DNA of 64,000 bases, from positions 1 through 64,000 of the forward strand of contig RDYP01000004.1 of NCBI GenBank assembly GCA_004293445.1, read 5' to 3'. The DNA is from Verrucomicrobiota bacterium. Its GTDB lineage: Bacteria > Verrucomicrobiota > Verrucomicrobiia > Verrucomicrobiales > Akkermansiaceae. The notes under the pieces are model-generated. The model saw nothing but the letters and a program-made list of their open reading frames with translations. It was not told the origin of the DNA and searched no databases. The position numbers and the translations under genes are program-made. Shown here in pieces: positions 1-64,000 of this stretch (within the stretch, counting starts at the first letter, position 1; each line of letters starts with the position of its first letter).

Positions 1-373
1 CTACCCGGATCGACCCCGGGGTCAATACCTTTCGACACGTTTTTTGAGAAAACTTTCACCAAGCACCCAAGCCATTGATCACAAACACCCAAGACCACCG
101 CAACAAGCCACAGGGAGAAATCCAATCCCAACAATCAGGGCCGGGATCCTCGTGGGAATCCGTGGGAGATGGCAGATGAGGGATCGGATCGCCAGATAGC
201 GGAAGAACACCCAACCCGCTGTTCTTCGAACCGACACGGAAAGACCAGACCCGCGACACCGATCCCACCGACGCTTGCGATGATGTCGAGAGATGACGCC
301 GGCCCCACTCGGCGCACCCTCGCCAGCGTCAAGCGAAATATCCCGCACATCTGGGCATCGATCTCCGGCCCAC
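1..373. other. Stretch without a recognisable gene
   Basis: Nothing in either strand of this stretch reads like a protein family I know; the open frames are short and have the biased composition of chance frames in GC-rich DNA. It lies beyond the terminator of ftsH, so it probably holds the 5' or 3' flank of a gene to the left of the window. No tRNA-like fold or repeat was seen. Confidence 0.5.
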
Positions 374-409
374 AAAAAACGCGCGGTGGGAACATCCTCA
401 CCGCGCGTT
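374..409 (-). terminator. Intrinsic terminator of ftsH
   Basis: A perfect 10-bp inverted repeat (379-388 with 399-408, half ACGCGCGGTG) with a 10-nt loop is followed on the minus strand by six T (374-379). It lies about 30 bp past the ftsH stop codon, as expected for a Rho-independent terminator. Confidence 0.9.
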
Positions 410-438
410 GGAATCTGCTCCAATGCAATCCGAAGATC

Positions 439-2787
439 TCAGGCAGGCGCACCTACCACTTCTCCCGCAAGCGGACCATTCTCATCAGGTCTCTCGCCCG
501 TCGGCTTCGGCGAATCCTTTTTCAAAACTTCCTCGGGAACCGGCGGCGGCTTTGGAGCACTGGGCGGATTGCGCATTTCACCGTGCTCAATAAGATCCCG
601 AACCTGAGAACCATCAAGCGTCTCGAATTCAAGGAGCGCATTGGCGATCAATTCGACCGTCGGTTTGTTCTCGGTCAACATCGCGGAAGCTTGGTCGAAC
701 GCTTCGTCGATGAACCGCTTGATTTCCACATCAATGACTCGCGCCGTGTCTTCGGAATAGTTCCGACTCCGCGACATCTCGCGGGCGAGGAAAACAGGAC
801 CATCGCCATCACCGTACTCGATCATCCCGAGTTTCTCGCTCATCCCCCACTCGCAGACCATGTGGCGAGCCAGAGAGGTCGCTTGGCGAATGTCGCCCGA
901 AGCGCCATTCGAAACGTCATCGGTTACAAAAGATTCAGCGATCCGACCACCCATAGTGACCACCAGATTGGCGAGGGCTTCTTTGCGCTGAATGGAATAT
1001 TTATCACCCTCAGGCAGGTACATGGTGGCTCCGAGGTAAGGCCCACGAGGGATGATCGTTACCTTGTGAAGCGGGTGAGTGTGCGGAAGCACGATGTTCA
1101 GGTAGGCATGCCCGGCCTCGTGCCAAGCGGTACCAATTCGCTCTTTGTCCGACATCGCAAGACTGCGTCGCTCACGCCCCCAACGGACCTTGTCGCGAGC
1201 TTCTTCCATCTCGGCAAGAGTGACAGCCAACAAGCCACGCCGAGCTGCGAGCAGCGCCGCCTCGTTGATCAAATTCGCCAATTCGGCCCCGGAAAAACCA
1301 GGAGTTCCCCGAGCGATCACAGCCAAGTCACTCCCAGGCGCTAATTTGATCTTTTTGACATGAACGCGGAGGATTTCCTCACGTCCATTCACATCCGGTA
1401 GAGAAACCGTGACTTGGCGATCGAAACGTCCCGGGCGGAGCAAGGCAGGGTCAAGCACGTCGGGGCGGTTTGTCGCAGCAATGATGATGACCCCTTCCTG
1501 CGTGTCAAAGCCATCCATCTCGACGAGCAACTGATTCAGGGTTTGCTCACGCTCATCATGACCACCTCCCATGCCATGTCCGCGATGACGGCCGACGGCA
1601 TCAATTTCATCGATGAAGATCAGACAGGGCGCATGCTTCTTGCCCTGCTCGAACATGTCACGGACACGCGAGGCACCGACACCAACGAACATCTCCACGA
1701 AGTCCGAACCCGAAATCGAGAAAAACGGAACATCCGCCTCGCCCGCGATTGCACGCGCCAAAAGGGTCTTACCCGTTCCCGGAGGGCCAACCATGAGCAC
1801 ACCCTTGGGGATTGATCCACCCAACTTCTGGAACTTCCGGGGATCACGGAGAAAATCCACAATTTCCCAGAGCTCCTCCTTCGCCTCTTGAATCCCGGCA
1901 ACATCCTTGAAGGTCACCTTATTGTGATCACGAGTGAGCAAGCGAGCCTTTGACTTTCCAAAGGACATCGCACCGCGACCCGCCGCCTTCATTTGCTGTC
2001 GGAACAGGAAGAACAAAAGAAGCACGATCAACAACACCGGCAGAAAAGTGAAAATGGCGCTCCTGAGGAAATCATTATTCGGCTTGAAGGTGGGCCCCTC
2101 AGAACCTTTGAGCAAGGAGCCCAGATCGTCCCCGAGCATCAAAAGCGGGGCAGTTACCTCGAAAGGCTTTGGTGGCACCGACTCAGCGGCCTTCGCCACC
2201 GAAGCGGCATCGGCAGGAATTTCGCGAACTCCCACAAGAACTCCCAGGTTTCCGTCCAACGAGTGCACGATCAACGAGGATTTTTCGTCCAAGGGCCTGA
2301 TTTCGCCCAAGGCAGCGGCACGCCGAAGCCCTGCCTTCGACAGCACAAGCGTCTCCGGACCCGCTTCAGGGGCAGGCTCGTCAACAAGACGAAAAACCAC
2401 GGACTCCCCTAAAATGGCTGCCAATTCCTCAGTTTGCACCGTCGCCTGAATGACTCGACGGCTACCAGGTTCCTCACCCGCTCCACGAATCGGAGCCGGA
2501 CGGGTAAAGCCCGTAATAATGGCATTCGAGGGCACATCGCCCGTCGTAACCTTGAGCGGGAACTTGGGATCATCTGTAATCACCAATCCCTGATCCCATC
2601 CCTTGCGGAACTCCGAATAAGTCATCGGCTGGTGCGACGGCCCGACGCCCGAACTGAAATATGCCAAACCAAGGATAAGAAATGCACCACCCAAGAGAAT
2701 CGCGAGCTTCCAGTTGAAACCTGGAGGGTCATTGGGTCCACGCTGGCCATTGCCCGGCGTCGGGCGGTTTTGAGACGGATCTGACAT
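439..2787 (-). CDS. ftsH: ATP-dependent zinc metalloprotease FtsH
   Basis: Membrane-anchored AAA+ protease that degrades misfolded and regulatory membrane proteins; 782 residues from the chosen ATG. Visible in order: short Pro/Asn-rich cytosolic start, first membrane helix about residues 27-46, an unusually long periplasmic domain of about 200 residues, second helix about 245-262, AAA module with Walker A GPPGTGKT (about 334) and Walker B FIDEID (about 391), then the protease with zinc motif HEAGH (about 556) and a Pro-rich tail. An upstream GTG at 2817 is in frame, but the ATG at 2787 starts with the usual polar N-terminus (MSDPSQ) and is preferred. It is divergent from the ABC transporter and ends in a strong terminator. 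The periplasmic region is longer than in E. coli FtsH; the total is longer than the usual 610-670 residues. Confidence 0.96.
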
Positions 2788-2940
2788 GATAAATGGTGGA
2801 GGCGCTCCCTGCAACACTCCGCGTTAATCCTAGCATTAACGGGACAGCGTGCAAAGGGCGGCGGAGAATAGCGCTGGTTTTATCAAAGGAAACCCAATTT
2901 TTTCCGGCGCTCTTGCCGGTTCGCCCAAGCTTTGCCATGC

Positions 2941-5900
2941 ATGGCGGCCATGGATCGCGATGGCACAACTGACGCTGCCCCAGAAGCCCGCTCTGGCCCG
3001 GCCTCCTGGCTGACGAGGTGGCTGCGGCCCAAAAGGCCGACCAGCGCCTCCAGCTCGCAGATTCTGGGCCTGATGGTCGACGCCTTCACAGGCTTCGCGA
3101 CGCAGGATGGAAATCTCGACCCTGAGGAGGCGGACCTGATTCTTGACCTCTTGCGCAATGCCTTTCCAGAGGCCGACCACAGTTGGCTGGCCCGACGGGT
3201 GCAACGCGCCGTGCGGGAACAGAAACCTTTGGTGCATACCGCGATGGACTTGCGGGAACTGCTCGACGACCCCCAGAAAATGGCAGTCGGGCTGCAGCTT
3301 TACACCTTGGTCGATGCGGTCGGCCGATCCGAGCGAAGCAGAGCTTCCTTCGAAATATTCCTCCGGCGCCTCGGCCGCCCCGACCACGCCCGCCAGATCC
3401 TCGCCGAAATGAGCGATGATCCGCCACTGGAGCATCCGGGCTTCGAACGCGTCACCTTCGGGCCTGCCGACAGCGCCGATGTGGCCCTCCCGAAAGAAGC
3501 AACCGGACATGCTTTCCGCGTTTATCGAGCATCGGATCTCGTTCTCGTCCGCAACACCGGAGAAGCCCCGCTTTGGGTGCGGGGACGATCCCTCGAGAGC
3601 GGCGCTTTCCTGCGAATGCGCGAACGGCAACAGATCGTCCTGCCTGGCTGGACCCTGACCTGCGAAGACCTTATTTTCTTCCTCAATGTCCAGCTCACCG
3701 GGAAAAGCCCGGCGATCTTCCTCGCCAAAACCGAAAGCGGCCTCGTCAGCGAGCGAGCCCGGAGTCGCCAGAGCCAAGTCAGAATCCGCTTCGGCCTGAA
3801 GGCAGAAGTCGAGGCTCTGCGCGCCACGGAACTGCGGATCGACGGCTTCGGCCCCTTGGTCCCCGGACGACCACTGCTCTGCTCCCACCACGAAAGAATT
3901 TCAGCACCTTCTGCCTTCTCGAGCGACCTCGACACCCTCAGACGACGACGGGCAGAAGCGGGTGGGCGATTCCGACTCGAACCCGACCAGCGGAATTTCC
4001 AAATATCGAATGACCCTTCCGTCCTCGAGAGCGGCGACCTCTTGCTCGCACCGGGCCTGGCTCCACGCGTGGTCATGCGAGTCCGCTTCGATCTTGAACG
4101 ACGTGCCGGTGACCTGATCGTCAGCGAGGCGGATGGCGTCGTGACCGCCGATGGCATTCCCGTAAAAACCTCGGCCACACTTCGTGACGGCTCGATCATT
4201 CGCCTGTCCCGAACTCAGGCCCTGCGTTGCCGATTCAGCGAAGGCATCATCGACGAGGAACGAAACCTGATCGAATCACTCCGCGTCCAAGACATCATCC
4301 ACGAGTTCGCACCCGGCATCAAAGCACTCGACAACGTCAGCTTCGAAGTAGGACGAGGTGAGATGATGTGCATTATCGGCCCGAGCGGTAGCGGTAAAAG
4401 CACCCTCCTATCCGTCATAGCCGGCCAACTCGAACCCAGCAGAGGCAGGGTCCGCCTGAACGAAGCCTCGCTCTATCAAAATCGATCCGAGCTGATCCGC
4501 TTCATCGCCTACATGCCCCAAGAGGAATCGCTCAACCCCCAACTCACGGTACGCGAACACCTGCGGCACGCGACAAGCATTCGCAGGCCATCCCTTCCCT
4601 CATCCGAAGTCGGACGGCGTGCAGACGGCATCCTCGCCGAACTCGGACTTCAAGCGATCGCCCGACGCCGCGTCGGATCTCCCGGCGAAAAAACCCTCAG
4701 CGGCGGCGAACGCAATCGCTTGAATCTGGGACTCGACCTCGGCAGCCCTGCCGAAGTCTTTCTATTCGACGAGCCGATTTCCGGACTTTCATCAAAGGAC
4801 GCCGAACACGTCGCCGAGACCCTACGCTCCCTCGCCCGCGATAAAATCGTCATCACATCCCTTCACCGGCCGGGAGCCTCGGTGATGAGCCTCTTCGACA
4901 AGGTCCTTCTGTTAGATACCGGAGGACGGGTCGCATTCTTCGGCACGCCCACCGCGATGATCGCTTATTTCCGCGAAGTCGCCGACGAACTGGGGATTTC
5001 CCATCCCTCCATTGCCGCCGAGGTCCCGCTCGGTGCCGATTTCGTTTTCGACGTCCTCGAAACCCCTCTCGCCCATATCGGAGGCGGACAAAATCCATCG
5101 GCCGCACGACGCTTCCCACCCAGTTTTTGGCAAGAACGCTTTGAGAGCGAATCGCTCGTAGACTCACTCCTCGAAGGAGCTCCACCCTCCCGGGGAGAGC
5201 AACTCGCCCACGCACCACTCACCTCGGCCCATGGGCCGGCGGGGATCGGTCGTGAACTCAAAAGAAGTTGGTCGGTTTTCACCACCCAATTCCAAAGATC
5301 GCTTCTATCGAAACTTCGCAGCCGTGGCACCCTCTACTCCACCCTCCTCGAAGCCCCATTGCTCGCGGTCCTGATCGGCGTCACGCTGCGATCGTCGCCG
5401 GAAGGAGCTTACGAACTCCCCACCGCACTCCACCTTCCCGCCTATCTTTTTCTCTCGGCGACGGTTGCCATGTTTCTCGGCCTCACCAATTCCGCGACCG
5501 AAATCCTACGCGACCGCCCCGTCCTGCGCCGCGAACGCAATTGCCGAGCCAGCCCCGCCCTCTACGTCGCCGCCAAATTCTGCGCCCTGGGAAGCGTGGC
5601 GGCCGGCCAGTGTCTCGCATACACCGTCATCGGACATTCACTCTTGGAAATCCGCGGAACCGTGCCGGAACAGTGGCTATGGATGACCCTCACGGCATGC
5701 ACCGGAACCGGGCTTGCCCTTCTCGTCTCCGCACTTGTGAAAACCGAACGGGCCGCGCTCACCGCCGTTCCCTTGCTGCTCGTACCCCAAATGCTGCTCG
5801 CCGGGGCCCTCGTTCCCTTCCGCGAAATGAACCGCGGCCTCTTCGAAAATAGTGGAACCGAACGCGAGCGCGGAGGAAGCCCCTTCCCCTCCCGCTTCAT

Positions 5901-6447
5901 GCCGCTCTGCCACGCTTACGAAGCCATGGTGGTCAGCCAGGCCACCCGCAATCCATATGAAGTGGAACGCATCCGCATTCAACGCCGCGTCGATGCAATC
6001 AAGGCCATGCCGAATCCACTGGAACCCGCTGTCGCGGAAAGGCTCCAACTGATGCTCGAAGCCTTGGTCAAACTTGGTGCCGCCGAAGCCGTGAATGCAC
6101 GCGACGCTTCCGATCTGGCAGAACGAATCAATACTCTCGCACGCAGTGGCACACGGCTCGAAATCGACTCCGCCAAGGTCCGGAGCAAGCATCCGAAAGC
6201 ACGTCCAGCATCAGAATTTTTCGTCAACAATCGGATCGACCTCCTCATTCGCGAAGCGGAGACCTTTCGCGTCGATTATCGCAATCTCGACGCTCCACGG
6301 CACATCTTCCTCGGGCTAAAAAAACCCGTAGGCGACGAATGGATCGATACCCTCGACTACGACGCCATCATTCTCGTCCTGGTGATCATGGGAACCGGCC
6401 TCTCCACCTCCCTAGCTCTCGGATTCCAAAACCGAAAAACCCGCTAA
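2941..6447 (+). CDS. ABCG-type transporter fused to TerB-like and FHA-like N-terminal regions
   Basis: About 1168 residues. The first 150 residues contain an acidic helical region resembling TerB tellurite-resistance domains (motif DGNLDPEEADLI). Residues about 340-440 resemble an FHA or FHA-like beta sandwich with DGSIIRLSR. The ATPase follows with Walker A GPSGSGKST (about residue 480), signature LSGGE (about 587) and Walker B VFLFDEP. An ABC2-type membrane domain of about six helices starts near residue 800, with the last helix at the C-terminus. The order ATPase then membrane domain is that of ABCG half-transporters. The substrate cannot be told. A TTG at 2932 is in frame; ATGs at 2941 and 2950 are both plausible starts. 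It converges on the roadblock-like gene with 13 bp between stops. Confidence 0.85.
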   Translation: MAAMDRDGTTDAAPEARSGPASWLTRWLRPKRPTSASSSQILGLMVDAFTGFATQDGNLDPEEADLILDLLRNAFPEADHSWLARRVQRAVREQKPLVHTAMDLRELLDDPQKMAVGLQLYTLVDAVGRSERSRASFEIFLRRLGRPDHARQILAEMSDDPPLEHPGFERVTFGPADSADVALPKEATGHAFRVYRASDLVLVRNTGEAPLWVRGRSLESGAFLRMRERQQIVLPGWTLTCEDLIFFLNVQLTGKSPAIFLAKTESGLVSERARSRQSQVRIRFGLKAEVEALRATELRIDGFGPLVPGRPLLCSHHERISAPSAFSSDLDTLRRRRAEAGGRFRLEPDQRNFQISNDPSVLESGDLLLAPGLAPRVVMRVRFDLERRAGDLIVSEADGVVTADGIPVKTSATLRDGSIIRLSRTQALRCRFSEGIIDEERNLIESLRVQDIIHEFAPGIKALDNVSFEVGRGEMMCIIGPSGSGKSTLLSVIAGQLEPSRGRVRLNEASLYQNRSELIRFIAYMPQEESLNPQLTVREHLRHATSIRRPSLPSSEVGRRADGILAELGLQAIARRRVGSPGEKTLSGGERNRLNLGLDLGSPAEVFLFDEPISGLSSKDAEHVAETLRSLARDKIVITSLHRPGASVMSLFDKVLLLDTGGRVAFFGTPTAMIAYFREVADELGISHPSIAAEVPLGADFVFDVLETPLAHIGGGQNPSAARRFPPSFWQERFESESLVDSLLEGAPPSRGEQLAHAPLTSAHGPAGIGRELKRSWSVFTTQFQRSLLSKLRSRGTLYSTLLEAPLLAVLIGVTLRSSPEGAYELPTALHLPAYLFLSATVAMFLGLTNSATEILRDRPVLRRERNCRASPALYVAAKFCALGSVAAGQCLAYTVIGHSLLEIRGTVPEQWLWMTLTACTGTGLALLVSALVKTERAALTAVPLLLVPQMLLAGALVPFREMNRGLFENSGTERERGGSPFPSRFMPLCHAYEAMVVSQATRNPYEVERIRIQRRVDAIKAMPNPLEPAVAERLQLMLEALVKLGAAEAVNARDASDLAERINTLARSGTRLEIDSAKVRSKHPKARPASEFFVNNRIDLLIREAETFRVDYRNLDAPRHIFLGLKKPVGDEWIDTLDYDAIILVLVIMGTGLSTSLALGFQNRKTR

Positions 6448-6460
6448 GCCAGCCGGCACC

Positions 6461-7072
6461 CTAGCCTTCAAGATGATCCGCACCGACATGGGCGGCTTGC
6501 CCGAGGGCATTGGAAATTTCCACAACGATCGCCGACCCGAGCGGCTGCGACACCACGATGCCCAGCACGAGACAAGCGGAGGGGGGCTCTACCGGAATCA
6601 CCTCGAGCACGGCATTCGCTGCTATTCTGACGTGGACATGACCCGGCTGATGAGCGGTGGGTCGATACGACTGGGACAGGCTACGCGCCAAAAAATACAA
6701 TTTGCCGAGGGCGACATCCTCAAGCACGGGCTGCCCTTCGCGATCGAGGATGAAGACGCCCTGGGCTCCGACGTGCCGAATCAACAATTCCCGGAAACGA
6801 AGCAATCGTTCTAACAAACCTCCTCCAGCCTCCGACGCGCGGGGCTGGTCCATCGCTTTCGGCGGATCTCCTGCCTCACGTTCAAGGGAGGACCTTTCGA
6901 TGCCATCGAACGGTGGAGTCGATGACTCAGCCCCACTTGCAAAACCTACAAATTCCGTCCCGAATCCAGCATCGGGTGCAGGAACGATCGACGACTCGAC
7001 GGGAGCGGAAAGCAAGCGTTCCGCCAAACGCCGCACCGCTGAAGCGTCGATCCACGGCTCAAGCGGGTCCAT
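6461..7072 (-). CDS. Roadblock/LC7-like protein next to ParA
   Basis: 203 residues from the ATG at 7072. The first 90 residues look disordered (Pro, Ser, Glu rich). The remainder resembles a Roadblock/LC7 (MglB-type) fold, with a VFILDREGQPV strand-turn typical of that family; the assignment is by eye and weak. Its ATG lies inside the 3' end of the parA gene (14-bp overlap), so the two are probably translationally coupled and work together. Roadblock proteins usually act as GTPase/ATPase partners in polarity or motility systems, which would fit a ParA partner, but no such role is shown here. Longer in-frame starts reach 7180. Confidence 0.55.
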   Translation of the reverse strand: MDPLEPWIDASAVRRLAERLLSAPVESSIVPAPDAGFGTEFVGFASGAESSTPPFDGIERSSLEREAGDPPKAMDQPRASEAGGGLLERLLRFRELLIRHVGAQGVFILDREGQPVLEDVALGKLYFLARSLSQSYRPTAHQPGHVHVRIAANAVLEVIPVEPPSACLVLGIVVSQPLGSAIVVEISNALGQAAHVGADHLEG

Positions 7073-7862
7073 CGTGACGGGGGTGTGCCGGAATCCCGGA
7101 CCGCTCGAATTTCGCCTCGATCTCCGCGCGCAGCGCATCGAATACCGCCAGCGCTCCAGCGCCTTCCTCGAGCACACCAACCGGCAATCCGCGCGCGCTG
7201 GCTTTCACGAAGAGGCCATCGCGCGGAATCATGGTCCTCAGCACCAGATCGGCCGGCAACAATTGCCTCAAAGCCGTCACCGACTCCCGACTCTCGGCCA
7301 TGTCCTGCTGCAACATCGTCATCAAAACCCCAAGCACCATCAGGCGAGGCTGAATGACCCGCAGCCGGTTCAGGCCCTCGAGCATTTTCGGCACCGAACG
7401 AATCGCCAAAGGCTCGGCCTGCTGCGGAATCAACACCGAGTCGCTCGAGGCAATGATGTCCGCGGTCAACCCGAACAAACCCGCCGGGGTGTCCACGATG
7501 CAAACATCGAAACCTCGGGCTTCCACCGCACGAAGAAATCCGCGGACCCGCGAAAGATGCGCGCCAACCGGTGCTCCACCCACCTCATAATCACTCGCCT
7601 GACCGCTCGCCACCAAAGCAAAGGTATCGAGTCGCGTCGGCACCAAAATCCGATCGAGGGGAATGCCTGGATCCGCGAGATAATCGTAAAACCCTGAAAG
7701 CATGCGCGACTGCCGCGTGAGCGAGAGCCCAACCGAGCCCTGCGGATCAGCATCGACCAGCAGCGTTTTCAGACCCGCACGCGCGAACGCATGGGCCAAA
7801 TTGACCGAAACCGTGGTCTTGCCCACTCCTCCTTTTTGACTGGAAACCGCTATACTGATCAC
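7059..7862 (-). CDS. ParA/Soj-family ATPase
   Basis: 267 residues. The N-terminus has the deviant Walker A of the ParA/MinD superfamily (QKGGVGKTT), followed by the A' motif DADPQGS and the switch VDTPAG. The family moves or positions cargo on nucleoid or membrane using ATP-dependent dimers. No parB or parS lies beside it; instead it overlaps a roadblock-like gene. This argues against chromosome partition and for positioning of a protein complex. It is divergent from the SSP411-like lipoprotein gene, leaving a 104-bp shared promoter region. Confidence 0.9.
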   Translation of the reverse strand: MISIAVSSQKGGVGKTTVSVNLAHAFARAGLKTLLVDADPQGSVGLSLTRQSRMLSGFYDYLADPGIPLDRILVPTRLDTFALVASGQASDYEVGGAPVGAHLSRVRGFLRAVEARGFDVCIVDTPAGLFGLTADIIASSDSVLIPQQAEPLAIRSVPKMLEGLNRLRVIQPRLMVLGVLMTMLQQDMAESRESVTALRQLLPADLVLRTMIPRDGLFVKASARGLPVGVLEEGAGALAVFDALRAEIEAKFERSGIPAHPRHDGPA

Positions 7863-7966
7863 ACCTTTAAATCCGGGAAATCGCTGCCGCAGCGTAGCTT
7901 CCGCTTGTCACCACGAAAGCCTTTTCTGCAGGATGCCCAAGCAACCCAAAAGGCGTTTCCCAGCCC

Positions 7967-10111
7967 ATGCCGAAAATCCCAATCCCCGTCGCCCTCATGG
8001 CGGCGCTTCTCACCGTATCGTCGTGCCGCAAACCCGCGAACCCGACCGCAAACAACGATACGCCGCCCCCACAAGCCACTCCGGAGCTCGACTCCAATCG
8101 CATGAAGGAGGCGCCCGACGGCCTTCTCGCCTCGCGGGCTGCCTCGCCTGTTCATTGGCAACACTGGGATCCATCCATCATGGAAAGCGCCACCAAAGCG
8201 CGACGCCTGATCTTCGCCTTCATCGGTGCCGCCCACTACCCGGGCTGTGTCGAGGCGCTCGATGCCATCGATCGCGATCCCACACTGGTGGCACGCTTGA
8301 ATCGCGAATTCGTCCCCGTGCTCGTCGATAGCGATCTCTGCCGCGAGAGCGCCCTGGTCGCTGGAACCCTCTGCCGCGAATTCGACCAACCTGTCTCCTT
8401 CCCCTTCATCCTCGTCCTCTCCCCCGAAGGAAACGAAGTCACCTGGCGCCCCGTGAATTTCTCACCGACCACCGACCTGCGTGCCGCTTTCGAAAGCGCC
8501 GCCGACGTGGTTTCCCGCATGTGGCGAGAATCCCCCGATTACGTGAGCCGAAATAGCCAAGCCGACCACGAAAACCGCCTCGCCCGTCTTCCATCGCCCG
8601 ACCCCTCGCCTGCCAATTCCGGCGAACGCGACGAATTCCTCCGCCGGGCCACCCGCCAACTAGTCAGCCTTTACGACGCCGATCTCGGCACCTTGGCCGG
8701 CACTGGCGGACTTCTGCCGCTCGGCATCCTCCAATGCCTGGCATCCGCCAGCCAAGACCCCATCACTCCGCAGGAAACCCTGAACCGCGCCCGCGAGGCC
8801 TCAGCAAAACTCGCAGCCGCCATCCTCTACAGCCCCATGGTCGACCCCCTCGACGGCGGACTGTATTCGAGTCGCCGCGGTGCGACCTGGGACCACCCCA
8901 TGCCCAACCGCACCTGCATGACCCAGTCACGCGCCATCCGCGCCTTGGTTGCGCTCCATGCAAACTCAAAAGACTGCCGCACGCTGGAAGTCGCCATCGA
9001 TGCCGCACGCTTCGCTGAAAAAGAATACAGGACACCCGACGGGCTCTTCGCCCGCCAACGCCAACCCTCCGCTCATTCCGCCACCGACTGGCTCTGGACC
9101 GTCGAACAAATCGACCAAATCCTCAGCTCCGACGAAGCCGAATTCTGGAAAAGCCTCTGCAATATCCAAGCTCTCGGAAACCTCGCAATCGAGTCGGACC
9201 CAACCCGCGAATACTTCCGACTCAATTCCCTAGGCTTCCGCAAAGGCATCACGGAGGCTGCGGAAGCCCTGAAAATTCCACTCGCCGAGGCCAACCAAGT
9301 CTTCGTGAGCGGCCGCGAAAAACTCCTGAAAGCACGGCTCGCCCGCGTCCCCCAAGCCCCAGCCCCACGGGCCGCCTCGGCCGCCGCCAGTTTCCGCATG
9401 GTCTCCGCCTACGCCGCCCTTTTCACCGCCACCGGCGATGCGAGCTATCGAGACAAGGCAATCGCTCTCGCCACCAAAAGCCGCGAAACCTTTTCAAAGG
9501 GCGCCCTTCTTGTCGAACAAGCAAATCAGCTGCCTGCATCGGTATGCGACGCTCGAGCCTTCACCTACGCCCTCGCCATCCAAGCGTCGCTTGACCTCGC
9601 GGAAATCACCCTCGACGAAACCTGGCGCGTCTGGGCTGGCGACCTCACCACGACCACCGCCGAAAACTTCATCGACGATAAAGGCCGCATGCTCGAGGCC
9701 CGTCCCGAAACCACTCTGCTCCGCCTGCCGCTCGAGGACCGCATGATGCTCTTTGACGACTCCACCGCCGGCCTCATGCGGATGAACCTCACCCGCCTCC
9801 TCGCCATCAACCAGCCCCCGCCTCCCACACTCTCGCCTTGGGGCCGCTCCCTTCCCGCCTTCACCGACTACCCGGTCGTCTACACCGATTCCATTCTTGC
9901 CGCCTCGTCCAGTCGCTCGCGGCTCACCGTCGAACTCCCCGAAAACCCTTCGCCGGAATGGCGCGACGCCGCCTGCCGCCTGCCACTCGATCACATTGCC
10001 CGCCGCATTGGAAAAACCCGCGACGGCCGCATCCTGTATCCGGACGGCAAATTCACCCCGCTGGCCGAAATCGCGGACCTCGGCGACCTGCTCGGAAAAC
10101 CCACACCCTGA
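7967..10111 (+). CDS. YyaL/SSP411-like lipoprotein with thioredoxin-like and alpha/alpha barrel domains
   Basis: 714 residues. A signal sequence ends in a lipobox-like VSSC, so the protein is probably lipidated and periplasmic. The region SPVHWQHW followed by FAFIGAAHYPGC matches the DUF255 thioredoxin-like domain of YyaL/SSP411 proteins; the rest matches the helical barrel of the same family (about residues 210-680). In canonical members the thioredoxin motif is CHWC. Here the first cysteine is replaced by tyrosine and only the second remains, so disulfide chemistry is doubtful. It starts a run of co-directional genes reaching hisH (gaps of about 50, 49 and 10 bp), so it may share a transcript with hisB and hisH. 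Confidence 0.8.
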   Translation: MPKIPIPVALMAALLTVSSCRKPANPTANNDTPPPQATPELDSNRMKEAPDGLLASRAASPVHWQHWDPSIMESATKARRLIFAFIGAAHYPGCVEALDAIDRDPTLVARLNREFVPVLVDSDLCRESALVAGTLCREFDQPVSFPFILVLSPEGNEVTWRPVNFSPTTDLRAAFESAADVVSRMWRESPDYVSRNSQADHENRLARLPSPDPSPANSGERDEFLRRATRQLVSLYDADLGTLAGTGGLLPLGILQCLASASQDPITPQETLNRAREASAKLAAAILYSPMVDPLDGGLYSSRRGATWDHPMPNRTCMTQSRAIRALVALHANSKDCRTLEVAIDAARFAEKEYRTPDGLFARQRQPSAHSATDWLWTVEQIDQILSSDEAEFWKSLCNIQALGNLAIESDPTREYFRLNSLGFRKGITEAAEALKIPLAEANQVFVSGREKLLKARLARVPQAPAPRAASAAASFRMVSAYAALFTATGDASYRDKAIALATKSRETFSKGALLVEQANQLPASVCDARAFTYALAIQASLDLAEITLDETWRVWAGDLTTTTAENFIDDKGRMLEARPETTLLRLPLEDRMMLFDDSTAGLMRMNLTRLLAINQPPPPTLSPWGRSLPAFTDYPVVYTDSILAASSSRSRLTVELPENPSPEWRDAACRLPLDHIARRIGKTRDGRILYPDGKFTPLAEIADLGDLLGKPTP

Positions 10112-10161
10112 CCCGTTTTTCGCCTCGCATCCCCCGCCTGTCCGGGGATTGTCTTGCCGAA

Positions 10162-11217
10162 ATGAAACCCAAGCCGTTCTTCCGACTCCTCCCCCTTCTC
10201 GCCATCGCCAGCGCCGCGGCCGATTCCTTCGAACTCAAGGACGGCACCAAGCTCGAAGGGTCCATCCTCCGCGAAGAAGGCTCAGACTACATCGTCCAAG
10301 TCCAAGTGACCAAGTCGATCAAGGACGAGCGCCGGATCCCAAAGTCCGATGTGATCGCACGGATCGCCGAAAAAAAGGACGAGACCGCCTTTGAAAAGAT
10401 CGCCCGACTGGTCCCGACACCCGACCTGCTGAGCGAGGCTCTCTACGCCGCACGCATCCGCCAGATCGAGGATTTCGTGAAGAAATTCCCCGATAGCACG
10501 AAGAAGGCAGCCGCTCTCAAAATCCGCGAAGAACTCGAATCCGAACTCACCGAAATCAAAGCGGGCGGCGTGAAATTCAAAGAGCGCATCATCCCCGCCG
10601 CAGAGCGCGCTCCTCAAGCCTATAGCCTCGACGCAAGCATCGCCCTCAGCGGGATCAAGGCCGCCGTGGATGCCGGCGATGTCCTTTCAGCTCTCCGTGC
10701 TTGGACCCGCTTTGAAACCGATTTCACCGGTAGCAGCGCCCACCGCGAAAACATCGGCTTCATGACCCGCGTCATGAAACAACACCTTGCCAACGTCGTC
10801 AGCACCCTCGCCCAAGTCGACGCCCGCAACCAAGCTCGCAACACCAGCCTCGACTCCATGATCGGCAGCGAACGCAGCCGCAGCCAACAAGCCATCCAGG
10901 AGGAACAGGATACCTATCTCGCAAGGGTCGAGCGCGAAAAAACCGCAGGCATCAAGTGGCTCAGCCTCGACCCTTATGTGAAAGCACCGCTTGAAGAAAC
11001 ACGACGCCTGCTCGAGAACGAAATCCGTCGACTGGAAAGCATCGACCTCTCGAAACTTCCAGACACCGAAAAAATCTTCACCGACACCTACGCCATCGTG
11101 ACACGCCAAGAGGTCACGCGCCAGGAGGCCGATGCCGCGATCTCAAAAGCCCGCAGCGCCAACTTGTCCGCCAGCTACCTCGAGCAACTCTCCAAGCTCG
11201 CACCCGAAGCACCCTGA
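10162..11217 (+). CDS. Secreted coiled-coil protein with N-terminal SH3-like segment, unknown function
   Basis: 351 residues from the ATG at 10162; the open frame extends upstream but overlaps the previous gene. A signal peptide of about 20 residues (ending SAAADS) is followed by a small beta domain with FELKDGTKLEGSI and then a charged, helical region rich in Glu, Arg and Ala with coiled-coil character (about residues 80-345). I recognise no catalytic motif. The N-terminal beta segment resembles those of other secreted proteins in this phylum. Function unknown; context in a co-directional run before hisB suggests co-transcription rather than a histidine role. Confidence 0.7.
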   Translation: MKPKPFFRLLPLLAIASAAADSFELKDGTKLEGSILREEGSDYIVQVQVTKSIKDERRIPKSDVIARIAEKKDETAFEKIARLVPTPDLLSEALYAARIRQIEDFVKKFPDSTKKAAALKIREELESELTEIKAGGVKFKERIIPAAERAPQAYSLDASIALSGIKAAVDAGDVLSALRAWTRFETDFTGSSAHRENIGFMTRVMKQHLANVVSTLAQVDARNQARNTSLDSMIGSERSRSQQAIQEEQDTYLARVEREKTAGIKWLSLDPYVKAPLEETRRLLENEIRRLESIDLSKLPDTEKIFTDTYAIVTRQEVTRQEADAAISKARSANLSASYLEQLSKLAPEAP

Positions 11218-11266
11218 ATTCCGCCAGGCGATCCTCGCCTCTCTTCACCTCCCATTTGCCCACGCC

Positions 11267-11857
11267 ATGAGCCCTCGCACGTCTACCCGCCACCGCAAAA
11301 CCGCCGAAACCCGCATCGAACTCGACATCAACCTCGACGGCTCCGGCGATTCGAAAATCCGCACCGGCATCGGGTTCTTCGACCACATGCTGACCCTCTT
11401 CGCCCGCCACGGTCTCTTCGACCTCAACCTCGACGCCGAAGGAGATCTGGAAGTCGACTTCCACCACACCGTCGAAGACAGCGGCATCACCCTCGGCGAG
11501 GCCATGCGCGAAGCGCTCGGCGACAAACACGGAATCCGCCGCTACGGCTGCTGCCATCTCCCGATGGACGAGACCCTCGTCCGCGTCGTCGTCGACCTCA
11601 GCAATCGGCCTCACCTCGAGTTCCACGCGGCACCCAATACCCCGTCCGCCCCGAATTTCCCCTTCACCCTTGTCGAGGAATTCTGCCGCGCCCTTGCCTC
11701 GAACCTGCGCGCCAACATCCACGTCGAAGTCTTCTACGGCCGCGACGGCCACCACATCGCGGAAGCCATCTTCAAAGGCCTCGCGCGGGCCCTGCGCGAA
11801 GCCTGCGAACGCGACTCCCGCGTCAAAGGCATCCCCAGCACCAAAGAAGCCCTCTGA
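11267..11857 (+). CDS. hisB: Imidazoleglycerol-phosphate dehydratase
   Basis: 196 residues, the usual size of a monofunctional HisB. It dehydrates imidazole glycerol phosphate to imidazole acetol phosphate in histidine synthesis. Metal-binding motifs are intact: FDHML, HHTVEDSGI and GRDGHHIAEA. The frame is open upstream but the ATG at 11267 gives the standard N-terminus. hisH follows after 10 bp, so the two are one operon. Confidence 0.97.
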   Translation: MSPRTSTRHRKTAETRIELDINLDGSGDSKIRTGIGFFDHMLTLFARHGLFDLNLDAEGDLEVDFHHTVEDSGITLGEAMREALGDKHGIRRYGCCHLPMDETLVRVVVDLSNRPHLEFHAAPNTPSAPNFPFTLVEEFCRALASNLRANIHVEVFYGRDGHHIAEAIFKGLARALREACERDSRVKGIPSTKEAL

Positions 11858-11867
11858 TCCAGCCATC

Positions 11868-12497
11868 ATGACCATTGGTATCATCGACTACGGCGCGGGG
11901 AATTTGCGCAGTGTGGCAAACGCGGTCCAAGCGCTCGGCATCGAACCCCGAATCGTCGCCGCTCCCGACGACATGACCGGCCTCAGCCACCTGATCCTTC
12001 CCGGCGTGGGATCCTTCGGTGACTGCATGGCGGAACTGGAAAAACGCGGCCTCACCGCAGCGATCCGTGAATGGGTAGCCTCCGGAAAACCCTACTTCGG
12101 CATCTGCCTCGGCTACCAAATCCTGTTCGACGAGAGCATCGAAAGCCCCGGCATCCCCGGCCTCGGAATCTTCAAAGGAAAGGTCCGCCGCTTCGCTGAG
12201 GACGGACGCAAAATCCCCCACATGGGCTGGAACGCGGCTCATGCGACCCACCCCGACGACCCGATCTGGCAAGGACTCGGCGAAGCACCCTACTTCTATT
12301 TCGTCCACTCCTACTTCCCCATACCCACCGACCCGTCGATCGTTGCGATGACCACCGACTACGGCGACCATTTCGCCAGTGCAGTCCGATCGGGTGCCGT
12401 AGTCGCGACTCAATTTCACCCGGAAAAAAGCCAACAAGCGGGTCTTCGCCTGCTGGCCAATTTCCTTGGGCTCCCCGTCGGGACGGCGGCGGAATAA
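11868..12497 (+). CDS. hisH: Imidazole glycerol phosphate synthase, glutaminase subunit
   Basis: 209 residues. HisH makes ammonia from glutamine for HisF. The class I amidotransferase triad is visible: nucleophile Cys in GICLGYQ, His and Glu in FHPEKS, plus the GAGNLRSV N-terminal loop. hisF is not in the window, so the histidine genes are dispersed. The gene converges on the cytochrome gene with 37 bp between stops. Confidence 0.97.
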   Translation: MTIGIIDYGAGNLRSVANAVQALGIEPRIVAAPDDMTGLSHLILPGVGSFGDCMAELEKRGLTAAIREWVASGKPYFGICLGYQILFDESIESPGIPGLGIFKGKVRRFAEDGRKIPHMGWNAAHATHPDDPIWQGLGEAPYFYFVHSYFPIPTDPSIVAMTTDYGDHFASAVRSGAVVATQFHPEKSQQAGLRLLANFLGLPVGTAAE

Positions 12498-12534
12498 AGG
12501 CCACCGCCTGCGATTCCGGAGGGGTGTTACCGAC

Positions 12535-14082
12535 TCACAGTCCGTTAACCACCTCGCAGCCCGGCAACTTCTCCTTGAAGGCCTTGATCCCGGCTTCGTC
12601 GACCCCGCTGCGCCATACGTAGAGCTTTTTCAAATTCGGCAGGTCCGCCAACTTCAGGATGCCAGCATTGGTCACCTGAGTGCCATAAAGATTCAAGGAC
12701 TCGAGCTTGGGCAGCTTGGCCAAGACCTCGACCGAAGCATCGGTGACCACCGTCTCCGAAAGCCGTAGGACCCGCAGATCCGTGGCACTCGCCAGCAATT
12801 TGACCCCCTGGTCGCTGATCGTCGTCGCCGACAGATCCATAGCCACCATCGCCGGCAAAACCGGCCCCAGCATCGCCAGACGCTCGTCACCGAAGGCCTT
12901 GCGCATGCTCACCGCGGTGAAGGTCACCCCGCTCGAAGACTGGGACTCGAAATTCAGCGACGCCGGAAACTCCGCACGCAAACGCTCCACCTCGCCCTTC
13001 ACCGTCTCGCGCTTGGCCGCCTCCGCTCGCGCCGCTTCGGCCGCAGCCGCTTGCTGACGTGCCAAAACTTCCGGCGGCACCAGCTTGGAAATCGCCGCCT
13101 TCACCTCCTCGGTCGCCTCGACATCAGCCACCTTGGCGTCCTTCGACGCACCCGCGTCGATCCACCACTTGACCAGCACCACCTCGTGCGACTCCAAGTC
13201 CTTCTTGCCCTCAGGTGGCATGTGCTCGTCGTCGTCTTCCGGCAACTCCATGCGCACCACGATATTGCTGTCCGAGGATTCCCCGTGAACGATGCCGTCC
13301 CCTTCCTTGCCCCCCTTGACCAGCAATTCGTAGTCATCCATCCGATACTTCCCCTTCTGCTTCTCCGCATTGTGGCAGGCGTAGCACTTTTGCTCCAAAA
13401 TCGGCACGATGATATCGCTGTAAACCACCTGCTCTTCCGGCGGCTTCACCGCGACCAAGTCGTCCACTTCCACCGCTTTGACCTCCTTGATCGGCAGCCC
13501 CATCGCCTTCCGCACCGGATTCGGCGCATATTTTGTCAGATAGTCTTCTCCATGGGTCAACGAAGCCCCGTCATGGCTGGCAAACCCCATGATGACCGAA
13601 CTCGCAAGCAGCATTCCGCGGTAAAACCACACCCCGCGCCCCTCGGAAGCATCGACCCAGACCTTGACGATGAAAGCGCCAATAATCACGCAGGCGAACA
13701 GGATCCCACCGTTGAGATGCCGCTCGGCCAACTCCGTGCCGTAATCACCCGGCATGGAATAATAGAGCACAAAGCCCAGCAACACCGCCACCACCGCCGA
13801 AGCCGATGCAAAAAACAGGGGGACCAGCGTCGACGACGACTTGTCCTTCGAAAACAAGCGACCGGCCTCCAAAACCATCACCAGCAGCAGCATCCCGATC
13901 GGCAGGTGAAGCACCACCGGATGGAAACGCCCGAGGAATTTCGCCAAGTCAGGCAAGCCATCCTCCGGCGGTGGACCCGCCCAAAACGGCAAAGCAATCA
14001 AAGAAACAATCACCAACAATCCAAACAGAGTCAGGATCCAGGGGCCTCTTTGCGAACGGCGGGATGGGGCGGAATCAGTCAT
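12535..14082 (-). CDS. Membrane c-type cytochrome with leucine-rich repeats (PVC type)
   Basis: 515 residues. About five membrane helices occupy residues 13-190 (a DUF2231-like membrane domain). Next comes one c-type heme site CYACH in the Planctomycete-type cytochrome context, with the later HMPPEGK segment and WIDAG. A helical Ala/Glu linker follows, and three to four leucine-rich repeats finish the protein (about residues 410-510). It is probably a periplasmic-facing electron carrier or sensor. Similar proteins occur in PVC bacteria next to DUF1501 and glycoside-degrading genes. It is divergent from the subtilase gene. Confidence 0.85.
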   Translation of the reverse strand: MTDSAPSRRSQRGPWILTLFGLLVIVSLIALPFWAGPPPEDGLPDLAKFLGRFHPVVLHLPIGMLLLVMVLEAGRLFSKDKSSSTLVPLFFASASAVVAVLLGFVLYYSMPGDYGTELAERHLNGGILFACVIIGAFIVKVWVDASEGRGVWFYRGMLLASSVIMGFASHDGASLTHGEDYLTKYAPNPVRKAMGLPIKEVKAVEVDDLVAVKPPEEQVVYSDIIVPILEQKCYACHNAEKQKGKYRMDDYELLVKGGKEGDGIVHGESSDSNIVVRMELPEDDDEHMPPEGKKDLESHEVVLVKWWIDAGASKDAKVADVEATEEVKAAISKLVPPEVLARQQAAAAEAARAEAAKRETVKGEVERLRAEFPASLNFESQSSSGVTFTAVSMRKAFGDERLAMLGPVLPAMVAMDLSATTISDQGVKLLASATDLRVLRLSETVVTDASVEVLAKLPKLESLNLYGTQVTNAGILKLADLPNLKKLYVWRSGVDEAGIKAFKEKLPGCEVVNGL

Positions 14083-14254
14083 GAGAGGGTCTTTCTACGG
14101 GCAAGCTGGGCGATTTTTTCGCGCGTTCCACAGGAAAGATCAAACATCAACATCAGAGAAACCCGACTCCGCCTGCCACAGCAGCCCACCGAAGCCATCC
14201 CCACTCCGAAATTTCACGCGACCCACTCCACCCCGCCGGGTTAAGAAACCAGTC

Positions 14255-15814
14255 ATGAACTCCCGCACCACCCACGCTCTCATCCTCGCCGTCACCCTCG
14301 GCGGCGGATTTGCCGGATGGTGGCTCACCCACAAAAGCATCCCCAAAAGCCCACCCAAAAAAACCGTCGCCGCCGCCCCTGCCCGCATCCCCGACGATCC
14401 CCGCCCGCGCGCGGCCAAGCGCGCCAAACACAGCACGCAAAGCGATCGCAGCGACCCAGCCGCCCGTGACGCGGGCGCTCTCGAAAACCAACGGTGGCTC
14501 AGCTTCGCAGATCAGGCCGCGCTCGATCGCTTCCGCGCCGCAGCCGCAGAGCGGGGCATCGCCATCCTTGGGACCATCGATCGCCTCCACACCCTGCATG
14601 TGGGATTCTTGTCACCGGACGACCTCGCCGCCTTGCTCGATGGCTCGGAAAAAAGCGGTTTCATCTTTCCCGTCGAACTACCCACTCCACGCAGCGCCGG
14701 TATTCAAGAGGGTGCGGTCGGATTCGGCGACGGCCTCCTCGCGTGGCTCGGCATCGATGGCGATCACTCGAATTTCGGCCGCGGCGTGAAAATCGCCATC
14801 CTCGACACCGGATCCACCCTCCCCGGCGCGGACAACCACTTCCTCATCCCCGCCCCGGAAAACCCCAGCGATTGGAACGGCCACGGTACCGCCGTCGCCG
14901 ACCTGATACGCCAAATCGCCCCCGCCGCAGAACTCCAGTCATGGCGCATCGCCAATGACGACGGGCAATCCAACAGCTTCCTACTCGCCCAAGGCATCCT
15001 CGCTGCCGTCGACGCTGGAGTGGACATCATCAACATCTCGATGAGTTCCTACGGGCAGTCCGATATCCTCCGCGACGCGGTCGACCTCGCCCACCAAGCG
15101 AAGGTCCGGATCTACGCATCCGCAGGCAATGAAGGCTATCGCCAAACCGCCTACCCCGCCGCCTACGACGGAGTGATCGGAGTCGGCGCGATCGATGCGA
15201 ATGGCAGCCACCTCGAATTCTCCAATTCCGGCACCGTCAGCATGACCGCACCCGGCCTCGATCTGGTCACCGCTTGGACCGGCGGACAAAGCATCTACTT
15301 CTCGGGCACCTCCGCCAGCGCACCCATCGGCGCCGCGGTCCTCGCCGCAACCATGTCCCAAGGCAGCCCCACAATCAGCGCAAACCAAGCCTACCAAAAA
15401 GTCGCCGCCCATCTGAACGAAGCCGGAGCCCCGGGACCCGACCCTTACTACGGCAGCGGCTTCGTCGATCTCGGGCGCATTCTCAGATCCAACCAACCCA
15501 ACTTCACCGACGCTGCTATCGCCTCCCACCACTTCACCACAGCCCCCAGCGGACGGACGCAAGTCGAAGTCGTCGTGCAAAACCGCGGCAACACACTCCT
15601 CGTCAACACCCCCGTCCAAGTCACCACCCCCTCCGGCACGGTGACCATGAACCTCACCAGCCTGCAACCAGGACAAATCGGAACTTTCACCCTGCCCATC
15701 CAGCTCCACAAGGGCAGCGCGACCGTTCACTCCCAGGTCCAAACCCAAACGAGGGACTTTTCACCGTCAAACAACCGTCGCACCGATGTCTACAAATCGG
15801 CACAGAATCCTTGA
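14255..15814 (+). CDS. Secreted S8 subtilisin-like serine protease
   Basis: 519 residues from the ATG at 14255; a longer frame from 14081 lacks a better start. An N-terminal hydrophobic segment (about residues 8-24) serves as a signal peptide or anchor, followed by a basic Pro/Ala linker and a propeptide-like domain to about residue 165. The catalytic triad is intact: Asp184 in LDTGS, His210 in GHGTAVA, Ser353 in GTSASAP. The C-terminal 100 residues form a CARDB-like beta domain. It overlaps the next gene by 29 bp, suggesting coupled production of two exported peptidases. Confidence 0.9.
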   Translation: MNSRTTHALILAVTLGGGFAGWWLTHKSIPKSPPKKTVAAAPARIPDDPRPRAAKRAKHSTQSDRSDPAARDAGALENQRWLSFADQAALDRFRAAAAERGIAILGTIDRLHTLHVGFLSPDDLAALLDGSEKSGFIFPVELPTPRSAGIQEGAVGFGDGLLAWLGIDGDHSNFGRGVKIAILDTGSTLPGADNHFLIPAPENPSDWNGHGTAVADLIRQIAPAAELQSWRIANDDGQSNSFLLAQGILAAVDAGVDIINISMSSYGQSDILRDAVDLAHQAKVRIYASAGNEGYRQTAYPAAYDGVIGVGAIDANGSHLEFSNSGTVSMTAPGLDLVTAWTGGQSIYFSGTSASAPIGAAVLAATMSQGSPTISANQAYQKVAAHLNEAGAPGPDPYYGSGFVDLGRILRSNQPNFTDAAIASHHFTTAPSGRTQVEVVVQNRGNTLLVNTPVQVTTPSGTVTMNLTSLQPGQIGTFTLPIQLHKGSATVHSQVQTQTRDFSPSNNRRTDVYKSAQNP

Positions 15815-16580
15815 GGCCTTCCTCGCCTGCTGCCTCTTCGCCACCCCCACGAAGGCCGACACAACAACCGCGCCAAACGAGGCCGCCACCCCGGTCAATC
15901 AGCGCCAAACATCAGGCAACACCTGCGGACCCGCCGCTCTGATCTCCTCTTTCCGCTGCGGCAATACCGCATGGCAACGCGGCGCGCAGGCACTTCCGGA
16001 CGGGACCGACCACGAACAGATCGTTCTTTGGATTCGTCGCCACGGACTCCAGCCATCTAGCACGCTGAAAAACCGCAAACGCTGGACCCGCGATGGAATC
16101 AACGTGGAAGACCTCGTCGTCGCCGCCAACGAAATGACCCGACCGCTCTACCTGCCCCCCGTCACGGGCGACGATCTTTTCCTCCGCCGCAGCGAGCGCC
16201 CCGAACAACTCCTCCGCCGGACCCACGAACAGCTCGCGCGATCCCTCGCCAAAGGCATTCCACCCCTCCTCAGCCTTCGCCGCTTCGTCCTACGCAAAGG
16301 CCACTGGACCCCGATCGAAGGCCACTTCATCACGATCACCGCAGTCCCCAGAAAGCTCGCCCGCGAGGAACACAGCTTCGTCATCCGCTACCTCGATCCC
16401 TGGGGTGGGAAGCGCGGCGAAGGCAGCATCAGCCTGCCAAACCACGACCTTCTCCATTCACCCGGCCAAAGCGCGCCCTGCCTCCATGCCATCCTGCCCG
16501 ACGCCCACGTCGGAAAAAATCAGGTCCGCCCCGGCGAAAAAACCGCCCTCGTCCCAGCCGCAATGATCGGACGCTGGTAG
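15786..16580 (+). CDS. Secreted C39/papain-like cysteine peptidase domain protein
   Basis: 264 residues with a signal peptide of about 24 residues. A C39-like catalytic set is visible: Cys47 in NTCGPA, His180 in EGHFITI, Asp204 in YLDPWGG. C39 peptidases cut leader peptides at double glycine; stand-alone secreted versions are less well defined. The start overlaps the 3' end of the subtilase gene, so the two are likely co-translated. It may mature or act with the subtilase, an inference from arrangement only. Confidence 0.75.
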   Translation: MSTNRHRILEAFLACCLFATPTKADTTTAPNEAATPVNQRQTSGNTCGPAALISSFRCGNTAWQRGAQALPDGTDHEQIVLWIRRHGLQPSSTLKNRKRWTRDGINVEDLVVAANEMTRPLYLPPVTGDDLFLRRSERPEQLLRRTHEQLARSLAKGIPPLLSLRRFVLRKGHWTPIEGHFITITAVPRKLAREEHSFVIRYLDPWGGKRGEGSISLPNHDLLHSPGQSAPCLHAILPDAHVGKNQVRPGEKTALVPAAMIGRW

Positions 16581-16589
16581 CCGACTCGC

Positions 16590-17612
16590 TCAGCGGCCCT
16601 CGATGCGCGGCCACCACCAGGCACGCCAAAGGGCACGACGCACCGTCGCCCGCGAGACCTTGATCTTGGCATCCGGGCTTGCCGCGATCGCACCCCGCAT
16701 CAATTCCAAAGTCTCCCCACCGATCACCGCCGGCAAAACCGATGCCGCTCTCAAACGCCGAATCCCCAGCAACGAAGAATACCGCCGCCCCGCCTCCAGC
16801 CAGCCCACAGCCCTCTCCAGCCACTCCGCCCTCGCCGACGCGACCAAGCTCGCATCACACGGATCTCCCACCGGCAGATAGCAGCGCCCCTGCGCCAAAT
16901 CTTCCGGCACATCGCGCAGGATATTCAAAAGCTGCAAACCCTTCCCATATCGCAAGCCCAGCTCCTCCAACTCGCCGGGCGACGCCACCGAAAACCGATC
17001 CCCCAGCGTCAGCAGTCCGATCCTCGTCCAAAAAACACCCACGCACCCCGCGACCCGATAACAATAATCTTCCAGCTCTTCCCCGCTTTTTAAAGCACGC
17101 GGACTTCCAGCCGCCGCAGCCTCGAAGCGCAAAAGATCCAGCCTCTGTCCACCGACAATCACCCCCACCGTCTTCCGCACCGCATCCGCCTGGACCACGT
17201 CCAAAGCGCCCAATCCCTCGAAACACTCCCCGAGGCGCTCCAACAAGACCCGCTCCCCCGCATGCTCCTGCCGCTCAATGAAGGCCGCCAACTTCCTGCC
17301 CCGCCACCCCGCCCCCTTGCCCGCCAATTCATCGGCGAATCCATCCAGCAACTCGAGGCGATCCTCCACCCCCACCGTCTCCGTATCCGCCAAACTGTCG
17401 CTCGCCCGCGCCAAAAGATAACCGAGGCTCAGCGCCGGCTGCATCGGACCCGGCAGCAGTCGCAGACTCAGGTAAAACGAGCGCGATACCGCGCGCAAAA
17501 CTTGCCGGTCGATTCTTTCCACCGCCGCCAAGCAGCCCCACCCAACCCGCTCCCGCAAGCCCCAAGTCACGCCACGCCCCCTCACCCGATCCCCCAAAAT
17601 CCACGGCACCAA
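16590..17612 (-). CDS. Squalene/phytoene synthase family protein
   Basis: About 340 residues. It joins two prenyl diphosphates head to head. The first Asp-rich motif DSLADTE and the second LNILRDVPEDLAQGR are intact, and SRSFYLSLRLLP is the usual N-terminal signature. Whether the product is phytoene or squalene cannot be told from sequence; no carotenoid or hopanoid genes are adjacent. The start is uncertain: the frame opens with TTG at 17612, and a shorter start just before the conserved VERIDRQV segment is equally likely. It converges with the C39-like gene (9 bp between stops). Confidence 0.85.
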   Translation of the reverse strand: MVPWILGDRVRGRGVTWGLRERVGWGCLAAVERIDRQVLRAVSRSFYLSLRLLPGPMQPALSLGYLLARASDSLADTETVGVEDRLELLDGFADELAGKGAGWRGRKLAAFIERQEHAGERVLLERLGECFEGLGALDVVQADAVRKTVGVIVGGQRLDLLRFEAAAAGSPRALKSGEELEDYCYRVAGCVGVFWTRIGLLTLGDRFSVASPGELEELGLRYGKGLQLLNILRDVPEDLAQGRCYLPVGDPCDASLVASARAEWLERAVGWLEAGRRYSSLLGIRRLRAASVLPAVIGGETLELMRGAIAASPDAKIKVSRATVRRALWRAWWWPRIEGR

Positions 17613-17709
17613 TTCCCCAGCCTCACTTTACCGCTGATTTCCTGCCATCCTCATGAAACATTCCCCCCATCCCTCTGCGTAAGCCCTTCTTGATCCGATC
17701 CTTCCGCCC

Positions 17710-19041
17710 ATGAAACCCATCTGTCCCGGTAACCCGCTCGACCGCTACACGTCCCGCCGCGAGTTCCTCCACGTCGGCCTGCTCGGTGGCCTGGGCCTCA
17801 CCCTGCCTCAGTTCCTGCGCCAACAAGCGCTCGGCGCCCAAAAATTCTACGAGACCCGCGAGGGCGTCGCCAAAGGCATCATCCACATCTTCCTCCCCGG
17901 CGGCATGGCCCACCAGGAGTCCTTCGACCCCAAACCCTTCGCCCCCGCCGAATACCGCGGACCTTTCGGAGCCATCGATACCAAAATACCCGGCATCCAG
18001 TTCGGCGAAAAAATGCCCCAGCTCGCAGGCATCGCCGACAAGCTCACCGTGATCCGCTCCATGTCCCACGGCGAGGCCGCGCACGAGCGCGGCACCCACA
18101 ACATGTTCACCGGCTACCGACCCTCCCCCGCCCTCGAATACCCCTCCTTCGGCTCGGTCATTTCCCACGAAATGGGCTCGCGCAACAACCTCCCGCCCTA
18201 CGTCTGCGTCCCCGCCGTCCCCAACGAATTCGCAGGCTCCGGCTACCTCTCCTCCGCCTTCGGCCCCTTCGCCCTCGGCTCCGATCCCGCACGCGGCGAC
18301 TTCCAAGTGCGCGACCTCAACCTCCCCGGTGGCTGCGACGAGTTCCGCTTCGCCCGCCGTCGCTCGCTGCTCGAGACCGTCGACTCCCACTTCCGCACCC
18401 TGGAAAAGTCCGACGTCATCGACGCCATGGACGCCTTTTACCAGCACGCCTACAAATTGATCTCCTCCCAGTCCGCGCGCGAGGCCTTCAACCTCAAAGC
18501 CGAACCCGACCACATCAAAGACGAATACGGTCGCTCCGAGGCCGGACAACGCATGCTACTCGCCCGCCGACTCATCGAAGCCGGCACCCGCTTCGTCTCC
18601 CTCACCGCCGGCGGCTGGGACCACCACGACAACATCAAAGCCGGCATCGAAGGGAATCTCCCCCAAGTCGACCAAGCCATCGCCGCCCTCATCCGCGACC
18701 TCGAACGCCGCGGCATGCTCGATTCCACCCTCGTGATGGTCACTTCCGAATTCGGCCGCACTCCCAAGATCAACCCCACCGGCGGACGCGACCACTGGCC
18801 CAACGTCTTTTCCGTGATGCTCGCCGGTGGCGGCTTCAAGCAAGGCTACATCCACGGCTCGTCCGATGCCCTCGGCGGCGGCGTCGATACCGATGGCGTC
18901 ACCGTCACCGATCTCGCCACCACTATCTACAATCAAATCGGCATCACCAGCGACAAGGAACTCATGGCCCCCGGCGGACGCCCCATCGAGATCGTCGACG
19001 GCGGAGAAGTGCTCGACGTTCTCCTCGCCAAAAAAGCATGA
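17710..19041 (+). CDS. DUF1501 secreted protein
   Basis: 443 residues. The N-terminus has a twin-arginine-like export signal (SRREFLHVG followed by a hydrophobic stretch). The body has DUF1501 family hallmarks: GGMAHQESFDPKP, SHGEAAHERGTHN, GGWDHH and TSEFGRTPKIN. The family has the alkaline phosphatase/sulfatase-like fold and is very common in Planctomycetes and Verrucomicrobia; its substrate is unknown. Its stop overlaps the start of the PPC-domain gene by 4 bp (ATGA), so the two are coupled. Confidence 0.92.
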   Translation: MKPICPGNPLDRYTSRREFLHVGLLGGLGLTLPQFLRQQALGAQKFYETREGVAKGIIHIFLPGGMAHQESFDPKPFAPAEYRGPFGAIDTKIPGIQFGEKMPQLAGIADKLTVIRSMSHGEAAHERGTHNMFTGYRPSPALEYPSFGSVISHEMGSRNNLPPYVCVPAVPNEFAGSGYLSSAFGPFALGSDPARGDFQVRDLNLPGGCDEFRFARRRSLLETVDSHFRTLEKSDVIDAMDAFYQHAYKLISSQSAREAFNLKAEPDHIKDEYGRSEAGQRMLLARRLIEAGTRFVSLTAGGWDHHDNIKAGIEGNLPQVDQAIAALIRDLERRGMLDSTLVMVTSEFGRTPKINPTGGRDHWPNVFSVMLAGGGFKQGYIHGSSDALGGGVDTDGVTVTDLATTIYNQIGITSDKELMAPGGRPIEIVDGGEVLDVLLAKKA

Positions 19042-21473
19042 GCCCCCGGCAAGCGCACTCTTCCCTCGGCCTGCTGGCAAAAACCACGCTGCTGCTCGCC
19101 ACCAGCGCCTTCGCCGGCTTCACCCCGGTGCTCGATCTCATCGAACCCCGCGGCGGGCAGATCGGTACCGAGCTCGACCTCCACTTTCACGGCGACCGGC
19201 TCGACTCTCTCCAAGAACTTCTCGCCTACCAGCCAGGCATCGAAGTCCGTGCCATCACCGTCGAAAACCCCAAACACGCCACCGCCAAAGTCTTCATCCG
19301 CCCCGACGCTCCCCTCGGGGAACACGGCATCCGCCTGCGCACCAGCGGCGGCATCAGCTATCTTCGCTCCTTTTTTGTCGGCCCCTTCCCCTGCACTACC
19401 GAGGTCGACCCCAATGACAGCCCGGAACAGGCCCAACGCATCGAGCCGAACACCACCATCCAAGGCGTCGCCAAAACAGAAGACGTCGACCACTACGTCT
19501 GCCACCTGAAAAAAGGCCAACGCCTCAGCGCCGAAATCGAAGCCATGCGGCTCGGTCGCACGATGTTCGACGCCCACCTCTCCATCATCGATCCCAAAGG
19601 CTTCGTCCTTGCCTCCTGTGACGATGCCCCCCTGCTGCGAAGCGATGCCTTCGTCACCGCCCTTATCCCCGAAGACGGCGACTATCGTGTGCTCGTCCGC
19701 GAGGCCGCATACGAAGGGAACGACGCCTGCCAATACCGCGTCCACATCGGCACCTTCACCCGACCCGTCGCAGCCTTTCCTAGCGGAGCCCGACCCGGCG
19801 AAAGCCTCGCCTTCCGCTTCATCGGCGACCCCCTCGGCGACTTCTCCGAAACCCTCAGCATCCCCGCCGACGCCACCGGCCGCTTTCCGCTCTTCCCCAC
19901 CCGCGATGGACTGCGCGCCCCTTCTCCCGTCTGGATCCAAGTCTCCGATCTCGCCCACACTCAAGAAACCGAACCCAATCCCGCGCCCCCGCAAGCCAGC
20001 CCCCTGCCGGAACTCCCCGCCGCCGGCCACGGGATCATCACGGAAAACGGCGACAGCGACTTCTTCAGCTTCAGAGCAGCCAAAGGCGAAAACCTTACCC
20101 TGAAACTCCTCGCCCGCGAACTCCGCTCCCCCCTCGACGCCGTGCTTTCCATCCACGACGGCACCGGCAAAGAGCTCGCGATCAATGACGATCAAGGCGG
20201 CCCCGACCCCATCCTCCCTTGGACCGCTCCCGCTGACGGAACCTACAGCGCCGCCGTCCGCGACCAACTCAAACGCGGTGGCCCCGATTACTGCTACCGA
20301 CTCGAAATCACCCGCCGCAGCCCCGCGATTTCCGCCGCCCTTCCCGTCGTCGAACGCGACAACTCCCAAAAATGGAAAGTCGTCAATGTCCCACGCGGCA
20401 ATCGCTACGCAACCCTCGTCAACTTCACCCGCGAAAACATCGCCTGCGACCTGCGCCTCGAAGCCCCCAGCTTGCCCCCTGGCGTAACCCTCCACTCCCC
20501 AAATATCCACCGCTCGGTCAATGCCGCGCCTGTCGTCTTCGAGGCCACGGCTGATGCCCCGACCTCCGGCGGACTCCACCCCTTCATCACCAAGTCCACC
20601 GGCGACGCACCACCCCTCGAAGGCCGCCTCCGCGACACCATCCACCACGTTGAAATCAACAACCAAGGCGCCTACCACTCCGCCTCCAGCGACCGCATCG
20701 CCGTCGCCGTCATCGACGAAGCCCCCTTCCACCTCGAACTCGTCACGCCCGCCGTTCCCATCGTCAAAAACGGCAGCCTCCTCCTGAAAGTCCGCGCCAC
20801 ACGCCAGGCCGGCTTTGCCGAAGCCATCACCCTCCGCTTCCTGTGGAATCCTCCCGGTATCGGCAGCCCTGCCACCATCACCCTCCCCGGCGACCAAAGC
20901 GAGGCGCTCTACGAAATCAACGCCAACGCCGACGCCGGCATCGGTGAATGGCCCGTTTGCGTCCTCGGCGAAGCCAATACGCCCCAAGGCCCCGTCCTCG
21001 TCTCGACCCGCCTGAGCACCCTTCGCATCGCCGAACCCTACCTCGCGATGACCCTCGACCTCGCCGCCACCGAACAAGCGAAAGCGACCACGATGATCGC
21101 CAAGCTCGATCACCTCGTCCCCTTCTCCGGCAGCGCCAAAGCCGAACTCATCGGCCTCCCCCACGGCACCCGCACCCAAGCGCTCGCATTCAGCCACGGC
21201 CAAGCCGAAATCCAATTTCCCATCGAAGTCGCCGCCGACGCCGCCATCGGCAAACACAGCGCCCTGTTCTGCCGCGTCACGGTCCCCGAAAACGGTCACG
21301 AAATCCTCCACCAGGTCGGTCAAGGCGGCACCCTCCGTATCGACAAACCCACCACTCCCCCGGCCCCCAACGCCACACCCGAGGCCCAGCCGACAAGCCC
21401 CGCTCCTCCCTCTCCGGCCGAAAAACCCCTCTCCCGACTCGAACAACTCCGCCAACGCGCGAAACAACCCTGA
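19038..21473 (+). CDS. Large secreted protein with pre-peptidase (PPC) domains
   Basis: 811 residues, with a signal peptide in the first 30. After an IPT/TIG-like beta region (FTPVLDLIEPRGG), two PPC-type beta domains are suggested by repeated ETEPN/DxNDSPEQAQ-like starts followed by GDSDFFSF and DVDHYV motifs. The C-terminus is Pro-rich. PPC proteins are regular partners of DUF1501 proteins in PVC bacteria, and the 4-bp overlap with the DUF1501 gene supports a joint role on the outside of the cell. No catalytic residues were recognised. Confidence 0.8.
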   Translation: MSPRQAHSSLGLLAKTTLLLATSAFAGFTPVLDLIEPRGGQIGTELDLHFHGDRLDSLQELLAYQPGIEVRAITVENPKHATAKVFIRPDAPLGEHGIRLRTSGGISYLRSFFVGPFPCTTEVDPNDSPEQAQRIEPNTTIQGVAKTEDVDHYVCHLKKGQRLSAEIEAMRLGRTMFDAHLSIIDPKGFVLASCDDAPLLRSDAFVTALIPEDGDYRVLVREAAYEGNDACQYRVHIGTFTRPVAAFPSGARPGESLAFRFIGDPLGDFSETLSIPADATGRFPLFPTRDGLRAPSPVWIQVSDLAHTQETEPNPAPPQASPLPELPAAGHGIITENGDSDFFSFRAAKGENLTLKLLARELRSPLDAVLSIHDGTGKELAINDDQGGPDPILPWTAPADGTYSAAVRDQLKRGGPDYCYRLEITRRSPAISAALPVVERDNSQKWKVVNVPRGNRYATLVNFTRENIACDLRLEAPSLPPGVTLHSPNIHRSVNAAPVVFEATADAPTSGGLHPFITKSTGDAPPLEGRLRDTIHHVEINNQGAYHSASSDRIAVAVIDEAPFHLELVTPAVPIVKNGSLLLKVRATRQAGFAEAITLRFLWNPPGIGSPATITLPGDQSEALYEINANADAGIGEWPVCVLGEANTPQGPVLVSTRLSTLRIAEPYLAMTLDLAATEQAKATTMIAKLDHLVPFSGSAKAELIGLPHGTRTQALAFSHGQAEIQFPIEVAADAAIGKHSALFCRVTVPENGHEILHQVGQGGTLRIDKPTTPPAPNATPEAQPTSPAPPSPAEKPLSRLEQLRQRAKQP

Positions 21474-21526
21474 CACAGCCTCCGCTTGCGCTCGCAAGCC
21501 CCACAGGCCAGCCTGCGCCGCAGCGC

Positions 21527-22921
21527 ATGTCAGAAGCCCCACCGGAGCAAACCATCCTTCTCGTCGATCAGGACCACGACTTTCTCGAGTGGGCGACCAA
21601 GCACCTGACCGCCAAAGGCCTGCGCATCCTCCGCTGCGACCACGCCGACAAAGCGGTCAAGGTCGTCGAAAAAACCCCGGTCGCCCTCGTCATCTCCGAT
21701 ATCCAGCTCCAGCCCTTCGATGGCATCGAGCTGATGTCTCGCGTCCGACAAAGCTCGCCCCACACCCTCGTCATCCTCACCACCGGTTTCCCCAGCACCG
21801 GCCAGGTGATCGAGGCTACCCAGCGCGGCGCGCACGATGTCCTCCGCAAGGAAGCCCTTCCCTTCGAACTCCGCCCGGTGGTCGAAAGCGCCCTGCAAAT
21901 CGTCGAAGACCGACGCTCCGCCGAGCAACCCGCCGCCGACATGCCCGCGCTCGACGGCCGCGTGAAAATCATCGGCGTCTCCCGCGCCCTGCAGGACGTC
22001 TTCAAAATCGTCGGCCGCGTCGCCCGCTCCGACGCGCCCGTTCTCGTCACCGGCGAAAGCGGCACCGGCAAGGAACTCGTCGCCAAAGCCATCCACGAAT
22101 ACTCCCCGCGACGCCAACAGGAACTCATCACCATCAACTGCGGCGCCATCCCGGAAAACCTCCTCGAAAGCGAACTCTTCGGCCACGAAAAGGGCTCCTT
22201 CACCGGTGCCATCGCGCGCCGCGCGGGCCGCTTCGAACAGGCGGACGGCGGTACTCTCTTCCTCGACGAGATCGGCGACATGCCTCTTTCCGTCCAAGTG
22301 AAGATGCTCCGCGTCCTGCAAGACGGCACCTTCTCCCGCGTCGGGTCCAACGAAACCCTCTCCGCCGACGTCCGCATCGTCACCGCTACCAACAAGACCC
22401 TCTCCACCGAAGTCGCCGCCGGCCGCTTCCGCGAAGACCTTTACTACCGCCTCAATGTGGTGGAAATCCGCCTACCCCCCCTGCGCGAGCGCGCCGAGGA
22501 CATCCCGCTCCTCGCGGAGTTCTTCCTCCAGCGGATCACCCGCAAAAACGGCATGGCGCGCATCCACCTCTCCTCCGAGGCCATTGCCACCCTCCAGCAG
22601 CACCGCTGGCCCGGCAACGTGCGCGAACTGGAAAACACCATCGCCCGCGCCTGCGCCCTCGCCTCTTCCAGCGTGCTGCTGCCCGCCGACATTCCTCTTG
22701 CCGCCGCTCCCGGGTCCGAAAAAGGGGCCATCAAACAGTCCATCGACCGCCTGCTCGATACCGTGCCCACCGGTGAAAATGCCATCGCCTGGTTCGCCCG
22801 CGAACTCGCCGCCTGCGCCCTCGACCGCCACGCCGGAGAGCTCAAAGAAGCGGCCGCCGCCCTCGGCATCACGCCCGCCGAACTGCGGAAAATCCTCGCC
22901 GAAGAACGGACCGATTCCTAG
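21527..22921 (+). CDS. NtrC-family sigma-54 response regulator
   Basis: 464 residues from the ATG at 21527. Receiver domain residues about 1-120 with phospho-acceptor Asp in VISDIQLQPFDG. AAA+ domain with Walker A GESGTGKE, sigma-54 contact loop GSFTGA (a common variant of GAFTGA) and Walker B LFLDEIGD. A C-terminal Fis-type HTH shows LKEAAAALGI. The conserved Lys is unclear in the receiver and no histidine kinase is adjacent, so the partner is unknown. It follows the PPC gene by 53 bp and precedes the TPR protein by 41 bp. Confidence 0.9.
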   Translation: MSEAPPEQTILLVDQDHDFLEWATKHLTAKGLRILRCDHADKAVKVVEKTPVALVISDIQLQPFDGIELMSRVRQSSPHTLVILTTGFPSTGQVIEATQRGAHDVLRKEALPFELRPVVESALQIVEDRRSAEQPAADMPALDGRVKIIGVSRALQDVFKIVGRVARSDAPVLVTGESGTGKELVAKAIHEYSPRRQQELITINCGAIPENLLESELFGHEKGSFTGAIARRAGRFEQADGGTLFLDEIGDMPLSVQVKMLRVLQDGTFSRVGSNETLSADVRIVTATNKTLSTEVAAGRFREDLYYRLNVVEIRLPPLRERAEDIPLLAEFFLQRITRKNGMARIHLSSEAIATLQQHRWPGNVRELENTIARACALASSSVLLPADIPLAAAPGSEKGAIKQSIDRLLDTVPTGENAIAWFARELAACALDRHAGELKEAAAALGITPAELRKILAEERTDS

Positions 22922-22962
22922 CCAAGCCCCCATTCCGAGGGCTATCATCCACCACTTTCATC

Positions 22963-25530
22963 ATGCCGCGCCGCCTCTTGCTCGCCCTGCCGCTGGCGAC
23001 CCTCCTCGCCGCGGCCAGCCCACCGCCCCCCGGCAGCATCCCCGCCTTCCGCGAGGGTGAAGACGCGCTTTCGGCACGACTCTGGGAAATCGCCGCGGCT
23101 CGATTCCATACCGCGCTGGCCACCCCCGGCCTCGACCCCTCCGGCCAGCAGCGCATCCTGCTCCGCCTCGCCGAAACCAAGATCCGCGGCGGAGAACCAC
23201 AGAGCGCCATCGACCTCCTCGCCGATCCCGTCCTCGCCACCCACCGCGACCTTCCCTTCTGGCAGGCCCAGGCACTCTCCGCCGCCGGCCGACTGACCGA
23301 GGCCCTCGCCCGCCTCGACGACGCGACCCTCAGCCCCTCGAGCCCCCACTTCCGAGAAGCTCTCTTCACCCGCGCTGCCCTCCTCCTCACCCTCGGCGAC
23401 CCCTCGCGCGCGCTCGATACCCTCGAGACGCTCGCCCAAGACCGCGACCTCCCGACTTCACAACGCGCGCGCCTCGAAAGCGCCAACGTCCTCCTCGACC
23501 TCAACCGCCCCGACGACGCCTTGGCCGCCCTCCCGCCAAACGTCAAAATGAACGACGCCCACAAGGCCCGCGCCCAGCTCCTCCGCGCCCGCGCCCAATT
23601 CGCAAAAGCCGATTACCCCGCTGCCATCGGCCTTTTCACTTCCCTCCTCGAACAAGACTCGCCCATCGCGCGCAGCCATCACCCCGATGCCGCCGTCGGT
23701 CTCGCCCGCGCCCAACTCGCCTCAAAAAACCCCGAAGCAGCCGCCGATACGCTCCTCGCCTTTATCGAACAACAAAGAACTTCCCCGCGCCTCGGACACG
23801 CCTTCCCCCTCCTGCTCGACTGCCTGCCCTCCCAACCCACCCCTGACGACGTCATCCTCACCAAACTCCGCGAATGGTGCCCTCTCCCCTTGCCTAAAAA
23901 TCCGCTCGTCCTCGCCAGCGGCGAAGGCTGCGCCGCCGTCTGGCCCCTCGCACCCATCCCCGCCGACGAACTCGCCACCCAAGCCCTCTACCACCTCGCC
24001 CTCGGACTCCGACGCGAAGGGTCCCCCGATTCCAAAAACCGCGCCCGCCAGCTCCTCGGCCGCCTCCGCCTCGAATATCCCACCCACCCCCTCGCCCGCC
24101 GATCCCTCCTCGACAGCAGCCGCTGGGATCTGGCCGACGACCGCAAAGCCCAGGCCGCCACCGCCCTCGCCGCCCTAGAAAGCAGCGGCAGCAACCCCGC
24201 CCTCCGCGCCGAAGCCTCACTCTCGGCCGCCACTACCGCCTTCAATGCCGGCGATTTTCCCCTCGCCGCCGCCGAACTCGAAAAAGCCGGTTCCCTGGTC
24301 GATGGCGACGCCGCCCGCCAAATCACCCTGAATCACGCCATCACCCGGCTGGCCATGGACGATCTCCCTGGCTTCCAGACCCTTGCAGAGACCGCCAAGG
24401 ATGACCCGCGCCTGAAAGCCGAATTCGCCCTCGAACACGCATTGTTCCTGACCTCCCGCCGCGATCCTCTCGCCGTCGCCGCCCTCGACAGCTTCATCCT
24501 CGACCACCCGGGCCACCCGCGCACCGCCGAGGCACGACTCGCCGCCGCCCACGCCGCGCTCGAAGCCCTGCCGCCCGATCCCGCCTTCGCCAAAGCCCAG
24601 CTCGACGCCATTTCCAAAAGCGAATCCGCCACCCTCCCGGCCGCATCCCTCACCCTCGCCCGGATCCGTCTCGCCAGCCGCGAAAAACGCCATGCCGACG
24701 CCGCCGGCATCGCAGAAGCCTTTCTTCGCGACCATCCGCAAGATCCCAGACTGCCCGAGATCCGCTTCGAACTCGCCCAAGCCCGCTTCGACAACGGCGA
24801 TTTCAACCAAGCGCGCCTCGAGTTCGAAAAACTCAGCACCACCCATCCCGAAGCCCCCATTGCCCAGGCCGCCTTGCTCCTCGCCGCCCGCGCCTCCGTC
24901 CTCGTCGCCACTCCCGGAGCCAAGGAAGAAAGCATCCAGCTTTTCGACCAACTCATCGCCGCCAAAGGCCCGCTGGCCGACGTCGCACGCCTGGAAAAAT
25001 CCCGCGTCCTCTCCTACCCAAAGGCTGCCCGCGAACTCCTCCCGTGGTTCGAGTCGATGAAAAAGGACCACCCTCTCCGCCTCATCGCCGGCCTTCACCT
25101 CTGCGACGCCCTCTACAACAGCGCCGGCACCGACCAAGCCCCTCTGCGCCAAGCCCTCGCCATTTACGAGGAACTCCTCACCACCCTGCCAAGCGATTCT
25201 CCACGACGCCCCGAAATCGAGTACTATCGCGGCCGCGTCCTCGAACAACTCAGCGATCCCGCCAGCCCTGCCACCAAACGCGAAAAAGAAGCACTCGAGG
25301 CCTACTTCTCCGTTCTCCAAGCCGCCGCCCGCCAAGCACCCACCGATTGGCAATGGGTCGACAAATGCGGCGTCCGCGCCCGCAGCCTCCTCGAAAATGA
25401 CTCCCGCTGGGACGCCGCCATCGCCATCGCCGAGCAACACGCCCGCCTCGCCAGCCCCGGAGCCAAGGAAGCCGCCGAAAGAGCCAAAGCTCTCAAGCTG
25501 GAACACTTCATCTGGGACGAAAACGAGTAA
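22963..25530 (+). CDS. Secreted TPR-repeat protein
   Basis: 855 residues. A signal peptide (about residues 1-18, LLLALPLATLLAAAS) is followed by many tetratricopeptide-like helical pairs across the whole length, rich in Ala and Leu. No catalytic motif. Large TPR proteins act as scaffolds in the periplasm or outer membrane. It follows the NtrC-type regulator closely and ends at a hairpin (25534-25566), so the two may be one transcription unit. Confidence 0.8.
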   Translation: MPRRLLLALPLATLLAAASPPPPGSIPAFREGEDALSARLWEIAAARFHTALATPGLDPSGQQRILLRLAETKIRGGEPQSAIDLLADPVLATHRDLPFWQAQALSAAGRLTEALARLDDATLSPSSPHFREALFTRAALLLTLGDPSRALDTLETLAQDRDLPTSQRARLESANVLLDLNRPDDALAALPPNVKMNDAHKARAQLLRARAQFAKADYPAAIGLFTSLLEQDSPIARSHHPDAAVGLARAQLASKNPEAAADTLLAFIEQQRTSPRLGHAFPLLLDCLPSQPTPDDVILTKLREWCPLPLPKNPLVLASGEGCAAVWPLAPIPADELATQALYHLALGLRREGSPDSKNRARQLLGRLRLEYPTHPLARRSLLDSSRWDLADDRKAQAATALAALESSGSNPALRAEASLSAATTAFNAGDFPLAAAELEKAGSLVDGDAARQITLNHAITRLAMDDLPGFQTLAETAKDDPRLKAEFALEHALFLTSRRDPLAVAALDSFILDHPGHPRTAEARLAAAHAALEALPPDPAFAKAQLDAISKSESATLPAASLTLARIRLASREKRHADAAGIAEAFLRDHPQDPRLPEIRFELAQARFDNGDFNQARLEFEKLSTTHPEAPIAQAALLLAARASVLVATPGAKEESIQLFDQLIAAKGPLADVARLEKSRVLSYPKAARELLPWFESMKKDHPLRLIAGLHLCDALYNSAGTDQAPLRQALAIYEELLTTLPSDSPRRPEIEYYRGRVLEQLSDPASPATKREKEALEAYFSVLQAAARQAPTDWQWVDKCGVRARSLLENDSRWDAAIAIAEQHARLASPGAKEAAERAKALKLEHFIWDENE

Positions 25531-25533
25531 GCC

Positions 25534-25566
25534 CCAAGGCCGAAAACCGGAGATTCCCGGCCTTGG
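25534..25566 (+). terminator. Probable terminator hairpin after the TPR gene
   Basis: A 9-bp perfect inverted repeat (25534-25542 with 25558-25566) starts 4 bp after the stop codon. The following T tract is short (AAATTT), so it may be a weak terminator or an mRNA-stabilising hairpin. Confidence 0.55.
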
Positions 25567-25596
25567 AAATTTCGAGCCTTCACCCTCCATCCCGCC

Positions 25597-25968
25597 ATGT
25601 TCAAAAGCATCCTCACCGCCATCATGTCCGCCATCCTCGCCAGCTCCGCACTCGCCGAGAACGAATTCCGCCACGTCGTGCTCTTCAAATTCAAGGCCGA
25701 AGCCTCGGCCGCACAGGTCAAGGAGATCGAAGAGGCCTTCGCCGCCCTCCCCTCCCAAATCGACAGCATTACCCGCTACGAATGGGGTCTCAGCGAAAGC
25801 GTCGAAAAACTCAACGACGGCTTCACCCACTGCTTCCTGGTCACCTTCAAGGACAAGGCCGGCCTCGAAAGCTACATTCCCCACCCCGCCCACGAGGCCT
25901 TCGTCGGCAAACTCCGCCCCATCCTGGATAAGGCCCTCGTCTTCGATTACACCGCCAAAAAGGACTGA
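25597..25968 (+). CDS. Exported Dabb-family alpha/beta-barrel protein
   Basis: 123 residues. A signal peptide of about 20 residues (ending SSALAE) precedes a Dabb (stress-responsive alpha/beta barrel) domain. Its markers are FRHVVLFKFK at the start, the SITRYEWG strand and YIPHPAHEAFV near the end. Family members are dimeric ferredoxin-like proteins of varied or unknown role; export is common in this phylum. No conserved catalytic residue identified. Confidence 0.85.
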   Translation: MFKSILTAIMSAILASSALAENEFRHVVLFKFKAEASAAQVKEIEEAFAALPSQIDSITRYEWGLSESVEKLNDGFTHCFLVTFKDKAGLESYIPHPAHEAFVGKLRPILDKALVFDYTAKKD

Positions 25969-26192
25969 CGCCGCCCATTCTTTCGCAGGACTTGGTAGGA
26001 TTACCCGGCAGGCACCGCTCCGCCCGAGCCCGAAAAAGCAGCGGCTTTTCCCTTGCCAAGCCCTCCCTCGCTCCCTATCTCGCCAGCCCCTCCACGCACC
26101 GCCACGACAACAATGGAATACCGGGGGAATCCCAAGCGGTGGGTCTTCCAAGCATCGCCCGACCTGAATCAAGGCGGGACAACATCAAAATC

Positions 26193-26876
26193 ATGATCAA
26201 CGAACTCATCAGCGACATGGTGGACGCCGGCGTCCACTACGGCCACCAGACCAAGAAGTGGAACCCAAAAATGAAGCCCTACCTCATGAAGGACAAGGGC
26301 GGGATCTACATCATCAATCTCGAGCAAACCGTCCGCTGCCTCGATAAGGCCGCCGATTTCCTTTCCGACCTCTCCGGCAAGAACAAGAAGATCCTCTTCG
26401 TCGGCTGCAAGCGCCAGGCCCAAGACGCCATCCGCGAAGCCGCGGAAGCCACCGGCCAATACTACGTGAACCATCGTTGGCTGGGCGGCATGCTCACCAA
26501 CATGACCACCGTCCGCAAATCGATCGAACGCCTCAAGTGGCTCGAGAACATCGAGAAGCAACCGGAGTTCAAGTCGATGTCCAAGAAGGAGCTCTCCGCT
26601 CTTGGCCGCGAACGCGAAAAGCTTCTCCGCAACCTCCGCGGCATCCGCGGCATGGAAGGCAAGCCGGACGCCATCGTCATCGTCGACTCCGCCCGTGAGT
26701 CGATCGCCGTTGCCGAAGCCCGCCGCCTCGAAATCCCCATCGTCGCCCTCGTCGACACCAACGCCGACCCTGCCGTGGTCAATTACCCGATCCCCGGCAA
26801 CGACGACGCCGTCCGCGCCATCCGCATCATCCTCCAAAACCTGGTCGACGCCATCGTCGCCGGCAAGAAAGGCTGA
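26193..26876 (+). CDS. rpsB: 30S ribosomal protein S2
   Basis: 227 residues, slightly shorter than E. coli S2 (241) mainly at the C-terminus. Signatures GVHYGHQTKKWNP and IPIVALVDTNADP are intact. The frame is open further upstream, but the ATG at 26193 gives the family start. The 220-bp leader has no recognised regulatory fold. tsf follows after a terminator-like hairpin. Confidence 0.97.
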   Translation: MINELISDMVDAGVHYGHQTKKWNPKMKPYLMKDKGGIYIINLEQTVRCLDKAADFLSDLSGKNKKILFVGCKRQAQDAIREAAEATGQYYVNHRWLGGMLTNMTTVRKSIERLKWLENIEKQPEFKSMSKKELSALGREREKLLRNLRGIRGMEGKPDAIVIVDSARESIAVAEARRLEIPIVALVDTNADPAVVNYPIPGNDDAVRAIRIILQNLVDAIVAGKKG

Positions 26877-26892
26877 TCCGTCACCCAATTCC

Positions 26893-26930
26893 GGCTGCGG
26901 TTCCTTCCGGGGTTCCGCAGCCTCTTTTTT
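26893..26930 (+). terminator. Terminator/attenuator between rpsB and tsf
   Basis: An 8-bp perfect stem (GGCTGCGG at 26893-26900 with 26915-26922) is followed by TCTTTTTT. It lies between the rpsB stop and the tsf start. It probably cuts tsf expression relative to rpsB, or is followed by a separate tsf promoter. Confidence 0.85.
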
Positions 26931-26953
26931 CCCAATAAGCACCACTTCCCGAA

Positions 26954-27820
<867 letters not shown>

Positions 27821-27841
27821 GCCCGATTCCGCACCTCTCCC

Positions 27842-27876
27842 AGCCCGCCTTCCCCTTCCGGGAGGCGGGCTTTTTC
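27842..27876 (+). terminator. Intrinsic terminator of tsf
   Basis: Perfect 8-bp stem AGCCCGCC (27842-27849) with 27864-27871, followed by TTTTT. It separates tsf from the convergent transglutaminase gene. Confidence 0.92.
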
Positions 27877-27892
27877 GTGCCCACACCCCGAC

Positions 27893-30800
27893 CTAAGGCA
27901 ACACTCGAAGGTCCAGCGTCAGCGGAAACTCCATGCCGACATCCTCTGGCGGGACCTCGAGGTAGTGAACCGCCGGCCCGCCGGGCCTGTCTTCGACCCG
28001 ATGCCAGCCCAAGCCTCCGCCCGATGTCGGCTCCATCACCCCGGGCGTGTGCCCATGCTGCCAGAAACGATTCACTCTCCGTGACTCCGCTTCGTAGGCA
28101 TTCACCGGCAAAGTCTCGTAACTCCGCCCCCCAGGATGGACCACGTGATAAACGCAACCACCCAGCGATCGCTTGTTCCACGTATCCACCACGTCGAAGG
28201 TCAGCGGCGTGTGCACCCCGATGCTTGGATGCATCGCCGACCACGGATCCCAGGCCTTGTAACGCACCCCTGCCACATGCTCACCCCGCCGCCCCGTGGG
28301 GCGCAGCGGAATCCGCCGCCCGTTGCAGACCAACACATGCCGACCTTCGACCATTCCACTCACCTTGACCTGCACCCGCTCCACCGACGAATCCACGTAG
28401 CGCGCCGTGCCTGCCGACGAACTCTCCTCGCCCAGAACATGCCACGGCTCCAAGGCCGCACGGATCTCGATCTCCACCCCTTCGTGACAAACACGACCGT
28501 AAACCGGAAAGCGGAATTCATGGAAGGGCTCCAGCCACGATACCTCAAAAGAAATTCCAGCACGCACCAGATCTGCCGCGACCTCCTTCATGTCCTCACG
28601 GATGAAGTGCGGTAGCATGAATCGGTCGTGCAATTCCGTCCCCCAGCGGACCAGCTTGCGGTGATACGGATTCTCCCAAAACCGCAGCACCAAGGATCGA
28701 ACTAGCAGCATCTGAACGAGGCTCATCCGCGCGTGTGGCGGCATTTCGAAGGCCCGCAATTCCAAGATCCCCAGCCGTCCACTGGCCGATCCCGGCGCAT
28801 AGAGCTTATCGATGCAGAATTCCGCGCGATGCGTATTGCCCGTCAGGTCGGTGAGCATGTTCCGCAAAATCCGATCCACCAGCCACGGAGGATCGCCACT
28901 CTCCGGCAGCTCGTTGAAGGCAATCTCCAGCTCGAACAAACGATCGTCCCGCCCCTCGTCCACCCGCGGTGCCTGACTGGTGGGCCCTAGGAAAAGACCG
29001 GAGAACAGGTAGGACAGCCCCGGATGATGCTGCCAATACGTGATGAAACTCCGCAGCAAACCCGGCCTCCGCAGAAAAGGGCTGCGATCGGGGGACTCGC
29101 CTCCAAGCGTGACATGATTGCCGCCCCCCGTTCCCGTGTGGCGACCGTCGAGCATGAACTTCTCCGTGCCCAAACGCGATTGCCGCGCCGCCTCATACAA
29201 GGCCGTGGTGTCCCGAACCAAATCTCGCCAAGTCGCCACCGGATGCACGTTGACCTCGATCACCCCGGGATCCGGCGTGACCTTGATCCTCTCGATCCGC
29301 CGGTCCCAGGGCATCTCGTATCCCTCGATGACTACTGGAAGATCGAGCTGCGACGCGACCTGCTCGATCGCCTCAAGCAAAATCAGATAGTGCTCCAAAT
29401 GGGTGACGGGCGGGAAAAAGATGTGCAGTCGCCCATTTCGCGGCTCCACACACAGCGCCGTGGTCGCGACCGGCTTGCCCGGATCCGCCGCCTCGGGCAC
29501 GGGCGGCACGATCCCGCCCCCAGTGACCGGCATCAGGCTGCCATGCACCGGCAAGTCAGCCACCGACTCCAAAGGCGACGCCTCCAGCGCGGCCTGCTCA
29601 CGCCGCAAATCCTCTCCACCCTGAGGCAGTGAGTCCAGCGGCAAACGGAAACCCATCGGCGAACCACCCGGCACCAAGGACATCCGCCCGCGACGAAAAA
29701 CCCACCGATTGCTCTTCCACGCGGCGCCCTCCGCATCCCATTCCAAAGGCAACACGAAACCCGTCGGTTTCGACAAACCGCGATCGAGGAGAGCCGCGAG
29801 ATAACGTCGTTCCAGCGGGTCATCGATGTCCGCGGTGTAGGGATCGACGTTCACCGGCAAGGTGCTCTCCTTCCAAGCGTAGTAAAACGCATCCTCAAAT
29901 CCCGCGATCAAATGGGAAGGATCGCACGCAAGCCGCTCGACCAATTTCGTCGCGAAACGCCGCGCTTCCTCGATGCCATAGCCACATTCCGCCGTTGGCG
30001 ATGCCAACAGCCGCTCGTTCTTCCACAAAGGCTCGCCATCCTTGCGCCAAAGCACCGTGTAGCCCCAGCGTGGCAACGGCTCGCCCGGATACCACTTGCC
30101 CTCCCCATAGTGGAGCAGGCCGCCCGGCGCGTGGATGTCCTTGAGCCTGCCCAAAAGGTCCAGTGCCAGCGCGCGCTTCGCCGGACTGTCGGCAGTGAAA
30201 TTCCACTCCGGCCCCTCCATGTCATCGATCGACACAAAGGTCGGCTCTCCCCCCATCGTCAGTGCCACGTCCCCCGACTCCAAACGCTCGTCCACCGCCA
30301 CGCCCAGGGCATCGATCGCCTCCCATTCGTTATCGGAGTAAGGCAGGGTCACCCGGGGATCTTCGTGGACACGCGTCACTTCGTTCGCCCATGCAAACTC
30401 GGTCTCGCACTCGTCCACCCCACCCACCACCGGTGCCGCACTGGCTGGCTCCGGCGTGCAGGAGAGCGGGATGTGGCCCTCCCCCGCAAGCAAGCCCGAT
30501 GTCGGATCCAAGCCAATCCACCCGGCCCCGGGCACGAAAACCTCGGCCCAGGCATGAAGATCCGTGAAGTCCTCCTTCGCCCCGCTCGGTCCATCCAGCG
30601 ATTCCTGATCCGGCTTCAACTGCACCAGATAGCCCGACACAAATCGCGCCGCCAGTCCGAGATGACGCAGCGCCTGCACGAGCAGATAGGCGGAATCCCG
30701 GCACGAACCCGTGCCGCGCTCGAAAGTCTGCTCGCAGGTCTGCACCCCCGGCTCCAAGCGGATCACATAAGCCACCGCACGATGCACCCGGAAATTGATG

Positions 30801-31240
30801 TCCACCAAGAAGTCCACAGTGCGCCGGGGCTCGCGGGGAATCCTTTTCAGCCACTCGCACAAAAGGGGGCCTTTCTCACGAATCTTTCGATACGGCGCCA
30901 ACTCCTGCCGAAGCCCTGCAGGATAGCGAAAAGGAAACTCTTCCGCCTCCTTCTCGAGGAAAAAGTCGAAGGGATTGATGACCGTCAAATCCGCCACCAG
31001 ATCGACCTCGATCCGAAACCTCCGGGTCTTCTCCGGGAACACCAACCTCGCCGCCCAGTTCCCGAAAGGATCCTGCTGCCAGTTGATGAAATGCTGCGCC
31101 GGCTCGACTTTCAGCGAATACGCCAGCACCGGGGTCCGCGAATGAACGCAGGGCCTGAGCCGGATGACATGCGGGGAAAGCGTCACCTCGCGGTCGTAGC
31201 GATACTCGGTGACATGATGGAGGCCGACTCGGATTGCCAT
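27893..31240 (-). CDS. Transglutaminase-like protein with DUF2126 domain
   Basis: 1115 residues from the ATG at 31240, which gives the typical MAIRVGLHH start; an upstream in-frame start at 31351 is not supported. The first 90 residues form the bacterial transglutaminase N-terminal domain. The papain-like transglutaminase core has Cys in GTGSCRDSAY, His in DLHAWAEV and Asp in GLDPTSG. The C-terminal two-thirds match DUF2126 (glutamate-cysteine ligase-like fold). The family is often found with circularly permuted ATP-grasp and alpha-E proteins in peptide modification; none is adjacent here. It is divergent from dnaX. Confidence 0.9.
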   Translation of the reverse strand: MAIRVGLHHVTEYRYDREVTLSPHVIRLRPCVHSRTPVLAYSLKVEPAQHFINWQQDPFGNWAARLVFPEKTRRFRIEVDLVADLTVINPFDFFLEKEAEEFPFRYPAGLRQELAPYRKIREKGPLLCEWLKRIPREPRRTVDFLVDINFRVHRAVAYVIRLEPGVQTCEQTFERGTGSCRDSAYLLVQALRHLGLAARFVSGYLVQLKPDQESLDGPSGAKEDFTDLHAWAEVFVPGAGWIGLDPTSGLLAGEGHIPLSCTPEPASAAPVVGGVDECETEFAWANEVTRVHEDPRVTLPYSDNEWEAIDALGVAVDERLESGDVALTMGGEPTFVSIDDMEGPEWNFTADSPAKRALALDLLGRLKDIHAPGGLLHYGEGKWYPGEPLPRWGYTVLWRKDGEPLWKNERLLASPTAECGYGIEEARRFATKLVERLACDPSHLIAGFEDAFYYAWKESTLPVNVDPYTADIDDPLERRYLAALLDRGLSKPTGFVLPLEWDAEGAAWKSNRWVFRRGRMSLVPGGSPMGFRLPLDSLPQGGEDLRREQAALEASPLESVADLPVHGSLMPVTGGGIVPPVPEAADPGKPVATTALCVEPRNGRLHIFFPPVTHLEHYLILLEAIEQVASQLDLPVVIEGYEMPWDRRIERIKVTPDPGVIEVNVHPVATWRDLVRDTTALYEAARQSRLGTEKFMLDGRHTGTGGGNHVTLGGESPDRSPFLRRPGLLRSFITYWQHHPGLSYLFSGLFLGPTSQAPRVDEGRDDRLFELEIAFNELPESGDPPWLVDRILRNMLTDLTGNTHRAEFCIDKLYAPGSASGRLGILELRAFEMPPHARMSLVQMLLVRSLVLRFWENPYHRKLVRWGTELHDRFMLPHFIREDMKEVAADLVRAGISFEVSWLEPFHEFRFPVYGRVCHEGVEIEIRAALEPWHVLGEESSSAGTARYVDSSVERVQVKVSGMVEGRHVLVCNGRRIPLRPTGRRGEHVAGVRYKAWDPWSAMHPSIGVHTPLTFDVVDTWNKRSLGGCVYHVVHPGGRSYETLPVNAYEAESRRVNRFWQHGHTPGVMEPTSGGGLGWHRVEDRPGGPAVHYLEVPPEDVGMEFPLTLDLRVLP

Positions 31241-31460
31241 GGATTGGCCGCCCCTGAAGCGCCCGCCATGCCAAGTCGCCCGGGGACATCGCGATGGAGA
31301 CCTCACCGTTCGCAAACACGCCGCCTCGGATGGAACGACACCCGCATCCAAGGCCGATCATCCCGCCCAAAGCGGAAATTTCCACCACAAGTCCCGAAAT
31401 TCACCGCCATCAGTAAAACCCGGTAATGACAAACCCTCATTCCTCCCTACCCTCTCCCGC

Positions 31461-32933
31461 GTGAGCTACCAGGTCTTCGCCCGGAAATACCGCCCGAAAA
31501 CCTTCGACGATGTCCTAGGGCAGGACCACATCGTCAGGACCTTGAAGAACGCCATCGAGCAGAAACGATTGGCACACGCCTACTTGTTCGTCGGCCCCCG
31601 CGGCACCGGAAAAACTTCCACCGCGCGCATCCTCGCCAAAGCACTCAACTGCAAAGGCGGCCCGAGCATCGACTTCGACCCCGACGATGATCTTTGCGTG
31701 GAAATCGCCGAAGGACGCTCGCTCGACGTGCTGGAAATCGACGGTGCCTCAAACAACGGCGTGGATGAGGTCCGCCAACTCCGCGAGACCGTCCGCTTCG
31801 CCCCCGCCCGCGGTCAGTTCAAGATCTACTACATCGACGAGGTCCACATGCTGACCAACCAGGCCTTCAACGCCCTGCTGAAGACCCTGGAGGAGCCGCC
31901 GGAACACGTGAAGTTCATCTTCGCCACTACCGAGCCGCACAAAATCCTGCCGACCATCCTCTCCCGCTGCCAACGCTTCGACCTGCGGCCCATTCCCTCG
32001 GAAACGATCGCCGGACACCTCCTCCACATCGCCCGCGAGGAAGGCATCCAACTCCACGAAGCCGCCGCTTGGGCCATTGCCAAGGGGGCCGATGGCGGCA
32101 TGCGCGACGCCCAGTCGATGCTCGACCAACTCGTCGCCTTCTGCGGTGAAACCGTGACCGAGGCCAACGTGCTCGATGTCTTCGGCTTCACCTCCCGCGA
32201 GACCGTGGCAACCGTGATCGGCAGCCTCCTCGCCCGCGATACCCCAAGCGCGCTGACCACCATCCAACGCGAGGCCGAAGCCGGCCGCGAGCTCGGCCAA
32301 CTGCTCAATGAGCTGATCTCCGCCGTCCGCGCCCTCCTCGTCGCCAAGCTCGACTCGAAAACCGGCGGCGATGGCATTCCCGCCGAAACCTGGGCCCAAC
32401 TCTGCAACGCGGCCGATGCCTACCCGCCGGAACGACTGCTGTCGGTGATCGACGTTTTCGCCGAAACTGAAGCCCGCATGAAGTGGGCTTCGAACAAGCG
32501 ACTCCACCTCGAAATCGGCATCATCAAGACCGTCCAGACCCTCGGCGAAGTCCGCCTCTCGGACGTGATCAAGGTCCTCGCCGGAGCCTCCGAACACCTC
32601 ACCGCGCCCGTCACCGAAGTCGCGGCCAACAGCATACTTTCCGAGCCTGCGCCACCGGCTGCGGAGCCGACACCCACGCCCGCCGAAGCCCCTCGCGAAA
32701 GCGCGCCGGCGGCAAAGCCCGAAACCGTTCTCTCACTGGACCAACTCATCGCCAGCGCGCCGGAGGAGGTGGAGACGGCACCGGAACCTGTCGTAGCCGA
32801 TAGCCCGCCTTGGAAACCCGAGCCCTCCGCGCCCGAAGCCCCCGCGCCCAAAGCAGATCCCATGGAGGAGTTCTACAAAGACCCGCTCATCCAGACCGCG
32901 TTGGAAATGTTCGAGGCCACCCTCAAGCGCTGA
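31461..32933 (+). CDS. dnaX: DNA polymerase III subunit gamma/tau
   Basis: 490 residues from a GTG at 31461, the only sensible start before the conserved YQVFARKYRP. The clamp-loader ATPase has Walker A GPRGTGKTS, DEVHML and the SRC sensor (ILSRCQRFD). The tail after about residue 375 is Pro/Ala rich, as in tau. In E. coli four cysteines bind zinc near the Walker A region; here the first (ALNC) and last (LCVEI) remain but the central CxxC is replaced by an acidic DPDDD. No frameshift slippery site was examined in detail. ebfC follows after 32 bp, the common dnaX-ebfC order. Confidence 0.95.
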   Translation: MSYQVFARKYRPKTFDDVLGQDHIVRTLKNAIEQKRLAHAYLFVGPRGTGKTSTARILAKALNCKGGPSIDFDPDDDLCVEIAEGRSLDVLEIDGASNNGVDEVRQLRETVRFAPARGQFKIYYIDEVHMLTNQAFNALLKTLEEPPEHVKFIFATTEPHKILPTILSRCQRFDLRPIPSETIAGHLLHIAREEGIQLHEAAAWAIAKGADGGMRDAQSMLDQLVAFCGETVTEANVLDVFGFTSRETVATVIGSLLARDTPSALTTIQREAEAGRELGQLLNELISAVRALLVAKLDSKTGGDGIPAETWAQLCNAADAYPPERLLSVIDVFAETEARMKWASNKRLHLEIGIIKTVQTLGEVRLSDVIKVLAGASEHLTAPVTEVAANSILSEPAPPAAEPTPTPAEAPRESAPAAKPETVLSLDQLIASAPEEVETAPEPVVADSPPWKPEPSAPEAPAPKADPMEEFYKDPLIQTALEMFEATLKR

Positions 32934-32965
32934 AAATTTCCCATTCCTCATCTCGATCGCCACTC

Positions 32966-33268
32966 ATGAACATTCAGAAATTGATGAAGCAAGCGCAGCA
33001 AATGCAGGCCGGCATGGCCGCTGCGCAGGAAGAACTCGCCCAGAAAACCGTCGAAGCCAGCGTCGGCGGAGGAAAGGTCACCGTGGTCGCCACCTGCGCC
33101 GGTGATGTCCGCTCGATCCACATCGACAAGTCGGTGGTCGATCCCGAAGACGTCGAGTTCCTCCAAGACCTCGTGCTGAAGGGCGTCCAAGAAGCGATCA
33201 CCAAGGGCCGTGACATTTCCGCTGCGGAAATGAAGAAGCTGACCGGCGGCATGGGCCTGCCGTTTTGA
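32966..33268 (+). CDS. ebfC: YbaB/EbfC-family nucleoid-associated protein
   Basis: 100 residues. Small dimeric DNA-binding protein normally encoded after dnaX. The N-terminal helix is Gln/Met-rich (LMKQAQQMQ) and the C-terminus ends TGGMGLPF, both characteristic. Overlap of the next frame's TTG with its stop codon suggests close coupling in the dnaX operon. Confidence 0.95.
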   Translation: MNIQKLMKQAQQMQAGMAAAQEELAQKTVEASVGGGKVTVVATCAGDVRSIHIDKSVVDPEDVEFLQDLVLKGVQEAITKGRDISAAEMKKLTGGMGLPF

Positions 33269-33294
33269 TCCAGCCCCTTCCGCTGCACGGCACG

Positions 33295-34308
33295 ATGAAG
33301 TCCTCCCGCTTCCGCCGCCGCTTCGGATGGATTCTGATCGGGCTGTCACTGGCCCTCCACCTGCTGACCGTTTTTGCTTTCGCCCGGCAGCCAGACCGGC
33401 TGGCGGCCTTCACCGTCATCCCGATCTGGATGTGGGGCGCCGCAGGACTGGGCTTTTCCATCAGCGCCTTCTGGTTCCTCCGCGCCCCGCTCTCCCTGAT
33501 CGTCACCGGCGTGTGGGCGCTGACGCTTTTGCTGGGATCCGATGAAGCGCGAGTGATCGCCCACGTCGGCACGCCGGCACCCCAGCAGGGAAATGCCGGA
33601 CTTGCCGAAGGCAGGCCACTCATCCGGGTGCTCACGCTCAATTGCGGCCACTTCAGCTATGCCGGAGGCGCGGATCTCGCGACCGATCTCCGACGCTGGG
33701 ATCCCGACCTGGTCCTCTTGCAGGAAGTCCATCCCCACCAAGTTCGCCACATCGCCGATCTCCTTTACCAGGGCCGCGGCGACTATCGGATCTACGCCAC
33801 CAACGGCGTCGTCACCCGCTGGAGCATCCTCCGCGAGGTGAACCCCGCACCCACCGGCTTCCGCATCCAGCAAGTCTCCGTGCGCAAGCCCGACGGCTTC
33901 GAGTTCGAAGTCGCCAACCTCCACCTCGCCAGCGCCGCCACCGACCTCCGACTCTGGCGCCGCGATTGCTGGCGAACCCACCACGCCAACCGCCAGCTTC
34001 GACGCAAGGAACTGGGCATCGCCCTCAGCATCCTGAGCGAAACCGCCACCGGCCGCCCCATCATCCTCGGTGGCGATTTCAACGCCCCTCCCGGCGATCC
34101 TCTGAAAAACCTCCTGCAACCCGACTTCGAAGACGCCTTCGTCGCGGCCGGCACCGGCTGGGGAAACACCTACCAACGTCGCATCCCCTTCCACCGGATC
34201 GATCAAATCCACTCGACCGCTCAATTCCGCGCCTTGCGCTGCGCCGCGATCACGACACGCCGCAGCGACCACCGAATGGTCGTGGCGGACCTCCTCCCGC
34301 CACCTTAG
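33295..34308 (+). CDS. Membrane-anchored endonuclease/exonuclease/phosphatase-family protein
   Basis: 337 residues from the ATG at 33295 (a TTG at 33265 overlaps the ebfC stop). Three hydrophobic segments lie in the first 85 residues, followed by an EEP domain. Its motifs are LNCGHFSY, LLQEVHP (catalytic Glu), GGDFNAPPGD and RRSDHRMV (catalytic Asp/His). It probably cleaves phosphodiester or phosphomonoester bonds outside the membrane. Substrate unknown. Lies 8 bp before polX in the same direction. Confidence 0.85.
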   Translation: MKSSRFRRRFGWILIGLSLALHLLTVFAFARQPDRLAAFTVIPIWMWGAAGLGFSISAFWFLRAPLSLIVTGVWALTLLLGSDEARVIAHVGTPAPQQGNAGLAEGRPLIRVLTLNCGHFSYAGGADLATDLRRWDPDLVLLQEVHPHQVRHIADLLYQGRGDYRIYATNGVVTRWSILREVNPAPTGFRIQQVSVRKPDGFEFEVANLHLASAATDLRLWRRDCWRTHHANRQLRRKELGIALSILSETATGRPIILGGDFNAPPGDPLKNLLQPDFEDAFVAAGTGWGNTYQRRIPFHRIDQIHSTAQFRALRCAAITTRRSDHRMVVADLLPPP

Positions 34309-34316
34309 TTTCCCCC

Positions 34317-36059
34317 ATGCCACCCGCCCCCGTCACCCGCGAACGCCTCGTCGAAGTTCTGGAGGAAATCGCCCTCTTGCTCGAAATCCAAGGCGAGAAC
34401 CCGTTCAAGGTGCGCGCCTACCGCCAAGGGGCGGAAATCGTCGCGGGACACGATGGCGACATCGTCGCTCTCGCCCGCGAGCAAAAGCTCGATGGCATCA
34501 AAGGCCTTGGCGAAGCCCTGCGCGACAAGCTGCACGAACTCGCCAGCACCGGCCGCTTGGAATTCCATGAGAAACTCCGCGCCGGCTACCCCGACGGATT
34601 TTTCGATCTCTTCGACCTCGAAGGCCTCGGGCCGAAAAAAATCGCAGCCCTCCACAAGACGCTCGGCATCGGCTCCATCTCCGACCTCAAATCCGCTTGC
34701 GAAACCCACCAAGTCGCGGAACTCCCGGGCTTCGGCGAGAAAACCCAGGCGAAAATCCTCCTCGCCATCGCTCGCCGCAACCAACACGCCGGCGAATTCC
34801 GACTCGACGACGCCACCATCGCCGCGGAGGAGATCCTCGATTTCCTCCGGAGTCACCCCGATGCCCTGCGCGTCTCCGTCGCCGGCTCCACCCGCCGCGC
34901 GAAAGAAACGGTGCACGATCTCGACTTCATCGTCGCCACCTCCCAACCCGCCGCCCTGACCGGCCACTTCGCCAGCGCGCCCTTCGCCACGGAAGTCATC
35001 GCCCACGGCGACACCAAGTGCTCGATCCGTCTCGCCAACGGCCTCCAGTGCGATCTCCGCGCTGTTTCGAACGATCAGTTCCCCTTCGCGCTGATGTATT
35101 TCACCGGCAGCAAGGAGCACAACGTCGCCATCCGCTCCCGCGCCCTCAAACAGGGCTGGTCCCTCAACGAATACGGGTTCACCGGCGATGACGTGCCCAC
35201 CGTCCGCGACGAAGCCGATCTTTACCGCGCGCTCGGGCTCGATTTCGTCCCGCCCGAGCTCCGCGAAAACCGCGGCGAAATCGAAGCCGCCGATGCCGGC
35301 ACCCTGCCCCGACTGCTCGAGTGGGAGAATCTGCGCGGCACCTTCCACAATCACAGCACCGCTTCCGACGGCAAAGCCAGCATCGACGAAATGGCGGAAG
35401 CCGCCCGCGAACTCGGGCTGCAGTATCTGGGCATCTCCGACCACTCGAAGTCCTCCCCCCAGGCCAACGGACTCGACGAAGACCGTCTCAACGCGCAAAT
35501 CACCGCCATTGCCGACTGGAACCGCGAACACGGCAGCCCGCATTTCCGCCTCTTTGCCGGCTCAGAAGTGGACATCCTCAAGGACGGCTCGCTCGACTTC
35601 GACGACTCCCTCCTCGCCTCCCTCGACTTCACCGTCGCCTCCGTTCACAACGCCTTCACCCTCGACGAGGATGCGATGACCCGGCGCATCATCCGTGCGA
35701 TGGAAAATCCCCACGTCACCATGCTCGGCCACCTCACAGGCCGACTGCTGCTGCGTAGGGATGGCTATGCGGTGAACCACGAAAAGATCATCGACTGCGC
35801 CGCCGCCACCCGCACGGTCATCGAGCTGAACTGCAATCCCAAGCGCTTCGACATGGACTGGCGCTGGTGGCACCGCGCCCGCGATCTCGGCGTCCTCTGC
35901 TCGATCAATCCCGACGCCCACTCGACCCAGCAACTCCAGTTCCTGAAATTCGGCGCAAGCATCGCCCGCAAAGGCTGGCTGCGCCGTCAGGACGTCCTCA
36001 ACACCCGATCGCTCCCCGACATCGAAGCGTGGCTCCGCCTGCCCAAGGACAAGCGCTGA
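34317..36059 (+). CDS. polX: DNA polymerase/3'-5' exonuclease PolX
   Basis: 580 residues, the usual length. A family X polymerase domain is followed by a PHP nuclease domain. Polymerase signatures: helix-hairpin-helix GIKGLGEAL and [13 protein letters not shown] and the catalytic DLDFIV. PHP signatures: [17 protein letters not shown] and the late NPDAHS. It repairs gaps and processes 3' ends. Start ATG at 34317 precedes the conserved LVEVLEEIA helix. It ends convergent with a small membrane protein gene. Confidence 0.95.
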
Positions 36060-36077
36060 ACCAAGCCCGCGACTCGA

Positions 36078-36368
36078 TCATTCGGTTCCCGCGCTTTCTT
36101 TCACTTTCGACCAATCGATGAATTCGGCCACCCGCCCGAATTGCTGAACAGATCGCAGGCACAGGATGACGTAGCCCATGCCAATCGCGCTCATGGTCTG
36201 CGGCACCAGCTTCAAGGGCGTCGTCATCCCGGAGAAATGGTGATGTGCCAGGAAGAGCCCCACCAGGCCGCCGAGATACCACAGAACCAAGCGCTTCCGC
36301 TTCGCAGGATCCTGCTGGTTCAGCAGGGATTTCGCGATTTTCACTCGAAGCAGCTCGTCGGTCATCAC
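36078..36368 (-). CDS. Small predicted membrane protein, unknown
   Basis: 96 residues. Two hydrophobic helices (about residues 28-42 and 58-74) are flanked by a basic N-terminus (DPAKRKRL) and a charged C-terminus. It lies downstream of the ahcY terminator on the same strand and converges on polX. The ATG pair at 36368/36365 is the likely start. I recognise no family; the codon bias fits a real gene, but it could be missed or specific to this group. Confidence 0.6.
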   Translation of the reverse strand: MMTDELLRVKIAKSLLNQQDPAKRKRLVLWYLGGLVGLFLAHHHFSGMTTPLKLVPQTMSAIGMGYVILCLRSVQQFGRVAEFIDWSKVKESAGTE

Positions 36369-36404
36369 CGCTCCTTTCCATCAATCCATTCCGATCGCGC
36401 CAAG

Positions 36405-36438
36405 AAAAAAGGCCCCGCCGAACGAATCGGCGAGGCCT
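36405..36438 (-). terminator. Intrinsic terminator of ahcY
   Basis: On the minus strand, a 12-bp stem (36427-36438 with 36410-36421, one G-U wobble) with a 5-nt loop is followed by six T (36405-36410). It starts 18 bp past the ahcY stop codon. Confidence 0.92.
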
Positions 36439-36456
36439 CGGCTGAGACATGAAAGC

Positions 36457-37875
36457 TCAGTAACGGTAGGTCTCGCCCTTGAAGGGACCTTCCACCGGAA
36501 CATTGATGTAGTCCGCCTGCTCCTGAGTCAGGACGGTCAACTTGGCACCGACTTTTTCGAGGTGGAGACGGGCGACCTCCTCATCGAGATGCTTCGGCAG
36601 CACCGTGACTTGGCCGGGCTTGTTGCTGTCCTTGTTTTTCCAGAGGTCGATCTGCGCGAGCGTCTGATTGGTGAAGCTGTTGGACATCACGAAGCTCGGG
36701 TGGCCGGTGGCGCAGCCGAGATTCACCAAGCGGCCTTCCGCCAGCATGTAAATGCTATTGCCGGTCGGGAAGGTGTATTTGTCGACCTGCGGCTTGATGT
36801 TGGTGCGGACCACACCGCGCGCGTTGTTGAGCTTGTCGATCTGGATCTCGTTGTCGAAGTGGCCGATGTTGCAGACGATCGCCTGGTCCTTCATCTTCTC
36901 CATGTGCTCCAAACGGATGATGTCGAAGTTGCCGGTGGTGGTGACGTAAATATCACCCCAGCCGAGGGTGTCCTCGATCGTCAGCACGCGGAAACCTTCC
37001 ATCGCCGCTTGCAAGGCGCAGATCGGATCGACCTCGGTCACCACGACTTGGGCACCTTGTCCACGCAGCGCCTGCGCGCAGCCCTTGCCGACATCGCCGT
37101 AACCGCAGACCACGCCGACCTTACCGGAAATCATCACGTCGGTCGCACGTTTGATGCCGTCCACCAGCGACTCGCGGCAGCCGTAGAGATTGTCGAACTT
37201 CGACTTAGTGACGGAGTCGTTCACATTGATCGCGGGAACCAGCAGCGTGCCGGCCTTCGCCATCTGATAGAGGCGATGCACGCCAGTGGTGGTCTCTTCG
37301 GAGACACCCTTCCACTCCTTGACGATCTCGTGGAAAATCCCGGGCTGCTTGGCGTGGATGTCCTTCAGTAGATCCTTGATCACCTGCTCCTCGTGGTTGC
37401 CGGAAGCGGTATTGACCCAGTCCGAGCCATTTTCCAGTTCGTAGCCCTTGTGGAGCAACAAGGTGGCATCGCCGCCGTCGTCGACGATCAGCTGCGGTCC
37501 CAAGCCACCGGGGAACTGGAGCGCCTGCCAAGTGCACCACCAATATTCCTCGAGTGTCTCGCCCTTCCAGGCGAACACCGGAATTCCAGCGGCGGCGATC
37601 GCCGCGGCGGCATGGTCTTGGGTCGAGAAGATGTTGCAGGAAACCCAGCGCACCTCGGCACCGAGATCGACCAAGGTTTCGATCAGCACCGCGGTCTGGA
37701 TCGTCATGTGCAGCGAACCCATCACGCGCACGCCCTGCAGTGGCTTCTGCGGACCATACTTGGCACGGGTCGCCATCAGGCCAGGCATCTCGTGCTCGGC
37801 GATTTCAATTTCCTTGCGGCCGAAATCGGCCAAGCCGATGTCGCGAACTTTGTAGTCGGTGAAGTCTGATGACAT
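36457..37875 (-). CDS. ahcY: Adenosylhomocysteinase
   Basis: 472 residues. It hydrolyses S-adenosylhomocysteine to homocysteine and adenosine in the methyl cycle. NAD-binding [13 protein letters not shown], the N-terminal [11 protein letters not shown] and C-terminal PFKGETYRY are intact. It is on the same strand as metK and would form a metK-ahcY operon if the inserted four-helix-bundle cassette (37918-38403) were absent. The insertion leaves only about 40 bp between its arm and the start. No SAH riboswitch was recognised in that leader. Confidence 0.98.
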
Positions 37876-37917
37876 GTTTTTCGTTTATTTCGTTGTTGAG
37901 AGGTATTGGGCGGATGA

Positions 37918-37950
37918 GACGCAAGACTTGAAGACGCAAGACTCAAGACC
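37918..37950. repeat. Left arm of cassette 1, heptad tandem units
   Basis: Four GAC-started units and a partial fifth in tandem. Reverse-complementary, with small gaps, to 38363-38403. It lies just upstream of ahcY and 5 bp past the stop codon of the inner gene. Confidence 0.85.
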
Positions 37951-37955
37951 AGAGA

Positions 37956-38342
37956 TTAGAAAAACCAGCCAGATACGATCTTGGTTACTCCACCTCCACC
38001 AAGGCGTTTGCGAAGGCCTTCGATCATAGACCCGATCTGTTTGGTTTCTTCAATCAGAGGATTGGCTGCATCCGCGCTGAATGAACCAGCACGGATCCCA
38101 AGGTAGAGCTGAGTGCGGAGCTCACCCACAGAACCCTTGGCAATCGCGAGGAATCGGCGGAATTCCCGGTCACTTTCCCGCTCGGCTCCTTCGGCAATGT
38201 TCGAAGGAACCGAAATGCAACTCCGAGCCATTTGATCCCGCAAAGCATAAAGCTTCACGGGTTCAATCAACTCGAGGACCGAGACGGCCAGCCGCGCACT
38301 TCGCTTCCAGACGTCCAATTCCTCAAAGTGATGCATCGCCAT
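37956..38342 (-). CDS. Four-helix-bundle (S23/IVS-type) protein, cassette 1
   Basis: 128 residues from the ATG at 38342; another ATG lies at 38336 and a TTG start at 38366 inside the arm is less likely. The FEELDVWKRS start, SIPSN-like SVPSNIAEGAERES and the REFRRFLAIAKGS helix are signatures of the four-helix-bundle family first found in 23S rRNA intervening sequences (TIGR02436). The pattern is of four amphipathic helices; there is no catalytic motif. Related proteins include the accessory Avd of diversity-generating retroelements, but no reverse transcriptase or template repeat is present here. It occupies nearly the whole cassette between the arms. Confidence 0.9.
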   Translation of the reverse strand: MAMHHFEELDVWKRSARLAVSVLELIEPVKLYALRDQMARSCISVPSNIAEGAERESDREFRRFLAIAKGSVGELRTQLYLGIRAGSFSADAANPLIEETKQIGSMIEGLRKRLGGGGVTKIVSGWFF

Positions 38343-38362
38343 CTCGTTTCTCCCGTCTTTCC

Positions 38363-38403
38363 TCAAGTCTTCCGTCTTGAGTCTTGCAGTCTTGGGTCTT
38401 CAG
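38363..38403. repeat. Right arm of cassette 1, heptad tandem units
   Basis: Tandem units TTNNGTC (TTCCGTC, TTGAGTC, TTGCAGTC, TTGGGTC) on the + strand, complementary to the left arm. The arm runs into the metK stop codon (38400-38402), so the insertion point is at the very end of metK. Confidence 0.85.
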
Positions 38404-39572
38404 CGGACGGCCTTCTTCAGCGCTTCCGCCTTGTCGGTGCGCTCCCAGGTGAGGTCCGCGTCGTCCTTACCGAAGTGGCCGTAGTTGGTGGACTTCGAAT
38501 AGATCGGACGGAGCAGGTCGAGCTGCTTGACGATGTCCGCGGGCTTGAAGGAGAAGACCTTCAAGACGGCGGCAAGGATGTCCGCATCGGGCTTGGTCCC
38601 GGTGCCGAAGGTATCGATGTGCACGCTGACCGGCAGCGGGTGGCCGATGGCGTAGGCGAACTGGATTTCGCAGCGGGCGGCGAGGCCGGCGGCGACGATG
38701 TTCTTGGCGACCCAGCGGCCCATGTAGGCGGCGGAGCGGTCGACCTTTGACGGATCCTTTCCGGAGAAAGCACCACCGCCGTGGCGGCCCATGCCGCCGT
38801 AGGTATCGACGATGATCTTCCGTCCGGTCAGACCGGAATCGCCCTGAGGACCACCGATCACGAAATTGCCGGTCGGATTGATCAGATACTCGGTGTCCTT
38901 GGTGAGCATGTTCTTCGGCAGGACCTTTTTGATGACCTGCTCGATGCAGAATTTCTCGATGGTCGCGTGCTCGACGCCAGCCGCGTGCTGGGTGGAAATC
39001 ACCACGTTGACGATGCGGGTCGGCTTGCCGTCCACGTATTCGACCGAAACCTGCGACTTGGCATCGGGACGCAACCACTTCGCCAGTTTGCCCGCCTTGC
39101 GGATGCGAGTCAGCTCGCGGCCGAGACGATGCGCATACATGACCGGTGCGGGCATCAACTCAGGCGTCTCGTTGCAGGCGTAGCCAAACATGATGCCCTG
39201 GTCGCCGGCACCCTGCTCAGCGTGCTTCTTGCCCTTGGCCTTCTTTGCATCCACACCCTGGGCGATGTCCGGCGACTGACCCGTCAGGTAGTTGTTGATG
39301 AACAAGGTATCGGCGTGGAAGACATCGTCTCCGTTGACGTAGCCAATGCTCCGCACGGCATCGCGAATCACCTGCTCGTAGTTGAACTTCGCCTTGGTGG
39401 TGATCTCTCCACCCACCACCACGATGTTCGATTTCACGAAAGTCTCGCAAGCGACCCGACTCTTCGGGTCCTGCACCAAGCAGGCGTCGAGGATCGCGTC
39501 GGAAATGGTGTCTGCCACCTTGTCCGGATGGCCCTCTCCGACGGACTCGGAGGAGAAAATGTAGGTGCTCAT
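38400..39572 (-). CDS. metK: S-adenosylmethionine synthetase
   Basis: 390 residues, the usual size. It makes SAM from methionine and ATP. Signatures: [27 protein letters not shown] and GGGAFSGKD. The stop codon lies in the cassette arm. The start faces a divergent ArsR-methyltransferase regulator across 56 bp, a layout typical of SahR-type control. No SAM riboswitch fits in that gap. Confidence 0.98.
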
Positions 39573-39577
39573 GGTTG

Positions 39578-39615
39578 GATCAATTTTCGTATCGTCAAAT
39601 CGCGATGGGTTGATC
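39578..39615. promoter_or_regulatory. Candidate operator between metK and its divergent regulator
   Basis: The 56-bp divergent gap contains an inverted repeat GATCAA (39578-39583) with TTGATC (39610-39615) and a central ATCGCGAT palindrome. A word TCAAATCG (39595-39602) inside it recurs, inverted, upstream of metH (52176-52183). This fits a site for the adjacent ArsR-family protein controlling metK and itself. Candidate only. Confidence 0.45.
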
Positions 39616-39628
39616 TATTGCTTCGTCC

Positions 39629-40549
39629 ATGCCGTCAATGCTGAAATCACTGAAGCTCCTGACCGATCCGACCCGCCTGCGGATTCTGCTGTTGCTGGAG
39701 TCAGAAGCACTCAGCGTGGCGGACTTGCAGGAGCTCTTGGGCATGGGGCAGAGCCGGATCTCGACCCAATTGTCCCAGCTCAAAAGCGGCGGCCTGGTCC
39801 GCGACGAACGCAGCGGAAAGCACAATTTCTATCGCTCCGAAATGCCTGCGGCCTTGGTTTCCCTTGCGAGGGAAGCGGCGAAAGAAGTCCAGGAGGTCAC
39901 CAAGGACGCCACCGCCCTGCGGCACTTGCAACGCAAGCGCCGGGACAAGACCCGCGCGTATTTCGACGAGCTCGCGGGCCGCTTCGGCAAGGACTACGTC
40001 CCCGGCCGCTCTTGGAAAGGGCTCGCCGAAGCCTTGCTGCAAGTGACGAACCGCGGCGTGGTCGCGGATCTGGGAGCGGGCGAAGGCACACTCGCCCAAA
40101 TGCTCGCCCGCCAAGCGGAGCGAGTCATTGCCGTCGACCTTTCGCCGAAAATGGTCGAATTCGGCAGCGAACTGGCCCGCCGCCACGACCTGAAAAACCT
40201 CGAATACCGCCTCGGCGATATCGAGGAGCCGCCGCTTGACGATGCCTCGGTCGACCTCGCCTTTCTCAGTCAAGCGCTGCACCACGCTGGCAGCCCGCAA
40301 AAGGCCCTCTTGCAGGCCTTCCGCATCATCAAGCCGGGCGGTCAACTCGTGGTGCTCGATCTCCTCCAGCACTCCTTCGAGGAAGCCCGTGAACTCTATG
40401 CCGATGTCTGGCTCGGCTTCGGCGAAGGCGAACTGGCGGCCATGCTTGAAAAGGCCGGCTTCACCGAGATCGACACCGCCGTCGTCGATCGCGAACCCGA
40501 AGCGCCCCATTTCCAAACCCTGCTCGCCGTCGCACGACGCCCCGCCTGA
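39629..40549 (+). CDS. ArsR-family regulator fused to SAM-dependent methyltransferase (SahR-like)
   Basis: 306 residues. An N-terminal ArsR winged helix (about residues 1-95; LTDPTRLRILLLLE, MGQSRISTQLSQLKSGGLV) is joined to a class I methyltransferase domain with motif I VADLGAGEGTL and a late QALHHAG. SahR, the SAM-cycle regulator described in Proteobacteria, has this architecture and senses S-adenosylhomocysteine. The position directly beside metK supports the same role; this is inference. It is divergent from metK across the candidate operator. Confidence 0.8.
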   Translation: MPSMLKSLKLLTDPTRLRILLLLESEALSVADLQELLGMGQSRISTQLSQLKSGGLVRDERSGKHNFYRSEMPAALVSLAREAAKEVQEVTKDATALRHLQRKRRDKTRAYFDELAGRFGKDYVPGRSWKGLAEALLQVTNRGVVADLGAGEGTLAQMLARQAERVIAVDLSPKMVEFGSELARRHDLKNLEYRLGDIEEPPLDDASVDLAFLSQALHHAGSPQKALLQAFRIIKPGGQLVVLDLLQHSFEEARELYADVWLGFGEGELAAMLEKAGFTEIDTAVVDREPEAPHFQTLLAVARRPA

Positions 40550-40556
40550 AAGACGG

Positions 40557-40591
40557 CCGCGTCCGCAAAAAACGCAACAATTTGGACGCGG
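40557..40591. other. Hairpin after the ArsR-methyltransferase gene
   Basis: Perfect 8-bp inverted repeat (CCGCGTCC at 40557-40564 with 40584-40591) enclosing 19 nt. It lacks a T tract, so it may be an mRNA end structure rather than a classic terminator. Confidence 0.4.
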
Positions 40592-40662
40592 CGGAAATGA
40601 TTGTTGCCTGAAAACCGCGCGCGTGAGGTGCCCGTTTTAGACGAGCAAAGCGAGCCCGGAGG

Positions 40663-40932
40663 GTGAAGCTGCGACACACTTTGCCGAACCAAAGCAGGGC
40701 CACCACGCGCCGCTTCGCCATCATGAACCTCGCCATCCGCGGCATCGAGGACGACATCGGCAAGGAACACGCCGATCCCTTCCGCCACGTCCAGCACCCC
40801 GACCTACGCGCGAGGATCAAGGTGATGGTGAAGCGGATCCTGAACAAACACGGCTACCCGCCGGACTTGCAGGAGGACGCGGTGAAGACCGTGCTGATGC
40901 AGGCGGAGTTGCTGTGCGCGGAGTGGGTTTGA
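40663..40932 (+). pseudogene. Remnant of a type I restriction system: HsdM piece joined to HsdR tail
   Basis: 89 residues in one frame. Residues about 10-48 read like the middle of a type I DNA methylase (HsdM): [17 protein letters not shown] and then HPDL, the segment that normally runs into the NPPF/Y catalytic motif. That motif is absent. From about residue 50 the sequence switches to a C-terminal HsdR segment ([29 protein letters not shown]). The fusion suggests a deletion that removed the rest of hsdM, hsdS and most of hsdR. No active protein is expected. Alternative: a real small DUF-type gene, which the mixed match makes less likely. Confidence 0.7.
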
Positions 40933-40988
40933 TCCCAATCTTTCGTTCCCGCCCCAGCAAAAGGCGGCGTGACGCCCGGCGGGATCGG

Positions 40989-41834
40989 GTGTCCAGTAAG
41001 TCCGTGCTCCGCCTGATCCTGCCCGCCGCGCTCGTGCTTTCCTGCCATCCTAGCCGGGGACCGATCATGCCGATCGCGGCGGAGCATCGTCCCCAGCTCA
41101 CGCTCGCAGAAAAACCGTCGTTCCGCCCCGCTGCCCCCGCCGACCCGACGCGATCCGCAGCACGCTCCTCCGCTCCGGCGCCGCGACTGGTCCGGACCTC
41201 ACTCGCGGGCATACCGATCACCGCGATTGCCTTCGATGCCCGCACGCACCGTCTGGTCGTCGCCGATCAAGCCGATGGCCCGGGATCTCAATGGCCAGAC
41301 GCTCAGTCGGCGGCGACATCGCAAGAGGGCATCGCAGCCCTCAACGGCGGCTTTTTCACACCAGAAGGCCAGCCACTCGGTCTGGTCGCCAGCGAAGGCA
41401 AGCAAGCGGGCTCGGTGAACCGCGCATCCTCCCTAGGCTCCGGCTTTTACATGGGTGGAACCACCCCAGCACTGGCACGCCGCGAGTCCGCCCCGCGCGG
41501 CCCGGAACTTCTGCAAAGCGGTCCCTTCCTCGTGGAACAAGGGCGACCCGTCGCCGGACTCAGCACGGCTTCATCCACCGCCCGCAGTTTCATCGGCTGG
41601 GACGGTTCCCACGGCTGGTTCATCGCCCGCAGCGGCGCCTGTTCGCTGCAAAGCCTCGCCAAAGCCCTTGCCAGCAACGAACTCGGCGGCGTCCCCGCCC
41701 GCCACGTGCTCAATCTCGACGGCGGCCGCTCATCCGACCTCTGGATCAGCCGATCCATCCCCGGCGGTCCTCTCGAACAGCGGCCTCCTTGGAACAAGCC
41801 CGTCCGCAATTTCCTGGTTCTGCTGCCACGCTGA
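40989..41834 (+). CDS. Phosphodiester glycosidase-like (NAGPA/DUF2233) lipoprotein
   Basis: 281 residues from a GTG at 40989, chosen because it places a signal sequence with lipobox LVLSC right after it; an earlier in-frame start at 40914 overlaps the restriction remnant. The domain resembles NAGPA: ALNGGFFTPEGQPLGL, the GWDGSHGW strand and LNLDGGRSSDLW near the end. The family cleaves phosphodiester-linked sugars; substrate unknown. The Ala/Pro-rich linker of about 40 residues after the lipid site is typical of envelope proteins. Confidence 0.82.
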   Translation: MSSKSVLRLILPAALVLSCHPSRGPIMPIAAEHRPQLTLAEKPSFRPAAPADPTRSAARSSAPAPRLVRTSLAGIPITAIAFDARTHRLVVADQADGPGSQWPDAQSAATSQEGIAALNGGFFTPEGQPLGLVASEGKQAGSVNRASSLGSGFYMGGTTPALARRESAPRGPELLQSGPFLVEQGRPVAGLSTASSTARSFIGWDGSHGWFIARSGACSLQSLAKALASNELGGVPARHVLNLDGGRSSDLWISRSIPGGPLEQRPPWNKPVRNFLVLLPR

Positions 41835-41928
41835 AAAGAGCGCCACGCCAAGGTCTTTCGATTTGGACAAGAAACCCGCGCCATGCTATCGGATCTTTCC
41901 ATCGTATCGCCGAGCATCCCGTCCCGCC

Positions 41929-42267
41929 ATGAAAGCCGCCTGCTGCCTCCTCCCGGTACTTTTCCTGGTCTCCTGCGCCCAAATGGACCGCATCAAAACG
42001 GCCACCACTCAGGGTTTTTCGAAAGTAGGTGAAGCCTCCAAGGCATCGGTCGCGCGATGGATGCCCGCCAGCATTCCCGTCGTTGAGGTCCGCGAGGATG
42101 ACCTTCAGCTACGCCCCAGCGGCGAAGAACAGGCCCTCGCCTTCGAAAAAAATCGCCATAGCGGCTTCTGGAGTTTTTTCGAGGGCCCGGTCGATTTCGA
42201 GGAGCCAACGCTGCCTGACGAGGCATCTGCCTTGGATGGCGAACTCCTTCCGCCACGAATGGAATGA
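41929..42267 (+). CDS. Small lipoprotein, unknown
   Basis: 112 residues with a lipobox LVSC at about residue 16, indicating an outer- or inner-membrane lipoprotein. The mature part is charged and has no family match that I recognise. The start ATG at 41929 follows the previous gene by 94 bp. Larger in-frame starts upstream overlap the previous gene and are rejected. Confidence 0.65.
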   Translation: MKAACCLLPVLFLVSCAQMDRIKTATTQGFSKVGEASKASVARWMPASIPVVEVREDDLQLRPSGEEQALAFEKNRHSGFWSFFEGPVDFEEPTLPDEASALDGELLPPRME

Positions 42268-42369
42268 TCACGGACGCCCGGACAGGGCCTTGCTGCCCGG
42301 GATCGCACCCGCAAGTTCCGCATTCCATCGTTGGCAACCCGGCGCGCATCGCCTAACCCTCCCCGCGCC

Positions 42370-43491
42370 ATGCTTAAAGCCGGAATCGTCGGACTCCCCA
42401 ATGTCGGAAAGTCCACCCTCTTCAACGCCGTCACCCGCTCCCGCAAAGCGGAGGCCGCCAACTATCCCTTCTGCACCATCGACCCGAACGTCGGGATCGT
42501 CGTCGTGCCCGATCCCCGGCTGGCTGTTCTTTCGAAAATCTCCGGCTCGCACAAGTTGGTCCCCACTGCGATCGAGTTCGTCGACATCGCCGGCCTCGTG
42601 AAAGGTGCTTCCGAGGGTGCCGGCCTCGGCAACCAGTTCCTCGCCAACATCCGGGAGACCGATGCCATCGTGCAGGTCGTCCGCTGCTTCGAGAACGACG
42701 ACATCATCCATGAACTCGGCACCGTGGATCCGATCCGTGACATCGAGATCATCAACGCCGAGCTGATTCTCGCCGACATCGCCGCCATGGAAAAGCGGCG
42801 CGTCTCCCGTGAGAAGAAGGCCAAGAGCGGCGACAAGGAGTCCAAGGCCGAGGTCGAATTGATCGACAAGCTGCTTCCCCACCTCAACGAAGGAAACCCC
42901 GCCCTCACCCTCGCTCTCTCCGACAGCGAACGGGAACTCATCAAGGACTTCTTCCTGCTCTCGGACAAACGCACCATCTTCGCCTGCAATGTTTCCGAAG
43001 ATGAGCTGTCCGGTGCCATGGCCGACCCTGACTCGCATCCCATGGTCGCCAAGGTTCGCAAATACGCCGCCGACGCCCACGGTGCCGAAGCCGTCGTCAT
43101 CTCCGCAAAAATCGAAGAGGAGCTCGTCGACCTCAGCCCCGAGGAAGCCGCCGAGATGCTCGGCGAAATGGGCATCCCGGACTCAGGCGTCTCCGCACTG
43201 ATCCGCGCGGTCTATCACTTGCTCGGCCTCCGCACTTACCTGACCACCGGCGTTCAGGAAACCCGCGCTTGGACGATCCACGAAGGTGACAAGGCACCTG
43301 CCGCCGCAGGCGTGATCCACACCGACTTCGAACGCGGTTTCATCGCTGCGGAAATCGTTCACTACGACGACCTCGTCGCCCTTGGCTCCAAGCATGCGGC
43401 GAAGGAAGCCGGCAAGCTACGCATCGAAGGCAAGGAATACGTCGTGAAAGACGGCGACGTGATCGAATTCCGCTTCAACGTCAGCAAGTGA
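42370..43491 (+). CDS. ychF: Redox-regulated ATPase/GTPase YchF
   Basis: 373 residues. OLA1/YchF family, ribosome-associated nucleotidase that prefers ATP. G1 GLPNVGKST, G3-like VDIAGLV and NVSE replacing NKxD are visible; a TGS domain closes the protein (ending EFRFNVSK). The ATG at 42370 gives the standard MLKAGIVG start. A hairpin at 43499-43519 follows. Confidence 0.97.
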   Translation: MLKAGIVGLPNVGKSTLFNAVTRSRKAEAANYPFCTIDPNVGIVVVPDPRLAVLSKISGSHKLVPTAIEFVDIAGLVKGASEGAGLGNQFLANIRETDAIVQVVRCFENDDIIHELGTVDPIRDIEIINAELILADIAAMEKRRVSREKKAKSGDKESKAEVELIDKLLPHLNEGNPALTLALSDSERELIKDFFLLSDKRTIFACNVSEDELSGAMADPDSHPMVAKVRKYAADAHGAEAVVISAKIEEELVDLSPEEAAEMLGEMGIPDSGVSALIRAVYHLLGLRTYLTTGVQETRAWTIHEGDKAPAAAGVIHTDFERGFIAAEIVHYDDLVALGSKHAAKEAGKLRIEGKEYVVKDGDVIEFRFNVSK

Positions 43492-43498
43492 GGCCACG

Positions 43499-43519
43499 CG
43501 GGAAGTCACCGACTTCCCG
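43499..43519 (+). terminator. Hairpin after ychF
   Basis: Perfect 9-bp stem with a 3-nt loop (CGGGAAGTC at 43499-43507 with 43511-43519), 8 bp past the ychF stop. The T tract after it is interrupted, so it is a probable but weak terminator. Confidence 0.5.
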
Positions 43520-43678
43520 TGACGCTTCTTCACGGTCGGAGGGTCGCGAAAGTCCGGCCCCCACCTGACTCCGCGATCCGGAAGATCGCCCTCGTCCCGA
43601 AGATTTTCGCTTTCTGCAAAGATTCTCTTGCAAACCCGCGCCCTCCCCCATAAATCCGCGGCCCACCAAACAAGATGT

Positions 43679-43763
<85 letters not shown>

Positions 43764-43767
43764 CTTT

Positions 43768-43786
43768 CTCTCTCGGAGAGTTTTTT
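43768..43786 (+). terminator. Intrinsic terminator of tRNA-Leu
   Basis: Short 5-bp stem CTCTC/GAGAG with a TCG loop, followed by TTTTTT, 5 bp past the CCA end. Confidence 0.75.
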
Positions 43787-44072
43787 GGTCAGGGGCTTTG
43801 ATGAGTGATTTCATTCCCTTCTCAGCCTGTTTTTTCAACCGCGAGAGCGATCGATAACTCTTCGTGGGAAAGCGCCCGAGCGACGGGGCCTTTGTGGTGA
43901 TTCGAAAAAATGCGCGGCATTTATCCGCAAAAGCCGGGTGACTCGAGCGGAAACGGTGTAGCTTCATCGCGTGGGAACATCGACTTGGGTCTCGCATCGG
44001 AAATTTCGGCCGATCCCCCCATGAAAAACCAGCCGAACCCTCCTGAAGCTGGGCACTTACCCCATCTGCGCC
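43787..44072. other. Intergenic region before the P-type ATPase
   Basis: About 290 bp with no gene I can support. It probably holds the ATPase promoter and leader. No repeat or RNA fold was recognised. Confidence 0.5.
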
Positions 44073-46805
44073 ATGCCGCTCATGCCAGCCACCGAGGCGG
44101 CCTCGTCCGCTCGACGCAGCACCGAAGCGGCGTGGCACCAACTGTCCGCCGATGCCACGATGGCGAAGCTTGGCAGCGCTCCGGAGGGCCTGTCCCGCGA
44201 GGAAGCCGCCGCGCGCCTCGAAGCCCAGGGCCCCAACGAACTGCGGGAAGGAAAGCGCATCAGCCCGCTGCGGATCTTTCTCGCCCAGTTCAAAAGTCTC
44301 ATCGTCTGGATCCTCATCGCCGCCGGGGCGGTGTCGGGCTTTCTGGGCGAAGCCGCGGATGCCATCGCCATCCTCGCCATCGTCGCGCTCAATGCCGTGA
44401 TCGGATTCCATCAGGAATACCAGGCCGGAAAATCGATCGCCGCGCTCAAGAAGATGACCGCCCCGCAGGCCAAGGTGCGGCGCGGCGGGCAAGTGTCGAT
44501 GATCCCCGCGGCGGGCATCGTCGCTGGTGACATCCTCGTGCTGGAAGCCGGCGACCTCGTCGCGGCCGACGCCCGCTTGCTCGAAGCCGCGTCGCTGAAA
44601 TGCATCGAAGCCGCGCTGACCGGCGAGTCGAAGGCGGTCGCCAAGCAGTCGGCGACCTTGGATGAAGCCGAGCTGCCGCTGGGAGATCGCGACAATCTGG
44701 TCTTCATGGGGACCAGCGTCGCCACCGGTAACGCCACGGCGGTCGTAGTGGCCACGGCGATGAACACCGAGCTCGGCCGCATCGCGGGATTGCTCGAGGC
44801 TGCTGGCGAAGAAGAAGGCACGCCCCTCCAAAAAAAGCTCGAGTCGTTCGGGCGCGTCCTGATTTGGGCGACACTCGGCATTGTGGTTCTCTTGTTCACG
44901 GTGGGTTTGCTGAGGGGCACCGAGCGATTGGAGTTGTTCATGACCTCGATCAGCCTCGCCATCGCCGCGGTGCCGGAAGGCCTGCCCGCGGTGGTCACCG
45001 TCGCGCTCGCGCTCGGCGTATCGAGGATGGCCCGCCGCCGTGCGCTCGTGCGCAGCTTGCCCGCGGTCGAGACACTCGGATCGACGACGGTCATCTGCAC
45101 CGACAAAACCGGCACGCTGACCGTCGGCGACATGACCGTGCGCACGCTCCACGTCGCCGGCCAAACCTACGAAGTCACCGGCGAAGGCTACGGACCACAC
45201 GGCGAGGTGCTCATCGAGGGACGGAAATGCGAATCCTGGCACGCGGCCGACTTGCTGGCCCTCGCCAGCATCCACATCGGCTGCAACAACGCGCACCTGG
45301 TCGAAGAGGACGGCATGTGGAAGGTCATCGGCGATCCCACCGAAGGCGCTTTGCTGGTCGCGGGGGCGAAGGCCGGCGGGGATCGAAGAAACATCGACGG
45401 CGACCTGCCGAAACACCACGAGCTGCCCTTTGATTCGGACCGGAAGCGGAGCACTGTCATCCGCCGCCTGCCCGATGGCCGACTTCGCGCCTTGGTCAAT
45501 GGAGCACCCGACGTCCTGCTGGAACGGTGCACGGCCATCCACACCCGCGATGGCGTCCGGCCTTTGACCGATGACGACCGCAGCGAACTCGCAGCGCGGA
45601 ACGCCGAAATGGCGCGGCGAGCCTTGCGCGTCCTCGGATCCGCCTATCGCGACCTCGATCACGCGAAGCCCGCAGAGCTGACGATCGATGCGGTGGAGCA
45701 CGATCTCGTGTTCGTTGGCTTCGCCGGGATGCAGGACCCACCGCGCCGGGAAGCACGGGACGCGGTCGCGAAATGCCGGGCCGCCTCGATCCGCGTGGTG
45801 ATGATCACGGGCGACCATCCGCACACCGCGGAAGCAGTCGCCCGCGATCTGGGCATCGCCGGGGACGAAGACCAGGTGGTCACCGGTGCGGAGCTCGACC
45901 GAATTTCCGACGAAGCCTTGCGGACCTTGGTGCCACGCGTCGCCGTCTTCGCCCGCGTGACCGCCGAGCACAAGCTACGCATCGTCCGCGCGTGGAAAGA
46001 CAACGGCGCGGTCGTGGCCATGACCGGCGATGGAGTGAACGATGCCCCCGCCATGAAGGGAGCGGACATCGGCATCGCGATGGGAAAAAGCGGCACCGAG
46101 GTCACCAAGCAGGCCTCCGACATGATCGTCACCGATGACAATTTCGCGTCAATCGTCGCCGCCATCGAGGAGGGCCGCGGGATCTACGACAACATCCGTC
46201 AGACACTCCACTACCTGCTGGCGGGAAATGCTGGCGAACTCCTGTTGATGGCGGTCTGCCTGGCGATCGCCCTACCGGTGCCCTTGCTGCCACTCCACCT
46301 GCTGTGGATCAATCTCGTGACCGATGGCCTGCCCGCACTATGCCTCGCGACGGATCCGATCGACGCCGATGTGATGAAGCGCCGCCCACGGACGAGATCA
46401 GAGCCGATGACCGACCATCATTTCATCGCGACCCTGCTCCTCACCGCCTGCCTCACTGCCGGAGTCGCTCTCGCCGTTTATGTTCACGCATTGAAAAACG
46501 AAAGCATCGAGACCGCTCGGACGAAGGCCTTCGCGGTCCTCGTTTTCGCCGAGCTACTCCGTTCTTTCGGTGCCCGCAGCGCCACCAAACCGGTCTGGCG
46601 CATCCCGCTCTCCGGGAATCTGCTGCTTCTGATCGTGGTGAGCATTTCCTTCATTTTGCAGGTGTGGATCCACCACAGCCCGGCATTGAGCGAACTCTTG
46701 AAGACCTCCATGGTAACGCTCCCCGATTGCCTGATGCTTCTCGCTGCAGGCTCGCTCCCGCTCCTCGTGCTCGAGTGCTTGAAGCTGATGAGAAGGTCGG
46801 AATGA
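44073..46805 (+). CDS. P2-type cation-transporting ATPase
   Basis: 910 residues. An N-terminal cation-ATPase region is followed by about 10 membrane helices. The phosphorylation motif is intact (Asp344 in CTDKTGTLT), as are TGES (actuator), VPEGLPAVV in M4, GDHPHTAEAVA and GDGVNDAPAM. M6 shows LVTDGLPAL. This pattern fits PacL/SERCA-type calcium pumps, but the ion cannot be fixed from sequence alone. It stands alone, with a 290-bp leader upstream. Confidence 0.93.
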   Translation: MPLMPATEAASSARRSTEAAWHQLSADATMAKLGSAPEGLSREEAAARLEAQGPNELREGKRISPLRIFLAQFKSLIVWILIAAGAVSGFLGEAADAIAILAIVALNAVIGFHQEYQAGKSIAALKKMTAPQAKVRRGGQVSMIPAAGIVAGDILVLEAGDLVAADARLLEAASLKCIEAALTGESKAVAKQSATLDEAELPLGDRDNLVFMGTSVATGNATAVVVATAMNTELGRIAGLLEAAGEEEGTPLQKKLESFGRVLIWATLGIVVLLFTVGLLRGTERLELFMTSISLAIAAVPEGLPAVVTVALALGVSRMARRRALVRSLPAVETLGSTTVICTDKTGTLTVGDMTVRTLHVAGQTYEVTGEGYGPHGEVLIEGRKCESWHAADLLALASIHIGCNNAHLVEEDGMWKVIGDPTEGALLVAGAKAGGDRRNIDGDLPKHHELPFDSDRKRSTVIRRLPDGRLRALVNGAPDVLLERCTAIHTRDGVRPLTDDDRSELAARNAEMARRALRVLGSAYRDLDHAKPAELTIDAVEHDLVFVGFAGMQDPPRREARDAVAKCRAASIRVVMITGDHPHTAEAVARDLGIAGDEDQVVTGAELDRISDEALRTLVPRVAVFARVTAEHKLRIVRAWKDNGAVVAMTGDGVNDAPAMKGADIGIAMGKSGTEVTKQASDMIVTDDNFASIVAAIEEGRGIYDNIRQTLHYLLAGNAGELLLMAVCLAIALPVPLLPLHLLWINLVTDGLPALCLATDPIDADVMKRRPRTRSEPMTDHHFIATLLLTACLTAGVALAVYVHALKNESIETARTKAFAVLVFAELLRSFGARSATKPVWRIPLSGNLLLLIVVSISFILQVWIHHSPALSELLKTSMVTLPDCLMLLAAGSLPLLVLECLKLMRRSE

Positions 46806-47006
46806 ACCTGCAGAAAATCCCGACGAAAGGCGCCGTCATGGCGACCCATTGCATGGCAGCACGAGAAAGCCTTGAGAGAAATCGTTGGGCTTTGGCCTCA
46901 TCCTCAAGCGGACGCTGCAAACGAAGGCGGCCGATGCAGCCTGTCCGAATGCCCGCCATCATCGAACATAAGATTTTGTTTTCCCTCCCTGCTCTTCACG
47001 AAGCGC

Positions 47007-47360
47007 TTAGAGCAAGGCCCCATGCCACTCGTCTTCCTTGAAGCCGACCAGCACGCGCCCACCACCGATCAAGAAGGGCCGCTTGACCAAATTGCCATGA
47101 GTGGCCAGTAGCGCCAGCGCCTCGCTGTCAGACATCCCGGACAACTGGTCTTTCAAGCCCATCTCGCGGTAATCGACACCCGACGTGTTGAAAAGCCTCC
47201 GCAAATCCCCACCGCAGGCCACCAAGGCTTCTTGGAGCTCTGATCGCGTCGGCGGCGTCTCACGGATCGCCTTCACCTCATGCGGAATGGCATGAGCTCC
47301 AAGCCACTTCAAGGCCTTGCGGCAGCTATCGCAGCCCTTGTATGCGTAAACGGAAATCAT
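47007..47360 (-). CDS. ArsC/Spx-family protein
   Basis: 117 residues from the ATG at 47360. Thioredoxin-like ArsC family with CDSC near the N-terminus (residues about 10-13) and KRPFLIGGGRVLVGF near the end. YffB/Spx-like proteins of this size are glutathione-dependent reductases or regulators; the true substrate is unknown. Divergent from the Gre-like gene with 51 bp between starts. Confidence 0.85.
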   Translation of the reverse strand: MISVYAYKGCDSCRKALKWLGAHAIPHEVKAIRETPPTRSELQEALVACGGDLRRLFNTSGVDYREMGLKDQLSGMSDSEALALLATHGNLVKRPFLIGGGRVLVGFKEDEWHGALL

Positions 47361-47411
47361 CGCGCGATCTTGCCTCTTCCCTTCCCCCGCGCAAGGCTGC
47401 GGTCCCGACCC

Positions 47412-47870
47412 ATGAAAGAACGCCTGCTCGATACCATCCGCGCGGAACTCCGTGCCCGCTTCGATCGACTCACCCGCGCCGCAAAGGATGCCCATGCCGC
47501 AGCCACCGACCCCGGCAGCAAGGCGGAAAGCAAGTACGATACTCGTAGTTTGGAAGCCTCCTACCTTGCCGCCGGCCAAGCACGCCAGGTCGAAGACCTT
47601 GCCCGCGACATGGCGCTCTTCGAGAATCTGAGCCTGCCGAACTTTGACATCGACGACGCCATCGACGCCGGAGCCCTGGTCGAAGCGGATCTGGACGGCG
47701 CAAGCACCTGGTTCCTCCTCGCCCCGGCGGCGGGAGGACTCGAGATCCTTCACGAACAGCGCGATATCACCCTACTCGCACCCGATAGCTCTCTTTATCG
47801 GAAACTACTGGGCCGCCGGGTCGGCGACTCCCTCGAAGACCCGCCCCTCTTCGTCAGCGAACTGCTCTGA
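47412..47870 (+). CDS. Gre-like transcription elongation factor domain protein
   Basis: 152 residues. A coiled-coil N-terminus (SLEASYLAAGQARQVEDLARD) is followed by a GreA/GreB-type C-terminal beta domain (TLLAPDSSLYRKLLGRRVGDSL). The order is the same as in GreA but divergent enough that the cleavage-stimulating activity is uncertain. ATG at 47412. It ends 6 bp from the convergent asnS stop. Confidence 0.7.
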   Translation: MKERLLDTIRAELRARFDRLTRAAKDAHAAATDPGSKAESKYDTRSLEASYLAAGQARQVEDLARDMALFENLSLPNFDIDDAIDAGALVEADLDGASTWFLLAPAAGGLEILHEQRDITLLAPDSSLYRKLLGRRVGDSLEDPPLFVSELL

Positions 47871-47876
47871 GCGCCC

Positions 47877-49244
47877 TCAAAATTCGCAGTGCCCCGGCGT
47901 CCGTGCGAAGGGAATGACGTCCCGGATGTTTTGCATGCCCGTGACGAACATCAGCAAGCGCTCGAAACCCATCCCGAACCCAGCGTGCGGCACGCTCCCA
48001 TACTTCCGGGTATCAACATACCAGCCGTAATCCTCCAGCGCCAAACCGTGCCGTTCCATGTTTGCCAGCAACACGTCGAGCCGCTCCTCGCGCTGGCTGC
48101 CGCCGACGATCTCGCCGATCCCCGGCACGAGCAGGTCCATCGCGGTCACCGTCCGATCGTCGTCGTTGAGCCGCATGTAGAACGGTTTGATCTCCTTCGG
48201 GTAGTTGAAAACCGTCGTCGGCTTCTTGAAATACTCCTCGGTCAGCCAGCGCTCGTGCTCGCTTTGGAGGTTCAGACCGTACTCGACCGGGTACTCGAAG
48301 CTCTTGCCCGAGCCCTGCAAAATGCTCACCGCATCGGTGTAGGAGACCCGCTCGAAAGGATTCTCCGCCACAAACTCGAGGCGCCCACGCAGCCCCTGAT
48401 CGACGAATTTCTCGAAGACCGAAAGGTCGCCGTCCTGATGATCCAGCGCCTCCCGGACCAGATATTTCACCATCTCCTCCGCCAAATCCATATCACCCTG
48501 CAAATCGCAGAAGGCCATTTCCGGCTCGATCATCCAGAACTCCGCCGCGTGCCGCGAGGTGTTGGAATTCTCCGCCCGAAAAGTCGGACCGAAGGTGTAA
48601 ATGTTTCCGAGCGCACAGGCGAAGGTCTCCCCCTCGAGCTGGCCCGACACCGTTAAGTGCGCCGCCTTGCGGAAAAAATCATCCGCAAATGAACCCGACT
48701 TGCCACTCGTTGGATCCAGCGTCGTCACCCGAAACATCTCTCCGGCCCCCTCGCAATCGCTGGCGGTGATGATCGGCGTGTGGATGTGATAAAACCCACG
48801 CTCCGCGAAGAACCGATGCACCGCCTGACTCATCCTGCTGCGAACCCGAAACATGGCGCCGTAGAGATTGGTCCTCGGCCGCAAGTGGGCGATCCCTCGA
48901 AGAAATTCCGCCGTGTGCCCTTTCTTCTGAAGCGGGAAATCCTCCGGCGACTCTCCCAGCAATCGAATCGACGATGCCTGAACCTCCCAAGCCTGCTGCC
49001 CGCCCTGGGAGGCAACCAAGCGCCCCTCAACTGCAACCGATGCTCCCGTCCCCATTTTCTGCAAATCCGCAGAACCGGGAATCCCCGTATCGGCGATCAC
49101 CTGCAGATTCCCCAAACAGGACCCATCGTTGATCTCGAGGAAGGAAAACGCTTTCGAATCCCGTCGTGTCCGCACCCAACCTGCGGCATGGATGACATCG
49201 GCGGGGGCACTCGAACGGAGCAAATCGCGGACCAGCGTGCGCAT
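47877..49244 (-). CDS. asnS: Asparaginyl-tRNA synthetase
   Basis: 455 residues, the usual size. Class II synthetase: OB-fold N-terminus (GWVRTRRDSK), motif 2 in FRAENSNTSRH, motif 3 GFGMGFERL. C-terminal end ARTPGHCEF is characteristic of AsnRS. The ATG at 49244 is supported by family length; the frame extends to 49427. Confidence 0.96.
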   Translation of the reverse strand: MRTLVRDLLRSSAPADVIHAAGWVRTRRDSKAFSFLEINDGSCLGNLQVIADTGIPGSADLQKMGTGASVAVEGRLVASQGGQQAWEVQASSIRLLGESPEDFPLQKKGHTAEFLRGIAHLRPRTNLYGAMFRVRSRMSQAVHRFFAERGFYHIHTPIITASDCEGAGEMFRVTTLDPTSGKSGSFADDFFRKAAHLTVSGQLEGETFACALGNIYTFGPTFRAENSNTSRHAAEFWMIEPEMAFCDLQGDMDLAEEMVKYLVREALDHQDGDLSVFEKFVDQGLRGRLEFVAENPFERVSYTDAVSILQGSGKSFEYPVEYGLNLQSEHERWLTEEYFKKPTTVFNYPKEIKPFYMRLNDDDRTVTAMDLLVPGIGEIVGGSQREERLDVLLANMERHGLALEDYGWYVDTRKYGSVPHAGFGMGFERLLMFVTGMQNIRDVIPFARTPGHCEF

Positions 49245-49361
49245 GCCCCATGCTCTAGACCCCGCCCTGCCGGCCTGCAAGGTCCCAACCATGCCAAAAC
49301 CTCGGGGCATGCCGCAATTTCCATGTAGAATCCGCCGTACCAGTCCGTAACCTGTCCCCAC

Positions 49362-52046
49362 ATGAAAGCCCGCGCATCGATCCTCATCGCAGCATTTCTC
49401 AGCCCCGTCCAAGCCGCCGACTGGCAAGCGCCGAAGCCCGCGGACAAGGTAGCCGCGAGCTCATTCCACGTTCCGGAAGGCCTCGAAGTCACCGTCTGGG
49501 CCTCCACTCCGGAGCTCTTTAACCCCACGAATATGGACATCGACGCCGCCGGCCGCATCTGGGTCGCGGAAGGCGTCAATTATCGCGGCCACAATGGACG
49601 TCGTCCCGACGGTGACCGCATCGCCGTGCTCGAAGACAGCGACGGTGATGGAAAGGCCGACAAATCCCACACCTTCGTCCAAGAGAAAGGTCTTGTCGCC
49701 CCCCTCGGTGTCGCCGTCTTCGACAACGTGATCGTCGTTTCACAACCACCCGAACTGCTCGTTTATACCGACGTCGATCGCGACCTGAAGTTCGACCCCG
49801 CCGTCGACAAGCGCGAAGTGCTCCTAAGCGGCTTCAACGCCCGCAACCACGACCACTCCCTCCACTCCGTCACCGGCGGACCCGATGGCAAGTGGTATTT
49901 CAACAACGGGAACTGCGGTGCCCAGTTCACCGACAAGTCCGGCAAAACCTTCCGCATGGGCGGCGACTACTACAACAGCGGCGGCGGCGACTGGTTCGTC
50001 GATACCCGCCAGCTCAATGGCCAGAAGAGCGACGATGGCTTCCTCTGGACCTCCGGCTTCTCGGTCCGCATGAACCCCGACGGAACCAACGCCGAAATCA
50101 TCGGCCACGGCTACCGCAACAGCTTCGAACACTGCACCACCTCACTCGGCGACCTTTTCCAAAACGACAACGACGACCCGCCAGCCTGCCGCACTTCCTA
50201 CGTGCTGGAATACGGCTCCGCAGGCTACTTCACACGGGACGGCAAGTTCTACAATACGGTCAAGCGGCCCAACCAGGAACACTGGCGCAACCACTGGCGC
50301 CAAGACGACCCCGGCACCTTCGACGTCGGCGACGTCTACGGCGGAGGCTCACCCACCGGCATCGTCTTTTACGAAAACGGCGCCCTCGGAGCGAAACACA
50401 CCGGCACTCTGTTGAGCTGCGAACCCGCCCGCAACGTGATCTTCGGCTACCAACCCGAACCCGTCGGGGCCACCTACAAGCTCGATCGCAAGGATTGGCT
50501 CACCACCAACAAAACCGGCGAATTCGACGGAGCCGACTTCACCGGCGGAGCCCAAAAAGAACAAAACCGCCAGCAGGGCAGCCCAATGCTGTTCCGCCCC
50601 TCCGATATCGCCGTCGGCGCGGATGGCGCGCTTTACATCACGGATTGGTTCGACCCACGCGTCGGCGGCCACGGGGACCTCGACGACTCCTGCTCCGGCA
50701 CCATCTACCGCGTCGCTCCCAAAGGCTTCAAATCGAAGAACCCAAAGATCGACCTCGCCACCACGGAAGGCTGCATCGCCGCTCTCAAAAGCCCTGCGAT
50801 CAATGTGCGCTGGACCGGCTTCCAAGGGCTGAAAGCAAAGGGCGACAGCGCGCTCCATGCCGTGCTCGCGGTCACCCGGGACCCCAACCCGTGGATTGCC
50901 GCCCGTGGCATCTGGCTGCTCCCCCACCTCGGCCCACAGGGGGAGAAAGCCTGTAGCGATCTCCTTTCCGCCAAGGACACGCGCCAACGCCTGACCGCCT
51001 ACCGCGCCCTGCGCCGCGCGGGCAAAGACATCTTGCCGCTCGCCACCAAACTCGCGACCGACCCCGCTCCCGCCATGCGCCGCGACGTCGCCCTCTCCCT
51101 GCGCGGCATGCCCGCCTCCGCCTCCGCACCCATCCTGCTCGCCATCGCGAAAGGTTGGGACGGCAAGGACAAAAACTACCTCGAAGCCATCGGCCTCGCC
51201 GCAGAGAACGTCGAAAGCGAAGTCTGGACCGCACTCAAGACCGCACTCGCCCCGGGCGCGCCCGCATCTTGGAGCGATGCCTTCGCCAAGCTGACCTGGC
51301 GACTCTGGCCCGTCGCGGCAATCCCCGAGCTCAAGGCACGGGCACTCGACGCGTCCCTCTCCGCCGAAGCCCGCAAATTCGCCTGCGAGTCTCTCTCCTT
51401 CATTGACGACAAGTCGGCCGCCGAAGCCCTGTTCGAAGTCGCCGCCAATGCCGATCCCGTCGTCAAAGCGACCGCCATCGACTGGCTCTTCCAACGCGGC
51501 ACAGGTGCTTGGGCCAAGTTCGGCCTGCAAGACGAACTCAAGAAACGCGGCATCTACGACCCGGAAAAAATCGTCCTCCAAGAAGTCATCTTCCCCGGCA
51601 AACCGGAGAAAACGAATTTCACGATCGCTGACGTCGCGAAACTCCGAGGCGACGCCACCCGCGGTAAAAACGCCGCCGCACGCTGCGTCATGTGCCATCA
51701 AATCGACGGCAATGGTCCCGCCTACGGCCCCGACCTCAAGGGCTGGGTCTCACGCCAAGGCAAGGAAATGGCGATCCGCGCAATCGTCGACCCCTCCGCC
51801 GAAATCGCCCACGGCTTCGACGGCACCGTCATCCACCTCAAGGACAACCGCTACATCGACGGCCTCGTCCGCTCGAACGGCGATCCAACCGTCGTCACCA
51901 CCGCCGGCGGACTCACTCAAATGGTCCCGCGCGACCGCATCCAATCCACCCGCCCGATGGAACGTTCTCTGATGCTGAATGCAGACCAGCTCGGCATGAG
52001 CGCCCAAGACGTGGCCGATGTGGTCGAATGGCTCAGAACATACTGA
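49362..52046 (+). CDS. PVC-type secreted dehydrogenase with HEAT-like repeats and a c-type heme
   Basis: 894 residues with a signal peptide of about 19. A PQQ-dehydrogenase-like beta-propeller occupies about residues 40-460 (VTVWASTPELFNPTNMDID, WYFNNGNCG). A HEAT-like helical region follows (about 480-740), and a C-terminal cytochrome domain carries CVMCH (about residue 770). This family is specific to PVC bacteria and is thought to oxidise sugars or other periplasmic compounds; substrate unknown. It ends at a strong terminator. Confidence 0.9.
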   Translation: MKARASILIAAFLSPVQAADWQAPKPADKVAASSFHVPEGLEVTVWASTPELFNPTNMDIDAAGRIWVAEGVNYRGHNGRRPDGDRIAVLEDSDGDGKADKSHTFVQEKGLVAPLGVAVFDNVIVVSQPPELLVYTDVDRDLKFDPAVDKREVLLSGFNARNHDHSLHSVTGGPDGKWYFNNGNCGAQFTDKSGKTFRMGGDYYNSGGGDWFVDTRQLNGQKSDDGFLWTSGFSVRMNPDGTNAEIIGHGYRNSFEHCTTSLGDLFQNDNDDPPACRTSYVLEYGSAGYFTRDGKFYNTVKRPNQEHWRNHWRQDDPGTFDVGDVYGGGSPTGIVFYENGALGAKHTGTLLSCEPARNVIFGYQPEPVGATYKLDRKDWLTTNKTGEFDGADFTGGAQKEQNRQQGSPMLFRPSDIAVGADGALYITDWFDPRVGGHGDLDDSCSGTIYRVAPKGFKSKNPKIDLATTEGCIAALKSPAINVRWTGFQGLKAKGDSALHAVLAVTRDPNPWIAARGIWLLPHLGPQGEKACSDLLSAKDTRQRLTAYRALRRAGKDILPLATKLATDPAPAMRRDVALSLRGMPASASAPILLAIAKGWDGKDKNYLEAIGLAAENVESEVWTALKTALAPGAPASWSDAFAKLTWRLWPVAAIPELKARALDASLSAEARKFACESLSFIDDKSAAEALFEVAANADPVVKATAIDWLFQRGTGAWAKFGLQDELKKRGIYDPEKIVLQEVIFPGKPEKTNFTIADVAKLRGDATRGKNAAARCVMCHQIDGNGPAYGPDLKGWVSRQGKEMAIRAIVDPSAEIAHGFDGTVIHLKDNRYIDGLVRSNGDPTVVTTAGGLTQMVPRDRIQSTRPMERSLMLNADQLGMSAQDVADVVEWLRTY

Positions 52047-52063
52047 GCCCCCTCTCCTATCAA

Positions 52064-52099
52064 AGCCCCGGCACGGATCGCACCCGGCCGGGGCTTTTT
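52064..52099 (+). terminator. Intrinsic terminator after the PVC cytochrome gene
   Basis: Perfect 9-bp stem (AGCCCCGGC at 52064-52072 with 52087-52095), followed by TTTTT. It insulates the metH genes from upstream transcription. Confidence 0.93.
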
Positions 52100-52220
52100 C
52101 ATTCCAAGGCCTTCACCCACGCCGCATCGGGACGGCCTAGGCGAAAAAAGAACCCATCATCGCATCCTGATACGACGATTTGATTGTTGCGAAAGCTCAC
52201 CCAAGCTCTAGCCTTCCCCT

Positions 52221-53318
52221 ATGCCGCGGCCCGATCCGACCTCCGACCTTCAACAAGCCCTCAAGCAGCGCATTCTTGTGCTCGATGGCGCGATGGGCAC
52301 CACCATCCGCACCTACGGACTCAAGGAGCAGGACGCACGCGGCAGTCGCTTTTCCGACTCCCAAAAAGACCTGCTGAACAACGGCGACATCCTTTCCCTC
52401 ACCCGCCCGGACGTCATCGGCGACATCCACAAGCGCTTCTACGAAGCCGGTTCCGATATCTGCGAAACCAATACTTTTTCCGCGACCTCGATCGCTCAAA
52501 GCGAGTTCTTTGTCGATGATCCCCGCGAACACGGCGGCATCAAGGACCCGGAATTCTTCCAAAAGATCATCGACAGCGCCGAACTCCGCGACCTCGCCTG
52601 GGAACTCAATGTCGAATCCTCCCGCCTCTGCAGGAAATGGGCGGACGACATCGGCAGCGACACTGGCGTCCGACGCTACGTCGCCGGCGCGATCGGACCT
52701 CTCACCGTCTCTCTGAGCACCTCGCCCGATGCCAACGATGCCGGCTTCCGCACCGTAACTTTCGACCAAGTGAAAGAGGATTACAGCCGCCAGGTCCGCG
52801 CGCTGATCGAAGGCGGCTGCGACATTCTGATGGTCGAAACCATCTTCGACGCACTCAACGCCAAAGCTGCGCTGGTCGCCATCCAGGAAGTCTTCGAAGC
52901 GGATCAAGTCCGCCTGCCGATCATCGTCAGTGCCGCCGTCGGCCTCGGTGGCGAGACCATGATTTCCGCCCAGAAAGTGGAAGCGCTCTGGAACGCCGTC
53001 GCCCACGTCAACCCGCTTGCCGTCGGACTCAACTGCTCGCTTGGCCCCGACCTGATGAAGCCACACCTCGAGGAGTTGGCCAAGGTCGCCGCATCCCATA
53101 TTTCCTGCTATCCCAATGCCGGCCTGCCCAATCCACTCGCACCCACCGGCTTCGACCTCGAGCCCCAACACATGAACGCCTACATGAGGGAATTCGCCCT
53201 CGATGGTCTTCTCAACCTCGCCGGTGGCTGCTGTGGCAACACCCCCGAACACATCGCCGCCATCGCCGCGGCGATGAAAGGAGTGAGGCCGCGGGAGGTG
53301 CCGATGTTGGAGAATTGA
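52221..53318 (+). CDS. metH: Methionine synthase, homocysteine-binding half (MetH N-part)
   Basis: 365 residues, equal to the first module of E. coli MetH. It activates homocysteine on zinc: ligands Cys272 (GLNCSLG), Cys337 and Cys338 (GGCCGNT) are present. It ends at PREVPMLEN just where the linker to the folate module starts in full-length enzymes. The rest of the enzyme is encoded separately at 53830, with a four-helix-bundle cassette between. The two products probably assemble to one enzyme. A word shared with the metK operator lies 38 bp upstream (52176-52183). Confidence 0.93.
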   Translation: MPRPDPTSDLQQALKQRILVLDGAMGTTIRTYGLKEQDARGSRFSDSQKDLLNNGDILSLTRPDVIGDIHKRFYEAGSDICETNTFSATSIAQSEFFVDDPREHGGIKDPEFFQKIIDSAELRDLAWELNVESSRLCRKWADDIGSDTGVRRYVAGAIGPLTVSLSTSPDANDAGFRTVTFDQVKEDYSRQVRALIEGGCDILMVETIFDALNAKAALVAIQEVFEADQVRLPIIVSAAVGLGGETMISAQKVEALWNAVAHVNPLAVGLNCSLGPDLMKPHLEELAKVAASHISCYPNAGLPNPLAPTGFDLEPQHMNAYMREFALDGLLNLAGGCCGNTPEHIAAIAAAMKGVRPREVPMLEN

Positions 53319-53321
53319 GAA

Positions 53322-53358
53322 AACATCGAACATCGAACGTCCAACATTGAACGTCGAA
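53322..53358. repeat. Left arm of cassette 2
   Basis: Five 7-bp tandem units of type AACRTYS, then AA. The inner gene's ATG is the next base. Confidence 0.92.
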
Positions 53359-53736
53359 ATGGAGAGCCAGACGAACCGGACCTACGACCTTGAAGAGAGG
53401 CTTCTCTCTTATGGGGCCGCGATCATCGTGCTGACACGTTCGCTCTCATCAGACTACGCGGAACGTCACGTGGGAAATCAGTTGCTACGCTCGGGCACCG
53501 CATCTCTCTCCCATCACGGCGAAGCTCAAGGCGCGGAATCTCCGGCGGACTTCATCCACAAGCTGCGGCTCGCGCTGAAGGAGCTTCGCGAGGCAGAGCG
53601 GTGGCTGAAACTCATCGCCCGCGCCGGCTCGGGGCCTTCGAATCCAAATCTCAATCCGCTGCTCGACGAAACAGACCAGCTCATCCGAATCTTCGTCAGC
53701 AGCATCGCAACCGCCGAAAAACGCCGAAGCAGCTGA
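53359..53736 (+). CDS. Four-helix-bundle (S23/IVS-type) protein, cassette 2
   Basis: 125 residues from the ATG at 53359, directly after the left arm; a TTG at 53347 lies inside the arm and is unlikely. The NQLLRSGTASLSHHGEAQGAES segment and ADFIHKLRLALKELREAERWL helix are signatures of the four-helix-bundle IVS family. It differs from the cassette 1 protein (AQGAES type versus SNIAEGAE type), so the two genes belong to different branches. The distal 53 bp before the right arm are noncoding. There is no transposase in the cassette. Confidence 0.9.
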   Translation: MESQTNRTYDLEERLLSYGAAIIVLTRSLSSDYAERHVGNQLLRSGTASLSHHGEAQGAESPADFIHKLRLALKELREAERWLKLIARAGSGPSNPNLNPLLDETDQLIRIFVSSIATAEKRRSS

Positions 53737-53789
53737 AGGCTTCCCCTTGGGGGCTCGATGTTTCCAATCAGAATCTCAATCCTCTTCCC

Positions 53790-53826
53790 TTCGACGTTCC
53801 ATGTTGGATGTTCGATGTTCGATGTT
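53790..53826. repeat. Right arm of cassette 2
   Basis: Reverse complement of the left arm with two differences. The metH second-half ATG starts 3 bp after it. Confidence 0.92.
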
Positions 53827-53829
53827 CCC

Positions 53830-56595
53830 ATGACTTCCTTACCCCGCGTCCTCCGACTCTCCGGCTCCGAAGCCTACAACCACACGCCGGATAAAAACTT
53901 CCTGATGATCGGCGAGCGCACCAACGTGGCCGGTTCGCCGAAATTCGCAAAGCTGGTGCGCGAGGGAAAACTCGACGAGGCCCTCGAAATCGCCCGCCAA
54001 CAGGTGGAAAGCGGGGCAAACGTGATCGATATCTGCTTCGATGACGGCCTGATCGACGGCAAGGCCATGATGGCCCGTTTCCTCCAGCTGGTGCAAAGCG
54101 AGCCCTCCATCTCGAAGGTCCCGATCATGGTCGATTCTTCCAAATGGGAAATCATCGCCGAAGGCCTGAAATACCTGCAAGGCAAGGGCATCGTGAACTC
54201 GATCTCGCTCAAGGAGGGCGAGGAAAGGTTCATCGAGCAAGCCAAGCACATCCGACGCTACGGCGCCGCCACCGTCGTCATGGCCTTCGACGAAAACGGC
54301 CAGGCCGCCACCTACGACGAGAAAATCCGGATCTGCGAACGGGCCTACCGGGTGCTGGTCGACCAGGTCGGTTTCCCACCGGAAGACATCATCTTCGACC
54401 CCAACATCCTGACCGTCGCGACCGGCATCGAGGAGCACAACAACTACGCGCTCGACTTCATCAACGCGACTCGATGGATCAAAACCCATCTCCCCCACGC
54501 CAAGGTCTCTGGCGGAGTCTCCAACATTTCCTTCTCCTTCCGCGGCAACAATGTCGTCCGCGAGGCGATGCACTCCGCATTTCTCTATCACGCCACCCGC
54601 GCCGGGATGGACATGGGCATCGTCAACGCCGGCATGCTCGAGGTCTACGACGAGATCCCCAAGGAACTCCTCGAACACGTGGAGGATGTGCTGCTCAACC
54701 GACGCCCCGACGCCACCGAACGCATGCTCGACTTCGCCGAACGCTTCAAGGGCGTCGGAGGCAAGAAGATCGAGGAAGACCTGAGCTGGCGCGAGGAACC
54801 GGTCGAAAAACGACTCGAGCACGCCCTGCTCAAAGGCATCGACAAATTCATCGATGAAGACACCGAGGAGGCCCGCCTAAAATACGGCCGCCCCCTCAAG
54901 GTGATCGAAGGCCCACTGATGGACGGCATGGGCGTGGTCGGCGATCTCTTCGGTGCCGGAAAAATGTTCCTACCCCAAGTGGTGAAGTCGGCCCGCGTGA
55001 TGAAAAAAGCGGTCGCTTGGCTGACCCCGTTCATGGAGGCCGAAAAAGCGGAATTCCTTGCCGGAGACATCGCCGCGATCCTCGCCGAGAAACCCGGACT
55101 CAGCCACGACGATGCCATCGCCCTCGCCGGTCGCCGCCGCTCGGCAGGACGCTTCCTCATCGCCACGGTCAAGGGAGACGTGCACGATATCGGAAAAAAC
55201 ATCGTCGGCGTAGTCCTCGCCTGCAACGGCTTCGAAGTGACCGACATGGGCGTGATGGTCCCCTGCGACAAGATTCTCGCGAAAGCGAAGGAGATCGGTG
55301 CCGACGTGATCGGCTTGTCCGGACTCATCACCCCATCGCTCGACGAAATGATCAACGTCGCCAAGGAGATGGAGAAGGCCGGCTTCACCGTTCCGCTGCT
55401 GATCGGCGGCGCCACGACTTCCGCGACCCACACCGCGGTGAAAATCGCCCAACACTATTCCGGACCGGTCGTTCATGTGCTCGATGCCTCGCGCTCGGTG
55501 CCCGTCACCACTTCCCTCCTTTCGCCCGACCAAAAGGACGCCTTCATCGCCGACAACCACGAGAAGCATCGCAAGGCCCGAGAAGCCTTCACCGGCGGCC
55601 CGAAAAAGGAAATTGTCAGCATCGTCGAAGCCCGCGCCAAGGCCCGCCTCACCGACTGGTCCACCTACACGCCCCCAGTTCCGGAATTCACCGGCACCCG
55701 CGTGATCGCCAGCCAGTCGCTGCGCGAGCTCGCGGAATACATCGACTGGACGCCTTTCTTCCACGCCTGGGAACTGCGTGGCGTCTGGGACCGCGAGGCG
55801 GGCGTGCTCAAAACCAAGAACGAGGAAGGCGCAAAGGAGGCCGCTAAACTCCACGCCGAGGCACTCGAACTTCTAGAAAAAGTCATCGCCGAGAAACGCT
55901 TCACCGCCCGTGGCGTGTACGGCTTTTTCCCGGCGAACGCCGACGGCGATGACATCGTGGTCTGGAACGATGAATCCCGTACTTCGGAAAAGACCCGCTT
56001 CCACACCCTGCGCCAGCAGATCAAGAAGGAGTCCGGCAAACCAAACGAAGCGCTGTCCGACTACATCGCCCCCCAAGGCTGCGGCAAGGACTACGTCGGC
56101 GGATTCGTCGTCGGCATCCACGGCGCGGACGAATGGGCGGCGGAGCTGGAAGCCGCGCACGATCCCTACAACGCGATCATGGCCAAGGCCCTCGCCGACC
56201 GACTCGCAGAAGCCTTCGCCGAACTGCTCCACCACCGCGCCCGCGTCGCCTGGGGCTATGAGCGACCGAACGAATTCGGTGCCAACGAGCTGATCAAGGA
56301 ACTCTACCGCGGCATCCGCCCGGCCCCCGGCTACCCGGCACAGCCCGACCACACCGAAAAACCCATCCTGTTCGAGCTACTCGGCGCAGAGGAAGCCACC
56401 GATGTCGCACTGACCGAAAGCTGTGCGATGCATCCGGGAGCGGCCGTCAGCGGCCTTTATTTCAGCCACCCCGAAAGCCACTATTTTTCGATCTCCGAAA
56501 TCCAAAAGGACCAGATCGAGGACTACGCCCATCGCAAAGGCATGAGCGTTGCGGACGTTGAAAAATGGCTCGGACCCTGGCTCGGCTACGCCTGA
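53830..56595 (+). CDS. metH: Methionine synthase, folate/B12/reactivation half (MetH C-part)
   Basis: 921 residues. Equivalent to the remaining modules of MetH: pterin-binding barrel ([23 protein letters not shown]), cobalamin cap and B12 domain with cobalt ligand His452 in GDVHDIGKN, and the SAM-dependent reactivation domain ([12 protein letters not shown]). It makes methionine from homocysteine and methyl-tetrahydrofolate, together with the product of 52221-53318. The ATG at 53830 follows the cassette arm; the longer start at 53758 would encode the arm and is not used. RLSGSEAYN begins the family homology, only seven residues in. Confidence 0.95.
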
Positions 56596-56629
56596 ACTCC
56601 GGGAAGTGTCGATCACAGGTCGACACTCC

Positions 56630-57694
56630 CTACAGGCCCCGCTTCAAATCAAGGTAGCGCCGCATCGCCGCGATCCGATTTTCCACGCCCAAACGCTGGA
56701 AGACCGCTTCGAGGTGCTTTTCCACCGTCCTCGGGCTGATCCCGAGGATGATCGCCGCCTCGCCGCTGGTCTTTCCCTCGGCGATCCAATCCATGATCTC
56801 TCGCTGGCGACGGGTCAGAATCGATGAAACTTCGTCCATCGCTTCGGCCACGCCCGGCATTTGGAGAATGAGGATGATTTCACCACTCAATTTCGGCAGC
56901 GCATGGACAGCCATCTCCCCGCCGCCGAGATCGAGCGTCACGTCGGACCAATGGGCGTCGACCGGATTTTCCCAACTCGCATCGAGAACCTTCTCCAATT
57001 CCGCATAGCGCGACGGCGGCAGCATCCGCAGAGCCTCGTCCGCCTCCCACCATCGCTCTGCCAACTCGACCGCTGCATGGTTCAGGGGACAAATCTCCGC
57101 CTGGAGATTGACGATGAATATCGCCAGTGGCGACTTGGCACTCCCCGCAAAAATGCGACGACGCACCGAAGACTCCACGTGGTGCGCCTCCAGCCGATCC
57201 GCGACCCCACGGGCGGTCAGCAAAATCGCATCAAAGCGCTCGCGAGCCTGCAGCCCGACACTGCCGCCGCTGAAATAGCACTGCAAAAAGGCCTTTCGCC
57301 GTCGTTGCTGAACCAGCATGCCAAAGAGCACGTCGCTCGTTTCAGTCTGACCAAAGAGCTCTCTCACGAAAGCACTGCTGCGATATTCCTCCGGTGAAAC
57401 AAAATCACTCAAAGCAAAGCCGAGATCGCCCGGATTTTCAAAATCGACCCGCCTCGAAAGCGGATGCTCCGGCATCAGCCGATTCACGTCGCCGATCCTC
57501 TCCGCGAGGACTTTCGCAATCGGACCATGACCCGCCACCGAACAAAAACCACTCAGCGGTGACACCCCCGTGACCAACACCTCGTCGGCACCGAGAAGCA
57601 ACGGCAACTCGGTGACCAAAAGTTCCACGAGGTCGTCAAAACTGCCCGCACGATGAATCGCACGAGCCACGTCAAAATAGGATTTTCCAAGCAC
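56630..57694 (-). CDS. LuxR-family regulator with GAF-like sensor
   Basis: About 354 residues from a GTG at 57694; the frame extends to 57847 but includes an operator-like repeat region. The first 190 residues resemble a GAF-like sensor (LLGADEVLVTGVSPLSG). The LuxR/FixJ-type HTH is at the C-terminus (LTRRQREIMDWIAEGKTSGEAA, ISPRTVEKHLEAVFQRLGV). The ligand is unknown. Repeats of type CGTAA lie 45-75 bp upstream of the start on this strand. It converges on metH. Confidence 0.85.
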   Translation of the reverse strand: MLGKSYFDVARAIHRAGSFDDLVELLVTELPLLLGADEVLVTGVSPLSGFCSVAGHGPIAKVLAERIGDVNRLMPEHPLSRRVDFENPGDLGFALSDFVSPEEYRSSAFVRELFGQTETSDVLFGMLVQQRRRKAFLQCYFSGGSVGLQARERFDAILLTARGVADRLEAHHVESSVRRRIFAGSAKSPLAIFIVNLQAEICPLNHAAVELAERWWEADEALRMLPPSRYAELEKVLDASWENPVDAHWSDVTLDLGGGEMAVHALPKLSGEIILILQMPGVAEAMDEVSSILTRRQREIMDWIAEGKTSGEAAIILGISPRTVEKHLEAVFQRLGVENRIAAMRRYLDLKRGL

Positions 57695-57738
57695 GAGGGA
57701 GATGGGAGGATGGGGGACGGGTGGAGCGCCGAAGGCTT

Positions 57739-57767
57739 TTACGTAAAGATCCGTAAGTATCAATACG
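57739..57767. promoter_or_regulatory. Candidate operator of the LuxR-family gene
   Basis: Palindrome TTACGTAA (57739-57746), a second CGTAA (57752-57756) and an inverted TACG (57764-57767) cluster 45 bp upstream of the predicted start. Such TACG/CGTA half-sites suit a LuxR-type dimer. Autoregulation is inferred only. Confidence 0.4.
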
Positions 57768-57932
57768 CATTGTTGTCCGCGGCGCTGCGTGGCAGGATCT
57801 TCACGTGTTCGCAATAGACAAGCCCTTCGGCTAGCCCCTTGCCACACAAGATTTTCCCTGGGGGGGGAAAAAGATGGCCTCGTCAGTCCTTGTGGCTGGC
57901 GGGGCTATTCATTTTGATGGTGGAGCCATACC

Positions 57933-58496
57933 ATGCTGATCGCCTTCCACAAGCCCTACGGGGTGCTTTGCCAATTCACGCCCGACCAGCCCGGACAAAG
58001 GACGCTCGCAGAGTTCGGCTTCCCAAAACGAGTCTTCCCGATCGGCCGACTCGACCAAGATTCCGAGGGCCTGCTGCTACTCGGGGATGAACGTGCTTGG
58101 GTCGATCGCTTGCTGGATCCTCGCCACGGCCACCCTCGGACCTATCAGGTTCAAGTCGAGGGCATACCTGATGCAAACGCCATCGAACGACTCGCAAAAG
58201 GCGGGATCGATCTGAAAGGGCATCGCACCCTGCCATGCCGCGCGCGACGACTGGATGCCGCGCCCGATTTCCCACCTCGCGATCCTCCGGTCCGCTATCG
58301 CAAAAGCGTGCCGGACTGCTGGCTCGAACTGATCCTGACCGAAGGCAAAAACCGCCAGGTCCGCCGAATGACCGCCGCTGTCGGGAATCCAACGCTGCGG
58401 CTGATCCGCGTCGCCATCGGCACCCTGCCCCTCGCCAAACTTGGACGCGGCGAATGGCGCGAGCTCAGCGAGGAGGATCGAGCACGGCTCCGCTAA
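57933..58496 (+). CDS. rluE: rRNA large-subunit pseudouridine synthase E-like
   Basis: 187 residues. RsuA/RluE-type synthase without an S4 domain: start FHKPYGVLCQF, catalytic Asp in GRLDQDSEGLLLL, and ILTEGKNRQVRRM. It probably makes pseudouridine in 23S rRNA. Divergent from the LuxR-family gene; the 238-bp gap includes an 8-G run (57860-57867). It ends 10 bp from the convergent secreted-protein gene. Confidence 0.9.
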   Translation: MLIAFHKPYGVLCQFTPDQPGQRTLAEFGFPKRVFPIGRLDQDSEGLLLLGDERAWVDRLLDPRHGHPRTYQVQVEGIPDANAIERLAKGGIDLKGHRTLPCRARRLDAAPDFPPRDPPVRYRKSVPDCWLELILTEGKNRQVRRMTAAVGNPTLRLIRVAIGTLPLAKLGRGEWRELSEEDRARLR

Positions 58497-58506
58497 ATAA
58501 GAGCGA

Positions 58507-59010
58507 CTAGGGCAAAAACTCGACCCGCAGCCGCAAGGGCCGAGCCAACTCCGGGATCGCCATATCGATCGGCATGCTCACACGAACCTCAGTGCAGCCG
58601 TCATCCAGCCTCACCCGGCGGATCTCGCCGATGCCGCCCCATGCCCCCCGACCATTCTTGCGGGCGATTTCCACCCTCTGCCCCGCATCGCCCAGAACCT
58701 CGACGACGTAGCAAACGTCCCGCGGGATTTCCGGCGGAAGCACACAGAGCATCACGGGCTCCGGCGGGTCTCCCAAAAAAGCGAGCGAAGGCAGCCGAAG
58801 CCAAGCCTCATCGTCATTCATCGGAGCCAGGTCGAAAGCATAGGCCATCAGGTTACTGATGCCATCCGCATCGAGATCCGCGTCGGGATCGGCGAAAACC
58901 CCGACCAAACCGTTGGCCTCCGCCCAGTCGAAGTAGTCATCCCCCGCACAAACCGGTAGCAGACCCGCGATCAGCAGGCCGCATGCGATGGCGCAGGATT
59001 TTCCAAACAT
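58507..59010 (-). CDS. Secreted protein with calcium-type DxDxDG repeat
   Basis: 167 residues with a signal peptide of about 22. The segment DADLDADGISNLMAYAFDL is a thrombospondin-type or dockerin-like calcium loop that is very common in Verrucomicrobia surface proteins. The C-terminal beta region has no known family. The gene follows trxB on the same strand by 53 bp. Confidence 0.7.
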   Translation of the reverse strand: MFGKSCAIACGLLIAGLLPVCAGDDYFDWAEANGLVGVFADPDADLDADGISNLMAYAFDLAPMNDDEAWLRLPSLAFLGDPPEPVMLCVLPPEIPRDVCYVVEVLGDAGQRVEIARKNGRGAWGGIGEIRRVRLDDGCTEVRVSMPIDMAIPELARPLRLRVEFLP

Positions 59011-59063
59011 ACGGCCGAAAGGATAGATCTAGGGAAGCAAGCGTCCAGCCTCGAATCCCTATC

Positions 59064-59990
59064 TCACTCGTGATCCGCCAGGTAGCGCTCCGCTTCCAGA
59101 GCCGCCGCGCAGCCTTGGCCTGCGGCGGTCACCGCTTGGCGATAGTAATGGTCCGCCACATCCCCGGCGGCAAACAAACCCGGGGTCTTCGTGGAAGTCC
59201 GCCCCGGCGTCTGGAGAATGTAACCGTTTTCGTCCAAGTCGACGAGATCGCCCAAAAATCCGCTGTTCGGCACGTGGCCGATCGCCACAAACACGCACTT
59301 CAACTCAAGCTCGCGCTCTTCGCCATTGACCAGATTCTTCAAGGTGACGGCACGCATCTCGCCCACCTCGTCGGTCAGGTATTCGGCGACGGTGGAGTTC
59401 CATACCGGCTCGACCTTCGGATTCGCCAATGCCCGTTCCGCCATGATCTTCGAGGCCCTCAGCTCGTCCCGACGATGGATCAGATACACCTTGCTCGCAA
59501 AGCGTGTGAGGAAAGTCGCTTCCTCACAGGCGCTATCGCCACCACCAATCACCGCCACCGGGACATCGCGGTAAAAAGCCCCGTCGCAGGTGGCGCAGGA
59601 TGTCAGACCACGCCCAATCAGGCTCTTTTCATTCGGCAGCCCCAGATGACGCGGTGCCGCGCCCGTGGCAATGATCACGGTGCGAGCCTCGTGACTGCCC
59701 GAAGACGTCCTCACCAAGAAAGAACCGTCGGCCTGCTTCTCGACCGCCTCGACATTGGCGTATTCGATCCGTGCGCCAAATTTCTCGGCCTGCGCCTGCA
59801 TGTTCATCATCAACTGCGGGCCCATGATCCCCTCGGGGAAACCTGGGAAATTCTCCACCTCCGTTGTCGTGGTCAACTGACCGCCGGGCTGAGTCCCGGT
59901 CAGCATGAGCGGCGCAAGATTCGCGCGACCGGTGTAAATGGCGGCAGTGTAGCCGGAGCAACCGGTTCCGATGATGATGACGTTTTCCAT
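59064..59990 (-). CDS. trxB: Thioredoxin-disulfide reductase
   Basis: 308 residues from the ATG at 59990, the normal size. FAD motif [12 protein letters not shown], redox motif CATC (SCATCDGAF), NADPH site [10 protein letters not shown] and the C-terminal GDVAD. It reduces thioredoxin with NADPH. The upstream thioredoxin-fold lipoprotein gene on the same strand may be co-transcribed, 67 bp away. Confidence 0.97.
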
Positions 59991-60057
59991 GGTCCGTGAG
60001 AAAATTTCGGGGCCAGTATTCCGACCAGAACTCGGGCGAGTCAACCCCGGCGAGGTT

Positions 60058-60966
60058 TCAAGAACCCTGCCTCGCTTCCTTTTGCTCCTGGATCCACACC
60101 CGATCCCCCGCCGAAAGCTTCTTCTCGTGGGTCCGCGATCGCTGGCCATCAGGCTCCACCAAAATCAATTCCCCGTTCTTGTAAGCGACCAGCTTCGCAA
60201 AAACAACCCGCTCACGGGCATCCGTCCAGTCACGATACCCCTTCCGCTCCAGCGCCGCTTTCCAAGAACGATGCCGCTCCAGCGCGAGCGAGACGCCCTG
60301 CTTGAGCTGCCCCTCAATGAAGTCCTCCTGTCCCTTGCGGTAGCCTTTGTAGCGCCCGATCACCTCACCCGACGGCGCGAGCACCAGCAGGGTCGGGTAG
60401 CCGCGCACGCTGTATTTCTTCTTCAATCCGCGGACGTAGATCTTCTTCCGGGCATCATCCTCGATATCTTTGCCCTTCACCGATTGATCCACGATCAAGC
60501 GCACCGCGTGCTCCGCCGCCCAGGCCTCGAATTCCGGCGTCGAGAAAAGCCCGCCGCTCAAGCTCTTGCAGGCCGTGCTGCGGACGCTGTCCGTGAACCA
60601 AATCACCAAGGGCTTTCCTTCCCGCTTCGCCTCGCGCAAGGCATTCCTCTCGCTCTCGCGCCACGGACCTTTTTCCGGAGCTTCCGCCATCAATCCCTGC
60701 AACTCAGGCAACTCCGCGTCCGGATTGTCAGGGTCCGTCCAAACCAACTGGTCGGGATCATGACTCGCAGCCTCGCTCGCCGGAATATTGCCCCCCGCCG
60801 CAACCGGCGTCCCCGCCTCGAGCCCCGCCTCACCGCCTCGCAATTGGGGCGGAATCCCGGTCGGACCAAAAGGTGCCGTCACCGCGGGCCGATCACCCTT
60901 GGAATCCGCGCACCCTCCCAGCAACAGGCTCCCACAAGCGCAGATCACAGACCACCAAGTTCGCAT
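60058..60966 (-). CDS. Thioredoxin-fold lipoprotein with SHD1-like C-terminus
   Basis: 302 residues. Lipobox LGGC at about residue 19, a Pro/Gly/Glu-rich linker of about 75 residues, then a thioredoxin_7-like domain ([30 protein letters not shown]). The usual CxxC is reduced to one cysteine (RSTAC), so it may be a non-redox fold or act with another thiol. The C-terminal 60 residues ([17 protein letters not shown]) resemble SHD1, a small domain widespread in PVC proteins. It lies upstream of trxB on the same strand. Confidence 0.8.
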
Positions 60967-61066
60967 GGACGAAATTTAGCCACTCTTCCGTCACGATGCA
61001 ATCCGCCCGGTTTGCCTTGCGGACCACGGGATGGGAGACAAACTCTCGGCCGCCCGACTCCAAACC

Positions 61067-62692
61067 ATGAAAGCCGCGCTCCTTCTTTGTTCCATTCTTC
61101 TTTTCCTGCTCCTCCCCGGCCCGGCCGAAGCCGCGAGCGGTCATGACCTCACCAGCCCCGAATTCGTCGAACGAATCAAGGGCTTCGGCGAACTCGAAGC
61201 CGCCCGAGGGATCGAAGGCGTCGGTGCCAAACTCGCATTCCGCGCGAAGGAGCAGCCCTTCCTCGTGGTCGCCAGCATCATCTTCGTACTCGCCATCCTC
61301 CACACCTTCGTCGCGATTCCCATCACCAAGCTCGCCCACAAGGTCCAGCACGATCACGACGCGAAGATCGCCCGCGAATTCGCGGCACGCGGGGAAACCG
61401 CACGGGCCGACGACATGGTCAGCTTCAAGGCCACCATGCTCCATTTCTTCGGCGAAGTAGAGGCCATCTTCGGCATCTGGGTGGTGGCCCTGCTCGCCGC
61501 GATGTTCTCCTTCTACGACCTCGCCGCGATCAAGGGCTACCTGATGCTCAATGTGAATTTCACCGAGCCGCTCTTTGTCGTGATCATCATGGCCCTCGCC
61601 TCGACCCGCCCGGTCCTTCATTTCGCCGAGACCTGCCTGCGCTTCTTCGCGAATTTCGGCAAGGAAAGCCCAGCCGCCTGGTGGCTCTCGATTCTCATCA
61701 TCGGCCCGCTCCTCGGCTCCTTCATCACCGAGCCCGGCGCGATGACCATCTGCGCGATGCTCCTCGCCAAGAAATTCTACAAGCTGAAGCCCTCCGCCCT
61801 CTTCGCCTATGCCACCCTCGGCCTGCTCTTCGTGAATGTCTCGGTCGGCGGCGTGCTCACCAACTTCGCCGCCCCCCCGGTCCTGATGGTCGCCCAAAAG
61901 TGGGGCCTGACCGCCCCGGAAATGCTCCTCCACTTCGGCGACAAGGCCGCGATGGGCATCCTCGCCTCCACCCTGCTCTATTTCATCTTCTTCCGTAAGG
62001 AGCTTGCCGCGATGGCCGTCCGCGCGGGCGACCACGACGGCGATGGCAAAGGCGATCTCAAGATTCAGGAGCGTCCGGTCCCAATTTTCGTCACTCTCAC
62101 CCACCTCGCCTTCATGGCGTGGACGGTCCTGTTCTCCCACTACCCGCCCCTCTTCATCGGCGGCTTCCTGTTCTTCCTCGCCTTCTCCCAAGCCACCGCC
62201 CACCACCAGAGCGAAATCAATCTGCGCGGTCCCATCCTCGTCGGTTTCTTCCTCTCCGGCCTCGTGATCCACGGCGGTCTCCAAGGCTGGTGGCTCGGAC
62301 CTGTGATCAGCAGCCTGACCGAATGGCCGCTTTTCATCGGTTCCACCATCCTGACCTCTTTCAACGACAACGCCGCCATCACCTTCCTCGCCAGCCAAGT
62401 CGAAGGCCTGACCCCGCATTTGAAATACGCGGTTCTTGCCGGGGCGGTCACCGGCGGCGGCCTCACTGTCATCGCCAACGCCCCGAACCCCGCAGGCCAG
62501 GCTCTGCTCAGCCGCTTTTTCGGCGAAGGTGTGTCGCCCGCAAAGCTCGCAGCCGGCGCCCTCATCCCCACCCTCATCGTCGCTCTCTGCATGATGTTCT
62601 TCCCCGATTCCGGTATCGACGAAATGTTCGCCCCCCAGGAGTCGGCCACCGCGATCGAAGCCCCCGCCGCTCCCACCAGCGAATCCCACTGA
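61067..62692 (+). CDS. Putative Na+/H+ antiporter (PF07399 type)
   Basis: 541 residues from the ATG at 61067, which precedes a signal-like helix (LLLCSILLFLLLPGPAEA); an in-frame ATG at 61031 is possible. About 12-13 hydrophobic helices follow. Family signatures GSFITEPGAMTICAMLL and SFNDNAAITFLASQ with VIANAPNPAGQ are intact. It exchanges sodium for protons, by family. The ribE start lies 3 bp beyond its stop. Confidence 0.88.
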   Translation: MKAALLLCSILLFLLLPGPAEAASGHDLTSPEFVERIKGFGELEAARGIEGVGAKLAFRAKEQPFLVVASIIFVLAILHTFVAIPITKLAHKVQHDHDAKIAREFAARGETARADDMVSFKATMLHFFGEVEAIFGIWVVALLAAMFSFYDLAAIKGYLMLNVNFTEPLFVVIIMALASTRPVLHFAETCLRFFANFGKESPAAWWLSILIIGPLLGSFITEPGAMTICAMLLAKKFYKLKPSALFAYATLGLLFVNVSVGGVLTNFAAPPVLMVAQKWGLTAPEMLLHFGDKAAMGILASTLLYFIFFRKELAAMAVRAGDHDGDGKGDLKIQERPVPIFVTLTHLAFMAWTVLFSHYPPLFIGGFLFFLAFSQATAHHQSEINLRGPILVGFFLSGLVIHGGLQGWWLGPVISSLTEWPLFIGSTILTSFNDNAAITFLASQVEGLTPHLKYAVLAGAVTGGGLTVIANAPNPAGQALLSRFFGEGVSPAKLAAGALIPTLIVALCMMFFPDSGIDEMFAPQESATAIEAPAAPTSESH

Positions 62693-62695
62693 GGC

Positions 62696-63301
62696 ATGTT
62701 CACCGGACTCGTCGAAGCCATCGGCCAGGTTCGCTCGATCGAGCGCCTTGGGGAGCAAGCACGACTCTCGCTGCAAATCCCCTTCGCCGCCGAACTCACC
62801 ATGGGAGAATCCGTAGCGGTCAACGGCTGCTGCCTCACCGTGGCCGCACTCGACCCCGAAGGCGCCAGCTTCGACCTCCTCTCACAAACCCTCGCCGTCA
62901 CCTCGCTCGGTGATCTCCGCCCTGGCTCCATCGTCAACCTCGAACGAGCCCTCCGTGCCGGCGATCGCTTCGGCGGACACTTCGTGCAGGGCCACATCGA
63001 TGCCACGGGCCAGGTCCTCGCTCTCCACGCACAGGGCCAGGATCACCTGCTCGATGTCTCCCTGCCGCCCGCGATCGCGCGCCTCTGCATCGACAAAGGC
63101 TCGCTTTGCGTCGATGGCATCTCGCTGACGATTGCCGAACTCTCTCCGCATCACGCCCGCTTTTGGCTCACTCCGCATACCTTTGCCGTGACCCACTTGC
63201 CCCAGCTGCAAACCGGCGCACGCGTCAACTTGGAGGCAGACCTGCTCGCCAAGCACGTCGCCAAATTGATGGAGGGCTTCAAGGCGGCGCCAGAAGCGTA
63301 A
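62696..63301 (+). CDS. ribE: Riboflavin synthase
   Basis: 201 residues. Two lumazine-binding repeats are visible: MFTGLVEAIGQV/VNGCCLT and GHIDATGQV/VDGISLT. It dismutates two lumazine molecules into riboflavin. Close linkage to the antiporter (3 bp) suggests one transcript. The stop is overlapped by 23 bp by the convergent DUF2752 gene. Confidence 0.95.
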   Translation: MFTGLVEAIGQVRSIERLGEQARLSLQIPFAAELTMGESVAVNGCCLTVAALDPEGASFDLLSQTLAVTSLGDLRPGSIVNLERALRAGDRFGGHFVQGHIDATGQVLALHAQGQDHLLDVSLPPAIARLCIDKGSLCVDGISLTIAELSPHHARFWLTPHTFAVTHLPQLQTGARVNLEADLLAKHVAKLMEGFKAAPEA

Positions 63302-63680
63302 ACGGCCACCACGGGAGATTCCGGGTCAAGGCGAAGAGCGTCACGAAAACCGCCACCGCCCAAACAGCCCAAGGCGCTAAAATCCGGCACCCACTCCCCC
63401 CGCGCCACTCGTTCCACAGCCCCCGCAATAAAGCCACCATCGCCACTGCGGCAATCAAGGTCACCGCGGGATTCATCGCCAGCGCCCCGACCAGGTCGCC
63501 ATTCATCAGCCGTCGGGCACAACGCGTCCCACCGCAGCCAGGACAATGCAGACCGGTCCAGTGCCGCACTTCACAGGCGGGGAGCTGATCCAGCACACGC
63601 AACAGCCCACCGCGCAGGATGCAGACCAGCGCCCCCACTCCCACCAGCAGCCAGGTGAAGGGACGCCTCCTCGGATCCAC
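63279..63680 (-). CDS. DUF2752 membrane protein
   Basis: 133 residues from a GTG at 63680; a CTG at 63689 is possible. DUF2752 signature GLHCPGCGGTRCARRLM, with three hydrophobic helices. The family is membrane-bound and uncharacterised; the four-residue Cys cluster may bind metal or form disulfides. The gene lies 6 bp after the DUF4190-type gene, an operon-like gap, and overlaps the 3' end of convergent ribE. Confidence 0.85.
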   Translation of the reverse strand: MDPRRRPFTWLLVGVGALVCILRGGLLRVLDQLPACEVRHWTGLHCPGCGGTRCARRLMNGDLVGALAMNPAVTLIAAVAMVALLRGLWNEWRGGSGCRILAPWAVWAVAVFVTLFALTRNLPWWPFTLLAPP

Positions 63681-63685
63681 GGCGC

Positions 63686-64000
63686 TCAGGGTTGATTCAG
63701 CTTCGCCCGCTCGGCCGCGATTTTTTCGCGGAACTCCTGACGCTGAGCCTCGGGCATGCGACTGATGACCTTCTCTTCCATCTCCTCCGGCGTCAGGGTG
63801 ATGAACCAAATCGCCACAGCCAGCCAGACTATCGTCGCCAACAGACCCAAGCCACCCAAGATCGCGCCCGCCTTGGCCATGCCCCTGCCACCGTAAAGAG
63901 CTGGAGCCGACTTGACCCGACCAAGCGACACGATCCCGAGCACGATCGCTACGATCGAAATCGGACCGCTGATCGGCCAGAAGCAGCAACCCACCAGCGA
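63686..64000 (-). CDS. DUF4190-type small membrane protein, partial at window edge
   Basis: At least 104 residues visible; the frame stays open to the window end, so the start is probably outside. Two hydrophobic helices (ISIVAIVLGIVSL; AGAILGGLGLLATIVWLAV) fit DUF4190 of PVC bacteria. A GTG at 63994 is a possible but suspect start. The C-terminus is acidic and basic helical (RQEFREKIAAERAKL). Function unknown. Confidence 0.75.
   Translation of the reverse strand, partial: SLVGCCFWPISGPISIVAIVLGIVSLGRVKSAPALYGGRGMAKAGAILGGLGLLATIVWLAVAIWFITLTPEEMEEKVISRMPEAQRQEFREKIAAERAKLNQP

Follow-up and report, generated by a model that had tools for sequence, protein, structure and literature searches.

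The two halves of the split methionine synthase gene metH in the window (the whole stretch of DNA that was analysed, 64,000 nucleotides long) are separated by a cassette of 505 bp from arm to arm, which appears, by its sequence, to be a member of a widespread class of single-gene elements of about 0.5 kb with inverted arms of short tandem repeats. The comparisons described below suggest that it is a mobile cassette which rides on the transcript of its host, of the same kind as the intervening sequences (IVS) of rRNA genes, and whose arms would be iterated recognition sites; the probability of this reading is estimated at about 55%. The anatomy closely resembles that of the IVS known from rRNA genes, and the location between the genes of protein operons differs. 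No description of such cassettes in protein operons was found in the open-licence literature (subscription papers and bioRxiv being outside the scope of the search).

The cassette in the metH linker

The homocysteine half of the split enzyme, metH-N (52221..53318), matches PF02574 (S-methyl_trans, E=1.7e-75), and the folate/B12 half, metH-C (53830..56595), contains the Pterin_bind domain, two B12-binding domains and the activation domain (PF00809, PF02607, PF02310, PF02965 in Pfam). Both host genes, both arms and the cassette gene are on the + strand. The left arm (53322..53358) consists of tandem 7-mers and the right arm (53790..53826) of the same kind of repeats in inverted orientation, the two being complementary at 35 of 37 positions. 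The pairing extends inward to 45 nt at 89% identity (to 53366 on the left and from 53782 on the right). The arm pair has a local score of 32, whereas 4,950 random pairs of equally long stretches, taken 400-600 nt apart in the window, reach 18 at most; the 37-bp inverted arms announced by the original prediction are therefore real, and their sequence does read with a 7-bp period. As had also been noticed, one of the mismatches is a G-T on the + strand and becomes G-U in RNA; the other is a T-C.

The arms enclose a single gene of 125 aa (53359..53736), with an alternative in-frame start TTG at 53347. Its assignment to the four-helix family of the 23S IVS is borne out by the matches to PF05635 (S23, E=4e-10), which is the sole Pfam match of this gene, and to TIGR02436 ('four helix bundle protein', E=1e-18). 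The cassette fills the metH gap with margins of 3 bp, exactly as first described: TGA-GAA precedes the left arm at the stop of metH-N, and CCC-ATG follows the right arm at the start of metH-C. The proposed stem with the gene as its loop is recovered in the predicted RNA fold, where the minimum-energy structure and the centroid agree on an outer stem of 26+10+6 pairs; the minimum free energy is -207.7 kcal/mol (z=-5.87), and 0 of 100 shuffles are as good.

A promoter scan of the window stretch found 0 promoters where 0.1 would be expected, a result that weighs neither way. The possibility that the cassette is a self-splicing intron or belongs to another curated RNA family was set aside, as no Rfam match passes the cut-off in the region 53000-54100 (the single hit has E=0.44 and 18.5 bits, for a cut-off of 75). 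Upstream of its start, metH-C stays in open frame across the right arm as far as an ATG at 53758 (53758-53829), and a longer N-terminus of metH-C starting at this position is possible. The conservation of metH-C among relatives begins at 53830.

A class of cassettes with inverted arms

The class was defined with 129 S23 and 70 GxxExxY genes from 57 related genomes, among the matches listed. Regions beyond the given loci were fetched for 100 S23 and 40 GxxExxY genes, which is not every listed match, and elements with less than 250 nt in either flank were left out, as were duplicate copies. The search for like arms around other four-helix-bundle genes, suggested when the metH cassette was first described, found them in many operons: the score of the element's own flanks is at least 20 in 62/129 S23 and 43/70 GxxExxY elements, compared to 5/1,024 and 6/549, respectively, for swapped flanks. 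At the level of sequence, the inverted arms are shown to be specific to each element. For roughly half of the S23 genes, the arms score less than 20.

The counts of orientation, wobble, period and arm-protein similarity are restricted to elements with an arm score of at least 18 (75 S23 and 49 GxxExxY). The arms of the S23 cassettes have a period of 7 bp (the best lag is 7 or 14 in 64/75) and those of the GxxExxY cassettes a period of 8-10 bp (46/49). The median number of units in the left arm is 4.6 for S23 (array detected in 94/129) and 2.8 for GxxExxY (32/70), and the median cassette length is 491 and 513 bp, respectively. By eye, an outer motif close to AACC(G/A)C opens many GxxExxY arms, whatever the inner unit (L037, L097, L103, L231, L242 and L251).

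When both neighbours are called, 47 of 51 armed S23 cassettes and 28 of 30 armed GxxExxY cassettes (75/81 when pooled) are in sense and flanked on both sides by co-directional genes; without the arm filter, the counts are 83/88 and 42/42. Only 18 of 33 ordinary genes of the window, a small and incomplete control set, lie between co-directional neighbours (Fisher p=1e-4 for the excess of S23 and 6e-4 for that of GxxExxY). The median distance from the upstream stop to the arm is 4 bp for S23 (n=60) and 4.5 bp for GxxExxY (n=36), and that from the arm to the downstream start is 3.5 bp (n=40) and 10 bp (n=27). The Y1-transposase genes of these genomes failed as a control for the arms, since 19/28 themselves have inverted flanks, and in the orientation control both of their flanks were called in only 3/30. 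Rfam, applied to 12 S23 loci with unclear flanks, returned one tRNA and no rRNA.

A wider scan, with one genome per species and eight proteins of the window type as queries, returned at least 573 relatives. According to the record titles, the best 80 of these (at least 573) come from Verrucomicrobia, Lentisphaerae, Desulfobacterales, Planctomycetota, Bacteroidetes, Gemmatimonadota, Armatimonadota, Nitrospirae, Acidobacteria and others; 77 of the 80 named loci are usable and three have too little flank. Among these best 80, arms score at least 20 in 52/77 loci (20/606 with swapped flanks), and the best lag is 7 or 14 in 56 of the 58 loci with arms of at least 18. The upstream neighbour is co-directional in 29 of the 31 called, but both neighbours are so in only 15/22. 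Beyond the order, the constant feature is thus a co-directional gene upstream, and the full operon-junction rule is looser.

Host junctions and turnover

Host junctions were grouped by matching flanks on both sides, a requirement that favours conserved operons in the list; their identities are given by Pfam or NCBIfam. The recurrent junctions are metK-ahcY, pheS-pheT, nuoJ and further nuo genes, nuoF-nuoG, livG-livF, the gyrB/parE-gyrA/parC pair, the small chain of ribonucleotide reductase followed by an ATP-cone protein, and a class-III aminotransferase followed by an ornithine/aspartate carbamoyltransferase. The last two are, by our reading, nrdB-nrdA and argD-argF, and reading alone also places moxR-DUF58 among the hosts. 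One group (g10), whose left host had been considered floA-like, has no Pfam match and was dropped from the list. Six groups mix S23 and GxxExxY cassettes; the metH and pheS-pheT groups were checked locus by locus.

Turnover was counted at 30 pheS and 30 metK loci, of which 8 and 7, respectively, have no downstream partner within the locus. The 22 pheS-pheT junctions with the partner in reach comprise five S23 cassettes, one GxxExxY cassette, 13 short gaps (median 47 bp) and three long gaps without an S23 or GxxExxY gene. The 23 metK-ahcY junctions comprise eight S23 cassettes, 14 short gaps (median 46 bp) and one long gap. Taken together, 27 of the 45 junctions have a short gap and no cassette gene. 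Tandem 7-10-mers exceed shuffles in ten of the 27 short gaps; gene-less hairpins in the style of the cassettes are found in four of these ten (L388, L424, L426 and L433) and single repeat arrays in L392, L395, L397, L400 and L445. The loci compared show that, from genome to genome, a fixed junction may carry a cassette, arms without a gene or an empty gap. An element that comes and goes would be expected to leave such a mixture at one site: filled, without a gene, with a single arm, or empty.

Cassette proteins and their conservation

The S23 protein of metH is related by sequence to the PDB entry 2rld (E=4e-12), which contains five chains, and a homopentamer is cited for a solved relative, an S23-family protein of Xanthomonas, in PMC4990558. 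The structure model from the single sequence has four helices (mean pLDDT 60.5). The protein contains no recognised nuclease or transposase domain. The GxxExxY protein (TIGR04256 / PF13366 PDDEXK_3, E=6e-42) belongs to the PD-(D/E)XK superfamily, and its residues D58 and K70 (numbering of the trimmed alignment) are invariant in 70/70 sequences, which makes it plausible that it acts as a nuclease. It has no relative in the PDB at E<=0.1. No family of PADLOC-DB 2.0.0 matches either protein, so that they were not retained as catalogued or candidate anti-phage defence proteins. A viral origin of the cassettes was also rejected: of 50 pattern hits in viral contigs, none is a relative by tblastn.

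In 16 of 19 hand-picked pairs of close orthologues, the cassette genes have a dN/dS of 0.02-0.19, dS being saturated in the other three; purifying selection is thus shown for the pairs tested. Such selection, if it has long acted at one place, could also reflect a host function. In 17 orthologue pairs, the mean identity is 0.88 for the arms, 0.72 for the leader and trailer and 0.56 for shuffled arms, although single pairs depart from this order. Among the 15 pairs with a dS value, the arms are above the leader and trailer at dS >=0.8. The similarity of the arms weakly tracks that of the proteins (rho 0.16 and 0.20, p=0.001). In seven orthologous groups, the best complement of an arm is the other arm of the same element in 27 of 56 elements (about 7 by chance), but the own arm is not preferred in the pheS-pheT group; covariation of the arms inside orthologous groups thus falls short of what had been expected.

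Proposed mechanism and alternatives

According to the reading that we favour, that of a mobile cassette riding on the host transcript, the element would lack a promoter and would owe its expression to transcription that reads through from the host operon. Its arms would mark its ends and also act as repeated sites of recognition, either at the DNA level or as a protein-binding sequence, and would serve in its spread and upkeep. The S23 protein, pentameric in a solved relative, might bind four to five 7-mers, and the GxxExxY protein may do likewise on about three 9-mers. That the four to five heptads correspond to one unit per S23 subunit is a guess, based on the pentamer of the solved relative and on the four to five units per arm. 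Tight junctions would be favoured in the placement of the cassette, as an insertion there is transcribed and leaves the host genes intact. Cleavage of the 37-bp RNA stem by RNase III would then be a likely by-product that divides the host mRNA, and not the selected function. Observations that speak against this reading include the arms of about half of the S23 genes, which score below the threshold, the weak association between arms and protein, the 27 of 56 elements whose own arm is the best complement, the looser junction rule in the named loci (15/22) and the lack of a recognised nuclease or transposase domain in the S23 protein.

A broader proposal, which we make tentatively and at less than even odds, is that the S23 ring and the GxxExxY nuclease drive parallel, homing-like cassettes in the stop-start junctions of conserved operons, that these cassettes are recognised by their element-specific arms, and that the transcripts are cut between the subunits of one enzyme. 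If this is true, the long-known rRNA IVS would be a special case of a wider class, and pheS-pheT, nrdB-nrdA, the nuo genes, the gyrB-gyrA type, metK-ahcY and the split metH would be its colonised junctions. The rRNA IVS would then join a larger class that can be counted, in which the junctions are fixed, some sites are empty, either of two proteins is present and the arms can be recognised; this makes mobility, the recognition of arms by the protein and mRNA cutting directly testable. Such a class would also explain the annotations 'four helix bundle' and 'GxxExxY' inside conserved operons.

The most serious alternative to the mobile cassette is that the element acts as RNA, the arms being kept for RNase III excision from the operon mRNA, which would separate or stabilise the host cistrons, with the protein being secondary. 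The stem folds well in prediction, the sense position in junctions that are taken as transcribed is in keeping with this idea, and the IVS of Coxiella is a substrate of RNase III in vitro (PMC4990558); a stem like that of the cassettes, if transcribed, would probably be cut as well. If the stem were kept as RNA, however, the sense strand should show more G-U than A-C mismatches. The counts of G-T versus A-C arm mismatches are 62 versus 79 for S23 and 44 versus 54 for GxxExxY (28 versus 28 and 19 versus 23 for isolated mismatches), 93 versus 93 in the named loci among the best 80 of at least 573 relatives, and 199 versus 226 when pooled. There is no sense-strand excess of G-U in S23, GxxExxY or named loci; a strong preference is excluded by these counts, and a weak one is possible. 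The arms therefore resemble DNA ends or sites of recognition more than a stem preserved as RNA. The original idea of an IVS-like element in a protein-coding operon gains from the anatomy shared with the Coxiella IVS and from its recurrence in many operons, but the part according to which the stem is maintained as RNA is not supported by the mismatches. The strong conservation of the protein in the pairs tested and the 27 of 45 pheS-pheT and metK-ahcY junctions that are short and lack a cassette gene also argue against selection for excision, which we consider doubtful.

TRAP, which binds its repeats, is the model for another explanation, in which the S23 protein is a host-adapted regulator: its ring would bind mRNA heptads and regulate its own operon, the two inverted arms being two sites. 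The four to five units per arm, together with the pentamer of the solved relative cited in PMC4990558, are consistent with this explanation, and so are the strong purifying selection on the cassette genes and the conservation of the arms above the leader and trailer. It seems unlikely, however, given the frequent absence of the cassette, the gene-less arms and the exchange for an unrelated protein at one junction; besides, the second arm of a regulator need not be inverted. That the arms are neutral debris around an ordinary small gene, produced by slippage in replication and by template switching at hairpins, agrees with the absence of RNA-type compensation and with the repeat arrays found without a gene, but is very improbable considering that the arms are above leader and trailer at dS >=0.8 (15 pairs with dS), that the repeat period is family-specific and that arm similarity is linked to protein similarity.

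The split of metH

The homocysteine half of metH was matched in 54 of the 57 genomes, and 43 of these were used for the metH tree; ten of the 11 others have open frames of 1,176-1,724 aa and are, by that sign, fused, and the last one (G004) has a fragment. Of the 43 genomes of the order, 24 have a fused metH and 19 a split one, at the same linker. An S23 gene is present in one of the 19 split loci, namely that of the window. In six (L029, L033, L035, L036, L037 and L039), a GxxExxY gene lies between inverted arms that are quite different; three (L030, L031 and L034) keep what were read by eye as relics of arms, with no gene, and the remaining nine lack a cassette, their gaps being 5-52 bp long.

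On the tree, a single change accounts for the split (support 73/40, 76% of the bootstrap trees), so one old split fits best, with modest support. The original prediction had named many relatives with separate halves but no cassette as evidence that would speak against it. Nine of the 19 split loci are of this kind (gaps of 5-52 bp), and seven of these genomes branch outside the cassette-bearing clade, so that a tie between the cassette and the split is not supported: the split probably preceded the cassette, and the latter is probably not its cause. That the cassette itself split metH by insertion into the linker, as its location there and the 24 fused genes out of 43 might suggest, is disfavoured and hardly credible with a split that appears older on the tree, even if independent later losses of cassettes could weaken this argument.

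In a tree of 70 GxxExxY proteins, those linked to metH occur in two separate places, which is forced by well-supported branches; two arrivals of GxxExxY at metH, or instead a movement out of metH, are possible. The sister genomes G005 and G010 (support 100/99) carry different kinds of metH cassettes, and the junction hosts three different cassettes in all, the S23 one and two kinds of GxxExxY. The comparison by eye of empty and filled metH sites revealed no clear target site duplication.

Comparison with known systems

The Coxiella IVS is described in PMC4990558 as having an S23p ORF in sense, a 28-bp terminal stem, and tandem heptamers of varying number upstream of the ORF. The metH cassette shares with the 23S rRNA IVS a PF05635/S23p gene in sense with the host transcript (judged here from gene orientation) and terminal inverted repeats that are nearly complementary and could pair into a long stem (35/37 here), and with the Coxiella element in particular the tandem heptamers beside the ORF (the period is 7 class-wide here) and a similar size (428 nt versus 505 bp). 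The rRNA IVS sits in helix 9, 25 or 45 of 23S rRNA, whereas the cassette is between the metH halves. The Coxiella ORF is reported in the same article to be decaying and probably not expressed, in contrast to the conserved cassette genes. This 2016 paper cites earlier ideas of IVS as mobile elements, and calls the function and origin of rRNA IVS and of the S23 protein unclear.

The Avd proteins of diversity-generating retroelements (DGR) are, by the account given in PMC10053308, of a related four-helix family. The genome of the window (97% complete) differs in having no match to the reverse transcriptase family PF00078, and no part of a DGR was seen beside the metH cassette. An Avd-like dependence on a reverse transcriptase acting in trans is not needed, since the host genome has no PF00078 match and S23 genes are found in other genomes that have none either, such as G013 with 14 PF05635 matches among those listed.

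The GxxExxY cassettes resemble the S23 cassettes in their inverted tandem-repeat arms, sense orientation and junctions, but have an unrelated protein and a period of 8-10 instead of 7. REP/RAYT and MITE-like repeats also have inverted repeats and gene-less derivatives; in contrast, the metH cassette has no Y1 transposase, and cassette arms vary from element to element. An element of the Y1-transposase type (REP/IS200) was rejected because the metH cassette gene matches PF05635 alone in Pfam. The TAACTGA repeats of Beggiatoaceae are likewise tandem heptamers between genes, but are mostly direct arrays of a single unit and, in the account of PMC4679880, are described without an enclosed gene. 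In Flavobacterium columnare, a table of PMC5524665 gives in a row a guanylate kinase, a four helix bundle protein and a nicotinate adenylyltransferase; the guanylate kinase-flanked four helix bundle gene appears there under phage elements.

Other S23 genes and arrays in the same genome

The genome of the window (G000, 3.35 Mb) contains three PF05635 genes. The second one is also in the window, in a cassette on the - strand which occupies the 524 bp gap between metK and ahcY, both identified by Pfam (37876..38399, L417); its S23 match (38019-38324) is in sense, and its heptads are of a different, AAGAC-type family. The third gene adjoins a GGGGTCA array. The S23 protein of metH, used as a query, misses both of these genes, which suggests that the metH cassette is not a freshly amplified copy.

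Heptads of the GAACATC type are found elsewhere in this genome at C1:406069 and C28:281411. At the first place (C1:406069-406099, L005-L007), one GAACATC arm and apparent remains of an S23 gene were seen by eye beside gene-less arms in the GxxExxY style, ahead of an ORF that resembles an ABC ATPase; this spot may perhaps represent two decayed cassettes. At the second (C28:281411-281448, L008), a GAACATC-type array of about five units, with neither S23 gene nor second arm, lies in a long open frame which, by eye, looks like uvrA.
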